This document shows positions 1 through 64,000 of a DNA stretch of 64,000 nt, piece after piece. This stretch comes from Clostridium sp. AT4 (GTDB lineage Bacteria > Bacillota > Clostridia > Lachnospirales > Lachnospiraceae), in contig NZ_LN999828.1 in NCBI RefSeq assembly GCF_001517625.2, forward strand, positions 760,303-824,302, in the 5' to 3' direction. Positions within the stretch are counted from its first letter, which is position 1, and each line of letters starts with the position of its first letter. The notes under the pieces were generated by a model. The model searched no databases, was not told the DNA's origin, and saw nothing but the letters and a program-made list of their open reading frames with translations. A program made the translations under genes and the position numbers.

Positions 1-44
1 GGGCATATACTTTCGTATAGTATAATTGCTGCGGAGGTGGTCTT

Positions 45-1352
45 TTGTCCGCAATCCGTGTCAGTGGATGCATACCCTTAAAGGGGGAAATTTCCATACA
101 GGGATCAAAAAATGCGGCCCTTCCCATGATGGCGGCCGCTCTCCTGCATAAAGGCCTTACGGTTCTTACCAATGTGCCGAAGATCCAGGATACTGCCTGC
201 ATGATGAGGATCCTGGAGGCTCTGGGCTGCAGCTGTATCCGCCGCGGAGGAAGTATAGTGATTGACGCCGGTGAGATAAAAAGCACACAGGTGCCCCAGG
301 AATATGTCCGGTCCATGCGTTCTTCCATTATTTTACTGGGAGCTCTTCTGGGCCGTATGGGCCAGGGAAGCTGCTGTTATCCCGGCGGCTGCCTGATCGG
401 AGCAAGACCCATAGATCTTCATCTTATGGCATTAAAAAAACTGGGAGCTGTGATCAGTGAAGAAGATGGGATCATAGAGGCCTGCGTAGGAGCAGGCGGG
501 CGTCTTAAGGGGACGGAGATCATTTTTTCCTATCCCAGCGTGGGAGCCACCGAGCAGGCGGTTTTGGCCGCTGTGCTCGCAGAGGGAGTGACGGTAATCC
601 GTGGAGCTGCCATGGAGCCGGAGATCTGCCAGCTGTGCGGCTTCCTTAATAATATGGGAGCCGTGATCTGCGGCGCAGGTACAAAAACCCTGATGATTCA
701 GGGGGTACGGTCTTTAAAAGACAGCGCCTTTCGGGTAGAAGGGGATCGGATCGTGGCAGGAACCTATGGGGCGGCGGTGATGGCAGCCGGAGGCGATGTG
801 ACCTTAAAAGGTGTTCGTCCGTCGGCTTTGAAGCTTCCTCTGGCTCTGATAGCCCGGTCCGGAGGAACTGTTACGGTTTCGGAAAGCAGCGGTCGGCTTC
901 AGGCGACAGGGATCGGCTCTGAGGAAGAGGGACGGATTCGGATCAGAAACGAAGGTCCTGCCGGGCCTCTCACTCTTAAAACCGGGCCTTATCCGGAATT
1001 CCCTACGGATCTGCAGTCTCCGTTCATGGCCTTTCTGGCTGCGGGACGGGGCGTGAGCCGGATAGAAGAGCGTGTGTTTGAAGGACGGTTTGGTACGGCC
1101 GGAGAACTTGAAAAAATGGGGGCCTTAATTCGGCTGGAGGGGAAAACGGCCGTTATTTACGGAGCCGGTTCCCTAAAGGGCTCTGCCGTAAAGGCAGCAG
1201 ATCTTCGGGGCGGGGCGGCGCTTGCGGTAGCGGCGCTGACTGCAAAGGGAGAAACGGTCATCGGGGACTGCCGGCATATTGAACGGGGGTATGAGGACAT
1301 CTGTCGGGATTTATCGGCTCTCGGAGCCAGGATCCAATGGATAGGAGAGTGA
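45..1352 (+). CDS. murA: UDP-N-acetylglucosamine 1-carboxyvinyltransferase (MurA)
   Basis: Transfers enolpyruvate from PEP to UDP-GlcNAc, the first committed step of peptidoglycan synthesis in the cytoplasm. The 435-residue length is normal for the EPSP synthase-like two-domain fold. The N-terminal SKNAALP motif (residues 21-27) and the PGGCLIGARP loop are present, with Cys116 in the position of the PEP-binding, fosfomycin-target cysteine. It starts at TTG behind a GGAGG-type site at 33-37. A TATAAT lies at 21-26, but it is too close to the start to be a safe promoter call and the upstream DNA is outside the window. The 3' end overlaps the divIB start, so the two are probably co-transcribed. 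Confidence 0.96.
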   Translation: MSAIRVSGCIPLKGEISIQGSKNAALPMMAAALLHKGLTVLTNVPKIQDTACMMRILEALGCSCIRRGGSIVIDAGEIKSTQVPQEYVRSMRSSIILLGALLGRMGQGSCCYPGGCLIGARPIDLHLMALKKLGAVISEEDGIIEACVGAGGRLKGTEIIFSYPSVGATEQAVLAAVLAEGVTVIRGAAMEPEICQLCGFLNNMGAVICGAGTKTLMIQGVRSLKDSAFRVEGDRIVAGTYGAAVMAAGGDVTLKGVRPSALKLPLALIARSGGTVTVSESSGRLQATGIGSEEEGRIRIRNEGPAGPLTLKTGPYPEFPTDLQSPFMAFLAAGRGVSRIEERVFEGRFGTAGELEKMGALIRLEGKTAVIYGAGSLKGSAVKAADLRGGAALAVAALTAKGETVIGDCRHIERGYEDICRDLSALGARIQWIGE

Positions 1353-2092
1353 TATACCGCATGAGAAAAACAAACGAAAAACAGCATATGATCCTGGGGA
1401 TTGCCGTGGCGGTTTTTCTGCTCACGGCGATCCTTGTGCTGTCTGTCCGCATCCAGACGATTACGGTATCAGGAAGCAGCCGTTACAGTGCACAGCAGGC
1501 GGAGGAGCTGCTCTTTTCCGGCCGGATGGGAAAAAATTCGGTCATTGCCTATATAAGGGACAGGCTCAATCCCCATAAACAGATTCCCTTTGTGGAAGAC
1601 TATAAAATCGTGTTTCACGGCCCGTTTCATGCGGAGGTCATTATTTATGATAAAAGCATTGTAGGCTACGTTTCCTATATGAGCAGCTATATGTACTTTG
1701 ACCGCGAAGGCATTGTAGTAGAAAGCTCAGGCAGAAAGCTGGAGGGAATCCCATGGATCACGGGAATGGATCTGGGAAGGGTGGTGCTCTATCAGCCGCT
1801 TCCGGTTGCAGACCGCCGCATCTTTGAGGAAATTTTAAACCTGACCCAGCAGCTTTCCCTTTATGAGATCCAGGCGGATCAGATCCGCTTTGACGCCTAT
1901 AATCAGCCGGTTTTAACCATCGGACAGATGGAAGTGATCCTGGAAAGTATGGGAAATATTGACAGTAAGCTTTCTGTTTTAAATGATATCCTCACAGATC
2001 AGCCCCAGCTGAGGGGGATCCGCGGAACGCTGGAACTGGGGGATTACAGCGAGACAAATGACCGGGCGGGAATCACATTTAAAAAGAAATAA
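1337..2092 (+). CDS. divIB: Cell division protein DivIB/FtsQ
   Basis: Bitopic division protein expected to sit in the septal DivIB-DivIC-FtsL complex. The sequence shows a short basic cytoplasmic N-terminus, one membrane segment (about residues 18-37), then an extracellular POTRA-like part (ITVSGSSRYSAQQ) and a beta domain. Its position between murA and ftsZ is typical of the dcw region and supports the call, because family sequence conservation is low. The ATG at 1337 overlaps murA by 16 bases. An alternative ATG at 1361 sits 13 bases after AGGAG and cannot be excluded. Confidence 0.88.
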   Translation: MDRRVIYRMRKTNEKQHMILGIAVAVFLLTAILVLSVRIQTITVSGSSRYSAQQAEELLFSGRMGKNSVIAYIRDRLNPHKQIPFVEDYKIVFHGPFHAEVIIYDKSIVGYVSYMSSYMYFDREGIVVESSGRKLEGIPWITGMDLGRVVLYQPLPVADRRIFEEILNLTQQLSLYEIQADQIRFDAYNQPVLTIGQMEVILESMGNIDSKLSVLNDILTDQPQLRGIRGTLELGDYSETNDRAGITFKKK

Positions 2093-2108
2093 AATACAAA
2101 ATTCAGGG

Positions 2109-2137
2109 TTGATTTTTTTAATAAAATCAAATATAGT
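2109..2137 (+). promoter_or_regulatory. Sigma-A-type promoter for ftsZ
   Basis: TTGATT at 2109-2114 and TATAGT at 2132-2137 are separated by 17 bases, just after divIB ends. A leader of about 110 bases with a possible ATGCAT-based stem (2193-2231) follows before the ftsZ ribosome binding site. Confidence 0.55.
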
Positions 2138-2257
2138 ATTAGTTAGGCTAAAAGCATGACATATGAAAGAATATCTGAAGAAAAGAGAACAGAGATGCAT
2201 TCTCAAAACAGACTCTGAGAGCCGGGATGCATGAAAGGGATAAGGAGGATAAGTATC

Positions 2258-3610
2258 TTGTTAGAGATTAAGATAAATGAGTCAGAAAATGCCGCAAGGA
2301 TCATTGTAGTAGGTGTAGGCGGCGCAGGCAACAACGCAGTAAATCGCATGATCGACGAGAACATCGCAGGCGTGGAGTTCATCGGCATCAATACGGATAA
2401 GCAGGCCCTTCAGTTCTGCAAGGCTCCCACAGCCATGCAGATCGGTGAGAAGCTGACAAAGGGACTGGGTGCAGGCGCCAGACCGGACGTAGGCGAAAAG
2501 GCCGCAGAGGAAAGCTCTGAGGAGATCTCACAGGCATTAAAGGGTGCGGATATGGTATTCGTTACCTGTGGTATGGGCGGCGGAACCGGAACCGGAGCTG
2601 CTCCTGTTGTTGCGAAGATTGCCAAGGATATGGGAATCCTGACAGTAGGCGTAGTGACAAAGCCCTTCCGTTTTGAGGCAAAGGCCCGTATGACAAATGC
2701 TTTAAACGGAATCGAATGTTTAAAACAGGCAGTGGATACTCTGATCGTTATCCCCAATGACCGCCTTTTGGAGATCGTTGACCGCCGGACCACCATGCCG
2801 GATGCCCTTAAAAAGGCAGATGAGGTGCTTCAGCAGGCAGTTCAGGGAATTACGGACCTGATCAACGTTCCAGGCCTTATCAATCTGGACTTTGCAGATA
2901 TTCAGACCGTTATGATCGACAAGGGCATCGCACACATCGGTATCGGAAAGGCAAAGGGCGACGACAAGGCCATCGAGGCTGTAAAGCAGGCCGTTTCCAG
3001 CCCGCTGCTTGAGACAACTATTGAGGGTGCAAGCCATGTGATCATCAATATCTCCGGTGATATCAGCCTGATCGAGGCAAATGATGCCGCAAGCTATGTA
3101 CAGGAGCTGGCAGGAGATGATGCAAATATCATCTTTGGTGCGATGTATGATGAAAATGCTCAGGATGAGGCAAGCATTACCGTAATCGCTACTGGCCTGG
3201 ATGAGCACAATTCTACCTCTTCTGTGACAAAGGCAATGGCAGGCTTTACAAACTTTAAGCCCAAGGCACCTGCTGCAGCTTCCGCAGCCCAGACAGAACG
3301 TGCCGCAGCTCCGGAAGCCGCAGCTACTGCTTCCACAGGCTTTACAAGACCGGCTCAGCCTTCCTTTAGCCACAGCTTTGGACAGCAGAGCACAGGAAAC
3401 AGCACGCCATCCTTTACAGCGCCAAGATTTGGACAGAATACGGGAAGCTTTAGTTCTTCCGGTACAGCTTCCGCTCCGGCAGCAACTGCAGCCGGCAGCA
3501 ATGCAGGCAGTACAGCTGCTCCGACTCAGAATCAGACACCTTCCTTCCGTCCGACTGCCAATAAGGAAATGCAGATCAACATTCCGGATTTTCTGAAAAA
3601 TAAGAGATAA
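2258..3610 (+). CDS. ftsZ: Cell division GTPase FtsZ
   Basis: Tubulin-like GTPase that polymerises into the Z ring at midcell and recruits the divisome. The tubulin signature GGGTGTG falls at residues 107-113 and [12 protein letters not shown] near residues 20-31. After the conserved GTPase and C-terminal domains (to about residue 320) comes an Ala/Ser/Pro/Gln-rich linker, then a conserved tail ([13 protein letters not shown]) that fits the peptide binding FtsA/SepF-type partners. I place the start at TTG 2258, 9 bases after AAGGAGG (2242-2248). This gives [10 protein letters not shown], as in other clostridial FtsZ proteins. The upstream in-frame ATG at 2231 lies before that site and is unlikely. 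Confidence 0.97.
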
Positions 3611-3631
3611 TCAATTTTAATGAACTGATTT

Positions 3632-3684
3632 GACCGTTGAAATGGATCAATGTATATCATGATCCGTTTCAACGGTCTTTTTTT
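3632..3684 (+). terminator. Intrinsic terminator after ftsZ
   Basis: An 18-base inverted repeat (3632-3649 with 3660-3677, one or two mismatches) is followed by seven T residues. The T tract runs into the first Spo0A-like box of the spoIIGA promoter region. Confidence 0.88.
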
Positions 3685-3749
3685 GTCGAAAAATTCTTTC
3701 TGTTTTCCCCCTCCCTTCGACAGCATTTGCATAGGAGAAACGTTATAAT
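3684..3749 (+). promoter_or_regulatory. Spo0A-dependent-type promoter of spoIIGA-sigE
   Basis: Two Spo0A box-like sequences in opposite orientation, TGTCGAA at 3684-3690 and TTCGACA at 3716-3722, precede a TATAAT at 3744-3749. The second box replaces a normal -35 and leaves a spacer of about 21 bases. This resembles the B. subtilis spoIIG promoter, where Spo0A binds over the -35 of a promoter with an over-long spacer. The sequence match is direct; regulation by Spo0A is inferred. Confidence 0.6.
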
Positions 3750-3791
3750 ATCCATAGGACAGCCTGATAGGGGAGGTGAGGCCAAAACGAG

Positions 3792-4640
3792 GTGGTTTAT
3801 ACAGTCTACATAGATGAAGTATTTGCTGTAAATATGGCTATGGATTTGATGGTGCTGATGGCAGTGAATCAAGTGCTTTGTTACCGGGCAGGGGCCGCGC
3901 AGATCGTGAGGGGTGCAGCATTGGGGGCGGCCTGGGCCTGTGTAACAGCCATATTTCCGCAGATGCCGCTGACCTTTAAAGCGGCAGGAACCTATGGAGC
4001 AGCAGGTGCTGTCATGGCAGTAACCGCATTTGGGGTAAAGGGCATAAAAGAGATCGGCCGGGCGGCGGCGGGAATCTATCTGGCCGCTGTCATTCTCGGG
4101 GGAGCCATGATGGTTTTTGAGGAGCAGCTAAGGCCCGGAGGGATCTTTTTTCCACTGGCCTGTGGTCTTAAGGTACTGGGGATACCGGATCTGTCCGGAG
4201 CGCTTATGCTCCTTGGAGGCGCAGCATCCGTTTTTGGGGCAGTCTGCTGGCTCAGAGGGCTTACAGCGTCGCTTTTGCAAAAAAAGGTCCTGTGCAGGGT
4301 AACCCTGCGTCAGGGCAGCCGGATGTATGTGGCATCAGGGCTGATCGACACAGGAAACCGGCTGAAGGAGCCGGTAAGCGGAAGGCCGGTTCACGTAGCC
4401 GTTCGGGAAGTGATAGAAGCCATATCGCCCAGAATACAGGGAGTGACCTATATCCCCTACCGCAGTGTAGGAGGAGAAGGGCTTCTCCCGGCAGTAACAT
4501 TAGATGAAATAAAGGTGGAGCAGCAGGGGAACTGCTATACACTTGCGAGACCTCTGGTGGCTGTGGTAAAACAGCCTCTTTCTCCGACCGGAGAATATGA
4601 GGTCCTGATACAGGAGTTTGACGGCGGCGCCGGAAGATAG
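3792..4640 (+). CDS. spoIIGA: Pro-sigma-E processing aspartic peptidase SpoIIGA
   Basis: Membrane-bound sporulation protease that removes the pro-peptide of sigma-E in the mother cell after a signal from the forespore. The N-terminal half (to about residue 160) consists of five or so hydrophobic segments. The C-terminal half has the aspartic protease motif LIDTGNRLKEP with catalytic Asp186. The length of 282 residues matches the family. The start is GTG at 3792 behind GGGAGGTGAGG. It is immediately upstream of its substrate gene sigE, the universal arrangement. Confidence 0.93.
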   Translation: MVYTVYIDEVFAVNMAMDLMVLMAVNQVLCYRAGAAQIVRGAALGAAWACVTAIFPQMPLTFKAAGTYGAAGAVMAVTAFGVKGIKEIGRAAAGIYLAAVILGGAMMVFEEQLRPGGIFFPLACGLKVLGIPDLSGALMLLGGAASVFGAVCWLRGLTASLLQKKVLCRVTLRQGSRMYVASGLIDTGNRLKEPVSGRPVHVAVREVIEAISPRIQGVTYIPYRSVGGEGLLPAVTLDEIKVEQQGNCYTLARPLVAVVKQPLSPTGEYEVLIQEFDGGAGR

Positions 4641-4676
4641 GGGAATCGCGGCGCCATAAAAACAGGAGGAAGTAAA

Positions 4677-5417
4677 ATGATCGTTAAAGTATCCATACCC
4701 AACCGTTTTCAGTTTAAAACGGCTCCGGGTTTTCGTACGATGCTGATGCAGAAGCAGGGGGAGGTTCATTATATCGGGGGCGCTGATATCCTTCCGCCGC
4801 CTCTTGAGACAGAGGAAGAGGGGCGCATGATCGATCTTTTGGGAAGCCCGGAAGATCGCCAGGCCCGTTCCTGCCTGATCGAACACAATCTGCGTCTGGT
4901 AGTATATATTGCAAAGAAATTCGATAATACCAGTGTGGGAGTAGAGGATCTGATCTCCATCGGAACAATCGGCCTTATAAAGGCCATCAATACCTTTAAG
5001 CCGGATAAAAACATAAAGCTGGCCACCTATGCTTCCAGGTGTATTGAAAATGAGATCCTGATGTATTTAAGGCGCAACAGCAAGACGCGTCTGGAGGTTT
5101 CCATCGACGAGCCGTTAAATGTGGACTGGGATGGAAATGAGCTTCTGCTCTCAGATATCCTTGGAACGGATGAAGATGTGATCTGCCAGGGGATCGAAGA
5201 TGAGGTGGAAAAGGATCTTTTAAATACAGCCATCAGCCATTTAGAGCCCAGAGAACGTAAAATTGTAGAACTGCGTTATGGCCTGGCAGATGAGGACGGC
5301 GAAGAAATGACTCAGAAAGAAGTGGCCGATCTTCTCGGCATCTCTCAGTCCTACATATCCAGACTGGAGAAAAAAATCATGAAGAGACTGAAAAAGGAGA
5401 TTGTCCGTTTCGAGTAG
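4677..5417 (+). CDS. sigE: RNA polymerase sporulation sigma factor sigma-E precursor
   Basis: Mother-cell sigma factor made as an inactive precursor. The first 31 or so residues are the pro-sequence. The conserved GEVHYIGG (28-35) aligns with the B. subtilis cleavage region, so SpoIIGA probably cuts near His31-Tyr32. Region 2 ([16 protein letters not shown], then [15 protein letters not shown]) and region 4 with the helix-turn-helix ([21 protein letters not shown]) are intact. ATG follows AGGAGGA by a few bases and lies 36 bases after spoIIGA, so the two form one operon that ends in the terminator at 5439-5490. Confidence 0.96.
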
Positions 5418-5438
5418 ATGACTGGAGAACTGAATGAA

Positions 5439-5490
5439 ATATGCTCTGGAACCATGAAAAAATGAATGGTAAGCCAGAGCATATTTTTTT
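5439..5490 (+). terminator. Intrinsic terminator after sigE
   Basis: An 11-base perfect stem (5439-5449 with 5474-5484) encloses a second 5-base stem (5451-5455 with 5466-5470) and is followed by a run of T to 5490. It closes the spoIIGA-sigE operon and marks the left edge of the AT-rich module. Confidence 0.88.
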
Positions 5491-5548
5491 GTGCATATTT
5501 TATAATAATATAAAAAATAAATAGGCATTATATCACAAACACACAAAA

Positions 5549-5593
5549 TACTATTGACAAAGTAGAAAAAACGTACTATTGTATAATCATAGT
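5549..5593 (+). promoter_or_regulatory. Putative promoter and operator of the dehydratase operon
   Basis: A TATAAT (5582-5587) lies inside a dyad, ACTAT (5575-5579) with ATAGT (5589-5593). TACTATTG occurs twice, 25 bases apart (5549-5556 and 5574-5581). TTGACA at 5554-5559 is 22 bases from TATAAT, longer than usual, so the promoter may need help or may use another -35. The dyad is a plausible site for the FadR-type regulator at 9699. Confidence 0.4.
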
Positions 5594-5658
5594 TAGCGAA
5601 CAAGTGAATAGATGAGTAATATAATAGCAATCAAATGATATATATGAGGAGGTAAAAA

Positions 5659-6849
5659 TTGAAGATAACAAAAGTGGAAGTTTTTCGTTTACCAACTGCT
5701 AATAGTAAGCAAAACAGCCCGATAGGCTGCCGGATTCACACAGATCAGGGAATTTATGGAGATGGAGAGGCTGGAATGGCTTATGGAATTGGAGGAACTG
5801 CAGCATATGGAATGATTTGTGATCTGGCAGAATTAATCGTGGGAATGGATCCCCTGCAGACCGAGTTGATTTGGGAAACCATGTACAAACGTACTTTTTG
5901 GGGACAGAATGGCGGACCAGTAGTATTTTCTGGAATTGCAGCTATTGATGTAGCTTTGTGGGATATCAAAGGAAAATATTTTAATGTGCCAGTATATCAA
6001 TTGTTGGGGGGCAAGGTTCGTGATAAGCTACGCACATATGCAAGTCAGCTTCAGTTTGGATGGGGTCAGACGGGAATTTCAGAACATCTTTGGGCTGTAA
6101 CCCCAGATGATTATGCGTATAATGTGAAACTTGCTATTGAAGAGGGGTATGATGCCGTTAAGATTGACTTTTTTGATCGGGATGAAGATGGGAAACCGCT
6201 TACATTTCTCGATACAACCGGATTTTTAACACCTAGTCAGTTAAAAATGGTGGAAGATAGAATGAAGGCTGCAAGAGAGGTTGCTGGTGATAAAGTGGAT
6301 ATTATAATGGAGAATCATTCTTATCCAGATGCTTTAGGCGCCCTGCAGTTGGCAAAATTGGCTGAAAAATATAATATATTGGCATTTGAAGAACCAAATA
6401 CGCCAACGGTTCATACGGTCGAGTATATTACTAAATATACATCTGTTCCTATTGCAAATGGAGAGCGTCTTTTCTCAAGATGGCAGTATGCAGAGTATTT
6501 TAAAAAAAATTTACTTCAGCTGGCTCAACCAGACATCGGAAACTGTGGAGGTATTTCTGAAGTAAAAAAAATATGTGATATGGCCCATGCATTTGATGTA
6601 GGAGTACAGGTACATGTGGCGGGGAGTCCACTTGCTACTAATGCAGCTCTTCATGTAGAATGTACGATTCCTAATTTTATTATTCATGAACATCATACAT
6701 GCAATCGTATGGATACATGTCTGGGATTAACAAAATATAATTTACAGCCAGAAAATGGATATTTTAAAATACCAGATTTGCCAGGAATTGGAAATGAATT
6801 TTTACAGGAGGCTATTGGCAGGGCAACATTATACAAAGTCATAAAGTAG
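5659..6849 (+). CDS. Enolase-superfamily sugar acid dehydratase-like protein (copy 1)
   Basis: Member of the mandelate racemase/muconate lactonizing enzyme group. These Mg-dependent barrel enzymes abstract the proton alpha to a carboxylate, and most in operons like this dehydrate sugar acids. The N-terminal capping domain (about 1-125) precedes the barrel. Visible candidates are KID (168-170), metal ligands Glu218, Glu244 and Glu269, Asp292 and a likely catalytic His319 in VQVHVAG. The first ligand sits in MENH rather than the DxN or DxH of many relatives. TTG start after GAGGAGG. Next come an APC permease and a paralogue sharing YASQLQFGW. Substrate is not assignable by eye; galactonate or mannonate dehydratase-like activity is one option. 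Confidence 0.85.
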   Translation: MKITKVEVFRLPTANSKQNSPIGCRIHTDQGIYGDGEAGMAYGIGGTAAYGMICDLAELIVGMDPLQTELIWETMYKRTFWGQNGGPVVFSGIAAIDVALWDIKGKYFNVPVYQLLGGKVRDKLRTYASQLQFGWGQTGISEHLWAVTPDDYAYNVKLAIEEGYDAVKIDFFDRDEDGKPLTFLDTTGFLTPSQLKMVEDRMKAAREVAGDKVDIIMENHSYPDALGALQLAKLAEKYNILAFEEPNTPTVHTVEYITKYTSVPIANGERLFSRWQYAEYFKKNLLQLAQPDIGNCGGISEVKKICDMAHAFDVGVQVHVAGSPLATNAALHVECTIPNFIIHEHHTCNRMDTCLGLTKYNLQPENGYFKIPDLPGIGNEFLQEAIGRATLYKVIK

Positions 6850-6870
6850 AAAGATGAAGGAGAAGGGATT

Positions 6871-8268
6871 ATGGCAATTAAAGTTGTAAAAGAACCGGCT
6901 CCAAAGCCGGGAACATTGGGAAGGGTTGAGTTGTATGCACTGGCAATTGGACAGGTAATTGGAGCAGGGGTAATTACACTGATTGTACCAGCAATTAAAA
7001 TGACAGGATATTCAGCGTGGCTTGCCTATTTTGTAGCTATTATAATGGGCTTTATAATGGTTTTGCCATTTGTTTTTATTTCTTCTACCCTTCGTTTAGG
7101 CGGCGGAAATTATTCTATGTTATGTGATTTGGCAGGCCCGTCTACAGCAGGTATTTTTGCGTTTATGTATTTGACACAGTGTTTGTCTTTATCCTTATTT
7201 GGAACTTCTGCTGCTGCCTATTTAGGTGATATTATTCCGGCTTTAAGCGGACATCTTCCAAGAATTTTAGTAGGTGGAGGTTTGTTGACATTTTTCTTTG
7301 TTGTGAATCTTATGGGAGTAGATATTATGGCAGCAGCTCAGAAGATGATGACATGGCTTCTTATTGCTGCATTGGTTATGTTTGCGATTGCAGGATTTAC
7401 TAAAATGGAACTCCCGGTGTTCGATTTTACAGATCCCCAGTTTATGATAAATGGACCTGGAATTACATTTGAAAATGGGCAGATCAGTGGTGGTTTTATC
7501 GGGGCAGTATTGTTGTTTGTATATTCGACACAAGGATATTATATGACAACAGCCTATGGACGTGATTCTAAAAATGCCCGCAGAGATATTCCTGTGGTTC
7601 TTTGTATGTGCGTTCCTACGCTGATTGTCCTTTATGTGGGTGTTGCTATTGCAGGTGTAGGGTGTATGTCTGTGGCAGAATATGGTGAATCTACTACATT
7701 AGTATTTGCAGCCCGAAAGATTCTTCCTACCGCTTTATTTTACTTCTTTATTATTGGTGGACCGATTATGGCGCTGCTGTCTACGTTAAATTCAAGTTTT
7801 GCTTATAATGCAATTACAATTGGACAGTCTTGTGATGATGGATGGTTGCCGGCTGCTTTTGGAAAAAAGAATAGGGCAGGAGCAAGGGTATATATTCTTG
7901 TTTTTATGTACATACTGGGTCTCATTCCAATTATTTTTGGTCTTTCTATTACAACTATCACCAATATGGTGCAATTAATTACATCTGCGTATGCATTGTT
8001 AAATTTTTATGCTATGATACAGCTTCCTAAAAGATATCCGGAGGCTTGGAAGAAAGCAAGATTCCATGTTCCAAACAGCATTTATTATACGATTTGTTTG
8101 GTATCCCTGTTAGGATTTTTAATAGTACTTTGGAAATCTGTATTGTCTATGAGCCGTGGTTTGGCAGCTGCGAATGTTGGAATTATTATAATTGCTGCAA
8201 TTATTGGATTTTGGCGTGCTAAAACAGGAAACATTGAGATCCATACTTCCGTATGGGCGGAAGATTAA
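6871..8268 (+). CDS. APC superfamily amino acid/organocation permease
   Basis: Polytopic inner-membrane transporter of 465 residues with about 12 hydrophobic segments. The start of the first one, YALAIGQVIGAGVI, contains the broken-helix GxG motif where APC transporters bind the substrate amino or carboxyl group. It lies between two enolase-superfamily genes at gaps of 21 and 30 bases, so it very likely imports the substrate of those enzymes. A sugar acid would more often be served by an MFS, TRAP or GntP carrier. The APC choice hints that the substrate may carry nitrogen, which is inference only. Confidence 0.85.
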   Translation: MAIKVVKEPAPKPGTLGRVELYALAIGQVIGAGVITLIVPAIKMTGYSAWLAYFVAIIMGFIMVLPFVFISSTLRLGGGNYSMLCDLAGPSTAGIFAFMYLTQCLSLSLFGTSAAAYLGDIIPALSGHLPRILVGGGLLTFFFVVNLMGVDIMAAAQKMMTWLLIAALVMFAIAGFTKMELPVFDFTDPQFMINGPGITFENGQISGGFIGAVLLFVYSTQGYYMTTAYGRDSKNARRDIPVVLCMCVPTLIVLYVGVAIAGVGCMSVAEYGESTTLVFAARKILPTALFYFFIIGGPIMALLSTLNSSFAYNAITIGQSCDDGWLPAAFGKKNRAGARVYILVFMYILGLIPIIFGLSITTITNMVQLITSAYALLNFYAMIQLPKRYPEAWKKARFHVPNSIYYTICLVSLLGFLIVLWKSVLSMSRGLAAANVGIIIIAAIIGFWRAKTGNIEIHTSVWAED

Positions 8269-8298
8269 CAAATAATTATTAATAATGGAGGTTTTTTT

Positions 8299-9522
8299 AT
8301 GAAGATTACGAGTGTTGAATGTTATCTGGGTAATTTTATTACGGTAAAGGTTAACACGGATGAAGGAATTAGTGGATGGGGTGAAGCAGGCCTAGCATAT
8401 GGAAACTGTTGGGAAGCAGCTTTTGGCCAGTGCCAGGATTTTGCAAAGCTGGTTATTGGTATGGATCCATTTGACACAGAAAAGATATGGGAGCATCTGC
8501 ATCGCCATACGTTCTGGGGAATGGGAGGAGGCGTAGTAATTACATCTGCTATGGCTGCTATTGATACGGCATGCTGGGATATCAAGGGTAAAGCCTTTGG
8601 GGTACCCGTTTATAAGCTTTTAGGCGGGAAGACAAATGATAAGCTGAGAGCATATGCGAGTCAGTTGCAGTTTGGCTGGAGAACGCAGATTGAAAAGAAT
8701 GACAGCCTTACATTGCTTTATGATCCACAGGACTATTATGATGTTGTAAAGGACGCAGTAGCTGAAGGGTATGATTCTGTGAAGATTGATCCTGTATTCG
8801 CGCCTTATGAAAAAGGAGATATTGGAGCTATTTTTTCGACTCAGGGAACGCATCACAGAGGATGTTATCGTCAGCATGACCTTGCACGATCTGTAGAACG
8901 AATTGCAGCTGCAAGGGAAGCTGGTGGACCAGATATGGATATTATTGTAGAGATTCATTCCCTTCTTGATGCAAATACAGCAGCTGATTTAGGAAAAGCA
9001 TTGGAGCCATATCGTATTATGTATTATGAAGAGCCTACAATGCCATGTAATCCATCTGTATTTAAACATATTAAAGAGCGTTGCGGGCTTCCTTTGGCAA
9101 CAGGTGAACGCAGTTACACACGTTGGGGATTCCGTCAATTCTTTGAAGATCGTACGTTGGATGTTATCCAGCCGGATTTGTGTAATACAGGAGGAATTAC
9201 AGAAACAAAGAAGATTTGTGATATGGCACAAGTTTATGACATTGGTGTTCAAATCCATGTTTGTGGAGGGCCAATTGCTACAGCTGCAGCTTTGCAGGTA
9301 GAAGCAGCAATTCCTAATTTTGTAATTCATGAAGAGCACAATGCTAATCTGTTGACCAAGTTTAAGAATGGTGGAACAAATTATTACTGTCCAAAGGATG
9401 GGTATTACGATATACCAGAGCTTCCTGGCATTGGGCAGGAAATGAGTGAGGAAGAATTATCACACTGCAGAAAAGTTGTAATTGATGCCTCCACTCCCGC
9501 CGCTAATTTTGTAAAGAAGTAA
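8299..9522 (+). CDS. Enolase-superfamily sugar acid dehydratase-like protein (copy 2)
   Basis: Second mandelate racemase/muconate lactonizing family enzyme in the operon, 407 residues, clearly paralogous to the protein at 5659. Both share the WGEAG-like capping loop, AAIDxxxWDIKGK, LLGGK, YASQLQFGW and the C-terminal HxxGxPxAT segment. Likely ligands are the Glu of VEIHS, the first Glu of YEEP and the Glu of TGER. A His in VQIHVCGG should be the acid/base. An insert of about 20 residues after VKIDPVF (GIFSTQGTHHRG region) is absent from copy 1, so substrates or steps may differ. The start is ATG after GGAGG. The operon ends with the hairpin at 9551. Confidence 0.85.
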   Translation: MKITSVECYLGNFITVKVNTDEGISGWGEAGLAYGNCWEAAFGQCQDFAKLVIGMDPFDTEKIWEHLHRHTFWGMGGGVVITSAMAAIDTACWDIKGKAFGVPVYKLLGGKTNDKLRAYASQLQFGWRTQIEKNDSLTLLYDPQDYYDVVKDAVAEGYDSVKIDPVFAPYEKGDIGAIFSTQGTHHRGCYRQHDLARSVERIAAAREAGGPDMDIIVEIHSLLDANTAADLGKALEPYRIMYYEEPTMPCNPSVFKHIKERCGLPLATGERSYTRWGFRQFFEDRTLDVIQPDLCNTGGITETKKICDMAQVYDIGVQIHVCGGPIATAAALQVEAAIPNFVIHEEHNANLLTKFKNGGTNYYCPKDGYYDIPELPGIGQEMSEEELSHCRKVVIDASTPAANFVKK

Positions 9523-9550
9523 TGTAATGATATATTGTTGATAAAGTATG

Positions 9551-9590
9551 AGAGGCAGAGCCGTTACCCCAAAATGGCTCTGCCTCTTTC
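9551..9590 (+). terminator. Intrinsic terminator after the dehydratase operon
   Basis: A perfect 12-base stem (9551-9562 with 9576-9587) is followed by a short, imperfect T-rich stretch. It separates the structural genes from the regulator gene, which has its own promoter. Confidence 0.75.
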
Positions 9591-9627
9591 GGTTAAATTG
9601 TTTTGAAGCGGAAAGTATGCGAATTTA

Positions 9628-9656
9628 TTGACATTTTATCTAAATTTCGATACGAT
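9628..9656 (+). promoter_or_regulatory. Promoter of the FadR-type regulator
   Basis: TTGACA (9628-9633), a 17-base spacer and TACGAT (9651-9656). The expected transcription start near 9663 rules out the long upstream reading frame start at 9603. Confidence 0.6.
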
Positions 9657-9698
9657 ACAAGCAAGGTGAGAAAGATGAAAAGAAAGGTGACTTTATAT

Positions 9699-10484
9699 AT
9701 GGGTGATATAAAAAGAGTAAAAAAGGCAAAGGCTATCCATCGGATTTCAGTGGTAGATCAGGTGAGCGAAGCTATTAAACAGAATATTTTAGATCATGTA
9801 TGGAATGTGGGAGATAAGATTCCATCAGAGAGTGAGCTTGCAGATGAATTTGAGGTTAATCGTCTTAGTGTGCGTATGGCATTGCAAAAACTCAGTACCT
9901 TGGGATTGATCGAAACGAGGGTAGGAGAGGGGTCATTTGTCACTAAATTTTCACCAAAACCATTCTTCAGTGAACTTGCAGCTGTTTATCATGACAAAGA
10001 TCGATATCAGGATGTAGTACAGCTTCGCAATCTGCTGGAAGGGGAAAGTATGCGTTTGGCGCATTTGAATGCCAACGACGAGGATTTGAAAAAATTAAAG
10101 GAATGTCTGGACTCCTATTATAATGCAACAGACATATATAATAAAGACATTGACAATAGGGAATATTTGGAAAATCTTGTAGATGCAGATTTAGCTTTTC
10201 ACTATGAAATAATTAAAATCAGCCATAACCATCTCTATGTGGCCGTTTATCAGGTGGTGCAGGAACTGGTAAGAGATCATATTAAACAGTTATTGTATAA
10301 ACGTACTCATGATCGTAAAAGAGCAGGATATCCTGCAAAATTAGAAGATGATACTCATATAAAGATGTATCAGAGCATATTAAATGGAGATCAGGAAGAA
10401 GCAAGAAGATCAAGAGAAGAAACATTGGGTATTGTGCAGGTGCATGGTCTTGATTATTTTGAGAGCGGGAATGATTCAATATAA
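9699..10484 (+). CDS. FadR/GntR-family transcriptional regulator (FCD domain)
   Basis: DNA-binding repressor or activator, probably of the neighbouring dehydratase-permease operon. The N-terminal winged helix contains the GntR signature IPSESELADEFEVNRLSVRMALQKL followed by GLIETRVGEGSFV. The C-terminal all-helical FCD domain begins around RNLLEGESMRLA and normally binds a metal and a carboxylate effector. I prefer ATG 9699 (AAAGGTGA 8 bases upstream). ATG 9675 is possible, and 9603 lies upstream of the promoter. The effector is likely the substrate acid of the enzymes, by analogy with UxuR/DgoR-type regulators. Confidence 0.85.
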   Translation: MGDIKRVKKAKAIHRISVVDQVSEAIKQNILDHVWNVGDKIPSESELADEFEVNRLSVRMALQKLSTLGLIETRVGEGSFVTKFSPKPFFSELAAVYHDKDRYQDVVQLRNLLEGESMRLAHLNANDEDLKKLKECLDSYYNATDIYNKDIDNREYLENLVDADLAFHYEIIKISHNHLYVAVYQVVQELVRDHIKQLLYKRTHDRKRAGYPAKLEDDTHIKMYQSILNGDQEEARRSREETLGIVQVHGLDYFESGNDSI

Positions 10485-10495
10485 TAAGGCAGAAG

Positions 10496-10541
10496 AAAAC
10501 ACCCAAGATTTAGACGTACAATCTAAGTCGGGGTGTTTTTA
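10496..10541. terminator. Bidirectional terminator between convergent genes
   Basis: The stem AAAACACCC (10496-10504) with GGGGTGTTTT (10530-10539) holds an inner TTAGA/TCTAA pairing and has A and T tracts on both sides. It can therefore serve the regulator gene on the plus strand and the NYN gene on the minus strand. Confidence 0.75.
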
Positions 10542-10570
10542 TAATCTGATGAAATGCTATACAGATACCT

Positions 10571-11554
10571 CTACCGCAGCTGAACCATATTATCCTTGAT
10601 CTTAAAGGTTCCAAAGCTTCGGATAAAGCTGGAAATCCGGCTGAAGCCGTACTGCTTTACATCAAAATCCGGGAATTTCTTTTTCAGCTCTTCGTGGATG
10701 ATGCTCAAATTATCCACATGCCCCCTGTTGTTCTGGATCAGGCGGATGATCTCTTTTTCGATATCAGCCTTGGAGGTGGAGGCGGATTTTTCCTGAACAA
10801 AGTAGCCTCCGTGGAGCTTTACCACCTGAAAATCACTGTTATTTAAGCTTTCTAAGAAGGTGGAAAGCTTGGAGTAGCCGTAATTGCGCACATCAAAATC
10901 AGAGAAGCGTTTGGTGAGGAAATTTCCTACCCGTGCCAGGATGATAGGCTGATTCTGGCTGTTGTTTTCGATCAGAAGCTTTGTAATGGCTTTCTGGATC
11001 TCGTCAATACCGGTGATGGTTTTCTGGATTTCGTCAATCGAGGGTACCTCGGTTTTGGAAGCTGTAAGGGCATTTGCCCGTCCTTTGTTTATCGGAGCGG
11101 TCTCTGCCGCATCTTCCGAAGAAATGATTTCCAGAAGCTTAAACGTATCGCAGGCTGCCCGGAACGGCTTTGGGGTTTTCTGCTCCCCGATGCCCATGAC
11201 AAACATACCGGCTTCTCTGAGTCTCTGGGCCAGTTTGGTAAAGTCCGAATCGCTGGACACCAGGCAGAAGCCGTCTACATTTCCCGAATACAGGATATCC
11301 ATGGCATCGATGATCATGGCGGAATCGGTGGCATTTTTGCCGGTGGTGTAGCTGTACTGCTGGATGGGGTTTACGGACCAGTCCAGGAGCACATTTTTCC
11401 ATGCCCGCTTTTCATTGTCCGTCCAGTCGCCGTAAATGCGTTTATAGGTGGCGATCCCGATATCGGATACCTCATCCAGAATATATTTGATATATTTGGG
11501 AGATACGTTGTCTGCGTCGATCAATACTGCAAATCTGCGTTCATTCTGTTCCAT
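10571..11554 (-). CDS. NYN-domain protein with two OST-HTH/LOTUS domains
   Basis: Probable RNA-acting protein. The N-terminal NYN (PIN-like nuclease) domain runs from about residue 5 to 145. It has the acidic residues expected for metal binding: Asp in LIDADN, ATDSAMIIDAMD, and SSDSDF. Two LOTUS/OST-HTH modules follow, KFPDFDV-type and RFSDFDV-type, each ending in an LxGxxF or SFxxF core. These modules bind RNA in other proteins. The linker contains an imperfect tandem repeat, IDEIQKTITG then IDEIQKAITK. Start chosen at ATG 11554 (MEQNERRFAVLIDADN). The upstream extension lacks family features, and the ribosome site is weak. Target unknown. Confidence 0.85.
   Translation of the reverse strand: MEQNERRFAVLIDADNVSPKYIKYILDEVSDIGIATYKRIYGDWTDNEKRAWKNVLLDWSVNPIQQYSYTTGKNATDSAMIIDAMDILYSGNVDGFCLVSSDSDFTKLAQRLREAGMFVMGIGEQKTPKPFRAACDTFKLLEIISSEDAAETAPINKGRANALTASKTEVPSIDEIQKTITGIDEIQKAITKLLIENNSQNQPIILARVGNFLTKRFSDFDVRNYGYSKLSTFLESLNNSDFQVVKLHGGYFVQEKSASTSKADIEKEIIRLIQNNRGHVDNLSIIHEELKKKFPDFDVKQYGFSRISSFIRSFGTFKIKDNMVQLR
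10991..11038 (-). repeat. Imperfect 30-base tandem repeat inside the NYN gene
   Basis: An 18-base match (10991-11008 and 11021-11038, one mismatch) recurs with a 30-base period. It encodes the duplicated IDEIQK-x-IT segment between the nuclease domain and the first LOTUS domain, so the linker has grown by a ten-residue in-frame duplication. Confidence 0.8.
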
Positions 11555-11682
11555 ATGCTGTGTGTTCTGTCGCTTTCCTAGAATTATCCCATGTGGGACT
11601 GTTAAACGTATAATCAGTGTATCATATTCGGGCGGCAGGCACAAGAGGTCACAGGTTTTGACTTGCTGGATCTGGAGAGATA

Positions 11683-12462
11683 TCAGCTGGTCAGATAGCT
11701 GCGCATGGATTTTAAGGCGCTTTTTTCAAGCCGCGATACCTGAGCCTGGCTGATATGGATTTCCTTTGCAACTTCGGTCTGGGTTTTTCCTTCAAAAAAG
11801 CGCATATCGATGATGCGGCGTTCCCGGTCCGGCAGACGTTTCATGGCTTCTACAAGGGAAAGGTCCTCTACCCAGTTTTCTTCCAGATTTTTCTTATCGC
11901 TGATCTGATCCATGACATAAAGCGGATCCCCGCCGTCGGTATATACCGGCTCGTAAAGACTGACCGGAGTCTGGATGGCATCCAGGGCATAGGTGATATC
12001 CTCTCCGGAAATACCGATCTCCTGAGAAATTTCCATCAGAGAAGGTTCTTTGGAGTGACGGCGGGTGAGCTGTTCTCTGGCATAGAGGGCTTTATATGCG
12101 GTGTCCCTGAGGGAGCGGCTGACGCGGATGGAGTTGTTGTCACGCAGATAGCGGCGTACCTCGCCAAGGATCATGGGTACCGCATAGGTGGAAAATTTTA
12201 CATTCTGGGTAATATCGAAATTGTCAATGGCTTTGATAAGGCCGATGCAGCCGATCTGAAAGAGATCATCGATATTTTCCTGGCTTCCGGCAAAACGCTG
12301 GATTACACTTAAGACCAGACGCAGATTTCCTTTGATATATTCTTCTCTTGCATCCATATCCCCTTTCAGGATCCGGGAGAATAAGTGCTCTTTTTCTTCA
12401 TTGCTCAGAAGCGGCAGTTTGGCAGTGTTGACGCCGCAGATTTCAACCTTATAGCATGACAT
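11683..12462 (-). CDS. sigG: RNA polymerase sporulation sigma factor sigma-G
   Basis: Late forespore-specific sigma factor. The N-terminus KVEICGVNTAKLP closely matches B. subtilis sigma-G, including the conserved VEICGV segment. Region 2 (NIDDLFQIGCIGLIKAIDNFD, KFSTYAVPMILGEVRRYLRDNN) and region 4 (EGKTQTEVAKEIHISQAQVSRLEK) are intact at 259 residues. GGAGG precedes the ATG. In most clostridia sigG directly follows sigE in the same direction. Here it is about 6 kb away on the opposite strand, with an AT-rich operon and the NYN gene between them. Confidence 0.96.
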   Translation of the reverse strand: MSCYKVEICGVNTAKLPLLSNEEKEHLFSRILKGDMDAREEYIKGNLRLVLSVIQRFAGSQENIDDLFQIGCIGLIKAIDNFDITQNVKFSTYAVPMILGEVRRYLRDNNSIRVSRSLRDTAYKALYAREQLTRRHSKEPSLMEISQEIGISGEDITYALDAIQTPVSLYEPVYTDGGDPLYVMDQISDKKNLEENWVEDLSLVEAMKRLPDRERRIIDMRFFEGKTQTEVAKEIHISQAQVSRLEKSALKSMRSYLTS

Positions 12463-12610
12463 GGTCCGTACCTCCGTTTGGTTGTGTTATGCACGGAAAG
12501 CTTTTCGTATTTCCATTCCGGCTATAAGAGAATGATGGACGGATACGGACGGTTTTATACTTTTTTTTCTATCCAGAAAATGGGAATCGCAGCAAAGAAG
12601 AGGCAGATAC

Positions 12611-12656
12611 AAATAAAAACAGCCGCAGCTTTTGCTGATTTGCAAAAAACTGCGGC
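12611..12656 (-). terminator. Intrinsic terminator after coaX
   Basis: GCCGCAG (12622-12628) pairs with CTGCGGC (12650-12656). Read on the minus strand the stem is followed by GTTTTTATTT, just after the coaX stop and before sigG. Confidence 0.82.
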
Positions 12657-12663
12657 CCGGTTT

Positions 12664-13431
12664 CTACTGTGTATTTTTTCGGTAGAGGATTAAAAGTCCC
12701 TTTAATAAAAGGGCGTCATCGTAAATGATCGTATGTCTGCACAGAGGCGTGATAAAACGGGCCAGACCGCCGGTAGCGATGACGGTGGGAGCTTCGCCAA
12801 GCTCTTTTTCCATCCGGTCTAAGAGGCCGTCGATCATATCTACATTGCTGAAGATAATGCCTGCTCTCATGCAGTCAATGGTATTCTTTCCGATGACTTT
12901 ATCCGGAACTTCAAGACTGATGTAGGGAAGCTGGGCGGTTTTTCCGCTTAAGGAGTTTAAGGATACACGCAGACCCGGAAGGATCACGCCTCCGATGTAA
13001 TTTCCATGTTTATCCGCCACGCTCATGGTAGTAGCGGTACCCATGTCGATCACTACCAGGGGAAGGGGGTGCTCGTGGATGGCAGCAGCTACATCTACGA
13101 TCAGATCGCTGCCCAGCGTTTTGGGATTATCCATGAGAATATTGATGCCTGTTTTGATGCCGGGGCCGACTAAAAGCGGACGGATCCCCACAACCTTTTC
13201 TACCGCCCTCAGGATCGTGGAATTTAAGGGAGGGACCACAGAGGAGAGGATCGCACCCTCAATGGCAGAGGGATGGATTTCATGCATTTCCAGAACATTT
13301 TTAATTGTAACTGCATATTCTGTATCCGTGCGGTTCTGGTCCGTGGTGACCCGCTCGATAAAATATGTCTTTGTCTCATCAATTCCGCCGATCACGGTAT
13401 TTGTATTTCCCATATCAATGGCTAAAATCAT
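12664..13431 (-). CDS. coaX: Type III pantothenate kinase
   Basis: Phosphorylates pantothenate in the first step of coenzyme A synthesis. Type III enzymes resist CoA feedback and need a monovalent cation. The ASKHA fold is shown by the N-terminal phosphate loop DMGNTNTVIGG with catalytic Asp6, by LGSDLIVDVAAA, by the second phosphate motif IDMGTATT and by ATGGLA near the end. The 255-residue length is typical. It is divergent from coaBC across 96 bases, so two CoA-pathway genes share a control region, although I see no strong operator there. Confidence 0.95.
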   Translation of the reverse strand: MILAIDMGNTNTVIGGIDETKTYFIERVTTDQNRTDTEYAVTIKNVLEMHEIHPSAIEGAILSSVVPPLNSTILRAVEKVVGIRPLLVGPGIKTGINILMDNPKTLGSDLIVDVAAAIHEHPLPLVVIDMGTATTMSVADKHGNYIGGVILPGLRVSLNSLSGKTAQLPYISLEVPDKVIGKNTIDCMRAGIIFSNVDMIDGLLDRMEKELGEAPTVIATGGLARFITPLCRHTIIYDDALLLKGLLILYRKNTQ

Positions 13432-13527
13432 ATAGAAGACTCCTTTCTGCGGATGGTATTTCCATCAAAGAAAAATTGTGCTATGATTGTAACATAGAAA
13501 AAACGGAAAGACAACCGGAGGAAGCGT

Positions 13528-14727
13528 ATGTTAAAAGGAAAAACCATACTCCTTGGAGTTACGGGCAGCATTGCTGCCTATAAGATCGCAAACCTGGCCA
13601 GCGCCCTGGTAAAGCAGGGAGCAAGCGTCCATGTGCTTATGACGAAAAATGCTGTGAATTTTATCAATCCCATTACCTTTGAGACACTGACCGGCCATAA
13701 ATGTCTGGTAGACACCTTTGACCGGAATTTTGAATTCAGCGTAGAGCATGTATCACTGGCAAAGACGGCAGACGTCTTTTTGGTGGCCCCGGCCTCTGCC
13801 AATGTAATCGGAAAGCTGGCCCACGGGATCGCAGACGATATGCTGACCACTACCTTTATGGCCTGCACCTGTCCGAAGATCGTCTCGCCTGCCATGAACA
13901 CGCGGATGTATGAAAATGAAATCCTTCAGGATAACTTAAAGGTTCTGGAGCATTATCACATCCAGGTCATCCGTCCGGCGACGGGGTATCTGGCCTGCGG
14001 CGATACAGGGGCGGGAAAGATGCCGGAGCCGGAGCTCCTTCTGGAATACATCCGATGCGCCCTTGCTCCCAAAGACTTAAAGGGAAAGAAAATTCTTGTT
14101 ACCGCAGGCCCTACCAGAGAGGCCATTGATCCGGTGCGCTATATTACGAATCATTCCACCGGGAAAATGGGGTATGCCATTGCAGAGGCGGCTGCATACC
14201 GCGGAGCAGATGTGACCCTTGTCACAGGCCCCGTATCCATAAAACCGCCTCTGTTTGTGAAAACCGTACCGGCAGAGAGCGCAAAACAGATGTATGAGGC
14301 AGTTACAGGGGCGGCGAAAGAGCAGGATATCATTATCAAGGCAGCAGCAGTGGCAGATTACCGTCCCGCCCATCAGGCAGAGGATAAGATTAAAAAATCC
14401 GAAGGCGACATGAAGATTGAACTGGAACGCACGGATGATATTTTAGGCTGGCTGGGCGCCCATCGGAGGGAAGGCCAGTTCCTCTGCGGTTTTTCCATGG
14501 AAACAAGGGATCTTCTGGCAAATTCAAGAGCAAAGCTGGAACGCAAGAAGATTGATATGATCGTGGCGAACAACCTAAAAACAGAGGGAGCGGGCTTTGG
14601 TACCGATACCAACGTAGTGACCCTGATCACCAGAGAGGGCCAGACAGAACTTCCCAAGATGACAAAACAGGAGGTAGCCCACTGCCTGCTGGACGAGATC
14701 AGGAACCGTCTTGACTTTACCCTTTAA
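13528..14727 (+). CDS. coaBC: Bifunctional phosphopantothenoylcysteine decarboxylase/phosphopantothenate-cysteine ligase
   Basis: Joins cysteine to 4'-phosphopantothenate (CoaB) and decarboxylates the product with FMN (CoaC). The CoaC domain (about 1-175) shows GVTGSIAAYK, catalytic His74 in VEHVSLA, PAMNTRMYEN (Asn124) and the flap Cys157 in ACGDTGAGKMPEP. The CoaB domain (about 185-399) has VTAGPTREAIDPVR, ITNHSTGKMG (Asn208) and DKIKKSE with the lysine of the ligase site. GGAGG precedes the ATG. The promoter of the next gene, prfC, lies within its last codons. Confidence 0.96.
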   Translation: MLKGKTILLGVTGSIAAYKIANLASALVKQGASVHVLMTKNAVNFINPITFETLTGHKCLVDTFDRNFEFSVEHVSLAKTADVFLVAPASANVIGKLAHGIADDMLTTTFMACTCPKIVSPAMNTRMYENEILQDNLKVLEHYHIQVIRPATGYLACGDTGAGKMPEPELLLEYIRCALAPKDLKGKKILVTAGPTREAIDPVRYITNHSTGKMGYAIAEAAAYRGADVTLVTGPVSIKPPLFVKTVPAESAKQMYEAVTGAAKEQDIIIKAAAVADYRPAHQAEDKIKKSEGDMKIELERTDDILGWLGAHRREGQFLCGFSMETRDLLANSRAKLERKKIDMIVANNLKTEGAGFGTDTNVVTLITREGQTELPKMTKQEVAHCLLDEIRNRLDFTL

Positions 14728-14739
14728 TCATAATAAAAT
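14711..14739 (+). promoter_or_regulatory. Promoter of prfC within the coaBC 3' end
   Basis: TTGACT (14711-14716), a 17-base spacer and TAAAAT (14734-14739). The predicted start near 14746 places the nested hairpin at 14750-14810 at the very 5' end of the transcript. Confidence 0.6.
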
Positions 14740-14749
14740 AGGTAGGATA

Positions 14750-14810
14750 CCAGGGGGAAAAAGGTTGAAATCCGACGCAGGCTTGCCTGCAGGAGGATTT
14801 TGAATCCTGG
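14750..14810 (+). ncRNA. Structured 5' leader upstream of prfC
   Basis: Three nested complementary segments form one interrupted stem: CCAGG/CCTGG (14750-14754, 14806-14810), AAATCC/GGATTT (14768-14773, 14795-14800) and GCAGG/CCTGC (14777-14781, 14786-14790). No T tract follows, so it is not an obvious terminator. A role in RF3 expression or mRNA stability is only an inference. Confidence 0.4.
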
Positions 14811-14904
14811 GCCTCGCCAAAAACAGGAGTAAGCAGCCATTTTTCAAAGAAAAACATCCCGCCCCTTTAAGGGACGCAATCAGCAGGAACGGAGGATAAG
14901 ACCA

Positions 14905-16509
14905 TTGTCACAGACAGATGATCAGATGATAGAACAAATAAAAAAGCGCAGAACCTTTGCCATTATTTCCCACCCCGATGCAGGTAAAACCACACTGACA
15001 GAGAAATTCCTTCTTTACGGAGGCGCCATCAATCTGGCAGGTACGGTAAAGGGCCGCAAGGCGGCAAAGCATGCAGTTTCCGACTGGATGGATATCGAGA
15101 AGGAGAGAGGTATTTCCGTTACCTCTTCCGCCATGCAGTTTAATTATGACGGATTCTGCATCAACATCCTGGACACGCCGGGACATCAGGATTTCTCAGA
15201 GGATACCTACCGTACCCTCATGGCTGCCGATTCCGCCGTCATGGTAATCGACGGTTCCAAGGGTGTAGAGGCCCAGACCATTAAGCTTTTTAAGGTCTGC
15301 GTCATGCGCCACATTCCGATTTTTACATTTATTAACAAATTTGACCGTGAGGCCAGAGATCCCTATGAGCTTTTAGATGAGATCGAGGACGTGCTGGGCA
15401 TCCGCACCTGTCCGGTGAACTGGCCCATCGGGTGCGGAAAGAATTTCAAGGGTGTTTACGACCGCTTTACAAAGAAAATCTCCACTTTTACCGCTGCCAT
15501 GGGAGGCGCAAAGGAGGTTGCAACCAGGGAATTTGAGGCAGAAAGCCCGGAGGCAGAATCCGTCATCGGCCCCATTTATTACCAGCAGCTGATGGACGAC
15601 ATTGAGCTTTTGGACGGCGCCAGCGATGAGCTGGATATGGACCGGGTGCAGAGGGGAGATCTTTCTCCTGTATTTTTCGGTTCTGCCCTTACGAATTTCG
15701 GTGTGGAGACCTTTTTGGAGCATTTCCTGAAAATGACCACCTCTCCCCTGCCAAGAAAGTCCCTTACAGGAGAGATCGATCCATTCCGCAAGGACTTTTC
15801 CGCCTTTGTCTTTAAAATCCAGGCAAATATGAACAAGGCCCACAGAGACAGGATCGCTTTTATGCGTATCTGCTCCGGAAAGTTCGAGGCAGGCATGGAA
15901 GTGAACCACGTTCAGGGCGGAAAAAAGATCCGCTTAACACAGCCTCAGCAGCTTATGGCACAGGATCGTAAGATCGTGGAAGAGGCGTATGCGGGCGATA
16001 TTATCGGCGTATTTGATCCGGGTATTTTCTCTATTGGAGATACGCTGTGCACATCCAATGAAAAATTTGAATTTGAGGGGATCCCGACCTTTGCGCCGGA
16101 GCATTTTGCAAGAGTGCGCCAGGTGGATACCATGAAGCGCAAGCAGTTTATCAAGGGGATCAACCAGATTGCCCAGGAGGGTGCGATCCAGATCTTCCAG
16201 GAATTTAACACAGGTATGGAAGAGATCATCGTAGGCGTAGTAGGCGTACTTCAGTTTGAGGTATTAACCTACCGTCTGCAGAGCGAATACAATGTAGAGG
16301 TTATCCTGGAAAAACTGCCTTATGAGCATATCCGCTGGGTGGAGAATCCTCAGGAGGTGGATGTGGCTCGTCTGATGGGAACCTCCGACATGAAGCGCAT
16401 CTGCGACTTAAAGGGAAATCCGCTGCTTTTATTTATCAACAGCTGGAGCGTAGGTATGGTATTAGACCGCAATCCGGGTCTTAAATTAAGCGAGTTCGGC
16501 ACCAATTAG
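14905..16509 (+). CDS. prfC: Peptide chain release factor 3
   Basis: Translational GTPase that recycles RF1/RF2 from terminating ribosomes. The G domain shows HPDAGKTT (G1, residues 23-30), DTPGHQDF (G3) and NKFD (G4). The switch region SDWMDIEKERGISVTSS is characteristic of RF3. Domains II and III follow, giving 534 residues, normal for RF3. The TTG start lies a few bases after GGAGGA. The gene has its own promoter inside coaBC, and a structured leader. Confidence 0.95.
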   Translation: MSQTDDQMIEQIKKRRTFAIISHPDAGKTTLTEKFLLYGGAINLAGTVKGRKAAKHAVSDWMDIEKERGISVTSSAMQFNYDGFCINILDTPGHQDFSEDTYRTLMAADSAVMVIDGSKGVEAQTIKLFKVCVMRHIPIFTFINKFDREARDPYELLDEIEDVLGIRTCPVNWPIGCGKNFKGVYDRFTKKISTFTAAMGGAKEVATREFEAESPEAESVIGPIYYQQLMDDIELLDGASDELDMDRVQRGDLSPVFFGSALTNFGVETFLEHFLKMTTSPLPRKSLTGEIDPFRKDFSAFVFKIQANMNKAHRDRIAFMRICSGKFEAGMEVNHVQGGKKIRLTQPQQLMAQDRKIVEEAYAGDIIGVFDPGIFSIGDTLCTSNEKFEFEGIPTFAPEHFARVRQVDTMKRKQFIKGINQIAQEGAIQIFQEFNTGMEEIIVGVVGVLQFEVLTYRLQSEYNVEVILEKLPYEHIRWVENPQEVDVARLMGTSDMKRICDLKGNPLLLFINSWSVGMVLDRNPGLKLSEFGTN

Positions 16510-16564
16510 CAGACAGGTTTCCTGTCCGGCTGCTGTGCCCTCATAGATAAAGGAGGTTTTAGAG

Positions 16565-17011
16565 ATGTCAAAGGTAGAAGTAGTAAGAGCCGCTATGGTA
16601 CAGGCCATGAAGGCAAAGGATAAGGCAAGAAAGGAGTCCCTTTCCATGCTGCTTTCCGCTCTTAAAAATGCGGAGATCGACAAGAGAGAGCCCCTGACTG
16701 AGGCCGAGGAAAATGCAGTTGTCAAAAAGGAAATCAAGCAGACACAGGAGACGTATGACCTGGCTCCTGCAGACCGTGAAGATATCCGCAGCGAAGCTGC
16801 CCAGAGACTGGCTGTATATAAGGAATTTGCTCCGGAGGATATGAGTGTGGATCAGATCCGCCAGGTGATCGCAGAGGTTCTTGCAGAGCTGGGGATCGAT
16901 GCGCCCTCTCCCAAGGATAAGGGTGCGATCATGAAGGTTCTGATGCCCAGAGTGAAGGGAAAGGCAGACGGAAAGGTTGTAAACGAAACATTGGCAGGTA
17001 TGTTTAAGTAA
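16565..17011 (+). CDS. yqeY: GatB/YqeY domain protein
   Basis: Small cytoplasmic helical protein of 148 residues, homologous to the tail domain of the GatB amidotransferase subunit that contacts tRNA. The stand-alone form has no settled function. Visible hallmarks are RKESLSMLLSALKNAEID near the N-terminus and the C-terminal KDKGAIMKVLMPRVKGKADGKVVNE segment. AGGAGG precedes the ATG. It is 55 bases after prfC and probably shares its transcript. Confidence 0.9.
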   Translation: MSKVEVVRAAMVQAMKAKDKARKESLSMLLSALKNAEIDKREPLTEAEENAVVKKEIKQTQETYDLAPADREDIRSEAAQRLAVYKEFAPEDMSVDQIRQVIAEVLAELGIDAPSPKDKGAIMKVLMPRVKGKADGKVVNETLAGMFK

Positions 17012-17051
17012 ATAAGTGCCCATACAAAAAGGGCGGCAAAAGGAGGACAAT

Positions 17052-18455
17052 ATGTACAGAAAAGAAATAGAGGGATTTATCGATTCCCACAGGCAGGAGA
17101 TGATTGACGATATCTGCAAGCTCTGCCGGATTAACAGTGAGAAAATGCCCTATACCGAGGGAAAGCCTTATGGCGACGGCGCATTTGATGCCCTTCACGC
17201 TGCTCTGGCTATGATGGAGGATTATGGTTTTTCCATTACCAATTATGATAACTATGTGGGAACAGCTGATTTAAATGATAAGGAGCGCCAGCTGGATATC
17301 CTGGCACATCTGGATGTGGTTCCCGCAGGAGAGGGCTGGACCGTTACAGAGCCCTTTGAGCCTGTGGAAAAGGATGGAAAGCTGTATGGCCGCGGTACGG
17401 CAGATGACAAGGGGCCGGCAGTGGCTGCTCTTTATGCCATGCGTGCTATAAAGGAGCTTGGCATCCCTGTAAAGAAAAATGTGCGCCTGATTTTGGGAAC
17501 CGATGAGGAGTGCGGAAGCAGCGATATCGAGGTGTACTATAAGCGTGAGAAGGAAGCACCCATGACATTTTCACCGGATGCCTCCTTCCCTGTGATCAAT
17601 ATTGAAAAGGGACGCATCCCAGGGGGCTTTTCTGCTTCCTTTGAAGTTTCTGAGGCTCTGCCAAAGATTGTTTCCATTGACGCTGGCATTAAGGTAAATG
17701 TAGTTCCCGGCAAGGCAAAGGCCGTAGTGGCAGGTCTTGAAGCAGAGGTTCTCACTCAGGCTGCGGCTGCGGTTGAAGAGCAGACGGGACTTTCCTTCAG
17801 CTTTGGAGAGACGGAGGACGGAATCCAGATTACTGTTGAAGGAAAGGGCGCTCATGCATCCACTCCGGATGAGGGAAATAATGCTCTTACAGGCCTGTTA
17901 TCCTATCTGGTAAGCCTGCCGCTGGCAGACTGCCCTCAGCTTCAGGCAGTAAAGAGCCTTGTAACCCTCTTCCCTCATGGTGATACCAGAGGAAAGGCTG
18001 TAGGAATCGCCATGGAGGATGAACTTTCCGGTCCTCTGACCCTGGCATTTGATATGCTCACCCTGGATAAAGACCACCTGAAGGGAGCGTTTGACTGTCG
18101 TGCCTGTCTGTGTGCTACGGAGGAGAACAGCTTAAATGTGATCCGCGCCCGTATGGCAGAGGAAGGCCTTACCTTACAGGCAGACCATATGACAGCGCCT
18201 CACCATGTAGACGGAAACTCCCATTTTGTAAAGACACTTTTAAAGGCCTATGAGGAGTATACCGGATTAGAGGGACATTGTGAGTCCACAGGAGGCGGAA
18301 CCTATGTGCATCATCTGGAAAATGGAGTTGCCTTCGGCGCTTCCATGCCAGGTACCGACAATAAGATGCACGGAGCCGACGAATTTGCAGTGATTGACGA
18401 GCTTCTTACCAGTGCAAAGATTTTTGCTCAGGTAATCGTAGATCTGTGCTGTTAA
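17052..18455 (+). CDS. pepV: M20-family dipeptidase, PepV/Sapep type
   Basis: Zinc-dependent cytoplasmic dipeptidase that releases amino acids from short peptides. M20 metal ligands are visible: His86 and Asp88 in HLDVVP, Asp119 in ADDKGP, the Glu152-Glu153 pair in TDEECGS, and a later Asp and His (SPDASF, HGADEF). The long lid insertion that distinguishes PepV from dimeric M20 enzymes fits the 467-residue length. I start at ATG 17052, directly after AGGAGG, rather than the upstream GTG at 17016. The following gene cluster imports methionine, so the neighbourhood concerns amino acid supply. Confidence 0.88.
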   Translation: MYRKEIEGFIDSHRQEMIDDICKLCRINSEKMPYTEGKPYGDGAFDALHAALAMMEDYGFSITNYDNYVGTADLNDKERQLDILAHLDVVPAGEGWTVTEPFEPVEKDGKLYGRGTADDKGPAVAALYAMRAIKELGIPVKKNVRLILGTDEECGSSDIEVYYKREKEAPMTFSPDASFPVINIEKGRIPGGFSASFEVSEALPKIVSIDAGIKVNVVPGKAKAVVAGLEAEVLTQAAAAVEEQTGLSFSFGETEDGIQITVEGKGAHASTPDEGNNALTGLLSYLVSLPLADCPQLQAVKSLVTLFPHGDTRGKAVGIAMEDELSGPLTLAFDMLTLDKDHLKGAFDCRACLCATEENSLNVIRARMAEEGLTLQADHMTAPHHVDGNSHFVKTLLKAYEEYTGLEGHCESTGGGTYVHHLENGVAFGASMPGTDNKMHGADEFAVIDELLTSAKIFAQVIVDLCC

Positions 18456-18497
18456 TTGCCTAATTGCCTTTCAGAGCCGGATGGCAGGAAAAAATTC

Positions 18498-18526
18498 TTG
18501 ACAAACCGGTATAAGTGCGGTATCTT
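18498..18526 (+). promoter_or_regulatory. Promoter of the metNIQ leader transcript
   Basis: A consensus TTGACA (18498-18503), 17-base spacer and TATCTT (18521-18526). Transcription should begin near 18533, before a small stem (TTCCTA/TAGGAA, 18541-18561) and the leader peptide. Confidence 0.75.
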
Positions 18527-18591
18527 TAAAACTGACATTATTCCTAGCAGTATTATAGGAAATGATTACCAGTCCAGGCAGGAGGATTTTC

Positions 18592-18675
18592 ATGAATCAG
18601 TTCAAAGCCATGCAGAATATGGATATGATGAACAGCATGTACATGTGCTGTGTATCCGCGTGCTTTGAAAACTGA
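18592..18675 (+). CDS. Met/Cys-rich 27-residue leader peptide of metNIQ
   Basis: Short reading frame from ATG 18592 to TGA 18673, with an ideal AGGAGG (18580-18585) six bases upstream. The product begins MNQFKAMQNMDMMNSM and has 7 Met (1, 7, 10, 12, 13, 16, 18) and 3 Cys (19, 20, 24) among 27 residues. It lies between a consensus promoter and an intrinsic terminator (18739-18780) that precedes metN. That is the layout of a ribosome-mediated attenuator sensing charged Met- or Cys-tRNA. I see no SAM-I or T-box sequence in this leader. Antitermination pairing was not found by eye, so the mechanism is inferred. A functional metal- or membrane-active micropeptide is the alternative. Confidence 0.72.
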   Translation: MNQFKAMQNMDMMNSMYMCCVSACFEN

Positions 18676-18738
18676 ATGGGAAACGATCTGTATGGATTTG
18701 GAATCATGATATCAATATATTTTGGAGAACGTATCATT

Positions 18739-18780
18739 CGGGGTTGCAGGTCCGTGCAGGACTGCGGCCCCGTTTTGTTT
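18739..18780 (+). terminator. Intrinsic terminator/attenuator ahead of metN
   Basis: CGGGGTTGCAG (18739-18749) pairs with CTGCGGCCCCG (18762-18772) with two G-U pairs, and the stem may extend towards a GTGC-containing loop. TTTTGTTT (18773-18780) follows. It ends 51 bases before metN and 63 bases separate its base from the leader peptide stop. Confidence 0.8.
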
Positions 18781-18831
18781 CTTAGCCGGAGGATGGGAAA
18801 CAGGGGAAGGATTAGAGAAAGGAATGAAGAA

Positions 18832-19848
18832 ATGGATCAGAATAAAGAAGAGGCCATCATACGCCTGGAAGGTCTGGGCAAACAGTTTGCCACGTCAAAC
18901 GGGACCGTGACTGCTTTAGATGACATCAATCTGGAAATCCGCCGGGGAGAGATTTTTGGTATCATCGGTCTTTCCGGAGCAGGAAAGAGTACCCTGGTGC
19001 GCTGTATCAACTATCTGGAGGAACCTACCTCCGGCCGGGTAATCTTTGAGGGAAAAAATCTTTCCGCCATGAAGGAAAAGGAAAAGCGTCTGGCAAGACA
19101 GTCCATGGGAATGATCTTTCAGCAGTTTAATCTGCTGGCCCAGAGAAATGTGCTGCAGAACGTGTGCTTCCCTATGGAGATTGCCCATATGGACAGCAGA
19201 CAGGCAAAAGAGCGGGCAAAGGAGCTGTTAAAGCTGGTCGGACTGGAAGAGAGGATGAACGCATATCCGGCCCAGCTTTCCGGCGGACAGAAGCAGAGAG
19301 TTGCCATCGCAAGAGCCATGGCAACCAATCCCAGGGTTTTATTGTGTGATGAGGCAACAAGCGCCCTGGATCCCAATACGACAAAGTCCATTTTGGAGCT
19401 GCTAAAAAAGATTAACCGGGAAATGGGGATCACAGTGATCATGATCACTCATGAGATGGCAGTCATTGAGGCCATCTGCGACCGGGTGGCGATCATCGAC
19501 CACAGCCATATTGCAGAGTCGGGCAAGGTATCGGATATCTTTTCCGGTCCCAAATCTGATATTGGACGCCAGCTGATTTTAGGAGATACCTCTGATCAGA
19601 CAAAGAATTTCGGCGGTTCCCGTATGATCCGTGTGATCTTTGACGGACGGGAATCCTCTGAGCCGATCATCGCAAATATGATCCTGGCCTGCAAGGCCCC
19701 GGTGAATATCATGCATGCGGATACCAGAGATATCGAGGGAAAGGCTATGGGGCAGATGCTTCTGCAGCTTCCTGAGGATACCGTGGATGCAGACCGGATC
19801 TGCAATTATCTGAGAACAGCCGGAGTAACATTTGAGGAGGTGCACTAG
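18832..19848 (+). CDS. metN: Methionine ABC transporter ATP-binding protein
   Basis: ATPase of the MetNIQ importer for L- and D-methionine. Walker A GLSGAGKST (46-54), Q-loop near IFQQFNLL, signature LSGGQKQRVAIARAM and Walker B VLLCDEATSALD are intact. The C-terminal NIL domain (about 258-338) binds methionine in relatives and gives trans-inhibition, so import can be limited post-translationally. Start chosen at ATG 18832, giving 338 residues, near the family norm. An upstream in-frame ATG at 18676 would put the terminator hairpin inside the coding region. Confidence 0.94.
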   Translation: MDQNKEEAIIRLEGLGKQFATSNGTVTALDDINLEIRRGEIFGIIGLSGAGKSTLVRCINYLEEPTSGRVIFEGKNLSAMKEKEKRLARQSMGMIFQQFNLLAQRNVLQNVCFPMEIAHMDSRQAKERAKELLKLVGLEERMNAYPAQLSGGQKQRVAIARAMATNPRVLLCDEATSALDPNTTKSILELLKKINREMGITVIMITHEMAVIEAICDRVAIIDHSHIAESGKVSDIFSGPKSDIGRQLILGDTSDQTKNFGGSRMIRVIFDGRESSEPIIANMILACKAPVNIMHADTRDIEGKAMGQMLLQLPEDTVDADRICNYLRTAGVTFEEVH

Positions 19849-19850
19849 AG

Positions 19851-20516
19851 ATGACCTTTGATCAGACAACGATCGATATGCTTTTAAAAGGAATTTGGGA
19901 AACCATATACATGGTTTCACTTTCCTCATTTTTATCCTATGTGATCGGTATTCCCGTGGGAATTGCCCTTGTAGTCACAGACAGGGATGGAATCAGTCCC
20001 TTTCCGTTGTTTAACAAGGTGCTTGGCGTTGTGATCAATCTCCTTCGCTCCATTCCCTTCATCATCCTTCTTGTAATGGTCATCCCATTTACCCGCATGA
20101 TCGTAGGAAAGATCATCGGACCCAATGCAGCGGTAGTGCCTCTGGTGATTTCCGCGTTTCCTTACATCAGCCGTATGGTGGAGTCCTCTTTAAAGGAGGT
20201 TGACGCAGGAGTGATCGAGGCAGCCAAGTCCATGGGCGCGTCTGCGGGACAGATTATATGGAAGGTGCTTCTTCCAGAGGCCAAGCCATCCCTTTTAGTG
20301 GGGGCTGCCATTTCCATTACAACGATCATCGGCTACTCTGCCATGGCAGGTACGGTAGGTGCAGGCGGTCTGGGAGATATTGCCATCCGTTACGGTTACC
20401 ACAGATATGAGACAGAGATGATGCTCATTACAGTAGCCCTTCTTGTAGTGATCGTACAGATTATTCAGGAAGTATTTATGCGCATATCAAGAAAGAGCGA
20501 TAAGAGGATCCGGTAA
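19851..20516 (+). CDS. metI: Methionine ABC transporter permease
   Basis: Membrane subunit of MetNIQ, 221 residues with five or so transmembrane helices. The EAA-type coupling loop, EAAKSMGASAGQIIWKVLLPEAKP, should dock onto MetN. It begins two bases after the metN stop, which implies translational coupling. AGGAGG sits inside the end of metN. Confidence 0.94.
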   Translation: MTFDQTTIDMLLKGIWETIYMVSLSSFLSYVIGIPVGIALVVTDRDGISPFPLFNKVLGVVINLLRSIPFIILLVMVIPFTRMIVGKIIGPNAAVVPLVISAFPYISRMVESSLKEVDAGVIEAAKSMGASAGQIIWKVLLPEAKPSLLVGAAISITTIIGYSAMAGTVGAGGLGDIAIRYGYHRYETEMMLITVALLVVIVQIIQEVFMRISRKSDKRIR

Positions 20517-20589
20517 AACGGATCTTAAGCGGCTTAAAAACCGCAGAATACATATCAGGGCCCTGGGCCTGAAAAGAGGAGGAACTATT

Positions 20590-21477
20590 ATGAAAAGAAA
20601 GACATTAGAAACAGCAGTAATCGCAGCAGCATTAGCTGCATCCCTGTTAACCGGCTGCTCCAAACCGGCCGAGGAGACAACAGCAGCGGCAGAAAAGCAG
20701 GAAAGCAAAGCCGATGCAGGACAGGAGAAGAAAGAGAGCCCTGAAAAACTGGAAGAGCTGACCGTAGGCGCAAGCCCTGCCCCCCATGCGGAGATTCTGG
20801 AGGCTGCCAGAGAGGTTTTGGCTTCTAAAGGCTATGACTTAAAGATTGTAGAGTACACAGATTATGTGCTTCCGAACAATGCGCTGGATTCCGGTGATCT
20901 GGATGCAAACTATTTCCAGCACCAGCCTTATCTGGATTCCTTTAATGCCCAGAACGGCACAGAGCTTTCCGGTGTGGCGGTGATCCACTATGAGCCCTTT
21001 GGTATCTATGCAGGAAAGAGCGCTTCTTTAGACGCGATTCCGGAAAAGGGAACCGTTCTTGTTCCAAATGACCTGACAAATGAGGCAAGAGCCCTTCTTC
21101 TTTTAGAGGCCCAGGGTCTGATCACCTTAAAGGAGGATGCAGGTCTGGAAGCAACGAAAAATGATATTGTAGAAAATCCAAAGAACCTTGATATTGTAGA
21201 GATCGAGGCAGCCCAGCTTCCCCGTTCCTTACAGGACGGCGATGTGGCAGTTATCAACGGAAACTATGCCATCGAGGCGGGCTTAAAGGTAAGCGACGCT
21301 TTGGCAACAGAGGACGCGGAATCTCTGGCAGCCCAGACCTACGGAAACGTGATCGCCGTAAGAGCGGGTGAAGAGGAAAGTCCAAAAACAAAGGCTCTCA
21401 TTGAGGCGCTTACGAGTGATGAGGTAAAATCATTTATGGAAAGTACCTATGAGGGTGCGGTTGTCCCTGTATTCTAA
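20590..21477 (+). CDS. metQ: Methionine-binding lipoprotein
   Basis: Extracytoplasmic substrate-binding protein of the NlpA/MetQ family, anchored by lipid at Cys23 in the lipobox LLTGC. A charged, Ala/Glu/Lys-rich spacer (25-55) precedes the binding domain. VGASPAPHAEILE and DANYFQHQPYLD are typical MetQ segments that line the methionine pocket. The 73 bases before it contain two short stems (20532-20547 and a CAGGGCCCTG palindrome), possibly moderating mRNA decay between metI and metQ. Confidence 0.94.
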   Translation: MKRKTLETAVIAAALAASLLTGCSKPAEETTAAAEKQESKADAGQEKKESPEKLEELTVGASPAPHAEILEAAREVLASKGYDLKIVEYTDYVLPNNALDSGDLDANYFQHQPYLDSFNAQNGTELSGVAVIHYEPFGIYAGKSASLDAIPEKGTVLVPNDLTNEARALLLLEAQGLITLKEDAGLEATKNDIVENPKNLDIVEIEAAQLPRSLQDGDVAVINGNYAIEAGLKVSDALATEDAESLAAQTYGNVIAVRAGEEESPKTKALIEALTSDEVKSFMESTYEGAVVPVF

Positions 21478-21510
21478 ATTTTATATTTGAAATTCCCTGT
21501 GCATAGGGAG

Positions 21511-21548
21511 CAGAATGGGCCGGAAATGAATACTTCCGGCTCTTTCTG
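21511..21548 (+). terminator. Probable terminator after metQ
   Basis: GCCGGAA (21519-21525) pairs with TTCCGGC (21534-21540) and is extended by CAGAA/TTCTG. The T content downstream is modest. Confidence 0.55.
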
Positions 21549-21593
21549 CGTATATATGGATAAGAAATAAAACTGCCAGGCAGGAGGGGAAAA

Positions 21594-21854
21594 ATGACGA
21601 TTTGCGATCTCAAACAGAAAGAGGTCATAAATATAAAGGACTGCAAACGCCTGGGTTTCGTAGGAGATGTGGATTTTGATATGAAAACGGGATGCATGAC
21701 CGCTTTGATCGTTCCGGGGCCCGGATGCATCTGCGGTTTTCTGGGGAGGGAAAAGGAGTATATCATTCCCTTTTGCGATATCTGCCAGGTCGGAAATGAT
21801 ATTATCCTGGTGGATGTGAAGGAAAAGAATGTAGAGGAAAAGGTAAAGTGTTAA
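21594..21854 (+). CDS. ylmC: YlmC/YmxH-family sporulation-associated PRC-barrel protein
   Basis: Small protein of 86 residues with one PRC-barrel-like domain: DLKQKEVINIKDCKRLGFVGDVDFD, then REKEYIIPFCDICQVGNDIILVD. In many endospore formers the gene follows sigG and precedes nrdR. Here nrdR is 1.2 kb downstream but sigG is 9 kb away and inverted, a sign of rearrangement. Molecular role is unknown. Starts at ATG behind AGGAGGGG. Confidence 0.88.
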   Translation: MTICDLKQKEVINIKDCKRLGFVGDVDFDMKTGCMTALIVPGPGCICGFLGREKEYIIPFCDICQVGNDIILVDVKEKNVEEKVKC

Positions 21855-21855
21855 A

Positions 21856-21900
21856 CGACTGCCTGCCAGTGACGGGGGATCACTGGCAGGCAGTCGTTTT
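21856..21900 (+). terminator. Strong intrinsic terminator after ylmC
   Basis: A perfect 17-base stem (21856-21872 with 21880-21896) has a 7-base loop and is followed by TTTT. Confidence 0.92.
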
Positions 21901-21950
21901 ATAAGAAAAAGCTGTATGAAAAGCTTGTGCGGGCTTTTGACTTTGGAAGG

Positions 21951-21987
21951 GAGTGCCGGAGCTGTTGGGGGGGATGAACCGGCACTC
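21951..21987. other. Isolated stem-loop between ylmC and aroD
   Basis: GAGTGCCGG (21951-21959) and CCGGCACTC (21979-21987) form a perfect 9-base stem without a T tract on either strand. It lies in the 236-base gap between convergent genes, where I see no reading frame of note. Function unknown. Confidence 0.5.
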
Positions 21988-22090
21988 TGTAAGGAAACAC
22001 TGACTAAAAACTAACACATTTTTTGCTGAAAGGGAAGGGGAATTACTGAAAATGAAATATATTTACTATTATAGAAATACCCTATGTCTG

Positions 22091-22849
22091 CTACAGATTA
22101 TTATGAAGAATATCCAGCACACATTTTAGCTCTCTGGCATCGATCTGTCCGGGAGCGGATGCCTGTCCTGCCAGACCAAAAGTAAGACAGGAGCCAAAGA
22201 TTTCCCCCCAGACACGGCTGATGAGCCCTGTTCCCGCCATGGCCATGGTGACTACAGGACAGGTGAGCTGGCGTCGGGCTGTAACGGTAGCTGTAAGCAG
22301 CGTAAGCACATCTTCCGGACACCGGGGCATCACGGCGATTTTTGCAATATCGGCTCCCAGTTTTTCCATGTGACGCAGCCGTGACAGGAGTTCTCCGCAG
22401 GAGGGGGTGGAGTAAAAGTCATGACTGGAAAAAATGGTTTTTACTCCTTTTTCTTTTGCAAGAGCTGTAAGCTCTGTAATGCTGTCCGGATCAGAGAAAA
22501 GTTCGATATCGATCAGATCGATACAGCCGGAGGCGATTGCCTCCATAGCCAGTGTTTTATATTGCTGAGGCGAGGCCTGGCGCTGTCCGCCTTCTTTTGT
22601 GGTACGGAAGGTGAAAATAAGAGGCGTATTTCCCAAATGTTTTCTGAGACGGGGAAGAAGACCAGTCAGCCGCCCTTCATTAAAAATATCATTCATGTAG
22701 TCTGTCCGCCATTCCACCAGATCCGCCGGATAGGAAGAGAGCGCTTTGATCTCCTCAAAAAGAGCTTCATCCGAAGCTCCCACAAGAGGAATACAGACCT
22801 TGGGAGTGCCTTCTCCCAGACGCAGATTTCTTACATATACACAATTCAT
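22091..22849 (-). CDS. aroD: Type I 3-dehydroquinate dehydratase
   Basis: Third step of the shikimate pathway, Schiff-base mechanism. His143 in SSHDF and the imine-forming Lys170 in IAKIAVMP occupy the same positions as in the E. coli and Salmonella enzymes. LVEWRTDY and FTFRTTKEGG provide the substrate-binding Glu and Arg residues. The 252-residue length is typical. It stands alone on the minus strand, away from aroE and the shikimate kinase at 40-43 kb. Confidence 0.95.
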   Translation of the reverse strand: MNCVYVRNLRLGEGTPKVCIPLVGASDEALFEEIKALSSYPADLVEWRTDYMNDIFNEGRLTGLLPRLRKHLGNTPLIFTFRTTKEGGQRQASPQQYKTLAMEAIASGCIDLIDIELFSDPDSITELTALAKEKGVKTIFSSHDFYSTPSCGELLSRLRHMEKLGADIAKIAVMPRCPEDVLTLLTATVTARRQLTCPVVTMAMAGTGLISRVWGEIFGSCLTFGLAGQASAPGQIDARELKCVLDILHNNL

Positions 22850-22946
22850 TTTGATCCGCCTTTCACTGCAGTATAGTTTGTTTTTTTATTATAGCAAAAA
22901 AATTCCGATCCATCCAATGATTTTCATTGGTCTGGTTACAAAGTTC

Positions 22947-22975
22947 TTGCACTTGAGAAGTGTTTCGGTTAAAAT
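22947..22975 (+). promoter_or_regulatory. Promoter of nrdR
   Basis: TTGCAC (22947-22952), a 17-base spacer and TAAAAT (22970-22975), about 60 bases before the nrdR ATG. Confidence 0.55.
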
Positions 22976-23035
22976 AAATGCAAATAAAGACATAAATTGT
23001 CATCATTTTATATAAAGAAGGGAAGTGCAAGCCAT

Positions 23036-23488
23036 ATGAAATGCCCCTATTGTAATGAAGCAGATACGAAAGTAATTGATTCCCGTCCCGCAGACGATAA
23101 CAGTTCCATCCGCAGACGCCGCCAGTGCGAGCGCTGCGGGAAGCGTTTTACAACCTATGAAAAACTGGAAACCATGCCCCTTATGGTGATTAAAAAGGAT
23201 AATACCAGAGAGGCATATGACCGCTCCAAGATTGAAGCCGGTATCATCCACTCCTGCCATAAGCGCCCCGTATCTCCCCAGCAGATCGGAGTTATGATCG
23301 ATGAGATTGAGAATCAGATTTTTAATCGGGAGGAGAGAGAGATATCTACTGCGGTGATCGGTGAACTGGTTATGGAAAAGCTTAAGCAGGTGGACGAGGT
23401 TGCATATGTGCGTTTTGCTTCCGTGTACAGAGAGTTTAAGGACGTGAGCACCTTTATGGAGGAGCTGGGAAAACTTCTCAAAAAATAG
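23036..23488 (+). CDS. nrdR: Transcriptional repressor NrdR
   Basis: Nucleotide-sensing repressor of ribonucleotide reductase genes. A zinc ribbon with Cys3, Cys6, Cys31 and Cys34 binds DNA together with the Arg-rich SSIRRRRQC. The ATP-cone (about residues 48-138) senses ATP/dATP. I start at ATG 23036 (MKCPYCNEAD), which gives the standard 150 residues, rather than the in-frame ATG at 22997. No reductase gene occurs in this window. Confidence 0.95.
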   Translation: MKCPYCNEADTKVIDSRPADDNSSIRRRRQCERCGKRFTTYEKLETMPLMVIKKDNTREAYDRSKIEAGIIHSCHKRPVSPQQIGVMIDEIENQIFNREEREISTAVIGELVMEKLKQVDEVAYVRFASVYREFKDVSTFMEELGKLLKK

Positions 23489-23506
23489 GAGAAAGGCAAA
23501 AGGATT

Positions 23507-24028
23507 ATGTTTGAACCATTTTACCCTCAGGAAATTTGGGACTCCACATATGATATCCCCTTTGAAACCTGGAAGGACAGGGGGATTAAGGGCGTGATCT
23601 TTGATATTGACAATACGCTGGTGCCTCATGGCGCACCTGCCGATGAGAGAGCCATTGCTTTGTTTGAACATTTAAAAAAGCTGGGATTTAAAACCTGTCT
23701 TCTTTCTAATAATAAAGAAGCCAGAGTAAAGCCTTTTGCGTCGCAGGTGAAAAGTCCTTATATCCATAAGGGAGGAAAGCCCTCAAAGAGAGGGTATAAA
23801 AATGCCATGGCCTGTATGGGGACAGGGCCGAAGGAAACTCTCTTTGTGGGAGACCAGCTGTTTACGGACGTATATGGAGCAAACCGGGCAGGACTTAAAA
23901 GCATTCTTGTAAAGCCCATTGACCCTAAAGAGGAGATACAGATCGTGCTCAAACGGTATCTGGAACGGCCTGTGCTTTATTTTTACAGAAAAAGCCGTAA
24001 AAAGAACTTGAAAAACATGGACACATAG
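23507..24028 (+). CDS. yqeG: YqeG-family HAD-IIIA phosphatase
   Basis: Haloacid dehalogenase-type phosphatase of 173 residues. Motif I is FDIDNTLV with nucleophile Asp33 and Asp35, motif II LLSNN, and motif [15 protein letters not shown]. Relatives are related to mitochondrial phosphatidylglycerophosphatase, so a lipid phosphate substrate is possible but unproven in bacteria. It follows nrdR after 18 bases, so the two are likely co-transcribed. Confidence 0.88.
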
Positions 24029-24036
24029 TATAAAAT
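24008..24036 (+). promoter_or_regulatory. Promoter of efp inside the yqeG 3' end
   Basis: TTGAAA (24008-24013), a 17-base spacer and TAAAAT (24031-24036). The predicted start near 24043 places the structured element at 24052-24113 directly at the transcript 5' end. Confidence 0.5.
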
Positions 24037-24051
24037 ATAAAAGATTAGATA

Positions 24052-24113
24052 TACAGGGGACCGCCAAAGGCAGGTCATGCCCTGGCGGGCGCTGGAGAGA
24101 AAAGCGTCCTGTA
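24052..24113 (+). ncRNA. Compact three-way-junction leader upstream of efp
   Basis: The closing stem is TACAGG/CCTGTA (24052-24057, 24108-24113) with one further G-U pair. Inside it are two arms. The first is CCGCCA/TGGCGG (24061-24066, 24083-24088), continued by GGC/GCC with a 7-base loop. The second is CGCT/AGCG (24090-24093, 24103-24106) with a 9-base purine loop. The ribosome site AAGGAGG (24125-24131) lies outside. No terminator is present, so translational control or stability is more likely than attenuation. I do not recognise it as a known riboswitch class. Confidence 0.5.
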
Positions 24114-24140
24114 CAAAGAACGTTAAGGAGGAATATCTTT

Positions 24141-24698
24141 ATGATATCAGCAGGCGATTTTAGAAATGGAATTACACTGGAGATCGAAGGACAGGTAGTG
24201 CAGATCCTTGAGTTCCAGCACGTTAAACCAGGCAAGGGCGCTGCTTTCGTACGTACCAAGTTAAAAAATGTGATCAACGGCGGTGTGGTTGAGCGCACCT
24301 TCCGTCCAACTGAGAAATTCCCGGCAGCAAGAATTGACCGTGTAGATATGCAGTATCTGTATGCAGACGGCGATCTGTACAACTTTATGAACACAGAGAA
24401 CTACGAGCAGCTGGCATTAAACCAGGATCTGATCGGCGATGCGTTAAAGTTCGTTAAGGAAAACGAGATCTGCAAGGTCTGCTCCTACAACGGCAACGTA
24501 TTCTCTGTAGAGCCTCCTCTTTTTGTAGAGCTGGAGATCACAGATACAGAGCCGGGCTTTAAGGGCGATACAGCAACCGGTGCAAGCAAGCCTGCAACTG
24601 TAGAGACCGGCGCTGTTGTAAGCGTACCGCTGTTCGTAGAGATCGGCGACAGGATCAAGATCGATACAAGAACCGGCGAGTATCTGTCCCGTGTATAA
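24141..24698 (+). CDS. efp: Translation elongation factor P
   Basis: Binds between the P and E sites of ribosomes stalled on polyproline and promotes peptide bond formation. The domain I loop KPGKGAAF carries Lys32, the position modified in other bacteria. Domains II and III ([23 protein letters not shown] and the conserved C-terminal [14 protein letters not shown]) are complete at 185 residues. I saw no EpmA/EpmB or YmfI-type modification gene nearby. Preceded by its own promoter and a structured leader. Confidence 0.96.
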
Positions 24699-24726
24699 TT
24701 CATTTGTATGTGAGAAAATGTAGGAT

Positions 24727-24755
24727 TGCTCCGGCTTCACTGCCGGGGCAGTTTT
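24727..24755 (+). terminator. Probable terminator between efp and argS
   Basis: TGCTCCGGC (24727-24735) pairs with GCCGGGGCA (24742-24750) with one G-U pair, followed by GTTTT. The T tract is short, so some read-through to argS is possible. Confidence 0.6.
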
Positions 24756-24791
24756 GCATCTATAAGAAGTGCAGAAAAGGAGAAACGTGGA

Positions 24792-26579
24792 GTGAAGAAA
24801 ATTCTGGATCTGATGGAGCAGAAGCTTAAGGCGGCCTTTACAGCCTGCGGCTATGAGGATAAATTTGCCAAGGTGGTTTTGTCCAACCGGCCGGATCTGT
24901 GCGAGTACCAGTGCAACGGAGCCATGGCAGCAGCCAAGGCGTATAAAACCAAGCCGATTGATATTGCAAATGCGGTAGTGGAAAAATTGACAGCAGAAAG
25001 GGAGCAGCCCATGTTTGGCGAAGCAGTGGCTGTGATGCCTGGTTTTATCAATCTGAAGCTGTCAGAGGCGTTTCTGGCAGATTATATGAAGGGTATGGCA
25101 GAGGCGGACAAGCTGGGACTGGAAGAACCTGAAAAGAAGGAAACGATCATCGTGGATTACGGCGGCGCCAATGTGGCAAAGCCCCTTCATGTGGGCCATC
25201 TGCGTTCTGCTATTATCGGAGAGAGCATCAAGCGCATGGGCCGTTTTATGGGATATGAGATGATCGGTGATGTTCATCTGGGCGACTGGGGACTGCAGAT
25301 GGGTCTGATCATCGAAGAATTAAGGGACAGAAAACCGGAACTGGTATACTTTGATGAATCCTATACGGGTGAGTATCCCACAGAGGCTCCCTTTACCATC
25401 AGTGAGCTGGAGGAGATTTATCCGGCAGCCAGCGCCAAATCAAAGGTGGATGAAGCGTTTAAGGAGAGAGCTCATCAGGCGACCTTAAAGCTTCAGAAGG
25501 GATATAAGCCCTTCAGAGCCATCTGGGATCACATTCTGGCTGTATCTGTGGCAGACCTTAAGAAGAATTACTCTAATTTAAATGTAGATTTCGATCTCTG
25601 GAAGGGCGAAAGCGACGCAGAGCCATATATTGACCATATGGTGCAGATGCTCATTGACAAAGGACTGGCCTATGAAAGCCAGGGCGCCCTGGTTGTGGAT
25701 GTGGCCCAAGAGGGCGATACTAAGGAGATTCCTCCCTGTCTGATCCGTAAATCAGACGGAGCTTCCCTTTATGCTACCTCTGATCTTGCCACGATCGTTG
25801 AGAGGGAACAGGATTTTAAACCAGATCGCTATATTTATGTAGTAGATAAGCGCCAGGCTATGCATTTTGAGCAGGTATTCCGGGTGTCCAGAAAGGCAGA
25901 AATCGTAAAGCCGGATACAAAGATGATCTTTTTGGGCTTCGGCACCATGAACGGCAAGGACGGAAAGCCTTTTAAAACAAGAGAAGGCGGCGTGATGCGT
26001 CTGGAAAAGCTGATCTCAGATATTGATGAGGCTGTATTTAACCGCATCATGGAAAACCGTACTGTATCAGAAGAGGAGGCAAGGGAGACTGCAAAGGTAG
26101 TGGGCCTTGCTGCGTTAAAGTATGGCGATCTGTCCAATCAGGCTTCTAAGGATTATATATTTGATATGGATCGGTTTATTTCCTTTGAAGGAAATACAGG
26201 TCCCTACATCCTTTATACCATTGTGCGTATTAAGTCCATTCTTGGAAAATACAAGGAAAATGGAGGAAGTGTCAGCGAGCTGGCCGCTGAGAAAAAGATC
26301 CTTCCGGCAGCAGGAGCTTCTGAAAAGGCCCTTATGCTTCAGCTGGCAAAATACAGCGAGGTACTGGAAAACAGCTTTGCAGAAACAGCTCCGCACAAGA
26401 TCTGCCAGTATGTCTATGAGACTGCTAATGCATTTAACAGTTTTTACCACGATACCAAGATCCTCTCTGAGGAAGATGAGGCCAGAAAGGACAGCTACAT
26501 CGGCCTGATCACCCTTACTAAGCGGGTGCTTGAGACTTGTATCGGCCTTCTGGGGATCGAAGCGCCGGAGCGGATGTAA
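24792..26579 (+). CDS. argS: Arginyl-tRNA synthetase
   Basis: Class I aminoacyl-tRNA synthetase that charges tRNA-Arg. The N-terminal Arg-S additional domain precedes the catalytic core with HVGH (133-136) as the HIGH motif. A GKDGKPFKTREGGVM segment replaces a canonical KMSKS, as in many ArgRS proteins. The anticodon-binding DALR domain closes the protein. The start is GTG 24792, shortly after AAAGGAGA, giving 595 residues. The longer frame upstream from 24726 includes the terminator and is rejected. Confidence 0.95.
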   Translation: MKKILDLMEQKLKAAFTACGYEDKFAKVVLSNRPDLCEYQCNGAMAAAKAYKTKPIDIANAVVEKLTAEREQPMFGEAVAVMPGFINLKLSEAFLADYMKGMAEADKLGLEEPEKKETIIVDYGGANVAKPLHVGHLRSAIIGESIKRMGRFMGYEMIGDVHLGDWGLQMGLIIEELRDRKPELVYFDESYTGEYPTEAPFTISELEEIYPAASAKSKVDEAFKERAHQATLKLQKGYKPFRAIWDHILAVSVADLKKNYSNLNVDFDLWKGESDAEPYIDHMVQMLIDKGLAYESQGALVVDVAQEGDTKEIPPCLIRKSDGASLYATSDLATIVEREQDFKPDRYIYVVDKRQAMHFEQVFRVSRKAEIVKPDTKMIFLGFGTMNGKDGKPFKTREGGVMRLEKLISDIDEAVFNRIMENRTVSEEEARETAKVVGLAALKYGDLSNQASKDYIFDMDRFISFEGNTGPYILYTIVRIKSILGKYKENGGSVSELAAEKKILPAAGASEKALMLQLAKYSEVLENSFAETAPHKICQYVYETANAFNSFYHDTKILSEEDEARKDSYIGLITLTKRVLETCIGLLGIEAPERM

Positions 26580-26600
26580 ACCAGAGCCTGTAAAGGCAGG

Positions 26601-29600
26601 ATGGATTTCATGTCAATGAAGATTGAAAAAATGGAAACCAGCAGCTTTTGGAAAGGAGAGGCTGGTGTAAAGGGCCTGGTAGAAGACCAGGCCCATACTT
26701 ATAAGGTTCAACTGTATCTTAAAAATGACCAGGTAAGGGATTATTCCTGTACCTGTGCAGAAGGGAATTCTTACAGGGGCATCTGCGCCCATGGGGAGGC
26801 CCTTTTTGCATATTATAAGAAATATAAAAAGGAAGCCCTGAAGCTTCCGATCCGTACTTCTTTTCAGGCTCATGCCATGATCCGGGAGTATACAAACCGT
26901 GCAGTAGCGGATATTCTGGAAGAAGAGGAGGGCTCCCAGGTACGCATCGAACCAGTGTTGTTTCTGGAAGGCCGGGATATACAGGCGGAATTTAAGATCG
27001 GAAGAGAGCGTATGTATGCATTGAGAGATCTTCCGGCCTTCTGTACAGCCCTAGAGGGGGGAGCTTACGTATCCTATGGAAAGGAGCTGGCCTTCCATCA
27101 TCAAAGAACGGTCTTTGAACCGGTATCGAGGCTGCTCGTGGATCTGATCCTGGAGCTTATGGAGCATCAGAAGGCTCTCAGACGCGTGACTTTAGGCAGA
27201 CTGGACCGGGATCGGTTTTTTGAGATTTTATTAAAAAATACATCAGGAGAAAAAGGGCTGGAGGTTCGCCTGCCTCAGGGCAGCGGAGGGATATTTTCTC
27301 TGGAATGCTCAGAGCCGGAACTGGCGGTTCTGGTAAGCCGGTACGGGAGAGATGGTATTCGGGTACGTTTGGAGGGGGTTCTGGAACAGGATGGTGAACA
27401 GGAAACCCCTCAGGCAGTGCAGGCAGTTTTTGGAGGAAGCCGTCATTTATATCTTGCAGCCGGAAAGCGTCTGTATTGCTGCGGTGAAGCATTTTCACGT
27501 TCGGCAGCGATTTTCCTGGAACAGATCCGCACAGACAGAGAAAGCCAGATCCTGATAGCAGATAAGGATATTCCTCTTTTTCAGCAGCGAGTATTAAAAC
27601 GGATCCAAGGATACAGCCGGATCCGTCTGGAGGAAGTGGAATTAGACCAGTATGAGCCGGAACCGTTAAAGGCAGAGTTTTACTTTGAAGCAGGAGAAGA
27701 TGGAACGCTCTATATGGAGCCATATCTGTCTTATGGAGAATACAGGTTTCATCCCATAGAAGATGAAGCGCTTCCCAGAACGGTCTGTCGGGATGTACCG
27801 GGGGAATTTAAGATCAGCCAGGTCATTGGAACGTATTTTAAATGCAAAAGCAGCACAGACGGACGTTTGGTGATCCGCAAGGATGAGGATGCCCTGTATC
27901 GTCTGCTGGGTACCGGGATGGATGAATTTAAGGCTCTGGGAGAGGTTTATCTGGCAGAAAATATGAAAAACTGGAGAGTGATCCGAACACCAGGGATAAA
28001 AGCAGAGGTACGTCTGGCAGCCGGGTGGCTGGAGCTTACGGTGGATCCGGAAGAGTTTTCTGTGAAGGAACTGACAAAAATCCTGGAGGCCTACAGCCAG
28101 AAAAAGAAGTATTACCGTTTAAAAACAGGACAGTTTTTAGAGCTGGGAGAAGGGGGCATCTATACAGTGATGCGCCTGGCAAAGGAACTTGGCATAACGA
28201 AAAAAGAACTGGAAGCAGGACAGATCCGGCTCCCGTCCTATCGGGCTTTGTATGTGGATCATCTTTTAAAAGAGGGGTCAGGAGTGGCGCTTTACAGAGA
28301 CCGGTTGTTTAAGGCTGTGATCCGGGGGATCCGTTCTGTAGAAGACAGCTCAGATCCGCTCCCTGAGGCTTTGGAAGGTGTGCTGAGAGAATACCAGAAA
28401 ACAGGATATCGCTGGATGAAAACTCTGGATCAGTACGGGTTTGGCGGGATTTTAGCGGATGATATGGGGCTTGGAAAAACGCTTCAGACCATTGCTCTTT
28501 TGGAGGATGCCTACAGCCGGGGGGAGACGCTTCCCAGCCTTATTGTCTGTCCGGCTTCTCTGGTATATAATTGGGAATGTGAGATCAGGAGGTTTGCTCC
28601 GAAACGGCGCGTCTGGTCTTTGGCCGGCTCCAGTACGGCCAGAGGGGAACTGCTGCAGTCTGTAAGGGAAAATCCTTCGTTCTGCCAGATCCTGATCACA
28701 TCCTACGATCTTTTAAAACGGGATATTTCTCTTTATCAGGACATCCGTTTCCGATTTCAGATTATTGACGAGGCCCAGTATATTAAAAATGCAGCCACAC
28801 AGAGCGCTCGTGCGATAAAGGCAGTCAGCGCACAGTCACGGTTTGCGCTTACGGGGACGCCGGTGGAAAACAGGCTGGGAGAGCTGTGGAGCATTTTTGA
28901 TTACCTGATGCCAGGCTTTTTATTTGGTCCGTCGGTTTTTCATAAAGAGTATGAGGTGGCGGTTTTAAGAGATCAGGATCAGGAGGCGCTTTTGAAGCTG
29001 AAGCGGCTGATTGGTCCCTTTGTGCTGCGCCGTGTGAAAAAGGATGTATTAAAAGAGCTTCCTGATAAGATCGAGCAGGTGGTATATTCCCATCTGGAGG
29101 GAGAGCAGAGGATGCTTTATGTGGCTAAAGCCCTGGAACTGAAACGTACATTTTCTCAGGATATGCCGGGAAATGGGGCAAAGCTTCAGATCCTTTCCGG
29201 TCTTATGCGCCTGCGGCAGATCTGCTGCGATCCCGGATTGTGCCTGGAGGGATGGAGATCCGGTTCAGCTAAGCTGGAAACCTGTATGGATCTGATCCGG
29301 CGGGGAACAGAGGGAGAACATAAAATCCTTCTTTTTTCTCAGTTTACCTCTATGCTGGAGCGGATCAGCCGCCGGCTGGAAAAAGAAGGGATTGAGAGTA
29401 TCTGTTTAACAGGAGCCGTGCCGAAGGAAGAGCGATTAAAGCTGGTGGAGCGGTTTTCAAAGGAGAATGTTCCTGTTTTTCTCATCAGCCTCAAGGCAGG
29501 AGGAACGGGGTTAAACCTTACAGCAGCGGATATTGTGATCCATTATGATCCCTGGTGGAATGTGGCCGCCCAGAACCAGGCCACAGACAGGGCTCACCGC

Positions 29601-29795
29601 ATTGGCCAGGAAAAACAGGTCACAGTTTACCGTCTGATTACCAAAGATACCATTGAGGAAAATATTTTAAACCTTCAGGAGGCAAAGAGAGCGCTGGCAG
29701 ATCAGATTGTCACAGGGGAAGGGATTTCCCTGTCTGATCTTACCGCAAAAGAGCTTTTGGACTGTATCGGAGAGATATCAGAAGATTCTGTTTAA
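26601..29795 (+). CDS. SWIM zinc finger SNF2-family helicase
   Basis: Large double-stranded DNA translocase of the SNF2/HepA type, 1064 residues. The N-terminus has a SWIM zinc finger with Cys50, Cys52, Cys62 and His64 (CxC-x9-CxH). The middle section (about 100-590) matches the bacterial SNF2-associated domain. The ATPase lobes carry ADDMGLGKT (near 620), IIDEAQ (near 722), ALTGTPVENRLGEL, and in lobe two KILLFSQFTSML and the terminal ATDRAHRIGQ motif VI. Such proteins probably act in transcription recycling or repair; the specific role is unknown. Start could also be ATG 26610 or 26616. Confidence 0.9.
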   Translation: MDFMSMKIEKMETSSFWKGEAGVKGLVEDQAHTYKVQLYLKNDQVRDYSCTCAEGNSYRGICAHGEALFAYYKKYKKEALKLPIRTSFQAHAMIREYTNRAVADILEEEEGSQVRIEPVLFLEGRDIQAEFKIGRERMYALRDLPAFCTALEGGAYVSYGKELAFHHQRTVFEPVSRLLVDLILELMEHQKALRRVTLGRLDRDRFFEILLKNTSGEKGLEVRLPQGSGGIFSLECSEPELAVLVSRYGRDGIRVRLEGVLEQDGEQETPQAVQAVFGGSRHLYLAAGKRLYCCGEAFSRSAAIFLEQIRTDRESQILIADKDIPLFQQRVLKRIQGYSRIRLEEVELDQYEPEPLKAEFYFEAGEDGTLYMEPYLSYGEYRFHPIEDEALPRTVCRDVPGEFKISQVIGTYFKCKSSTDGRLVIRKDEDALYRLLGTGMDEFKALGEVYLAENMKNWRVIRTPGIKAEVRLAAGWLELTVDPEEFSVKELTKILEAYSQKKKYYRLKTGQFLELGEGGIYTVMRLAKELGITKKELEAGQIRLPSYRALYVDHLLKEGSGVALYRDRLFKAVIRGIRSVEDSSDPLPEALEGVLREYQKTGYRWMKTLDQYGFGGILADDMGLGKTLQTIALLEDAYSRGETLPSLIVCPASLVYNWECEIRRFAPKRRVWSLAGSSTARGELLQSVRENPSFCQILITSYDLLKRDISLYQDIRFRFQIIDEAQYIKNAATQSARAIKAVSAQSRFALTGTPVENRLGELWSIFDYLMPGFLFGPSVFHKEYEVAVLRDQDQEALLKLKRLIGPFVLRRVKKDVLKELPDKIEQVVYSHLEGEQRMLYVAKALELKRTFSQDMPGNGAKLQILSGLMRLRQICCDPGLCLEGWRSGSAKLETCMDLIRRGTEGEHKILLFSQFTSMLERISRRLEKEGIESICLTGAVPKEERLKLVERFSKENVPVFLISLKAGGTGLNLTAADIVIHYDPWWNVAAQNQATDRAHRIGQEKQVTVYRLITKDTIEENILNLQEAKRALADQIVTGEGISLSDLTAKELLDCIGEISEDSV

Positions 29796-29831
29796 GAAGA
29801 AAATAAAAAATCAAGCAGGAGGATATAGAAT

Positions 29832-30458
29832 ATGAAAGTATTGATGTTAAACGGAAGCCCGCACAAAGAGGGATGCACATGGAGAGCGCTGTGTGAGATT
29901 GCAAAGGAACTGGAAAAGGAAGGAATTGAGTCTGAAATTCTTCACATTGGCGGACAGCAGGTATGGGGCTGCATGGGCTGCGGAGCCTGCGGCACACTGG
30001 GAAAATGTGTCCATGATGAGGATCTGGTAAATACGGCAGTCGCTAAGATGAAGGAATGCGACGGTCTGATCGTTGGCTCTCCGGTTCATTATGCATCTGC
30101 CAGCGGAGCCATAACCTCCTTTTTAGACCGTTTCTTCTACTGCGGCGGAAGCGCTGCAGCTCATAAGCCGGGAGCGGCCATCGCCTCCGCCAGAAGAGCA
30201 GGAACCACAGCAACTCTGGATCAGTTAAATAAATATTTTACCTTTAATCAGATGCCGGTGGTTTCATCCCAGTATTGGAACATGGTCCATGGAAGAAGTG
30301 CAGAGGAAACCGTTCAGGACGAGGAAGGGATGCAGATCATGCGTACCCTTGGCCGGAATATGGCCTGGCTTTTAAAGTGCATTGAGGCCGGAAGAAAGGC
30401 TGGAATTACGGTTCCTGAGGCGGAACCGGAGAAAAAGCGCACCAGCTTTATCCGTTAA
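29832..30458 (+). CDS. Flavodoxin-like NAD(P)H-dependent FMN reductase with cysteine cluster
   Basis: Flavin oxidoreductase of 208 residues. The FMN-binding N-terminus MLNGSPHKEGCTWRAL and the GSPVHYASASG loop mark the NADPH-dependent FMN reductase fold. A compact cysteine group, CMGCGACGTLGKC, resembles the cluster motif of iron-sulfur flavoproteins, so a 4Fe-4S centre is possible. It follows the SNF2 gene by 36 bases with its own AGGAGG, and ends in a good terminator. Electron partner unknown; ferredoxin, also used by Rnf next door, is a candidate. Confidence 0.85.
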   Translation: MKVLMLNGSPHKEGCTWRALCEIAKELEKEGIESEILHIGGQQVWGCMGCGACGTLGKCVHDEDLVNTAVAKMKECDGLIVGSPVHYASASGAITSFLDRFFYCGGSAAAHKPGAAIASARRAGTTATLDQLNKYFTFNQMPVVSSQYWNMVHGRSAEETVQDEEGMQIMRTLGRNMAWLLKCIEAGRKAGITVPEAEPEKKRTSFIR

Positions 30459-30494
30459 ATATCTGAGACGAAAGATGTCACAGCCGTAGATTGG

Positions 30495-30530
30495 AATGCA
30501 GCAGAGCGAAATAGTTCTGCTGCATTTTTT
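30495..30530 (+). terminator. Intrinsic terminator after the flavoprotein gene
   Basis: AATGCAGCAGA (30495-30505) pairs perfectly with TCTGCTGCATT (30515-30525), followed by TTTTT. Confidence 0.9.
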
Positions 30531-30615
30531 GGATTAAAGTGAACAAATTAGAAAACAATGCTTAATTGATAAAAAATAAACAAAATAATTAAAAATTTAA
30601 CGATTGGTTTACATA

Positions 30616-30644
30616 TTGTATACACGCTTTATTTATGCTATACT
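30616..30644 (+). promoter_or_regulatory. Promoter of the rnf operon
   Basis: TTGTAT (30616-30621), a 17-base spacer and TATACT (30639-30644). A Rex-like 18-mer with two mismatches to TTGTTAA-N4-TTAACAA lies upstream at 30566-30583, in a very AT-rich stretch, and is only weakly supported. Confidence 0.55.
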
Positions 30645-30672
30645 GATAAGGCTGTGAAAGATCTATAAAAAA

Positions 30673-30687
30673 TGTGAAAGATTCACA
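30673..30687. promoter_or_regulatory. Palindromic candidate operator in the rnf leader
   Basis: TGTGAA-AGA-TTCACA is a perfect dyad about 20 bases after the expected transcription start. Its left half with flank, TGTGAAAGAT, also occurs once more at 30653-30662. The half-site looks like Rex (TTGTGAA-N4-TTCACAA), but the spacing is one base short. Either an operator or a small hairpin is possible. Confidence 0.4.
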
Positions 30688-30724
30688 AAAAAGAGAAAAT
30701 GTACAAGAAAGAAGGGAAAAATCT

Positions 30725-32050
30725 ATGGGTCTGGCGACTTTTAAAGGCGGTATCCATCCGTATGAAGGAAAAGAACTGTCTGAAAGCAAACCGATTCAGG
30801 TCCTGCTTCCAAAGGGCGAACTGGTTTATCCTATGTCTCAGCACATAGGTGCTCCTGCAAAACCGCTGGTTGCAAAAGGCGACCGGGTTTTAGCGGGGCA
30901 GAAGATCGGAGAGGCAGGCGGATTTATTTCTGCAAATGTAATCTGCTCCGTGTCCGGTACAGTAAAGGCCATCGAGCCGAGACGGACGGCCAACGGCGCT
31001 ATGGTTCCGTCTGTGATCGTTGAAAATGACGGAGCCTATGAGACGGTAGAGGGGCTGGGAGAGAACAGAAATCCGGGGACACTGTCAAAAGAAGAGATCC
31101 GTTCCATTGTCAAGGAAGCAGGCATCGTGGGACTGGGCGGCGCAGGCTTCCCGACTCATGTAAAGCTTACCCCAAAGGACGAGAACGCCATTGATTACGT
31201 CATTGTAAACGGAGCGGAGTGCGAGCCTTATCTGACCAGCGACTACCGTCTGATGGTAGAGGAGCCGGAGAAGTTAGTAGGAGGCTTAAAGGTCATCCTT
31301 CAGCTCTTTGACAATGCCAAAGGCGTGATCGCGGTGGAGAACAATAAGCCGGAGGCCATTAAAAAGCTGGAAGAGCTTGTAAAGGATGAGCCAAGGATTA
31401 CCGTATGTCCTCTGCTTACCAAGTATCCTCAGGGCGGTGAGCGTTCCATTATCTATGCAGTAACCGGAAGAAAGGTAAATTCCTCTATGCTTCCTGCCGA
31501 TGCAGGCTGCATTGTAGATAATGTAGATACAGTTATTTCTATTTATATGGCGGTATGCAAGAGCACGCCTCTGATGCGCAAGATCATCACCATTACCGGC
31601 GATGCGGTCAATACGCCCTGCAACTTCAATGTAAAGCTGGGAACCAATTATCAGGAGCTCATCGAGGCTGCAGGCGGCTTTAAGGAGGAGCCGGAGAAGA
31701 TTATTTCCGGAGGTCCCATGATGGGACAGGCACTCTTTACCGTGGATATCCCTGTAAGCAAAACTTCCTCTGCGCTGACCTGTTTTACAAAGGATCAGGT
31801 ATCTGCCCTGGAGCCTACGGCCTGCATCCGCTGCGGCCGCTGCGTAAGCGTATGTCCAAGCCGCATTGTTCCTGTGATGATGATGCAGGCAGCTTTGAGA
31901 AATGACTGTGAGCGTTTTGAGAAGGTCAACGGCATGGAGTGTATGGAGTGCGGAAGCTGCACCTATATCTGTCCGGCCAGACGTCCTCTGACTCAGGCCT
32001 TTAAGGAAATGAGAAAGACCGTTGCGGCAAACCGCAGGAAGAAAGGGTAG
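30725..32050 (+). CDS. rnfC: Rnf electron transport complex subunit C
   Basis: Peripheral subunit of the ferredoxin:NAD oxidoreductase that pumps Na+ or H+. The N-terminal barrel-sandwich part (FKGGIHPYEGK), the NADH/FMN-binding region (GLGGAGFPTHVKL, GAECEPYLTSDYRLM) and two 4Fe-4S motifs, CIRCGRCVSVCP and CMECGSCTYICP, occur in normal order. This subunit is the likely NAD site. ATG 30725 after GAAGGGAAAA gives 441 residues; the upstream in-frame start at 30674 overlaps the operator and is rejected. Confidence 0.95.
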   Translation: MGLATFKGGIHPYEGKELSESKPIQVLLPKGELVYPMSQHIGAPAKPLVAKGDRVLAGQKIGEAGGFISANVICSVSGTVKAIEPRRTANGAMVPSVIVENDGAYETVEGLGENRNPGTLSKEEIRSIVKEAGIVGLGGAGFPTHVKLTPKDENAIDYVIVNGAECEPYLTSDYRLMVEEPEKLVGGLKVILQLFDNAKGVIAVENNKPEAIKKLEELVKDEPRITVCPLLTKYPQGGERSIIYAVTGRKVNSSMLPADAGCIVDNVDTVISIYMAVCKSTPLMRKIITITGDAVNTPCNFNVKLGTNYQELIEAAGGFKEEPEKIISGGPMMGQALFTVDIPVSKTSSALTCFTKDQVSALEPTACIRCGRCVSVCPSRIVPVMMMQAALRNDCERFEKVNGMECMECGSCTYICPARRPLTQAFKEMRKTVAANRRKKG

Positions 32051-32065
32051 GAGGGTACAAAAGTC

Positions 32066-33007
32066 ATGAATAAATTATTAAATGTATCTTCATCTCCTCA
32101 TGTGAGATGCAGCGTGGATACACAGAGCCTGATGCTGGACGTGGCCATCGCCATGCTTCCCGCGGCAGCCTTTGGCGTATACAACTTTGGCTTTCATGCG
32201 CTGTTTGTGATACTGGCAACTGTAGCTGCCTGTATTGCAAGCGAATATGTATATGAGAAGCTGATGCACCGTCCCATTACCATTATGGACGGCAGCGCCC
32301 TGGTAACGGGTATGATCCTGGCGCTGAATATGCCTCCGGAGATTCCGGTTTGGATTCCTGTGATCGGCGGTATTTTTGCGATCGTCGTAGTAAAGCAGCT
32401 GTACGGCGGCCTGGGACAGAACTTCATGAACCCGGCTCTGGCAGCAAGATGCTTTCTCCTGATCTCCTTTGCGGGCCATATGAATAATTTCTCATCCGCA
32501 AAGCTGGGCTTTGACAGCGTCTCAGGAGCCACTCCTTTAGCCTCCATGCGGGCAGGGGGAAGCGTGGATCTGGCCGCTATGGTTGTAGGACGGATTCCCG
32601 GAACCATCGGTGAGGTTTCTGTGATCGCACTTTTGATCGGCGGCATCTACCTGATCGTAAAGAAAGTCATCAGCTGGAAGATTCCTGTGACATACATAGC
32701 TACCCTGGCTGTATTTGTATTTATCTTTGGCGGCCTTGACGCCAATTATGTGCTTGCCCAGGTATGCGGCGGCGGTCTGATCTTCGGAGCGTTCTTTATG
32801 GCGACCGATTATGTTACCAGCCCCATTACACCTATGGGACAGATCGTATTCGGAATCATGCTGGGACTTTTAACCGGTATCTTCCGTCTGTGGGGCGCTT
32901 CTCCTGAGGGCGTTTCCTACGCTATCATCCTATGCAACCTTTTCGTGCCCATGATCGAGCGCGTGACCCTTCCAAAAGCATTCGGAAAGGAGGCTAAAAA
33001 GGCATGA
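32066..33007 (+). CDS. rnfD: Rnf electron transport complex subunit D
   Basis: Integral membrane subunit of 313 residues with about nine hydrophobic segments, homologous to NqrB. The SGAT motif (153-156) contains Thr156, the expected site of covalent FMN attachment by a phosphodiester bond. Conserved GGLGQNFMNPAL and YVTSPITPMGQ segments are present. It overlaps rnfG by four bases, showing translational coupling. Confidence 0.95.
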   Translation: MNKLLNVSSSPHVRCSVDTQSLMLDVAIAMLPAAAFGVYNFGFHALFVILATVAACIASEYVYEKLMHRPITIMDGSALVTGMILALNMPPEIPVWIPVIGGIFAIVVVKQLYGGLGQNFMNPALAARCFLLISFAGHMNNFSSAKLGFDSVSGATPLASMRAGGSVDLAAMVVGRIPGTIGEVSVIALLIGGIYLIVKKVISWKIPVTYIATLAVFVFIFGGLDANYVLAQVCGGGLIFGAFFMATDYVTSPITPMGQIVFGIMLGLLTGIFRLWGASPEGVSYAIILCNLFVPMIERVTLPKAFGKEAKKA

Positions 33008-33612
33008 AAGGAATTATGAAAGATGCATTTCTTCTCTTTGTCATCACACTGGTAGCAGGCGCCTGTCTGGGTGCAGTCCACGAGGTGACCTTAGAGCCTA
33101 TCGCAAAGGCCCAGCTGGCAGCCAATACAGCTACCTACAAGGAGGTATTTCCTGAGGCGGCTTCCTTTGAACAGACCGATGAGTTAAAGGCAGCAGTAGA
33201 GGCCGGAGCAGCCCAGATTGCAGAGCAGGGCTTTGGAAACGTATCCATTGACGCAGCCCAGGAGGCTCTGGCTGAGGACGGAACTCTGCTTGGCTACCTG
33301 ATTACCGCAAGCTCCAATGACGGTTACAATGGCCTGGTGCAGATCTCGGCAGGCATTACTGCGGAGGGAACGCTGACAGGTATCGGCTTTTTAAGCATCA
33401 GCGAGACTCCTGGTCTTGGCATGAAGGCTTCAGAGCCGGAGTTTAAGGGCCAGTTTACAGGAAAGGCAGCCCAGACTCTGGAGGTAACAAAAACAGCGCC
33501 TTCGGCTGACAACCAGATTCAGGCCATCAGCGGCGCAACTTATACATCCAATGCAGTAACCGGAGCGGCAAATGCGGCCATCTATTTTGTAGAAAACTGC
33601 ATCGGAGAGTAG
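33004..33612 (+). CDS. rnfG: Rnf electron transport complex subunit G
   Basis: Membrane-anchored flavoprotein with one N-terminal helix (about 8-26) and an extracytoplasmic FMN-binding domain. AISGATYTSNAV includes Thr179, the likely covalent FMN site (SGAT 176-179). SETPGLGMKA is another family signature. 202 residues. Flavinylation would need an ApbE transferase, which is not in this window. Confidence 0.95.
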   Translation: MKGIMKDAFLLFVITLVAGACLGAVHEVTLEPIAKAQLAANTATYKEVFPEAASFEQTDELKAAVEAGAAQIAEQGFGNVSIDAAQEALAEDGTLLGYLITASSNDGYNGLVQISAGITAEGTLTGIGFLSISETPGLGMKASEPEFKGQFTGKAAQTLEVTKTAPSADNQIQAISGATYTSNAVTGAANAAIYFVENCIGE

Positions 33613-33624
33613 GAGGCGTAAGAG

Positions 33625-34302
33625 ATGAATAAATATACGGAACGAATTTATAACGGCGTATGGAAGGAAAACCCCATCTTAATCCAGATGCTGGGCCTTT
33701 GTCCTACGTTAGCAGTAACCACCTCCGCTACCAACGGTGCGGGTATGGGACTTTCCACCACGGCGGTTCTGGTTGCGGCAAATATTGTGATCTCCGCCCT
33801 GAGAAATATTATTCCCGCCCGTGTGCGGCTTCCAGGCGAGATCGTAGTGGTAGCTTCTCTGGTTACCATTGTAGATATGCTGATGGAAGGCTTTACCCCT
33901 TCCCTTTACAGTGCTCTGGGAATCTATATTCCCCTGATTGTTGTAAACTGTATCATCCTGGGCCGTGCAGAGGCCTTTGCAATGAAGAACAAGCCCCTCA
34001 TTTCTGCCTTTGACGGTCTTGGAATGGGTCTTGGCTTTACCATCGCGCTGATCCTTATCGGCGGAGCAAGAGAGCTTTTAGGGGCCGGAACGGTTTTCGG
34101 CATCCAGGTAATGCCTGCTTCCTATGAGCCTGCTGCTATCTTTATCCTGGCTCCCGGCGCCTTCTTTGTTCTGGCCTGCCTGACAGCACTTCAGAATAAG
34201 TTAAAGCTGCCATGTGCTACCAACGGCTCTGTAAAGGATAAGAAGAAACGCAAGGGCTGCAGCGGCGACTGCGCTTCCTGCAAAGAGAAGACGGAAGAAT
34301 AG
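33625..34302 (+). CDS. rnfE: Rnf electron transport complex subunit E
   Basis: Six-helix membrane subunit paralogous to RnfA; the pair sits at the core of the complex and binds a 2Fe-2S cluster within the membrane. The body (NPILIQMLGLCPTLAVTTSATNG, ALGIYIPLIVVNCIILGRAEAFA) is typical. The C-terminus adds a charged tail with GCSGDCASCKEK, three closely spaced cysteines, which is not part of the core fold and resembles a metal-binding or targeting tag. Confidence 0.94.
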   Translation: MNKYTERIYNGVWKENPILIQMLGLCPTLAVTTSATNGAGMGLSTTAVLVAANIVISALRNIIPARVRLPGEIVVVASLVTIVDMLMEGFTPSLYSALGIYIPLIVVNCIILGRAEAFAMKNKPLISAFDGLGMGLGFTIALILIGGARELLGAGTVFGIQVMPASYEPAAIFILAPGAFFVLACLTALQNKLKLPCATNGSVKDKKKRKGCSGDCASCKEKTEE

Positions 34303-34315
34303 GAGGAAAGAGTAG

Positions 34316-34891
34316 ATGAAAGAATTACTTGTAATTGCCGTCAGCTCCGCGTTCGTCAGCAACGTGGTGTTAAGCCAGTTCCTTGGCATCTGTTCCTTCG
34401 TCGGTGTTTCCAAGAAGGTAGAGACAGCAGCCGGTATGGGAGGTGCGGTTATCTTCGTTATCACCATCGCATCCATTGCTGCCAGCCTGCTGTATAAGCT
34501 GATCCTGCAGCCTCTGGGCCTTGATTACTTAAAAACCATTGTGTTTATTCTGGTAATCGCAGCCCTGGTGCAGATCGTGGAAATGTTCTTAAAGAAATGC
34601 ATGGTATCCCTGTATAACGCTCTGGGTGTGTTCCTGCCTCTGATTACCACAAACTGCGCCGTACTGGGCGTGGCTTTAACCAATGTGCAGAATGACTACA
34701 CCATCATTGAGAGTGTGGTAAATGGTGTTGCAACCGCATTTGGATATACCGTAGCCATCGTGCTGTTAGCCGGTATCCGTGAGCGTATTGAGGGAAATGA
34801 TATCCCATATAACTTCCAGGGATCTCCCATTGTCCTTGTAACAGCAGGACTGATGGCTATCGCATTTTTCGGATTTTCCGGACTGCTGTAG
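34316..34891 (+). CDS. rnfA: Rnf electron transport complex subunit A
   Basis: Six-helix membrane subunit of 191 residues, partner of RnfE in the ion-translocating core. NVVLSQFLGICSFVGVSKKVETAAGMGGAV and GVFLPLITTNCAVLGVAL hold the conserved cysteines (in GIC and TNC) assigned to the intramembrane 2Fe-2S cluster. Confidence 0.95.
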   Translation: MKELLVIAVSSAFVSNVVLSQFLGICSFVGVSKKVETAAGMGGAVIFVITIASIAASLLYKLILQPLGLDYLKTIVFILVIAALVQIVEMFLKKCMVSLYNALGVFLPLITTNCAVLGVALTNVQNDYTIIESVVNGVATAFGYTVAIVLLAGIRERIEGNDIPYNFQGSPIVLVTAGLMAIAFFGFSGLL

Positions 34892-34906
34892 AAGGAGGAG
34901 ACGAAG

Positions 34907-35707
34907 ATGAATATTATGGCAATTGTTATGGCTGCCGCTGTCATTGCGGTGGTAGGTATTGTAGTTGGTATCGGCCTGGGCCTCTTTGGCGAGAAGTTCA
35001 AGGTTGAAGTGGATGAAAAAGAGCTGGCGATCCGGGAGGAGCTTCCAGGCAACAACTGCGGCGGCTGCGGCTTCGCAGGCTGTGATGCTCTGGCAAAGGC
35101 CATTGCAAACGGTCAGGCTCCCGCAAATGCCTGTCCCGTAGGCGGCGCTCCCGTAGGAGAGAAGATCGCTTCCATCCTGGGTGTAGACGCAGGGGCTGCA
35201 GATAAGAAGGTAGCCTTTGTACGCTGCAAGGGAACCTGCGATAAGGCAAAAACCCTGTACACCTATACAGGAATCGAGGACTGCGCCAAAGCCACCGTTG
35301 TTCCCGGAGGCAGCCCCAAGGCCTGCAGCTACGGCTGTATGGGATTTGGCTCCTGTGTAAAGGCCTGTCAGTTTGATGCCATCCACGTGATTGACGGCGT
35401 GGCAGTGGTTGACAAGGAAAAATGTGTGGCCTGCGGTAAATGTGTGGCTGCCTGTCCAAAGGGACTGATCCAGCTTGTGCCTTACAGCGCAAAGCATCTG
35501 GTACAGTGCAGCAGCCACGACAAGGGCAAGGATGTAAAGGCAGCCTGCCAGGCCGGCTGTATCGGCTGTACCCTGTGTACCAGACAGTGTGAGTCAGATG
35601 CCATCCATATGGACAACAATCTGGCTGTGATTGACTATGACAAGTGTACTAATTGCGGCAAATGTGCAGAAAAGTGTCCTGCTAAGGTGATTCTGGAGCA
35701 GGAGTAA
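34907..35707 (+). CDS. rnfB: Rnf electron transport complex subunit B (ferredoxin-type)
   Basis: Entry point for electrons from reduced ferredoxin. One N-terminal membrane helix is followed by the 4Fe-4S domain NNCGGCGFAGCDAL with a fourth Cys in ANACPVGG. Then come four further Cys-rich groups: CSYGCMGFGSCVKAC, CVACGKCVAACP, CIGCTLCTRQC and CTNCGKCAEKCP. With 266 residues it is complete and ends the CDGEAB operon. The weak hairpin at 35743 follows. Confidence 0.95.
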   Translation: MNIMAIVMAAAVIAVVGIVVGIGLGLFGEKFKVEVDEKELAIREELPGNNCGGCGFAGCDALAKAIANGQAPANACPVGGAPVGEKIASILGVDAGAADKKVAFVRCKGTCDKAKTLYTYTGIEDCAKATVVPGGSPKACSYGCMGFGSCVKACQFDAIHVIDGVAVVDKEKCVACGKCVAACPKGLIQLVPYSAKHLVQCSSHDKGKDVKAACQAGCIGCTLCTRQCESDAIHMDNNLAVIDYDKCTNCGKCAEKCPAKVILEQE

Positions 35708-35742
35708 AAATTACGGATGTATTGAGAAACGTATAGGCAGAA

Positions 35743-35767
35743 GGCCGGGCGAGAGCTCCGGTCTTTT
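35743..35767 (+). terminator. Weak terminator after rnfB
   Basis: GGCCGG (35743-35748) with CCGGTC (35758-35763), one G-U pair, followed by TTTTG. Only a short stem, so partial read-through into the phosphatase gene is likely. Confidence 0.5.
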
Positions 35768-35792
35768 GTTATAGGGAAAAGAAGGAGTTATT

Positions 35793-36572
35793 ATGATTAA
35801 AATTGCATTTTTTGATATAGACGGAACACTGCTCCGGTTCAGGCACAATGATCTGTCAGAACCGGTAAGATCCGCGTTAAAACAGTTACAGAAGCAGGGG
35901 ATTCTTTTATGTATGGCAACGGGAAGAAGCTACCCGTTTATACCGCGCTTTGAAGGAATTGAATTTGATGTTATTCTGTCATTTAACGGCTCTTATGTCA
36001 GAAATCGGGAGGAAGTGATCCGCAAAGAGCCTCTTACAAGAGAGGATGTAAACTGTATTATAGGCAATCTAAATAAGAAGAAACGGGCAATTGCAATCAG
36101 CAATGAAGCTGTGGTGGTCACAAATGGAACCGATCCGGATCTGGAACAGTACTTTGCATTCGGAAATGAAGAAATGATAATTTCCGAAAAATTCAATGAC
36201 ATTTCCAGGGAAGACATTTATCAGATTATGTGCAGCTGCACAAAGGATGAATACGAGGAAATTCTTGAAGGAACCAAACGTGCACAGATCACTTCCTGGT
36301 GGGACAGAGCGGCGGATATTATTCCGTCAAACAGCGGAAAGGGAATTGCCGTAATGGATGTATTGGATTACTATGGGATTTCAAGGGAGAAATCCATAGC
36401 GTTCGGAGACGGGAAGAATGACATCGAGATGCTGAGGGCAGTGGGGATTGGTGTAGCGATGGGAAATTCCTGTACAGAGGTAAAGGACAGCGCAGATGAA
36501 AGCTGCCTGTCGGTTGAGGAGGACGGAATTTACCATTACTTTTTAGAGCGAAATATGATTGAGGCAATTTAA
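35793..36572 (+). CDS. Cof-type HAD-IIB phosphatase
   Basis: Cytoplasmic haloacid dehalogenase-family hydrolase of 259 residues. Motif I FFDIDGTLL has nucleophile Asp8 and Asp10, motif II MATGR, then a C2B cap (about 80-180). Motif IV is IAFGDGKNDIEMLRAVGIGVAMGN. Family members dephosphorylate sugar phosphates, flavin precursors or pyridoxal phosphate, and the substrate cannot be inferred from neighbours. AAGGAG lies before ATG. Confidence 0.9.
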   Translation: MIKIAFFDIDGTLLRFRHNDLSEPVRSALKQLQKQGILLCMATGRSYPFIPRFEGIEFDVILSFNGSYVRNREEVIRKEPLTREDVNCIIGNLNKKKRAIAISNEAVVVTNGTDPDLEQYFAFGNEEMIISEKFNDISREDIYQIMCSCTKDEYEEILEGTKRAQITSWWDRAADIIPSNSGKGIAVMDVLDYYGISREKSIAFGDGKNDIEMLRAVGIGVAMGNSCTEVKDSADESCLSVEEDGIYHYFLERNMIEAI

Positions 36573-36577
36573 AAATA

Positions 36578-36625
36578 AGTAAACCAGCGGGATATCGATA
36601 GAGACGTCCTGCTGGTTTACTTTTT
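36578..36625. terminator. Bidirectional terminator between the Cof gene and the ABC pseudogene
   Basis: AGTAAACCAGC-GGGA (36578-36592) pairs with TCCT-GCTGGTTTACT (36607-36621), with A-rich and T-rich flanks on both strands. Confidence 0.88.
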
Positions 36626-37312
36626 AGGAAATGGCTTTGTCATAGAGATTCCGGTATACGCTGCAGGATTCATAGAGCGTATCGTGGGTCCCCTCTCCGC
36701 AGACAGTGCCCCGGTCCAGAACGATAATATGTCCGGCTGTCCGGGCCAGATTCATATCATGGGTGACGATGACACAAGTCACTGGGGATCCCGGACCAGC
36801 GCCCTTGCAAGAGCCTGTCTTTGCCGTTCTCCGGCGGAGAACCGAAAAGCAAATCGGCCAGTTACAAGGGATACCAGAATCAGCCACGGCACAACCACAC
36901 CAATGCAGCTGGAAATGCCGTAGCTGATCCCGGAGGTATCCTGTGTGATGTGGCTGATCAGGGGGGAGGGCCTGCAGGCCTGGTACACGGACATGGGAAA
37001 GTACAAAAAATGATTCCACAGGGTTTTTCGGAGAACCTGATCGGTGTGAAAGCCGATCCATGAGCCAAAGAGGGTGGAAAGAAAACTGAGCAGCATGGAA
37101 AAGAGCGTAATCCCGGCATAATCTGCAATCAGTCCTTTGTCAAAGATTTCCCCCTGCATAATGGCGCCGGTTATCTGGGGGAGGCAGACGGTAAGCATGG
37201 AAATCACAAGTCCGAATAGAACGTCTGCCAGATACCAGATCCACGGAATACCGGAAACAGACAGAAGATGAAAAAATGGCCTCCAGGCCTGCAGTTTCTT
37301 TTGTATCATCAT
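36624..37312 (-). pseudogene. Broken ABC half-exporter (membrane part joined to ATPase fragments)
   Basis: Read from 37312 downwards, the first 150 or so residues are the start of an exporter membrane domain (LISHITQDTSGISYGI). They run straight into RFSAGERQRQALARALVRDP, an ABC signature, then a stop. The remaining membrane helices, Walker A and Q-loop are missing. In another frame, 36624-36780 encodes the end of an ATPase: CVIVTHDMNLARTAGHIIVLDRG, the H-loop and beyond. Walker B and the D-loop are missing between the two pieces. Two internal deletions, one of them frame-shifting, therefore destroyed the gene. Its ATG overlaps the stop of the intact half-transporter at 37309 as ATGA, so it was once the second half of a heterodimer. 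Confidence 0.85.
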
Positions 37313-38967
37313 AAACTCCTTTCTGGAACCGGTGTGTTAAAGGACCGGCTATTTAAGAGAATGATTTCATCAACGTCCTTTACAGCGGACGTTCTGTGGG
37401 CGATGACGAATGTGGTCCGTCCTTTTCTGAGACGGGCAAGGGCCTGTTCCACCCTGTATTCTGATTCCGGATCAAGGTTCGCAGTCACCTCATCCAAAAG
37501 AAGGATTTTGGGGTTTTGGAGAAACAGCCGCGCAAGAGAGATACGCTGGCGCTGCCCTCCGGAGAGCCCGCTGCCGCCTTCTCCGATCCGGGTCATAAGG
37601 CCGTGGGGCATGGCACGTATAAAATCACTGCACTGGGAATCCTCTATGGCCTGTAAAAGCTCTTGTTCAGTTACAGGCCGGTGAATCCCATAAAGGATAT
37701 TTTCGCGGATCGTTCCGGAAAAAAGATAGGGGCTCTGGGGCCCGTAGCCGATCATACGCCGCCACTGCACCAGAGGGAGTTTAAAAATATCTGTCTTACC
37801 CATGCGGATACTTCCCTGATCCGGAGAATAGAAGCGTTCCAAAAGCTGAAAAAAAGTAGTTTTACCGGCCCCGCTTGGACCGACGAGGGCCGTTGTTTTC
37901 CCCTCCGGGGCTGTAAAGGTAAGATTTTTCAGTACAGGCTGATTTTCGTAGGAAAAGGATACATTTTCAAACAGGATATCTCCTTTCATCCCGTCTGAAC
38001 CGGTGCAGGGATCATCAGGTTCCGTCTGTTCTGCCATAAGCTCTGTGATCCGGCGGACTGCTCCCTGACTGGATTTAACGGTTCCCCAGATGCTCATGAT
38101 TCTGGAAAATGAGTTTAAAAGGTTCTGGGAGTAGAGATAAAATGCAACCCAGATATCAAGGGTGATTTCATTATGGGAGATCATCCACAGTCCCAGCTCG
38201 ATCATGGCAGTTGTATGGAGCAGTGAAGCAAGGTTTTTTAACTGGAGCAGAAGATTAGTGATAAGAGAATTGGAAATATTTACCTGAAACAACTGATGAA
38301 TCCAGTGGTTTCCCCGTTTCTTTTCCCATTCTTCTGCACAAAATTCTTTTACCAGAGGCAGATTGGACAGGATTTCGGACAGATGACCGGTAAGCCCGGC
38401 GTTTTTTCCCTGAATCCTTTCATTCCATGAAAACTGGATTTTTCCCTGCCATACGCCGAGAGCATACAGAAGGGGGATCATAACGGCTTCCAGCGCAGCA
38501 AGCTTCCAGTGATAGGAAAAGAGGAGCACAAAGGAACCGAAAAACGTGTAGAGGGAGGACAGCACATTTCCGGGAAAAGAAACAGCCAGGTCACTGAGCC
38601 TTGCGGTGTCCTGGGTTACGCGGCTGATCAGATCCTTTGAGGGCTGTGCGTCAAAAAAAGGAACAGGAAGGCGGAGGATTTGTCTCCAGATAAGCTCGCG
38701 CAGGCGCAGAGAAACCTTTGCACTTGCAGCTGCTAAAATAAACTGGCTGACAGAGGTAATACATGCCTGTCCTGAAACAACGGCAATTACTGTACAAATA
38801 AGCGCCGGATTCAGGCTGCCGTTCATGATCTGCCGGGTATAGGAGGGAAAAAGCAGATACAGCTGGCTTGCTGCCATAGACAGAAGCGTATAGACCAGGA
38901 TATAAAACCAGGGAAGTCTGGCCTGAAGCAGCAGATGGAAAAATGGTTTCCAGATAAGTCGTTTCAT
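37309..38967 (-). CDS. ABC half-exporter, membrane and ATPase domains fused
   Basis: Six-helix membrane domain (about 1-300) followed by an ATPase domain. Walker A GPSGAGKTT, Q-loop YGPQSPYLF, signature LSGGQRQRISLARL, Walker B ILLLDEVTANLD and H-loop VIAHRTS are all intact. The 552-residue layout fits heterodimeric drug, peptide or lipid exporters. Its natural partner downstream is a pseudogene, so it may now act as a homodimer, pair with another half elsewhere, or be inactive. No LanT-type peptidase domain is present. The start is ATG 38967 behind AAAGGAG. Confidence 0.88.
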   Translation of the reverse strand: MKRLIWKPFFHLLLQARLPWFYILVYTLLSMAASQLYLLFPSYTRQIMNGSLNPALICTVIAVVSGQACITSVSQFILAAASAKVSLRLRELIWRQILRLPVPFFDAQPSKDLISRVTQDTARLSDLAVSFPGNVLSSLYTFFGSFVLLFSYHWKLAALEAVMIPLLYALGVWQGKIQFSWNERIQGKNAGLTGHLSEILSNLPLVKEFCAEEWEKKRGNHWIHQLFQVNISNSLITNLLLQLKNLASLLHTTAMIELGLWMISHNEITLDIWVAFYLYSQNLLNSFSRIMSIWGTVKSSQGAVRRITELMAEQTEPDDPCTGSDGMKGDILFENVSFSYENQPVLKNLTFTAPEGKTTALVGPSGAGKTTFFQLLERFYSPDQGSIRMGKTDIFKLPLVQWRRMIGYGPQSPYLFSGTIRENILYGIHRPVTEQELLQAIEDSQCSDFIRAMPHGLMTRIGEGGSGLSGGQRQRISLARLFLQNPKILLLDEVTANLDPESEYRVEQALARLRKGRTTFVIAHRTSAVKDVDEIILLNSRSFNTPVPERSL

Positions 38968-39097
38968 AGATCGCGTCTCCTTTCGTCTGACGGATCATAA
39001 CATAAAAAGCCAAATCCGTGTGGGATTTGGCTTAAATGGCGTGTGCGGTGTCGTAAAAACAGGATTATAGATTGAGTTCAGGACATTTTCTGAGGGT

Positions 39098-40284
39098 TCA
39101 GGACAGAGGATCCTGCCATGACAGGGTAAGGCTCTGGATAAAGATATCCCCCTGAAGGCAGGAATTCAGGGTGGCATTGTGATAAGGGCTTAAAAGTTCA
39201 CGGACAGTGGAAAGCCCTTTTCCGCGTCCCTCTCCTTTGGTGCTGATTCCGGCATGGATGCCCTGCTGGATTGTACGCGGGGTAACGGAATTTCGGATTG
39301 TATAGGAGCAGCCGCAGGCATTTCCTGTAATGCGGACTTCGATGATGCCATCGGGAACCAGAAGAACCTCTTCAATTGCATTATCAATCAGGATTCCCAG
39401 AATATGGGTTAGATCGATCAGATCCATACCGGTCTGCCAGGTTTTAGGGAGAACCTGAATGTGCAGGGAAATGGAACATTTTTGCTGCAAAGCCTGAGAA
39501 GTTTTTAAAACGAAGAAGGCCTACAGAGGTTCGGAGGGCAGCTGGCAGATGGATGACAGCAGTTCGCTTTGGCGGATGGTATCCTGGGAGCAGGGAAAGA
39601 TTTTTCCCCAGAAAAAATCTTTCATCTCCTGGTTTTCGCTTTCATTTACAAAATTTCCCATAGTGAAGAAAATATTTTTTATGTCATGGCGGATAATAAG
39701 ATGCACAGAGCCGGAAATAAAAGAAAAACCAGCGGGTTCTGGGAGGACAGGATGGAAAAAGGTAAAAAGATCATCGTACAGAACACAAGGATTAAGGCGG
39801 AAAAGAGAAAATAGTAGGGTTCGATAGCGGGATATTTCTTTCCAAGCTGTATTAACTGTTCGATCGGTTTAAAAAAACGCGGACGGAAAAAAAGGATCGC
39901 TCCAAGAAGCAGGAGAGAATACAGCCCGGTAGTGCCGATGAGACCCAGCGCATAGCTTCCGACTGCTTTTTGAAGATAAGGGACGGCAAAATAGTTTACC
40001 AGAAAGAATCCGTAGGCAGAAACGGACAGGATTACAAAGGAGAGATAGCAGGAAAACTGGTTTCCGCGCAGGCTGTGGAGGCTTAATTTTACGGCAGTGT
40101 AATATACGCAGAAAATCAGCCAGAACAGCCAGAGGTATCCCAGCAGTACGGAGGCAGAGTTAAACAGTCTTTGAGAAAAAAAGAAGGCTGAAAAAAGAAA
40201 GGGGATTTCAATGAAAGACGTGGGGTTTTCATCATTTTTTGGGGGAGCGGCAAGCGTCAAACAGCGGGTAAATTCATGAATCAT
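39098..40284 (-). pseudogene. Disrupted AgrC-like sensor histidine kinase (GHKL)
   Basis: Three pieces on the minus strand belong to one kinase. The first (40284-39679) has five or six membrane helices. The second, in the -1 frame (from about 39706), begins HLIIRHDIKNIFF with the H-box His. It ends at an in-frame TAG (39523-39521). The third continues in exactly the same frame as AFFVLKTSQALQQK, then HILGILIDNAIEEV (N-box) and GEGRGKGLSTV (G-box). So there is one frame change, probably with loss of the linker after the last helix, plus one nonsense codon. No LytTR response regulator or AgrD-like peptide gene is evident beside it. Confidence 0.85.
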
Positions 40285-40382
40285 CTTTGGACGGTCCAGG
40301 GATTTTTCAATAAAGCCATAAGAAGGAAAAGGCCTTGTTTTGAATAACCCTGTTTTTTAAATTTGATAAAGAAATAATGCAC

Positions 40383-40411
40383 TTGCATATTCTATGAGAT
40401 TGGGGTAAAAT
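40383..40411 (+). promoter_or_regulatory. Promoter of aroE
   Basis: TTGCAT (40383-40388), a 17-base spacer and TAAAAT (40406-40411), 32 bases before the aroE ATG. Confidence 0.6.
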
Positions 40412-40443
40412 AGACCAAAATTAAGACAGGGAGGAAATGAGTT

Positions 40444-41310
40444 ATGGAAATTAGCGGACATACGCAAATGCTGTGCCTGATAGGAAGCCCTGTCGGGCAT
40501 TCGGGATCGCCGGCTATGTATAATTACAGTTTTCAAAAATTGGGGCTGGATTATGTGTATTTGGCTTTTGATATAAAAGAAGAAGATACATCAAAGGCTA
40601 TTAATGCGCTTCGGTTATTAAACGTAAAGGGCTTTAATATTACTATGCCGGGAAAGACGGCAGCGCTTTCCTGCTGCGATGAGCTTTCAAAAGCAGCACA
40701 GCTTATCGGAGCGGTAAATACGGTAGTAAATGAAAATGGCAAACTAATTGGCCATAACACGGACGGTTTGGGCTGGGTCAGAAACTGCCGGGAGCATGGC
40801 TTTGAAATAAGGGGAAAGAAAATGACGATTGCCGGTTCCGGTGGAGCGGCTACTGCCATTGAGATTACATCTGCTTTAGAAGGGATGAGTGAGATTTCTA
40901 TATTTGCACGAAAGGACACTTTTTTTGCAAATGCAGAGGCTACGGTAGAAAAGATCCGCAGGCATGTTTCAGGATGCCGGGTGAATCTGTATGATTTGGA
41001 AGACAGGGATTTATTTTATCATGAAATAGAAGACAGTCATATTTTCACCAATGCCACCCGGGTGGGAATGAAGCCTATGGATCAGGAGAGCCTGATTGAA
41101 AATCCTGAAGTTTTTCGCAGTGATCTGACTGTGTCAGATGTAGTTTATAATCCGAGAGAAACCAGACTCCTGTCAGATGCTGCGGCGGCAGGGTGTAAAG
41201 TGATTCCGGGAATTGGGATGCTTTTATGGCAGGGGGCAGAGGCATTTAAACTTTATACAGGTAAGGAAATGCCGGTTAAGGAAATAATGGAAAAATATTT
41301 TGCGGTATAA
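40444..41310 (+). CDS. aroE: Shikimate dehydrogenase family protein
   Basis: NADPH- or NAD-dependent reduction of 3-dehydroshikimate. Substrate-binding Ser20 and Ser22 (GHSGSP), catalytic Lys71 (NITMPGKTA) and Asp107 (HNTDGLG) are present. The nucleotide loop reads GSGGAATA rather than GAGGAA. The 288 residues match AroE or the YdiB-type quinate/shikimate dehydrogenase, and the cofactor-selecting residue cannot be judged by eye. Downstream are an EamA exporter and a chorismate mutase-shikimate kinase fusion, pointing to aromatic biosynthesis or shikimate/quinate handling. Confidence 0.9.
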   Translation: MEISGHTQMLCLIGSPVGHSGSPAMYNYSFQKLGLDYVYLAFDIKEEDTSKAINALRLLNVKGFNITMPGKTAALSCCDELSKAAQLIGAVNTVVNENGKLIGHNTDGLGWVRNCREHGFEIRGKKMTIAGSGGAATAIEITSALEGMSEISIFARKDTFFANAEATVEKIRRHVSGCRVNLYDLEDRDLFYHEIEDSHIFTNATRVGMKPMDQESLIENPEVFRSDLTVSDVVYNPRETRLLSDAAAAGCKVIPGIGMLLWQGAEAFKLYTGKEMPVKEIMEKYFAV

Positions 41311-41335
41311 TGAACCGCCCATAAAATAATAAAAG

Positions 41336-41374
41336 ACAGTTGTGCAGAAGAGAAACTGCAGCAGCTGTTTTTTT
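41336..41374 (+). terminator. Intrinsic terminator after aroE
   Basis: ACAGTTGTGCAG (41336-41347) pairs with CTGCAGCAGCTGT (41356-41368) with one bulge and a G-U pair, followed by TTTTTTT. Confidence 0.75.
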
Positions 41375-41427
41375 GTAGAAATTCACCAAAGCAAAGCTAC
41401 TGATAACAGAAAGAAGGAACAGGGAAC

Positions 41428-42318
41428 ATGAAGCGTAATGTAGGGTATCTGTATTTGTTGATTACCTTTTTTTGCTGGGGAAGTATTTATGTTGTGAGCA
41501 AGTATGCTTTGGAGGTTATGGGGCCGGTAACAGTTTCTTTTTGCCGGTATGGAATAGCTCTGATCTGTCTGTATGGTATTTTAAAGTTAAAAGGATGTCA
41601 TAAAAAAGTTCAGAAAGAGCACTGGCCGTATTTGATGATTCTGGGAGGCTTGGGATATTTTGCAGCAATTATACTGCAGCTTGCCGGAACCGCCAGATTG
41701 TCAGGATCGCTTTCTTCCCTGATGAATTCTTTGAATCCCGTTGCGATTTCTGTTATGGCGGCGATATTTTTAAAGGAAAGGATCACATGGAAAAATGCGA
41801 TCGGCATTGTTATATCTCTTGCAGGCGTATATGTTATTTTAGGAACGGGAGAGCTGCAGGCTGACATCATGGGAATCCTGTTTTCCGCAGGCTCTGTAAT
41901 TCTCTGGTCAGCAGCTTCTGTATCCATTCGCAGAATCTCCGAATATTATGATCCGGTTCAGACCGCTCTTTACGGTATGGCCATTGCACTGATTCTAAAC
42001 GTACCGGCAGCAGTATTTGAGAATATGTTCATTTTCAGAAGCCATCCTACAGAAAAAGCATTGCTGGCCTGCCTGTTTGTTGCAGTAGTTGGAACTGCGG
42101 TAGCACACACCTTTTGGAATAAGAGCCTTCAGCAGCTGAGTGCAAGTACCTGTTCTATGTTTTACCCTTTACAGCCGTTGGTATCAGCAGTACTTGGGGT
42201 GGTGCTTCTTCATGAGATTATTACATGGCAGTTTGTAGCAGGCGCTGTACTGATCTGTTCTGGAATTGTGATTAATTTCCTGCCTTTTATGCCAAATAAA
42301 GAGAAAATAGCGCGTTAA
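41428..42318 (+). CDS. EamA-type DMT superfamily transporter
   Basis: Ten-helix membrane protein of 296 residues made of two EamA repeats, the first to about residue 135 and the second from about 150. PVAISVMAAIFLKERITWKNAIGI and LVSAVLGVVLLHEIITWQFVAGA are the matching helix ends of the repeats. Family members export amino acids or metabolites. Its position between aroE and the shikimate kinase fusion suggests an aromatic compound or a shikimate-pathway intermediate, which is inference only. Confidence 0.87.
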   Translation: MKRNVGYLYLLITFFCWGSIYVVSKYALEVMGPVTVSFCRYGIALICLYGILKLKGCHKKVQKEHWPYLMILGGLGYFAAIILQLAGTARLSGSLSSLMNSLNPVAISVMAAIFLKERITWKNAIGIVISLAGVYVILGTGELQADIMGILFSAGSVILWSAASVSIRRISEYYDPVQTALYGMAIALILNVPAAVFENMFIFRSHPTEKALLACLFVAVVGTAVAHTFWNKSLQQLSASTCSMFYPLQPLVSAVLGVVLLHEIITWQFVAGAVLICSGIVINFLPFMPNKEKIAR

Positions 42319-42407
42319 ATCGATAAAATCATTGCGCTTTTTAGGTTCTGCTGATATAATTGCATTCAAAAATAATTCGTGTGACGAAGAAGACAGAGGA
42401 GAGTGCA

Positions 42408-43211
42408 ATGGACAGAATTGAAGAAATATGTGATAAAATTGGACAGTGTGATGACAATATCATTGAGCAGCTGGTTGCCAGAATGAGATGTATTCAGGAT
42501 ATTATTGAATATAAGAAGGAAAAGGGAATTCCGATCCTGCAGCCGGAGCAGGAAAAAAAGCAGGAGGATAACCTGAAGCGTAAGCTGGGAGATAATCCCT
42601 TTGAGGAGGAGATACTGGATATCTTCAAATACATTGTGAAGAACAGCCGAAGGATTCAGGCTAAAGCTCTGTTTAATTATAATATTTTCCTTATTGGCTT
42701 TATGGGCGCAGGGAAAAGCACTGTGGCTAGAGAATTAAAAAAACAGCTGGAAATGAATTACGTTGAAATGGATCAGCTGATCGTGGAGCAGAGAGGAATG
42801 GCCATCACAGATATTTTTGAGGAATATGGTGAAACATATTTTCGTAATCTGGAAAGCAATGTGCTGATTGAACTCCAAAAGCGTAAACAGACGATCGTTT
42901 CCTGTGGAGGAGGTATTGTAGTCCGGGAAGATAATAAGGATCATATGAAGAAAAATGGGCGGGTTGTGTTTTTAACTGCAACGCCCAATACTGTTTATGA
43001 GCGGGTGAAAAACAGTACAGAACGTCCGATCCTGAATAATAATATGAATGTAGAGTTTATTTCACAGCTTTTAGAAAAACGCAGAGCTTTGTATGAAGAG
43101 GCAGCGGATATCACAGTAGCAACAGATGGAAAATCTGTTTCCGAAATATGTGATGAAATAGTTTCAGAGCTGATTGCTTATGACCTGAGATTAAATAAAA
43201 AAGAATCATGA
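42408..43211 (+). CDS. Chorismate mutase-shikimate kinase fusion
   Basis: Residues 1-85 form an AroQ-type chorismate mutase: RIEEICDKIGQCDDNIIEQLVARM, then KEKGIPILQPEQE and a C-terminal helix. Residues 90-267 form a shikimate kinase with Walker A GFMGAGKST (97-105), the shikimate-binding MDQLIVEQRG, SCGGGIV and the LID arginine in TERPIL. The two activities are steps separated by EPSP and chorismate synthases, so the fusion suggests coordination of pathway entry and the branch to prephenate. I start at ATG 42408 behind GAGGAGAG; the upstream frame from 42360 lacks domain sequence. Confidence 0.9.
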   Translation: MDRIEEICDKIGQCDDNIIEQLVARMRCIQDIIEYKKEKGIPILQPEQEKKQEDNLKRKLGDNPFEEEILDIFKYIVKNSRRIQAKALFNYNIFLIGFMGAGKSTVARELKKQLEMNYVEMDQLIVEQRGMAITDIFEEYGETYFRNLESNVLIELQKRKQTIVSCGGGIVVREDNKDHMKKNGRVVFLTATPNTVYERVKNSTERPILNNNMNVEFISQLLEKRRALYEEAADITVATDGKSVSEICDEIVSELIAYDLRLNKKES

Positions 43212-43219
43212 TAAAAGAG

Positions 43220-43262
43220 AGTTTCTGTTTCGCAATAGAATTATCGGACAGAAACTTTTTTA
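43220..43262 (+). terminator. Intrinsic terminator after the CM-SK gene
   Basis: AGTTTCTGT (43220-43228) with ACAGAAACT (43248-43256), then TTTTTT. Confidence 0.85.
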
Positions 43263-43569
43263 TTACAAAACTATTAAAAGTGGGGGTTAATCCCATATTT
43301 CGACAGAAAATGTAAAAGGGTAAATCGTGAAGTACAGAAGGAAAAAAACGGAAAAAAGCCGCAAAACAGGTGGCATAAAGGGTTGAAATTGTATTGTTAA
43401 TAAAATAACAAAATTAAATATTAACAATAATGTAATAAAAACGTAAAAATAAAATCTATATTTCGTTCAAAAAACAGGATGATATCAAGAAAAAGTATAC
43501 AATAAGCACAATATAATCGGAAATTATTTCCTGATGCAAAAAAAATGTAACAAAATTGTAAAACCTCTG

Positions 43570-43598
43570 TTGACGGGTAGAACCAAATCCCATATAAT
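43570..43598 (+). promoter_or_regulatory. Promoter of the SleB-type hydrolase gene
   Basis: TTGACG (43570-43575), a 17-base spacer and TATAAT (43593-43598). The 508-base gap 43212-43719 otherwise holds an AT-rich stretch without convincing reading frames. A hairpin, TGGGATC/GATCCCA (43680-43698), ends just ahead of the ribosome site. Confidence 0.65.
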
Positions 43599-43719
43599 AC
43601 CCGTACATCCCAGCAAAACAGGTCAAAAGTGGGGAATAAACCTTATTTTGGATCTGATGAAAAGCAACTTGTTGACACATGGGATCAGACAGATCCCAGG
43701 AAAGAAAAGAGGAGTATGT

Positions 43720-44562
43720 ATGCTTACATTGCATTCATTCCTTCAGTCGGTCGTTCTCTTTGTAAAGGCGCTTGCAGTTAAGGTCAAAAAAGAACAGTAC
43801 CGCACTTCTTCTGTTGTGATGGCAGGGGCTGTAGTCATTGCCATTGTAACCTTCGGTGCAAACGGATTTGGCGGAAGCGGTAGAAATGCCATGGCTGCGC
43901 CCAGGATCCAGGAAAGCGCAGAGGAGCCGGAAGAACCGGAAGAGGAAGTGGTATCTGGAGGAAGCAGCTTTGTTACGGAAGCAAAAATACAATTTGGACT
44001 TTTAAATACAGACAGTGAAGGCCAGCATCTGGCAGGCGCGCTGCTGGAACAGGATGTCCGGGAGAAACAGAGAAGAGAGGCAGCAGCCCAGACAGAGATT
44101 GAGGCGCTGCAGAAGCAGATTTTAAAAGAGAAGGAAGAAGAGGAAGCCAGAAGAAAGGCTGAGGAGGAGCGGCGGGCCGCCAGACGGATCCGGATTTCAG
44201 ACGAGGATTACCAGATCCTGCTGCGTATTGTACAGGCCGAAGCAGGCATCTGTGATGATAAGGGGAAGATTCTGGTGGCAGATGTGATCATTAACCGTGT
44301 CCTTTCCAAGCGGTTCCCCAATACGGTAAAAGGGGTTGTATACCAGAGAAACCAGTTCCAGCCCGTATCAAATGGCAGGATCAACACCGTAAAGGTGACG
44401 CCGGATACCATCCGCTGCGTAGACCGCGCCCTGGATGGAGAGGATTACTCAAACGGGGCTATTTACTTTATGAACCGCAGGGCTTCGGGAAAACAGGCTT
44501 CCTGGTTTGATTCCAGTCTTACCTATCTCTTTGCACATGACGGTCATGAATTTTTCAGATAA
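43720..44562 (+). CDS. Cell wall hydrolase with SleB domain
   Basis: Exported or membrane-anchored peptidoglycan hydrolase. A long hydrophobic stretch near the N-terminus (TSSVVMAGAVVIAIVTFGANG) acts as an anchor or signal. A Glu-rich coiled-coil (about 110-175, with KEKEEEEARRKAEEERRAARR) follows. The C-terminal SleB/CwlJ-like domain starts at ILLRIVQAEAGICDDKGK, where the Glu in QAEAG is the likely catalytic acid. 280 residues with ATG 43720 after GAGGAG. The sigma-A promoter argues for vegetative rather than purely spore-cortex function. Confidence 0.85.
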   Translation: MLTLHSFLQSVVLFVKALAVKVKKEQYRTSSVVMAGAVVIAIVTFGANGFGGSGRNAMAAPRIQESAEEPEEPEEEVVSGGSSFVTEAKIQFGLLNTDSEGQHLAGALLEQDVREKQRREAAAQTEIEALQKQILKEKEEEEARRKAEEERRAARRIRISDEDYQILLRIVQAEAGICDDKGKILVADVIINRVLSKRFPNTVKGVVYQRNQFQPVSNGRINTVKVTPDTIRCVDRALDGEDYSNGAIYFMNRRASGKQASWFDSSLTYLFAHDGHEFFR

Positions 44563-44589
44563 CCGCCCATAGAAAAGACTCAAAAAGGG

Positions 44590-44618
44590 TTGAGTTTCCG
44601 CATCCTTTGGCGTATACT
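44590..44618 (+). promoter_or_regulatory. Promoter of the YhcH-family gene
   Basis: TTGAGT (44590-44595), a 17-base spacer and TATACT (44613-44618), about 50 bases before the ATG at 44669. Confidence 0.55.
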
Positions 44619-44668
44619 GTGAAGTGACGGGAAACTGTCCAATACAGAAGGCAAAGGAGACTGGAATC

Positions 44669-45133
44669 ATGATTTTTGATGAAAAGAAAAATTTGAATTT
44701 TTACCGCAATCTGGGAATTGAGGGAAGATACGCAAAGGCCGTTGATTTTCTTATGAACACGGATCTGGCAGCATTAGAGGCTGGAAAGCATGAGATCGAC
44801 GGAACCAATGTATATGCCAATGTGACCTCCTACACTACGATTCCGTGGGAAGAGGCAAAGTATGAGTCTCACGAGCATTACACCGATATCCAGTATGTGA
44901 TCGAGGGGAGTGAGGTTATGACCTATGCTCCGACACATGAGATGGAGGTAAAGACTCCTTACAATCCGGATAAAGATGTAACGTTTTATGAGAACACGGT
45001 TCCCGGCCTTCAGGCAGTTGTAAAGGCAGGTCAGTACATGATCTTCCATCCATGGGATGCACACAAGCCAAAGGCAGCAGACGGTGAACCTGCCCCTATT
45101 AAGAAGGTAATTGTAAAAATTAAAGAAGACTAG
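44669..45133 (+). CDS. YhcH/YjgK/YiaL family protein
   Basis: Single-domain cupin-like protein of 154 residues, related to the EbgC beta-subunit and sialic acid operon YhcH. WEEAKYESHEHYTDIQYVIEGSE and the C-terminal HPWDAHKPKAA contain His and Glu residues expected to hold a metal. Relatives are linked to sugar anomer or sialic acid metabolism, but no sugar pathway gene is adjacent, so its role here is open. I use ATG 44669, after AAAGGAGA. Confidence 0.87.
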   Translation: MIFDEKKNLNFYRNLGIEGRYAKAVDFLMNTDLAALEAGKHEIDGTNVYANVTSYTTIPWEEAKYESHEHYTDIQYVIEGSEVMTYAPTHEMEVKTPYNPDKDVTFYENTVPGLQAVVKAGQYMIFHPWDAHKPKAADGEPAPIKKVIVKIKED

Positions 45134-45160
45134 TGTACTGTCTCATTCACTAGAATAAGG

Positions 45161-45198
45161 TACCGGCCGTTTGGACATTGTCCAGGGGGCCGGTATTT
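45161..45198 (+). terminator. Probable terminator after the YhcH-family gene
   Basis: TACCGGCC (45161-45168) with GGCCGGTA (45188-45195) and an inner TGGACA/TGTCCA stem; only a short T tract follows. Confidence 0.6.
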
Positions 45199-45248
45199 GT
45201 CATATCTGTACCATTTTCTGTAAAAATTAGAATTTTGTTAAAATGGAA

Positions 45249-45266
45249 TTGTTGACTTTTTAACAA
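45249..45266. promoter_or_regulatory. Rex-like operator over the pckA -35 region
   Basis: TTGTTGA-CTTT-TTAACAA matches the clostridial Rex consensus TTGTTAA-N4-TTAACAA in 13 of 14 defined positions. It overlaps the -35 element (45252-45257), a location where a bound repressor would block RNA polymerase. Rex releases DNA when NADH rises, so pckA would respond to redox state; this is inferred from the site alone. Confidence 0.55.
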
Positions 45267-45280
45267 TAAAGTGAGATAAT
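45252..45280 (+). promoter_or_regulatory. Promoter of pckA
   Basis: TTGACT (45252-45257), a 17-base spacer and GATAAT (45275-45280), leaving a leader of about 80 bases. Confidence 0.65.
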
Positions 45281-45366
45281 AGACTTGAATTTGGTTTTAT
45301 AAACCAGACATTCACATTTACATCATTTCACATCATATCACAGGAAAGAAAAGAGGTTAATGTAGT

Positions 45367-46971
45367 ATGGCAGAGATCAATTTAAGCAAGTATGGCATTA
45401 CCGGAACAACTGAGATCGTACACAATCCTTCTTATGAGCTGTTATTTGAAGAAGAAACCAGACCCGAGCTGGAAGGTTACGAGAAAGGACAGGTCAGTGA
45501 ATTAGGCGCAGTTAACGTTATGACTGGTATCTACACCGGCCGTTCTCCAAAAGACAAATTCATCGTGGTAGATGAGAACTCCAAAGATACTGTATGGTGG
45601 ACTTCTGATGAGTACAAGAATGACAATCATCCTGCATCTGAGGAAGCATGGAAGGCCTGCAAGGAGATTGCGTTAAAGGAGCTGTCCAATAAGAAGCTTT
45701 ACGTTGTAGATGCATTCTGCGGCGCAAACAAGGATACCCGCATGGCAATCCGCTTCATCGTAGAAGTAGCTTGGCAGGCACACTTTGTTACTAATATGTT
45801 TATTCAGCCAACTGCTGAGGAATTAGAGAACTTTGAGCCTGATTTCGTTGTTTACAATGCTTCCAAGGCAAAGGTAGAGAACTATAAGGAGCTGGGCTTA
45901 AATTCTGAGACAGCTGCTATGTTCAACATTACCAGCCGTGAGCAGGTTATCATCAACACCTGGTACGGCGGTGAGATGAAGAAGGGTATGTTCTCCATGA
46001 TGAACTACTACCTGCCTCTGAAAGGCATCGCTTCCATGCACTGCTCCGCAAATACAGATATGAACGGCGAGAACACCGCTATCTTCTTCGGCCTGTCCGG
46101 TACCGGAAAGACCACTCTGTCTACCGATCCTAAGCGTCTTTTGATCGGTGATGACGAGCATGGCTGGGATGACAACGGCGTATTTAACTTTGAGGGTGGC
46201 TGCTATGCCAAGGTTATCAACCTGGACAAAGAGTCTGAGCCGGACATTTATAATGCCATTCGCCGTGATGCTCTGCTTGAAAACGTTACTCTGGATGCAG
46301 AGGGCAAGATCGATTTCGCAGATGACAGCGTAACCGAGAATACCCGTGTATCTTATCCGATCAACCATATTGAGAATATTGTACGTCCCGTTTCCTCTGC
46401 TCCGGCAGCGAAGAATGTAATTTTCCTGTCCGCAGATGCATTCGGCGTGCTGCCTCCAGTATCTGTTCTTACTCCTGAGCAGACACAGTATTACTTCCTG
46501 TCCGGCTTTACAGCAAAACTTGCAGGTACAGAGCGCGGCATCACCGAGCCGACTCCTACCTTCTCTGCATGCTTTGGCCAGGCATTCTTAGAGCTGCATC
46601 CTACCAAGTATGCAGAAGAGCTGGTTAAGAGAATGGAAAAGAGCGGCGCAAAGGCTTATCTTGTAAATACCGGATGGAATGGTACCGGAAAGCGTATCTC
46701 TATTAAGGATACCCGCGGCATCATTGACGCTATCTTAAACGGTGATATCAAGAATGCTCCTACCAAGACCATCCCATACTTCAACTTTGAAGTACCTACT
46801 GAGCTTCCCGGCGTAGATCCCAAAATCCTGGATCCAAGAGATACCTATGCAGATGCAGCAGAGTGGGATGCAAAGGCGCAGGACCTGGCTGGCAGATTCA
46901 TTAAGAACTTCGCAAAATACGAAGGCAATGAGGCTGGCAAGGCTCTGGTTGCAGCTGGCCCTCAGAAGTAA
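45367..46971 (+). CDS. pckA: Phosphoenolpyruvate carboxykinase (ATP)
   Basis: Interconverts oxaloacetate plus ATP with PEP, CO2 and ADP. In anaerobes it often runs towards oxaloacetate, feeding succinate or propionate formation. The 534 residues are standard. The kinase-1a loop GLSGTGKTT, the metal-binding [20 protein letters not shown] near the N-terminus and the C-terminal adenine-binding [14 protein letters not shown] are all intact. Monocistronic between its promoter and a strong terminator, and its codon choice suggests high expression. Confidence 0.97.
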
Positions 46972-46999
46972 AACAAAACAGATCGACGAAAGTCTGAAA

Positions 47000-47028
47000 A
47001 GGCGCGGCATTTTGCTGCGTCTTTTTTT
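47000..47028 (+). terminator. Intrinsic terminator after pckA
   Basis: AGGCGCGGCA (47000-47009) pairs with TGCTGCGTCT (47013-47022), two G-U pairs, then a seven-T run. Confidence 0.88.
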
Positions 47029-47218
47029 AATCCTCTTTTCTTTGTTCGATCTCCAGCCAGGTTCAAAAACATTGTTCTTAAAAAAAGACAATGTTAAAAA
47101 TAAAGTTCGTCTATATTTAGAATATAGATATTTTAGAAGATAATATTAAGATAAAATATAAATAAAACTGATTATAAAGTTAATTTTTTGCAAATTGATT
47201 GGAATTATATCAACATAT

Positions 47219-47266
47219 TTGTATACAATATGCGAAAGACTGAAAAAATATCAACTTATATTGTAC
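47219..47266. promoter_or_regulatory. Dyad candidate operators upstream of the DUF3798 gene
   Basis: A perfect palindrome TTGTATACAA (47219-47228) continues as GTATACAATAT, and its near-complement ATATTGTAC recurs at 47258-47266. Both lie 20-65 bases upstream of the -35 element. The gap 46972-47398 contains no gene; it holds the pckA terminator, these dyads, the promoter and a GGGTAT/ATACCC stem near 47358. Confidence 0.4.
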
Positions 47267-47284
47267 CAAACGGACAAATGTCTT

Positions 47285-47313
47285 TTGACAAGATACAAAC
47301 CATGTGATATAAT
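47285..47313 (+). promoter_or_regulatory. Strong promoter of the DUF3798 importer operon
   Basis: A fully consensus TTGACA (47285-47290), a 17-base spacer and TATAAT (47308-47313). Confidence 0.8.
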
Positions 47314-47398
47314 ACGAACAATTCGCGAAAGGAAAAACAGGGCGGGTTAAAAACGGGGTATATAAAAAGATACCCGACTTAAAAAAGGAGGAGAAGGA

Positions 47399-48637
47399 AT
47401 GAAAAAACGTTTTCTCAGTTTGACACTGGCAGCTGCAATGGTAATGTCTTTAGCAGGATGCCGCAGCGCAGAACCGGCAGCGACAACAGCTGCACCGGCA
47501 TCAGAGGCAACGACGGCTGCACCGGCTGATGGGGAAAAGAAAGAGGGGACCTCAGAAGCAGAAACAGCATCGGCAGAAGACTTTAAGATTGGTATTATTA
47601 CCGGTACGGCCTCCCAGGGTGATGAGGAGATCACTCAGGCAAATAAGATGAAAGAAAAATATGGTGACATGGTTGTTACCTCTACCTATCCTGATAACTT
47701 CACCACAGAGACAGAAACCCTGATCTCTAATGCAGTGGCTATGGCTTCTGATCCGGCTGTTAAGGCAATCGTATGGTGCCAGGCAGTTCCCGGTACTGCA
47801 GCAGCCATTGACAAGGTTCGTGAGACCCGTCCGGATATGATCTTCATCGCAGGTACTCCCGGCGAGGATCCGGGCGTTATCAATCCAAAGGCCGATATCG
47901 TCCTTCAGGTCGACGAGCCAGGCTGCGGTGTTGTGATTCCGCCTCAGGCAAAGGCTCAGGGAGCAAAGACGCTGATCCACTACTCTTTCCCGCGTCATAT
48001 GAGCTATGCTTTGATTGTTGCACGTCATGAGAACATGAAGAAATACTGTGCAGAAAACGGAATCGAGCTGGTTGACGTAACCGCTCCCGATCCTACCGGC
48101 GATTCCGGTATTACAGGCGCACAGCAGTTTATTCTGGAGGATGTTCCCCGCCAGATTGAAAAGTATGGCAAGGACACCGTATTCTTCACCACAAACTGCG
48201 GTATGCAGGAGCCTTTGATCCGTTCCGTATTTGAAAACGGCGCGATCTACTCCTTACAGTGCTGCCCGTCTCCGTTCCACGCATTCCCGGCAGCTTTAAA
48301 CATTGATATGTCCGGTCACGAAGCAGACGTTACATATATGATGGAACAGCTTCAGGCAAAGGTAGACGAGTATGGAATGAACGGCCGCGTTTCCACATGG
48401 GGCGTTCCCTGCAATATGCTGTTTGTAAATGCAGGCGTTGAGTATGCAAAAAAGGTACTGGAAGGCGAGACCAACGGTGAGGTTCTTGATGAGGAAGTTC
48501 TGAAGGCTACCATTCAGGAATGTGCAAAAGAGTATACACCGGATGCAAATATGACCATTGAGCATTATGTAGATGACAGCGGAAACAAAAAGGATAACCA
48601 CTTCCTGGTAATGTCAGATTTCGTTACATTTAAATAG
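47399..48637 (+). CDS. DUF3798 substrate-binding lipoprotein
   Basis: Extracytoplasmic lipoprotein of 412 residues. The signal peptide ends in LAGC with Cys21, then comes an Ala/Thr/Glu-rich linker to about 60. The rest is a periplasmic-binding fold of the DUF3798 family: FKIGIITGTASQGDEE, VWCQAVPGTAAAIDKVRE, FPRHMSYALIVARHENMKKYC and NCGMQEPLIRSVFENGA. It is followed by an ABC ATPase and two permeases, so it should deliver a ligand to them. The ligand is unknown. The general layout resembles carbohydrate or nucleoside uptake systems. Confidence 0.87.
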   Translation: MKKRFLSLTLAAAMVMSLAGCRSAEPAATTAAPASEATTAAPADGEKKEGTSEAETASAEDFKIGIITGTASQGDEEITQANKMKEKYGDMVVTSTYPDNFTTETETLISNAVAMASDPAVKAIVWCQAVPGTAAAIDKVRETRPDMIFIAGTPGEDPGVINPKADIVLQVDEPGCGVVIPPQAKAQGAKTLIHYSFPRHMSYALIVARHENMKKYCAENGIELVDVTAPDPTGDSGITGAQQFILEDVPRQIEKYGKDTVFFTTNCGMQEPLIRSVFENGAIYSLQCCPSPFHAFPAALNIDMSGHEADVTYMMEQLQAKVDEYGMNGRVSTWGVPCNMLFVNAGVEYAKKVLEGETNGEVLDEEVLKATIQECAKEYTPDANMTIEHYVDDSGNKKDNHFLVMSDFVTFK

Positions 48638-48670
48638 ACTTGACCGCAATGGGGCTGATATAAGAAGCAG

Positions 48671-48721
48671 GGGGTTCGCCGGCTGGCGTCTTTGGGGCAG
48701 AAGCTGGCGGACTCCTTTTTT
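48671..48721 (+). terminator. Intra-operon terminator after the binding-protein gene
   Basis: GGGGTTCGCCGGC (48671-48683) pairs with GCTGGCGGACTCC (48703-48715), using some G-U pairs, followed by six T. Partial termination here would raise the binding protein above the membrane subunits. Confidence 0.75.
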
Positions 48722-48779
48722 CATTTTTCCCTGATGGAGGGCGGTAGAAAAAGAAGTCAAAAAGAAAGAGGTTGGTATT

Positions 48780-50393
48780 TTGGAAAATGCAAAAGAAACC
48801 TATGTCCTGAAAATGGATCATATTGTGAAAGAATATTTCGGGAACCGTGTCCTGAAGGGAGTTGACCTTGCGGTACGTCCCGGTGAGATTCATGCGCTGA
48901 TGGGAGAAAACGGCGCAGGAAAATCCACCCTGATGAATATCCTGTTTGGTATGCCGGTCATTCACAACACAGGCGGTTTTGAAGGAACCGTTGAGATTGA
49001 CGGAAAGGAAGTGCAGATCAACAGCCCGGTAAAGGCCATGGAGCTGGGAATCGGTATGGTACATCAGGAGTTTATGCTGATTCCGGGATTTTCCGTTACG
49101 GAAAATATTAAGGTGGGCCGGGAAATCAGTCATGCAAACCTGGCCAGCCGTGTATTTGGAGAATCGATGGAAACCCTGGATTTTGATTCTATGGATCGGG
49201 ATGCAAGAAAGGCCCTTAAAACCATTGGGCTTGAGATTGAAGAGTATGTAAAAGTAGCAGGACTTCCCGTAGGATATATGCAGTTTATTGAGATCGCCAG
49301 AGAGCTTGATAAAACGGGACTTAAGATACTGGTATTTGACGAACCAACTGCAGTGCTGACCGAATCAGAGGCTAAACGCTTGCTGGAGGCCATGAAAGTG
49401 ATCGCCGCCAGCGGAATTGCCATTATTTTTATCACCCACCGATTGGATGAGGTCATGGCAGTGGCGGATAGTATGACGGTTCTCAGGGATGGAGAATTTG
49501 TAGCCAGACGTGAGATCAGGGATACAAATGTGGTTGAGATCGCAGAACTGATGATCGGACGCAAAGTGGAGAAGCTGTTAGATGATGATATACCGGATGA
49601 ACGGGTGATCCGGGACGATGAAATTGCTGTCAGCTTAAGAAATTACAGAGTAGATATGCCGGGCGAGCAGGTCAATGGGATTGATATGGATATCCGAAAA
49701 GGAGAAATCTTTGGGATTGGAGGCCTGGCAGGCCAGGGTAAACTTGGCATCCCTAACGGCATCATGGGGCTTTATAAGGCCAGCGGTGAAGTGAGGATTA
49801 ATGGCGAGGCCTTAAATCTGGATAAACTGGGAGATGCCCTGGATCATAAGGTAGCCTTTGTATCAGAGGACCGCCGCGGTGTGGGCCTTCTCTTGAACGA
49901 AAGCATTGAGCAGAATATCGTCTTTTCTGCCATGCAGACCAACGGCAGATTTTTAAAAAAGATCGGTTGGTTTCATTTATATGATGCTGCCGCTGCCAAA
50001 GTTCATGCCACTCATATGGTAGAAACGCTTGATATCCGCTGTACTGGTATCGGGCAGGCGGCAGGCCGTCTTTCCGGCGGCAATCAGCAGAAAGTATGTC
50101 TGGCACGAGCACTGACTCTGGAACCGGATATCCTGTTTGTATCGGAGCCTACCAGAGGAATTGACATTGGCGCCAAGAAGCTGGTGCTTGAGTATCTGGC
50201 AAAACTGAACCGCGAGACGGGCATGACGGTGATCATCGTTTCTTCTGAGCTGGTAGAACTGCGGTCGATTTCAGACCGGATTGCGATCATTTCCGATGGA
50301 AAGCTGTCGGGTATTTTAAAACCGGACGATTCGGATGCTGACTTCGGTCTGGCTATGTCCGGAACACGGAAAGGAGGAATGGAAAATGACTGA
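48780..50393 (+). CDS. Tandem-ATPase ABC importer subunit (sugar/nucleoside type)
   Basis: 537 residues with two ATPase domains, as in RbsA and YufO. Domain 1 has Walker A GENGAGKST, Q-loop VHQEFML, and Walker B ILVFDEPTAVL. Its signature reads LPVGYMQFIEIA instead of LSxGxxQ. Domain 2 has an altered Walker A (GLAGQGKLGI) and an intact LSGGNQQKVCLARAL. Its Walker B reads FVSEPTRGID, with Ser replacing the usual Asp. Asymmetric active sites are known for this class, but these exact changes are notable. TTG start; the end overlaps the first permease by eight bases. Confidence 0.88.
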   Translation: MENAKETYVLKMDHIVKEYFGNRVLKGVDLAVRPGEIHALMGENGAGKSTLMNILFGMPVIHNTGGFEGTVEIDGKEVQINSPVKAMELGIGMVHQEFMLIPGFSVTENIKVGREISHANLASRVFGESMETLDFDSMDRDARKALKTIGLEIEEYVKVAGLPVGYMQFIEIARELDKTGLKILVFDEPTAVLTESEAKRLLEAMKVIAASGIAIIFITHRLDEVMAVADSMTVLRDGEFVARREIRDTNVVEIAELMIGRKVEKLLDDDIPDERVIRDDEIAVSLRNYRVDMPGEQVNGIDMDIRKGEIFGIGGLAGQGKLGIPNGIMGLYKASGEVRINGEALNLDKLGDALDHKVAFVSEDRRGVGLLLNESIEQNIVFSAMQTNGRFLKKIGWFHLYDAAAAKVHATHMVETLDIRCTGIGQAAGRLSGGNQQKVCLARALTLEPDILFVSEPTRGIDIGAKKLVLEYLAKLNRETGMTVIIVSSELVELRSISDRIAIISDGKLSGILKPDDSDADFGLAMSGTRKGGMEND

Positions 50394-51477
50394 TTCTGTT
50401 AAGAAGATGATCCGTAAATTCGGCCTTCCGCGTATTATTATCGTTCTCTTTTTTCTGTTTCTGGTGGTATGTGCAGGGGCATTCCAGATGAATCTGCCCC
50501 AGTTTTTCAGTGATGTGCTCCGCCGCTGGGGAATGTACGGTGTTTTAGCTCTTGCAATGGTGCCGGCGATCCAGTGCGGGATCGGACCGAACTTTGGTAT
50601 CACCATGGGTATTGTAGGAGGGCTTTTGGGAGGTCTGGTTGTGATCCAGCTGGATATTGCACAAAATCCCGCTCTGGTAGCAATCCATCCTCTCTTTGCA
50701 GCCTGGGTGGCTATTCTGGCTGCCATTGTGATCGGCGTGATTCTGGCAGTGGGCATCGGATACCTCTACGGCCAGCTCTTAAACCGGGTAAAGGGCTCTG
50801 AAATGACCGTTACTACCTATGTAGGATTTTCCGTGATCGCTTTCATGAATATGGTCTGGATGCTTCTTCCCTTCGACAATGGTGAGCTGATCTGGCCCAA
50901 TGCCGGAAAGGGACTGAGAAATACAATTTCCCTTGCTTCCTCCTACAGCGGTGTTATGAATGACACCCTTGCTTTTTCCATTGGAGACTTTTTTGTTCCT
51001 ACCGGACTTCTTCTGTTTTTCTTCCTCATGTGCTTTCTGGTGTGGCTCTTTATGCGTTCTAAGACTGGAATTGCCATGAGTGCGGCAGGTACGAATCCGA
51101 TGTTTGCCAAGGCCGCAGGCATCAATGTAAACCGGATGCGTCTAGTGGGTACCATTCTTTCGACCGTCCTGGCTGCAGTAGGTATCCTGGTATATGCACA
51201 GGCCTTCGGCTTCATCCAGCTGTACAATGGTCCTATGATGATGGGCTTTACCTCTGTAGCAGCCGTACTGATCGGAGGCGCTACTCCAAGGCGGGCCTCC
51301 ATTGCCCACGTGCTGATCGGTACGTTCCTGTTTCAGGGCATCATGGCTCTGGGCCTTCCGGTTGTAAACCAGTTCATTCCGGAGAGCAACTTATCAGAGG
51401 TAATGCGTCTGATCATCTCTAATGGTATTATTCTGTATGCACTGGCACAGGCAAAGGGAGGTGACAGCCGTGAATAA
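50386..51477 (+). CDS. ABC importer permease 1 (BPD_transp_2 type)
   Basis: Membrane subunit of 363 residues with eight to ten helices. NPMFAKAAGINVNRMRLVGTILSTVLAAVGILVYAQ is the coupling loop and following helix typical of sugar/nucleoside permeases. ATG 50386 follows AAAGGAGG. It overlaps both neighbours, so the three membrane-complex genes are translationally coupled. The first permease of a pair that probably forms a heterodimer. Confidence 0.88.
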   Translation: MTDSVKKMIRKFGLPRIIIVLFFLFLVVCAGAFQMNLPQFFSDVLRRWGMYGVLALAMVPAIQCGIGPNFGITMGIVGGLLGGLVVIQLDIAQNPALVAIHPLFAAWVAILAAIVIGVILAVGIGYLYGQLLNRVKGSEMTVTTYVGFSVIAFMNMVWMLLPFDNGELIWPNAGKGLRNTISLASSYSGVMNDTLAFSIGDFFVPTGLLLFFFLMCFLVWLFMRSKTGIAMSAAGTNPMFAKAAGINVNRMRLVGTILSTVLAAVGILVYAQAFGFIQLYNGPMMMGFTSVAAVLIGGATPRRASIAHVLIGTFLFQGIMALGLPVVNQFIPESNLSEVMRLIISNGIILYALAQAKGGDSRE

Positions 51478-52972
51478 AAAAATATCTGATTTCTTATTTA
51501 AAAATAAGGTAGTGATCCTGTTCCTTCTTCTTTGTGTAGGAGCTACGGCTGCATCGAAACAGCCTCTGACCTTTGTGATCCCGGAGCTGTTTACCAGAAT
51601 CGCCAGAAATGCGTTTATCGTGCTGGCACTGATCATTCCGGTTATTACGGGTCTGGGTCTGAATTTTGGTATTGTAGTAGGCGCCATGGCGGCACAGATT
51701 GCCTTATTCCTTACCACTTACTGGGGTTTTACGGGAGTTGGCGGCTTTTTCATTACCGTTGCCCTGGCTACCCCTATTGCGCTGGTGTTCGGCTTCCTGG
51801 TAGGAAAACTCTTCAACCTGGTAAAGGGAAATGAGATGATCGCGGGCCTGATCCTGGGATATTTTGCAGATGGTATTTACCAGCTGATCTTCCTGTTCGT
51901 ATTCGGCGGCGTGATTGCTATGAATAATCCTACGCTGATGATTGCCACAGGAGTAGGCGTAAAGAATACCATTGACCTAAAGGATACGGTAAAATATGCT
52001 CTGGATACCATTCCCATGCTGACGGTTCTGGAAATTGGCTTCTATCTGGTAATTGCAGGACTTCTCTTTACCACCATTCACAAGCGGATCAAAAAACAGG
52101 CAGTGAACTGGAAGGATACAGCGCTTAAGGCGGCGGCAGCAGTTTTTGTCTATGCCCTGACTTTTATCGGACCGGTGGAGCAGTTCTTATCTTCTGACCG
52201 TCTGCTGCTTTTGTCGGCGGTAGAGCTGGGCTGTCTGAGCGTTGTGCTGTGGCAGCTGTTTCAGATCGTGAGACATAAAATGACGAAACATACGGGAGCC
52301 GGAAGTTTTGGCAAAAGAGACACCTTTGATATACGCAGAGCCCTTGTCTTTATCGTTCTGGCTGGTGCAGTATATGGACTTACCTATATTCCCGCACTGT
52401 TTAACGTGCTGATTGCCGTACAGCTTCCTGTGATGACCTATATCTCTATTGGAGCTCTCTGCGTATTCAACAATCTGCTGATGCGGACCCGTCTGGGACA
52501 GAATATGAGGGCAGTAGGCCAGAACCGTGCGGTAGCAAACTCTGCAGGTATTGATGTGGATAAGACCCGTATTATCGCCATGCTGTTTTCTACCGTGCTT
52601 GCCAGCTGGGGACAGCTTATTTATCTGCAGAATATCGGCACCATGTCTACCTATGGTGCGCATACCCAGGTGGGGCAGTTTGCTATTGCAGCGCTTCTGG
52701 TAGGCGGCGCTTCCGTGCAGAAGGCGACAAATAAAAATGCTCTTTTAGGCATCGTTCTGTTCCATACCCTGTTTATCGTATCTCCGTTAGCAGGAAAGGA
52801 ACTGTTCGGAGATCCTGTGATCGGTGAGTATTTCCGCGTATTCGTTTCCTATGGCGTAATCGCCATGGCACTGGCTATGCATGCATGGAAAAAGCCCGGC
52901 ACAGACAAGTCAAAAGATGGGCCAAGTGAGTTTGAAAGCCAGATGAAGCCGGCTTCGTTAGGAAAAGTTTAG
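51470..52972 (+). CDS. ABC importer permease 2 (BPD_transp_2 type)
   Basis: 500-residue permease, longer than the usual 300-360. The extra length comes from a central stretch (about 205-310) with additional hydrophobic segments and a basic loop (RHKMTKHTGAGSFGKRD). The coupling loop NRAVANSAGIDVDKTRIIAMLFST matches permease 1. The start is GTG 51470 after GGGAGGTG, overlapping permease 1 by eight bases. Ends before the strong terminator at 53033. Confidence 0.87.
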   Translation: MNKKISDFLFKNKVVILFLLLCVGATAASKQPLTFVIPELFTRIARNAFIVLALIIPVITGLGLNFGIVVGAMAAQIALFLTTYWGFTGVGGFFITVALATPIALVFGFLVGKLFNLVKGNEMIAGLILGYFADGIYQLIFLFVFGGVIAMNNPTLMIATGVGVKNTIDLKDTVKYALDTIPMLTVLEIGFYLVIAGLLFTTIHKRIKKQAVNWKDTALKAAAAVFVYALTFIGPVEQFLSSDRLLLLSAVELGCLSVVLWQLFQIVRHKMTKHTGAGSFGKRDTFDIRRALVFIVLAGAVYGLTYIPALFNVLIAVQLPVMTYISIGALCVFNNLLMRTRLGQNMRAVGQNRAVANSAGIDVDKTRIIAMLFSTVLASWGQLIYLQNIGTMSTYGAHTQVGQFAIAALLVGGASVQKATNKNALLGIVLFHTLFIVSPLAGKELFGDPVIGEYFRVFVSYGVIAMALAMHAWKKPGTDKSKDGPSEFESQMKPASLGKV

Positions 52973-53032
52973 AAATGAAAAACACCTTTTAATAGACGTC
53001 AAAAAGTAAGGCATAGTGGCCTGAACAACAGG

Positions 53033-53090
53033 AAAGAGGGTGCTGCTCAATCATTCGATTGTGGATGATTTTGCAGCACCCTCTTTTCTG
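53033..53090 (+). terminator. Intrinsic terminator of the DUF3798 operon
   Basis: A perfect 14-base stem (53033-53046 with 53073-53086) with a 26-base loop, followed by TT and a T-rich stretch. The rest of the gap to 53187 shows no gene. Confidence 0.85.
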
Positions 53091-53187
53091 GTTTAAGTGA
53101 ATACATTTCAGTTGTTGCTGCATCTGGTTCACTCCGTCTGGATACGGCATTTTGTTGTATTAAGGGTATATACAAACTGGAAGTTGT

Positions 53188-53508
53188 TTATTTCTTCTTT
53201 TTCGGTTTTGGGGCTGGCAGTTCATCATATATTGCATGAAACAAGCCTGTCAAAAATTCCTTATTATCAACTTCATCTACCAACAACATCTCTTTTGCTC
53301 CCTCATAGGGTAATTCATACGGAGCTGTCGGCATATAACTAATTGCTGATTTTACTGGTTTAACAAGTAATCTATCATCATAGATACCGCCTACAATCTT
53401 GCCATGATAATAAATAATAAATTCTCCCATCATAGCTCGATAAGTAATTTCTTCTAACTCAGATAGCTGCCCTAAAATAAACTCTAAGTATTCCTTGCTT
53501 GATGCCAT
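53188..53508 (-). CDS. TfoX/Sxy N-terminal domain protein
   Basis: Stand-alone TfoX N-terminal domain of 106 residues: MASSKEYLEFILGQLSEL, then RAMMGEFIIYYHGKIVGGIYDDRLLVKPV. In Gammaproteobacteria the full-length protein activates competence genes, but single-domain versions in Firmicutes have no assigned role. Base composition is lower in GC than the flanking operons, and a pseudogene lies directly upstream on the same strand, so this small patch may be acquired DNA. Confidence 0.83.
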   Translation of the reverse strand: MASSKEYLEFILGQLSELEEITYRAMMGEFIIYYHGKIVGGIYDDRLLVKPVKSAISYMPTAPYELPYEGAKEMLLVDEVDNKEFLTGLFHAIYDELPAPKPKKKK

Positions 53509-53532
53509 ATTTCCACCTCAAATTCCAAGTTG

Positions 53533-53999
53533 TCATACCGTAAACAGTCGCCCATTATCATTCCATTCGCCATACATAACCCCCGCTTTTGTGTTATCTA
53601 AAAGCTTCTGTAAGCGACTCTGGAATAGTTCCGGCTGTTTTTTCTTAATTTGAATTGTATCAATTCTCACACGCTGATAAAGTGGCGGAAAACTTTGAAA
53701 CTTTCCCAAACTTCTGCGTCTGTTTGAAGCGCATTCAAAATATCTTTATCAACCACAAATCCCTTCTCACTCATATCTGGTAACACAGCACGACCGGCAT
53801 TTGTCATTCGTCTTAATCGTTCCATTCTGCGGCAGCGTTTTTCTTCATAATAAGACAGAGGATAGATCGTATCATACTTTGCAGCATTCCACTGCTGTAT
53901 CCCTTTTTCGTCCATCCACTCCATCCGCTTAAGGATCATTGAAAACATCTGGGGAACCCCTGATTTTGTGATTTCTCTGAATTGATATCTGCTTTGCAT
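53533..53999 (-). pseudogene. Chimeric and frameshifted remnant (GNAT start joined to OmdA/YdeI-like end)
   Basis: From ATG 53999 the first 50 or so residues (FREITKSGVPQMF to YDTIYPLSYYEE) look like the start of a GNAT acetyltransferase. They change abruptly at about EEKRCRRMERL into an OmdA/YdeI-like segment, DKDILNALQTDAEVWESF. Near 53690 the frame is lost. If one T is added to the T-run, the text continues as FPPLYQRVRIDTIQIKKKQPELF and runs to a stop at 53533. So an apparent deletion fused two genes, and a single-base loss then shifted the frame. The domain names rest on recognition by eye. Confidence 0.7.
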
Positions 54000-54165
54000 G
54001 GGGAGACCTCCTGAATCTGATGCTGTTTGAATGAATTGTACCACAAACTGTCAAGAATCGTAAGAAAATTGTTATTGTATTTCAGACTGGTTCATGGTAT
54101 TGTTAAATCAGGATAACTGTATTAAGAGAATTAGTACAGTTAAAACAGAGAAAGGAGAGATTCCA

Positions 54166-54591
54166 ATGATCGTACTGGATTACAGGGATCGGAGGCCTCT
54201 GTATGAACAGGTCACAGAACGGTTGGAGGAGCTGATGTTTCAGGAAATCCTGACGGAAAATACAAAGCTTCCCTCAGTCCGCAGCCTTGCGACGGAGCTT
54301 TCCATCAATCCCAATACCATCCAGAGAGCGTATGCAGAACTGGAGCAAAGAGGCTATATTTATTCTGTTAAGGGAAAGGGCAGCTTCGTGGCGGAAGGGA
54401 GCCGGTTAAGGAGCGGAAGAAAAAAAGCCTGGGAAGCGAGCTTTGACCGTGCGGTGAAGGATGGTATACAGATCGGCATTTCTCCGGGAGAAATGACAGA
54501 GCGACTGGAACGGATGCTTAATCTTGAGAAAAATAAGGAAGAAGGGGGAGACGACCATGATTCAGGCAGTGAAGCTGACGAAACGGTTTGA
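54166..54591 (+). CDS. GntR-family regulator, YtrA subfamily
   Basis: Winged-helix regulator of 141 residues: RPLYEQVTERLEELMFQEIL, then KLPSVRSLATELSINPNTIQRAYAELEQRGYIYSVKGKGSFV. The short C-terminal helices without a large effector domain place it in the YtrA group, which normally represses its own ABC transporter operon. I start at ATG 54166 after AAAGGAGA. It overlaps the ABC ATPase gene by 35 bases, so the operon is autoregulated in all likelihood. Confidence 0.88.
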   Translation: MIVLDYRDRRPLYEQVTERLEELMFQEILTENTKLPSVRSLATELSINPNTIQRAYAELEQRGYIYSVKGKGSFVAEGSRLRSGRKKAWEASFDRAVKDGIQIGISPGEMTERLERMLNLEKNKEEGGDDHDSGSEADETV

Positions 54592-55456
54592 GGATATTAC
54601 GGCAGTTGATCATATAGACGCTGCGATCAGGGAAGGAAGCGTGTTTGGACTGATTGGTACCAATGGTGCGGGAAAATCTACTTTTTTACGTCTTGCAAGC
54701 GGCATTTTAAAGCCGGATGAGGGACACATTACCATTGACGGCCAGGAGGTATTTGAAAATCCGGCAGCTAAAAGAATGGTTTTTTACATATCCGATGAGG
54801 CATATTTTTTCAGCAATGCATCGCCCCTTGACATGATGGCTTATTATTCCCGTGTGTACGAGCGTTTTGACAAGGAGAGGTTTCGCCGCCTGTTAAAAAG
54901 TTTTGGACTGGATGAAAAGCGCAGGATCCACACTTTTTCCAAGGGAATGAAAAAACAGGTGTCCGTGATCTGCGGGATTTGTGCTAATACAAAGTATCTG
55001 TTCTGCGACGAGACCTTTGACGGACTGGATCCGGTCATGCGCCAGGCAGTAAAGAGCCTGTTTGCCGCCGATATGGAAGACCGGAATCTGACACCTATCA
55101 TCGCATCCCACAATCTCAGGGAGCTGGAAGATATCTGCGACCATGTAGGCCTGCTTCATAAGGGAGGAATCCTCCTTTCAAAGGATCTGGATGATATGAA
55201 GCTGAATATTCACAAAATCCAGTGTGTACTGCAGCCCGGAATGGAGCCGGAGGATCTGGTAAGTCTTGAAGTTCTGTCCACAGAGCGCAGAGGAAGGCTT
55301 CTTACGCTGACCGTCCGGGGAACGCGGGAAGAGATCGAGGCAAAGCTTGGAGCTTGTGATCCTGTATTTTTTGAATGTATTCCTCTGACTCTGGAGGAAA
55401 TTTTTATCAGTGAAACGGAGGTGGCAGGATATGACGTCAAAAAACTTGTTTTCTGA
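54557..55456 (+). CDS. ABC transporter ATP-binding protein
   Basis: 299-residue ATPase. Walker A GTNGAGKST, an unusual Q-loop region YISDEAYFF, signature FSKGMKKQVSVICG, Walker B YLFCDETFDGLDP and H-loop ASHNLRELE. This FSKGMKKQ signature is typical of the ABC-2 exporters found with YtrA regulators (YtrB, BcrA-like). A C-terminal extension of about 90 residues follows. ATG 54557 behind GGGGGAG. Works with the large permease downstream. Confidence 0.88.
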   Translation: MIQAVKLTKRFEDITAVDHIDAAIREGSVFGLIGTNGAGKSTFLRLASGILKPDEGHITIDGQEVFENPAAKRMVFYISDEAYFFSNASPLDMMAYYSRVYERFDKERFRRLLKSFGLDEKRRIHTFSKGMKKQVSVICGICANTKYLFCDETFDGLDPVMRQAVKSLFAADMEDRNLTPIIASHNLRELEDICDHVGLLHKGGILLSKDLDDMKLNIHKIQCVLQPGMEPEDLVSLEVLSTERRGRLLTLTVRGTREEIEAKLGACDPVFFECIPLTLEEIFISETEVAGYDVKKLVF

Positions 55457-57974
55457 AAAAAAGGTCTGTGACAGAATATGGGGACTGATGAAAGAGGATA
55501 TCAAACGGCGTATCTGGGTGCTGGCGCTGATGTTTCTGGTTTTTTTCTTTGCCCTTCCGGTAAAGCTGGCATTAGTTATGGAAAATGCCCGGCGAATGGA
55601 GTTTCGCGCCTATAATGACTATGAGCCGATTGAAAAGCTGCTTCCGGAGCATTTCACTGCCAAGCAGTATGAGATGATGACTGCATTTTTCAAGAGGGAA
55701 GTTGTACTGGATGAAATTTCCTATGGAAATGGGCTGATGGTCTTTTTATTCCTGATGGCTGCGGTGGTTGTAGGAGTGACGGCGTTCTCCTATCTTCACA
55801 ATAAGAAAAAGGTCGATTTTTACCATAGTATCCCTGTGAGGAGAGAAGTGCTGTTTGCAGTTCAGTACGGGGACGGGATACTGATCCCGGCAGCAGCATA
55901 TCTGTTTGGCTGCCTCCTGTTTACGGCAGTAGCCGCCGCTTATGGAGTGCCTGTTTCTGAATTTTTCGGCTCCATGTCAGCTGCCTTTGGAATGAACCTT
56001 CTGTATTACAGCCTTGTCTATGGAACCGTTACAGTTGCCATGATGATGACGGGAAATATAGTGATCGGTCTTTTGGGTACGGCCGTTTTTTTCGGTTTTG
56101 TTCCTCTGGCAGCCGGACTTTTGGGCGCATTTGCAGATCAGTTTTTTGTCACATCGGCAGGTGAGTTCTGGTATGCGGACAGTTCTCCTTACTTGTGGGC
56201 GATGCAAAATCTGTCCCCTGTGGGAGCATACATCTGGTCTGCTGCTTCTGTTTCGGACGCGGATGGAATCAAAATGGCTGAGGTATTAAAGGCAGCAGCC
56301 TGTATGATGGCAGTTACCGCCCTGTCTTTAGAGCTTTACCGTCTTAGACCCTCAGAGGCAGCCGGAAAAGCCATGGCATTTTCAAAAAGCAAGGCTCCGG
56401 TTCGTATCCTTCTGGTACTTCTTGGAGGAATGGCGGGAGGATGGTTTTTCTGGACGCTGCAAAGCCAGGTGAAATGGGGGCTGTTTGGAACGGCAGCAGG
56501 GATTCTCCTTGTGCACTGCGTGGTTGAGATCATCTATCATTTTGATTTTAAAAAGCTTTTTTCACACAAAATGCAGCTGGCGCTGTGCCTGGGAGCGGGA
56601 ATGCTGTTTTTTTGCAGCTTCCGTTATGACTGGTATGGCTATGATTCCTATGTGCCGTCTCAGGAGGAAATTGCTTCTGCCAGCGTGGATTTATCCATTG
56701 ATTATTCGTTTGCCGCCAATATGCCAAGAGTGATGCGGCAGGGAGATACCCGGAGACTGATATATGAAAGTGCGGGAGATTTTATAAAAGAGAAGATGGA
56801 GCTTACCGATTTTGAGTCTGTTATTGCTCTGGCAGAGGCTGCTTCCAGAGAAGCGGCAGGATACAGGGAAGAAAAGCTGAACCGCTGGGAAGCGCAGATC
56901 AGCTTAAACGAAGTTTCCATGTCTGTGAACCATTATAGCAGTAAGGATGCCTCAGCCATATCTGTCATTGGAGGAGCAGATGGCCCGACCTCTGTTTTTG
57001 TGGCCGGCAAAGAGGAAGAGGAAGCGTATGACCGGTATTTCAGCCAGATCCTTATCCGCTATCGTTTAAAGAACGGCCGGCAGGTCAGCCGCAGGTATCA
57101 CATGGATTTAGAAGATGTGCTGGAAACTTATGAAAACATTTATAATAATGAAACGTATAAAAAGGGCCTTTATCCGATCCTTTCTCAGCAGCCGGAGGAG
57201 ATGGGATACGTTTCCTACCAGGGAAATGGAAATCATTCTCTGTTTAATACAATGGAAGAAGATGCCATAAAGGAGCTTCTTGGAGCCTATCAGACCGATC
57301 TTAAGGGGCAGAAACTTAAGGACCGGATGAGAGAAGATCCGGTGGGAGCGCTTCAGTTTGCAGAAAAGGAGCTGTGCCTGTATATTCAGGAACGGTGGGG
57401 AAAAAACGACGGTTATATTTCTGAATATCAGAGAGATCTGATCAAAATGCTTCTTGGCCCGGAAACATTGAAAGATTCTTATAATGAAATGCCTTCTGCG
57501 GATGAGATGGAACGGTATATGGAAAACCATCTGGATCAGCTTTGCAGATGGCCGGTTTATCCCTCTTTTACAAATACTATACAGGTTTTAGAGAAAATGG
57601 GGGTTGAGCCGGGAGCTTATTTTGCGGCTGAACATGTAAGCCGGATTTCCGTGGATGTATCCTCAATTGTGAACGGGGAAGAATACGGTGACGGACTTCC
57701 GGAAGGAGAAGCCTTAAAGCAGATCCAGACGGAAAATCCCTTCTATCAGAAAGATGGAACGCTTGTTTTTACAGAACAGGAGCAGATCGAGCTTCTTATG
57801 GGAGCATTGCGTGACAGGGAGCTTGCTGATATGAATGGTATGCGTGAGCCAGAACAGCCTGCAAGGTACGATCTCTATGTTACATTGACCTTAGATGAAA
57901 GCAGAGTTTCGGCAGAGTTTTGGCCGGATGATGTCACGCCTGAAATAGAAGCTCTTTTTAAAGGGCTTCGGTAG
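55431..57974 (+). CDS. Large ABC-2-type permease (DUF6449-like) with GADGPT motif
   Basis: 847-residue membrane protein. Residues 1-400 have about eight hydrophobic segments with FYHSIPVRREVLF, common in clostridial ABC-2 permeases. Residues after about 420 form a long hydrophilic, probably extracellular part. Near residues 508-524 is SVIGGADGPTSVFVAGK, which matches the GGADGPTSIF motif of sodium-pumping decarboxylase beta subunits such as OadB, unexpected here. The start is ATG 55431 inside the ATPase gene. Substrate is unknown; cell envelope stress or antibiotic export is usual for YtrA-linked systems. Confidence 0.82.
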   Translation: MTSKNLFSEKKVCDRIWGLMKEDIKRRIWVLALMFLVFFFALPVKLALVMENARRMEFRAYNDYEPIEKLLPEHFTAKQYEMMTAFFKREVVLDEISYGNGLMVFLFLMAAVVVGVTAFSYLHNKKKVDFYHSIPVRREVLFAVQYGDGILIPAAAYLFGCLLFTAVAAAYGVPVSEFFGSMSAAFGMNLLYYSLVYGTVTVAMMMTGNIVIGLLGTAVFFGFVPLAAGLLGAFADQFFVTSAGEFWYADSSPYLWAMQNLSPVGAYIWSAASVSDADGIKMAEVLKAAACMMAVTALSLELYRLRPSEAAGKAMAFSKSKAPVRILLVLLGGMAGGWFFWTLQSQVKWGLFGTAAGILLVHCVVEIIYHFDFKKLFSHKMQLALCLGAGMLFFCSFRYDWYGYDSYVPSQEEIASASVDLSIDYSFAANMPRVMRQGDTRRLIYESAGDFIKEKMELTDFESVIALAEAASREAAGYREEKLNRWEAQISLNEVSMSVNHYSSKDASAISVIGGADGPTSVFVAGKEEEEAYDRYFSQILIRYRLKNGRQVSRRYHMDLEDVLETYENIYNNETYKKGLYPILSQQPEEMGYVSYQGNGNHSLFNTMEEDAIKELLGAYQTDLKGQKLKDRMREDPVGALQFAEKELCLYIQERWGKNDGYISEYQRDLIKMLLGPETLKDSYNEMPSADEMERYMENHLDQLCRWPVYPSFTNTIQVLEKMGVEPGAYFAAEHVSRISVDVSSIVNGEEYGDGLPEGEALKQIQTENPFYQKDGTLVFTEQEQIELLMGALRDRELADMNGMREPEQPARYDLYVTLTLDESRVSAEFWPDDVTPEIEALFKGLR

Positions 57975-57994
57975 CCGGAACTATTGTTTCATTC

Positions 57995-58047
57995 AAAGCC
58001 ATATCAAACCTGCGCCTGTCTGAGGCCGGGTCTCGATATGGCTTTTT
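57995..58047 (+). terminator. Intrinsic terminator after the permease gene
   Basis: AAAGCCATATC (57995-58005) pairs perfectly with GATATGGCTTT (58035-58045) across a 29-base loop, with T residues to 58047. Confidence 0.8.
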
Positions 58048-58054
58048 GATGGTA

Positions 58055-58083
58055 TTGACAATCTTTCCCATCAAGGATACAAT
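58055..58083 (+). promoter_or_regulatory. Promoter of the aminotransferase gene
   Basis: TTGACA (58055-58060), a 17-base spacer and TACAAT (58078-58083). The leader of about 85 bases shows no clear structure. Confidence 0.65.
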
Positions 58084-58179
58084 CAAATGAGCAGCAGCTT
58101 CTGCATTTTTCCTGTACAGAGAAAAGGAGCGGTCAGAGGGCAGAACGCTGCACGTTACCGGGAAAGAGAGGACATGAGT

Positions 58180-59382
58180 ATGATATCAGAAAAGATGAAG
58201 CCGCTTGTAAATAATAACTCCGCAATCCGGGCTATGTTTGAGGAGGGAAAACGGCTGGCAGCCATATATGGAGCAGAAAATGTATATGATTTCAGCCTGG
58301 GAAATCCCAATGTGCCCGCGCCTGAGGCGGTCAATGAGGCGATCTGCAGGATTGTGAATGAGGAACCATCTGTTATGGTTCACGGCTATATGAGCAATGC
58401 AGGCTTTGAAGATGTAAGGGAGGCCATCGCACAGTCCTTAAACCGGCGTTTTGGAACAAAGTTCCATCAGGGAAATATCCTGATGACTGTAGGCGCTGCC
58501 AGCGGCCTGAATGTGATTTTAAAGACGATTTTAAATCCTCAGGATCAGGTTGTGACCTTTGCGCCCTATTTTGTAGAATATGGCAATTATGTGAGAAATT
58601 ATGATGGTATACTGGAGGTAGTTCCGGCGGACACAGAAACATTCCAGCCGGATCTGGAAGAATTTTCCAGGCGGATTACAGACCGTACGAAGGCTGTCAT
58701 TATCAATACGCCCAACAACCCAACAGGAGTAATCTATTCAGAAGCTGTACTGACGCGTTTGGGGGAAATCCTGACAGAAAAGGAAAAGAAATTTGGCACA
58801 CAGATCGTATTGATTTCTGACGAGCCTTACAGAGAGCTGGCATATGACGGGGCAGAGGTTCCCTATGTGACGAAATTTTACCATAATACGGTCATCTGCT
58901 ATTCTTACAGCAAATCCCTTTCCCTGCCTGGAGAGCGTATCGGATATCTGGTGATCCCGGATGAGCTTACAGACAGCAAAGAGGTATTCAATGCGGCTGT
59001 AATCGCAAACCGTGTCATGGGAGCGGTCAATGCTCCGTCCCTGATGCAGCGCGTTGTTATGCGTTGTGTGGATGAGACGGCAGATATAGAGGCCTATGAC
59101 AGGAACCGGAATCTTCTGTACCGGGGACTGAGGGAAGCCGGCTTTGAATGTGTAAAGCCCCAGGGTGCTTTTTATATGTTTGTAAAATCTCCGGAGCCGG
59201 ATGAGAAGAAATTCTGTGAGGCCTGCAAAAAGGAACATATTCTGGTGGTTCCGGGAAGCTCCTTCGCCTGTCCGGGTTATGTAAGGATTTCCTACTGCGT
59301 ATCCTTTGACCAGATCCGGCGTTCTCTTCCTGCCTTTAAGCGTGTGGCAGAAGGATATGGGTTAAAGGGGCTGGAAGATTAG
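58180..59382 (+). CDS. Class I/II pyridoxal phosphate aminotransferase
   Basis: Fold-type I aminotransferase of 400 residues. The PLP lysine is Lys245 in SYSKSLSLPGERIGY. Other landmarks are FSLGNPNVPAP, NTPNNPTGVIYS, ISDEPYRELAYDG and the C-terminal PGSSFACPGYVRISYC with the carboxylate-binding Arg. It resembles aspartate/aromatic-type enzymes, but substrate preference is uncertain. ATG 58180 is preferred to 58174 because AGAGAGGA (58165-58172) is then correctly spaced. Confidence 0.9.
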   Translation: MISEKMKPLVNNNSAIRAMFEEGKRLAAIYGAENVYDFSLGNPNVPAPEAVNEAICRIVNEEPSVMVHGYMSNAGFEDVREAIAQSLNRRFGTKFHQGNILMTVGAASGLNVILKTILNPQDQVVTFAPYFVEYGNYVRNYDGILEVVPADTETFQPDLEEFSRRITDRTKAVIINTPNNPTGVIYSEAVLTRLGEILTEKEKKFGTQIVLISDEPYRELAYDGAEVPYVTKFYHNTVICYSYSKSLSLPGERIGYLVIPDELTDSKEVFNAAVIANRVMGAVNAPSLMQRVVMRCVDETADIEAYDRNRNLLYRGLREAGFECVKPQGAFYMFVKSPEPDEKKFCEACKKEHILVVPGSSFACPGYVRISYCVSFDQIRRSLPAFKRVAEGYGLKGLED

Positions 59383-59430
59383 AGCTGTTTGGATAAAATG
59401 GGCCGTACAGGAAAGGACAGGTGAGACCGT

Positions 59431-60585
59431 ATGGAGGAATATAAAAACAGTCGGGAAAAAACAGAACCCCAGTGGCGGTATATTCTGCGTCTGATCTTAA
59501 ATATAATGATTCCAGCCTCTGGATGGTTCTTTCTGTGTTTTCTGGGGCCGAAGCTTCTGGGGTTTTTCATGCCTTTTGTCGTGGGATGGATCATTGCCAT
59601 GATCGCCAATCCGCTGGTGCGCTTTTTAGAGCGCAGGCTGAAGCTGGTGCGCAGGCACAGTTCTATTGTGATCGTGGCAGGAGCTCTGGCTCTGGTGATA
59701 GGGCTTTTATATCTTGCTGTATCCCGAATGCTTCATTTTATCTGGTCCTTTATCCAGGATCTTCCGGTCTTATATGCAGGGATTGAAGGAGATGTACAGA
59801 GCAGCCTGGGACGGCTGGAAGGTATCTTTGATTTCATGCCTGAAACCATGCGGGATGCATGGATGACCCTGGGAGACAATCTGGGAGCCTATATTGGAAA
59901 GCTGGCGGAGTCCATTGCCTCGCCTACTATGGAAGCGGCAGGAACTGTAGCAAAAGGGATCCCGGCTGCGCTGGTGTATTTTGTGGTCATCATTCTTTCG
60001 GCTTATTTTTTTATTGCAGACCGTGACCGGATCTTGTCTGTTATAAGAAGCCATATGCCGGAGTGGACCGGCCGGTATTCCAATCATCTGAAAAAAGAGT
60101 CCAGACGGCTGATCGGCGGGTATTTTATGGCGCAGTTTAAAATTATGGCTGTCGTATGGCTGATCCTGACAGCCGGCTTTTTCATTCTGGGCGTAAGCTA
60201 CGGGCCTTTATGGGCGCTTTTGATCGCCCTGCTTGATTTTCTTCCAGTATTTGGTACGGGAACTGCCCTGATCCCCTGGGGAATCATCAAAGTCCTGGGC
60301 GGAGAGTATGCCTTTGCGGCAGGGCTGATTCTGATCTATGTGCTGACACAGGTGATCCGCCAGCTGGTGCAGCCTAAGCTGGTAGGGGATACTATGGGAT
60401 TAAATCCCCTTTTGACCCTGTTTTTGCTTTATCTTGGCTTTAAGATAAGGGGGCTTGCCGGAATGATCCTGGCAGTGCCGATCGGCCTCTTTATAGCCAG
60501 CCTTTACCGATTTGGGGCGTTTAAGGGCATGACAGACAGCGCAAGGGAACTGGCAGAGGAAATTTCCCGATTCAGGGGAAAATAA
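59431..60585 (+). CDS. ytvI: AI-2E family membrane protein, YtvI-type
   Basis: Polytopic protein of 384 residues with seven or eight helices arranged as in the AI-2E/UPF0118 family: a first pair, an extracytoplasmic insert (about 100-180), then the conserved FLPVFGTGTALIPWGI and VQPKLVGDTMGLNPL helices. The YtvI subgroup is associated with sporulation, though the transported molecule is unknown. GTG-less ATG start after a weak GGTGAG. It sits 48 bases after the aminotransferase. Confidence 0.85.
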   Translation: MEEYKNSREKTEPQWRYILRLILNIMIPASGWFFLCFLGPKLLGFFMPFVVGWIIAMIANPLVRFLERRLKLVRRHSSIVIVAGALALVIGLLYLAVSRMLHFIWSFIQDLPVLYAGIEGDVQSSLGRLEGIFDFMPETMRDAWMTLGDNLGAYIGKLAESIASPTMEAAGTVAKGIPAALVYFVVIILSAYFFIADRDRILSVIRSHMPEWTGRYSNHLKKESRRLIGGYFMAQFKIMAVVWLILTAGFFILGVSYGPLWALLIALLDFLPVFGTGTALIPWGIIKVLGGEYAFAAGLILIYVLTQVIRQLVQPKLVGDTMGLNPLLTLFLLYLGFKIRGLAGMILAVPIGLFIASLYRFGAFKGMTDSARELAEEISRFRGK

Positions 60586-60606
60586 CCTATATCAAGGAGA
60601 AAAATC

Positions 60607-61965
60607 GTGAAACTGGAAAATAATCTGGATACAGATCGCATAAGAGAGCTGGTATGGAAGCTTGCATTTCCTTCCATGCTGGCTCAATTTGTCAGTGTTT
60701 TATACAGTATCGTAGACCGTATGTACATAGGAAACATACCGGAAATCGGAGGGCAGGCTCTGGCAGCCGTAGGCGTCTGCGGCCCAGTGGTGACCCTGAT
60801 CACTTCCTTTGCCAGCTGGGTTGGTATTGGAGGAGCGCCGATCATGAGCATCCGTCTGGGGCAGAAGAATGAAAAGGCGGCTCAAAATGTGGTAGCTAAC
60901 TGCTTTGTGCTCCTTGCAGTCATGGCAGCCGTCTTAATGACGGTTATGTATCTGTTTAAAAATCAGCTTCTGACCGTATTTGGCGCCGGTCCGGCTATTT
61001 TTCCTTATGCGGATGAATATCTGACCTGGTATCTGTCAGGAACTGCTTTTGCCCTTCTTTCCACTGGCATGAATCAGTTTATTATCTGTCAGGGTTTTGC
61101 AAAGGTAGGAATGATGACCGTGCTTTTAGGGGCTGTCAGCAATATTATATTAGATCCCGTTTTTATCTTTGTGCTGGATCTGGGAGTAAAGGGAGCTGCG
61201 ATCGCTACCGTTCTTTCCCAGCTTGCTTCCTGTGTTTATGTCCTGTTTTTCCTTTTGGGAAAGCGGCCTCTGGTGCGGATTACCTTTGGAGGATATCAAA
61301 AGGAGCTTATGGCCCGTGTATTGGTACTGGGCCTGTCCCCCTTTTTGATCACGGCTTCAGACAGCGGCCTGATCATTATTATGAATATGCTGATCCGCCA
61401 TTATGGAAGGTACGAAATGGGCGATGTGCTTTTGACCTGCAATACCATCGTGCAGAGTTTTATGCTGATGATCACTATGCCGCTGGGAGGAATTACCGGA
61501 GGCACGCAGACTATTTTGGGGTATAATTATGGAGCAGGCCGTCCGGATCGGATCCGAAAAGCCCAGAAGCACATCATTGGTCTTGGAATGGTATTTACAG
61601 CGGTTATGTTTGTCATTGCAATGACACTGTCGGCACAATTTGCTGAGATTTTTACAAATGACCGCTTTTTTATAGAAACCAGTGTGCGCGCCATCCGCAT
61701 CAGCGTCCTTGCCATTGTTCCTCTTGCTATTCAGTATGAGGTAGTAGACGGATTTACAGGAATGGGTGCAGCGGCTCTGGCAATCAGTCAGTCGATGTTC
61801 AGAAAAGCCGTATATCTGGCTGCAATGCTGATCCTTCCGGCGCTTGCGGGAATAGAAAACGTATTTTATGCAGAGCCGGCGGCCGATGTTATTGCCAGTG
61901 CGGTGGCAGTTGGGGTTTATTTTGTATTCAGTGGACGTGTTTTGGGAGACGGGAAGCGTTTTTAG
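60607..61965 (+). CDS. MATE-family efflux transporter
   Basis: 452-residue, 12-helix antiporter of the multidrug and toxin extrusion family, driven by Na+ or H+. Two homologous halves each begin with the characteristic segment: PSMLAQFVSVLYSIVDRMYIGN in the first and MPLGGITGGTQTILGYNYGAGRP in the second. Start is GTG 60607 after AAGGAGAA. Closely spaced with ytvI (21 bases) and the L,D-transpeptidase (31 bases), suggesting one transcript. Confidence 0.9.
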   Translation: MKLENNLDTDRIRELVWKLAFPSMLAQFVSVLYSIVDRMYIGNIPEIGGQALAAVGVCGPVVTLITSFASWVGIGGAPIMSIRLGQKNEKAAQNVVANCFVLLAVMAAVLMTVMYLFKNQLLTVFGAGPAIFPYADEYLTWYLSGTAFALLSTGMNQFIICQGFAKVGMMTVLLGAVSNIILDPVFIFVLDLGVKGAAIATVLSQLASCVYVLFFLLGKRPLVRITFGGYQKELMARVLVLGLSPFLITASDSGLIIIMNMLIRHYGRYEMGDVLLTCNTIVQSFMLMITMPLGGITGGTQTILGYNYGAGRPDRIRKAQKHIIGLGMVFTAVMFVIAMTLSAQFAEIFTNDRFFIETSVRAIRISVLAIVPLAIQYEVVDGFTGMGAAALAISQSMFRKAVYLAAMLILPALAGIENVFYAEPAADVIASAVAVGVYFVFSGRVLGDGKRF

Positions 61966-61996
61966 GAGGAAGGAGCAGTCAGAAAGGTTTAAGTGA

Positions 61997-63850
61997 ATGA
62001 GTGAAGAAAAAAAGAAAAGGCCGGTGAGCCGCAGCAGAGAAGCCTTCAAAGCCCGCAGAAAGGAACGGGCCAGGGCCAAAAAGACAAAAAAGGGGTCTGT
62101 AAAGGCTGTGGGAGCAGGGATGGCAGCAGCGGTTGTTATCAGTATCGGCGGATATATTTATCAGGCAGGAGCGTATACGGATACCTATTTCCCTAATACA
62201 ACGGTCAACGGTATGGAGGTGGGGGGAAAGACGGCCGGGGAGGTAAAGGAGATGATCACCTCGGAAGCGGCCTCATATCGTCTGTTCCTGTCTATGCGCC
62301 AGGGTGAAACGGCACAGATTTTTGGAAATGAGATCGGTCTTTTGGCAGAATTTGATGGAAGTCTGGAAGAAATCCTGCGTCAGCAGGATCCGTATTCATG
62401 GCCGCTTTATCTGTTAAGAGGGCCTGAGTATGACATAAAGGCTCTTATAAGTTATGATGAAACGCAGCTGGCAGCAGCCGTTTCCAAACTTTCCCAGTCA
62501 GATCCCGAAGCGGCAGAAGCGCCTGCAGACGCAGTGATCTCAGAATATGAGGAAGGAAAGGGGTATTCCATCCTGCCAGAGTCAGAAGGAGCACGTTTAA
62601 ACCAGGAGCGGACTCTTAAGGCGGCAGAAGAAGCCATCTGCGGTCTTCTGCCTGAGCTGGATCTGGACCAGGCGGGCTGCTATGAAGCTCCGGCGGTGCG
62701 CTCGGACGATCCGGTTTTAAGGAAACGCCTGGAACAGATGAATCGTTTTGCCTTCATGTCTGTGACCTATACCTTTGGAAGCCGCAGAGAGATCCTGGAC
62801 GGAAAAACGATCAGCCAGTGGATTTCCTATGATGAAAATGATCAGCCAGTGATTGATGAGGAACAGCTGGCTGCCTATGTAAAGGCGCTTGGTTCGGAAT
62901 ATAATACCGCCTATACCAAACGGAAATTTAAGACCAGCTACGGTCCAGAGGTAGAAGTGGCCGGAGTGTATGGATGGAGGATTGATGGAGCAGGAGAGAA
63001 GGCGCGGCTAAAGGAGGAGATTCTGGCCGGAGAGCCAGTGGAGAGGGAGCCTGTGTATCTGCAGACAGCTGCCAGCCGGGAGGGAAATGACTATGGAACT
63101 ACCTATGCGGAAGTAAACCTTACGGCTCAGCATCTGTTTTTTTATAAGGATGGGAAAAAAATCCTGGAATCTGATTTCGTATCAGGAAACCAGTCTAAGG
63201 GGTATACAACTCCTCCAGGCTTGTTCAGTCTTACATATAAGCAGAGAGATGCCGTGCTAAAGGGCGAGGGATATGCCAGCCCTGTAAAATTCTGGATGCC
63301 GTTTAACGGAGGTATCGGCTTTCACGATGCCAGCTGGCGTAATACCTTTGGCGGTACGATTTATAAGAAAAACGGTTCTCATGGCTGTGTGAATATGCCT
63401 TATGAAGCTGCAAAGACGCTGTATGAAAATGTATATAAGGGAATGCCTGTAATCTGTTATAATCTGGAAGGAACGGAACGCAGCACGGCAGGCAGTGCAT
63501 CAGGGAGAGCGGAGCCTCCTGCATCTGCAAGTCCGACTGCTGTTCCTGAAACAGTTCCCCAGACCGTCCCACAAACGCCTCCCGAGACAGAGCTTCCTGT
63601 TCAGACTGCTCCTTTGCAGCCCGCAGAAACAGTGCCCGAGACGCCGCAGGAAACGCAGCCGCCAAAGCCGTCTGAGGAAATATACGGATCGGGCAGTACG
63701 CAAAGCACTCAAAATCCGGAAACTGGCGCTGCCGGACCGGGAGTGACAGAATCGACAGGAAAACCTTCTTCAAATGAAGCGGATCCCGGTGCAGATACGC
63801 CCAAAACTACCTCGCCCAATGACGTTATCATACAGCCGGTAGGCAGATGA
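61997..63850 (+). CDS. L,D-transpeptidase (YkuD) with peptidoglycan-binding domains and PT-rich tail
   Basis: Cell wall cross-linking or anchoring enzyme. A very basic cytoplasmic start (RRKERARAKKTKKG) leads to one membrane helix (about 37-57). Two putative PG-binding-4-type regions follow (about 65-330, with TVNGMEVGGKTAGEV). The YkuD domain (about 370-490) has the catalytic SHGCVNMP with Cys464 and His462, plus an upstream His in GFHDASW. The last 120 residues are Pro/Thr/Glu-rich low-complexity sequence, which is unusual after the catalytic domain. 617 residues; ATG in the last gene of the ytvI-MATE cluster. Confidence 0.9.
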   Translation: MSEEKKKRPVSRSREAFKARRKERARAKKTKKGSVKAVGAGMAAAVVISIGGYIYQAGAYTDTYFPNTTVNGMEVGGKTAGEVKEMITSEAASYRLFLSMRQGETAQIFGNEIGLLAEFDGSLEEILRQQDPYSWPLYLLRGPEYDIKALISYDETQLAAAVSKLSQSDPEAAEAPADAVISEYEEGKGYSILPESEGARLNQERTLKAAEEAICGLLPELDLDQAGCYEAPAVRSDDPVLRKRLEQMNRFAFMSVTYTFGSRREILDGKTISQWISYDENDQPVIDEEQLAAYVKALGSEYNTAYTKRKFKTSYGPEVEVAGVYGWRIDGAGEKARLKEEILAGEPVEREPVYLQTAASREGNDYGTTYAEVNLTAQHLFFYKDGKKILESDFVSGNQSKGYTTPPGLFSLTYKQRDAVLKGEGYASPVKFWMPFNGGIGFHDASWRNTFGGTIYKKNGSHGCVNMPYEAAKTLYENVYKGMPVICYNLEGTERSTAGSASGRAEPPASASPTAVPETVPQTVPQTPPETELPVQTAPLQPAETVPETPQETQPPKPSEEIYGSGSTQSTQNPETGAAGPGVTESTGKPSSNEADPGADTPKTTSPNDVIIQPVGR

Positions 63851-63955
63851 AACCATTCGCTCCCGAATCCGGCCATGTATGGGAAAAAGTGCAGAGAAAA
63901 GGGAAAAATCCTGATAAATCAAAGGGAAACGCGGCATATTGTGGCGGTATGTACA

Positions 63956-63984
63956 TTGACAAAAGCAGGAAATCATTCTATAAT
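63956..63984 (+). promoter_or_regulatory. Consensus promoter at the right edge
   Basis: TTGACA (63956-63961), a 17-base spacer and TATAAT (63979-63984), a perfect sigma-A consensus that presumably serves a gene beyond the window. Confidence 0.78.
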
Positions 63985-64000
63985 TTTCTTATTGCATCTG

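Follow-up and report, generated by a model that had tools for sequence, protein, structure and literature searches.

How can a methionine importer be tuned to methionine supply at a locus where neither of the controls expected of it is present? In Firmicutes, T-boxes are usual in the control of amino-acid genes and the SAM riboswitch (RF00162) is the usual terminator control of methionine genes; both are the expected controls of methionine genes in Lachnospiraceae. Our window, the whole stretch of 64,000 nucleotides that was analysed, comes from a Lachnospiraceae genome which we take to belong to the Enterocloster group. Its positions 18498-18831 separate a gene for a PepV-type dipeptidase from metNIQ. 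No Rfam family matches this interval even at E values up to 10, and the covariance models of the SAM riboswitch and of the T-box (RF00230) were both rejected there over that range, in agreement with the first-pass annotation of this DNA, which had seen neither. The single RF00162 match in the genome lies elsewhere, ahead of a gene that was recognised by eye and is presumably metK, and nine T-box matches, four of them above the cut-off, also lie elsewhere. The MetH match of this genome (contig C7 1592766-1595198, L142) is partial, falls below the model cut-off and contains one TGA. Comparison with related sequences leads us to propose that the metNIQ leader is probably a ribosome-mediated transcription attenuator that reads charged tRNA-Met, possibly also tRNA-Cys.

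The metNIQ leader and its reading frame

The locus is laid out as follows.

18498..18526, +, sigma-70-type promoter, TTGACA-17-TATCTT (consensus scan, 10 of 12 bases matching)
18541..18561, +, hairpin TTCCTA..TAGGAA at the 5' end of the transcript (sequence motif)
18580..18585, +, Shine-Dalgarno AGGAGG of the leader frame (sequence)
18592..18675, +, leader peptide frame, 27 codons, stop TGA (translation; conserved upstream of metN)
18608..18616, +, region 1, codons Ala6-Met7-Gln8 plus one base (helix with region 2 in the alignment)
18632..18651, +, hairpin within the frame, 8 pairs (alignment; candidate RNA polymerase pause hairpin)
18687..18705, +, region 2, after the stop codon, partner of region 1 or region 3
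18742..18759, +, region 3, terminator 5' arm and loop, antiterminator partner of region 2
18740..18780, +, intrinsic terminator, regions 3 and 4 then TTTTGTTT (fold and alignment)
18832..19848, +, metN, methionine ABC transporter ATPase (TIGR02314 the best MetN model; NIL domain)
19851..20516, +, metI, permease (MetI model NF008049, above cut-off)
20590..21477, +, metQ, substrate-binding lipoprotein (NlpA/MetQ model PF03180, above cut-off)

Family models support the assignment of the operon. For the metN product TIGR02314 is the best MetN model but scores below its cut-off, and the NIL domain, which is typical of MetN, is above cut-off. The promoter called in the first-pass annotation was recovered by the consensus scan, and its -35 and -10 boxes are aligned in relatives; promoter-like sites, taken all together, show no enrichment relative to shuffles in the same scan. 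Among the 41 leaders for which 60 or more upstream bases are available, 21 have a motif like the hairpin at the 5' end. The GC-rich hairpin that the annotation had placed before metN is likewise present as GGGG..CCCC at 18740-18771, with TTTTGTTT at 18773-18780 and metN beginning at 18832. A simple terminator scan does not list this hairpin, which is visible by folding and by alignment.

In 11 of 41 leaders, all from outside Enterocloster (L017, L019, L028, L032, L049, L051, L067, L069, L073, L076 and L077), the -10 box of the metNIQ promoter is overlapped by a near-palindrome, GCGTANAATACGC. It is perhaps a candidate operator for a second regulator. A search of six genomes for patterns of this type gave no excess over a reversed-pattern control.

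The leaders compared were drawn from 79 loci with a downstream metN, several of which represent one place fetched twice, and which reduce to 43 at 95% redundancy. Eleven loci had been removed by hand before this count, and L064, L088 and L090 had no metN within reach. L052 was dropped because its terminator was mis-called by the script, though one is visible, leaving 42 leaders; alignment A4 holds 41 of these, L041 being excluded as too divergent.

As first annotated, the window has an AGGAGG-driven frame of 27 codons starting with the ATG at 18592, and its product, MNQFKAMQNMDMMNSMYMCCVSACFEN, contains 7 Met (start included) and 3 Cys. A second in-frame ATG lies 30 bases upstream, without a preceding AGGAGG. 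Across the 42 non-redundant leaders, Met accounts for 403 of 1395 codons (28.9%) and Cys for 9.7%. At six internal positions Met is retained in 90-100% of leaders, and one of the Cys residues, part of an invariant Met-Cys, is present in all 42 and uses both Cys codons. Each leader thus has a short translatable frame rich in the relevant codons and preceded by a ribosome-binding site, a Shine-Dalgarno-like motif being found in 42/42 with a permissive pattern. Every leader has ATG as its chosen start and a frame that stays open for 27 codons or more, the share of ATG starts being partly procedural because the script that chose them scores Met content and the Shine-Dalgarno motif; nine of the 42 have a further in-frame ATG upstream. 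The other two frames are open over 28 codons in 0/42 and 27/42 leaders. Inside the frame (DNA alignment columns 45-103), length changes are multiples of three in 41/41 leaders, and in the spacer (columns 104-240) lengths are split 13, 15 and 13 over the three phases. Comparison upstream of metN in relatives, as the first-pass annotation had suggested, therefore finds the frame and its Met and Cys codons kept; the synonymous signature that it had also looked to is weak or unclear.

The frame ends close to region 2. In 41/41 leaders the end of the stop codon falls between -14 and +21 relative to the start of region 2, before it in 28 and in or past it in 13, so that a terminating ribosome would crowd or cover region 2.

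Alternative helices of the leader RNA

A blind scan of the 41-leader alignment for complementary columns returned longest runs of 13, 12, 11 and 8, which correspond to the terminator, regions 2:3, regions 1:2 and the hairpin within the frame. Shuffling the column order 1000 times produced no run longer than 9 and never a fourth-longest run of 8 or more. Block tests gave a run of 10 for regions 2:3 (at most 7 in shuffles, 0/1000) and of 11 for regions 1:2 (at most 8 in shuffles, 0/1000). Separate scans of 14 and of 41 leaders rank the same four helices at or near the top. Helices 1:2 and 2:3 share region 2, and helices 2:3 and 3:4 share region 3.

The column-order shuffle replaces a simulation on the MetN tree that keeps helices. 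That simulation returned 0/200 and 0/500 for the four helices, with five MetN proteins empty in the first run, and is invalid and unused because 68.5% of 200 randomly re-partnered column sets beat its null completely. A pair test of the R-scape style on the tree found no significant pair anywhere, the undoubted terminator included, and for that reason is powerless and counts neither way.

The intrinsic terminator between the leader frame and metN is called by the script or visible by eye in the 42 leaders analysed. Its cells are paired in 92.5% of cases, and 32 show two-sided changes, a number that 0/500 shuffles reach. The first-pass annotation had found no convincing antiterminator and had allowed for a departure from the classical trp type. 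Neither point holds, since just downstream of the stop codon there are both an antiterminator, which is conserved, and a helix that competes with it. In the window, 18688-18700 pairs with 18747-18759 through 13 consecutive pairs, with 4 more past one mismatch, and the duplex (z -5.3) is equalled by 0/200 shuffles of the spacer. Over the alignment, 89.0% of 2:3 cells are paired, compared with 25.5-52.1% when the strands are slid. Compensatory change is weak here, with only 3 two-sided cells, reached by 206/500 shuffles; the antiterminator bases are constrained on several sides and change mostly from G-C to G-U. Against shuffled spacers the 2:3 duplexes of the 42 leaders have a median z of -1.5 and fall below -2 in 13, and those of L003, L041 and L079 are worse than shuffles. 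An antiterminator that excludes the terminator is thus present in the leaders generally, weak or absent in L003, L036, L041 and L079.

The strand that forms the antiterminator is contested by a helix with the leader frame itself. In the window, 18608-18616 pairs with 18687-18695 over 9 pairs, and in the alignment regions 1:2 form an 11-column helix with 91.4% of cells paired. The hairpin within the frame has 96.3% of cells paired and 22 cells with two-sided changes. Taken together, regions 1:2 and this hairpin are paired in 93.5% of cells, compared with 22.5-54.6% when slid, and show 28 two-sided cells, the 22 of the hairpin included, which 0/500 shuffles reach. The covariation that the first-pass annotation had looked for is therefore found, as two-sided changes, in the terminator, in 1:2 and in the frame hairpin; it is weak in 2:3, and no single pair is significant in the tree test. 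With the stop codon placed progressively further downstream, the mean number of 1:2 pairs declines from 10.5 to 9.7 to 8.7 of 11 (22, 6 and 13 leaders), a trend that is only suggestive because the leaders are related sequences.

The behaviour of these helices was modelled with a ribosome on a Met codon, RNA made only up to region 3 and the RNA behind the ribosome ignored. Under this model the antiterminator exceeds 0.5 in 33/41 leaders when the ribosome sits at the first internal Met codon, and in 31/41 when it sits at the last. In complete free RNA the terminator is predicted always to win (median 1.0; 0.88 in the window); antitermination would therefore have to be kinetic and set before region 4 is made. 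Before region 4, free RNA prefers 1:2 over 2:3 in only 20/41 leaders in the model, and the window's own leader gives 0.00 for 1:2 and 1.00 for 2:3. Because its free RNA prefers 2:3, ribosome-free termination is unexplained in the window's leader; it might come from timing, from a pause at the hairpin within the frame or from pairing outside the model. For this leader the modelled folding agrees with the attenuation scheme only partly.

A model for the switch and its alternatives

Comparison of the leaders establishes the gene context, the frame and its Met and Cys codons, the terminator together with the other three helices, and the position of the stop codon close to region 2. From this arrangement we infer ribosome stalling, a switch between helices, methionine as the signal and a pausing role for the frame hairpin. 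Transcription would start a few bases past 18526, and a ribosome following the polymerase would translate the Met-rich leader. Under methionine shortage this ribosome would stall on the early Met codons and cover region 1, leaving region 2 free to pair with region 3 as it emerges; the 2:3 helix would then block the terminator and allow metNIQ to be transcribed. When methionine is plentiful, the ribosome would reach the stop codon. Either it would crowd or cover region 2 as it terminates there, or region 1 would hold region 2 once the ribosome has been released, and regions 3 and 4 would form the terminator. The first-pass annotation had suggested that pausing on Met or Cys codons controls the terminator, and conservation of the frame, of the Met codons and of the terminator argues for this. 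The importer would probably be turned on when ribosomes run short of methionine.

Alternative helices and a conserved terminator would also be expected of a metabolite riboswitch for methionine, SAM or another ligand, in which the helices switch without translation and the frame is incidental. Paired RNA does encode much of what is conserved in the peptide (Ala-Met-Gln, Cys-Cys or Cys-Arg). However, the start codon, the ribosome-binding site and the frame are kept, lengths change in threes inside the frame and not outside it, Met codons outside the helices are retained, and the invariant Cys is written with both of its codons. The stop codon also stays close to region 2, and no Rfam riboswitch matches, so that we consider a riboswitch quite unlikely. 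It is very unlikely that the frame encodes a small functional protein, for instance one that binds metal through its Met and Cys residues, with a terminator of its own and metNIQ expressed by read-through. The sequence is rich in both residues and its Met-Cys is invariant, as such a protein might require, but the residues other than Met and the one Cys change at rates of 0.379, 0.386 and 0.439 at codon positions 1, 2 and 3, and near-equal change at positions 1 and 2 compared with 3 counts against a conserved peptide function. The C-terminus is variable in sequence as well as in length, region 2 is kept as a pairing partner of the terminator, and searches with family models found no protein family that matches the peptide. 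Free variation of the residues other than Met is as expected if the leader is valued for its control codons.

The attenuator might instead answer mainly to cysteine, or to a general slowing of translation, rather than to methionine. With 9.7% of leader codons specifying Cys and one of these invariant, a ribosome stalled at the invariant Cys would also free region 2. Met codons are, however, threefold more numerous and lie over region 1, the operon encodes a methionine importer and the window has no Cys codon ahead of region 1; these points make a signal other than methionine unlikely.

The classical amino-acid leader-peptide attenuators are those of the trp, his, leu, thr, phe and ilv operons of Proteobacteria, and at the level of sequence the metNIQ leader carries their features. 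As in those operons, the frame is short and rich in codons for the amino acid that the operon serves, helices 1:2, 2:3 and 3:4 are mutually exclusive, and the terminator is intrinsic. It differs in that the amino acid is methionine, which is also the starter of the peptide, and in that the operon encodes an importer. Region 1 lies inside the frame ahead of most Met codons, and an additional conserved hairpin is found within the frame. Depending on the species, the stop codon is placed ahead of region 2, within it or slightly beyond it. Since methionine starts every leader peptide, methionine starvation would also starve initiation on the leader. This poses the question of how a switch operates when the amino acid that it senses also starts its leader. 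If the model is correct, the switch may be tuned to an intermediate shortage of methionine and re-close once methionine is exhausted.

A precedent is provided by Streptomyces lividans, whose reannotation describes a metL leader before metNIQ as a proposed attenuator; metL similarly contains Met and Cys codons, but its transcript is leaderless, its 29 codons include 3 Met and there is no typical intrinsic terminator (PMC8079986). In a survey of Actinobacteria, conserved RNA structure was not observed at methionine operons (PMC1262725). In Firmicutes, leader peptides are reported for hisS/hisZ of bacilli (PMC2965389) and for ilv of Staphylococcus aureus (PMC5794164), both examples of leader-peptide attenuation in this phylum for other amino acids. 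The antiterminator proposed for S. aureus ilv pairs with the U tail of the terminator and not with its 5' arm (PMC5794164). Within the literature searched we found no worked-out methionine leader-peptide attenuator, the proposed S. lividans metL being the sole precedent, and a search mostly without subscription papers and preprints returned no paper on the Lachnospiraceae element. Methionine, perhaps with cysteine, is on this comparison of sequences probably a new signal for leader-peptide attenuation. It is a more tentative and rather doubtful claim that the leaders form an undescribed Lachnospiraceae attenuator family monitoring both methionine and cysteine, and the first case for methionine uptake with an identified antiterminator. 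If true, the model would extend a textbook mechanism to a further amino acid, in a major family of gut bacteria, and the leader would provide a ready reporter of methionine starvation.

Distribution among the Lachnospiraceae

The leader peptide is present in 12 of 17 genomes of the genus, upstream of metN in 12/12. A search for related leader peptides matched 8/348 genomes of the family, of which six are real (two in the genus) and two spurious (L020, L021). Covariance model R1, built from 14 leaders, matches 27/397 family genomes at E<=0.1, with metN downstream in 21 of the 27; L040, L042, L043, L044, L047 and L048 were set aside as spurious leader matches. The window's genome holds one confident copy of the R1 element (E 7.5e-23; next 0.14). 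A DNA pattern, run on one genome per species over 84,980 species, returned 45 stretches. Forty have metN within 900 bases, three carry the same peptide but end short of a possible metN, and two (L053, L078) were judged to be chance and set aside as spurious. Named hosts of the leader include Hungatella hathewayi, Hungatella effluvii, several Lacrimispora, Clostridium clostridioforme AGR2157, C. citroniae WAL-17108, C. asparagiforme DSM 15981 and Clostridiales bacterium 1_7_47_FAA.

As the covariance-model and pattern queries themselves favour Met-rich matches, a fair count has to start from MetN. Chosen by MetN alone, 28 close orthologs are found among the 397 family genomes at E<=1e-140, and the leader precedes 23 of them (21 by the model and two, L161 and L166, by eye). 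One ortholog, L159, has a T-box before metN instead of the leader (2731-2997, minus strand, 106.4 bits, above cut-off), and the remaining four (L167, L168, L169, L170) have neither leader nor Rfam match. The T-box also senses tRNA charging and in L159 precedes the same metN, but it binds the tRNA directly, needs no leader peptide and is not found at the window's metNIQ. If the leader reads charged tRNA-Met as proposed, L159 would represent a natural exchange of tRNA-charging sensors with the signal kept.

Among 26 genomes without a model match, nine have a more distant MetN (52-60% identical), and these nine show neither leader nor Rfam match. In L116, L117, L119 and L121, distant metN copies without a leader lie, by eye, directly 3' of the end of an apparent cysteine synthase gene.

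Model R2, at E<=0.01, matches 15/392 genomes of the order (10 in the family, 5 outside) and 4/291 genomes of the class (2 in the family, 2 outside). Those from outside the family score weakly (E 6e-4 to 0.009), have no metN in the fetched stretches and were judged to be chance, as was a second weak match in the window's own genome (E 0.0066). Nothing convincing was therefore found outside Lachnospiraceae in the 392 order and 291 class genomes sampled, family members included. Three metagenome-assembled genomes named Paenibacillaceae (L066, L074, L080) carry leaders and metN resembling those of Lacrimispora, and for this reason are probably mislabelled. In L041 a Clostridiales-1 RNA (RF01699, 121.6 bits) lies at 1720-1891, between the terminator of the leader and metN, and a weak match to the same family, below cut-off, is seen in the window at 14745-14838.
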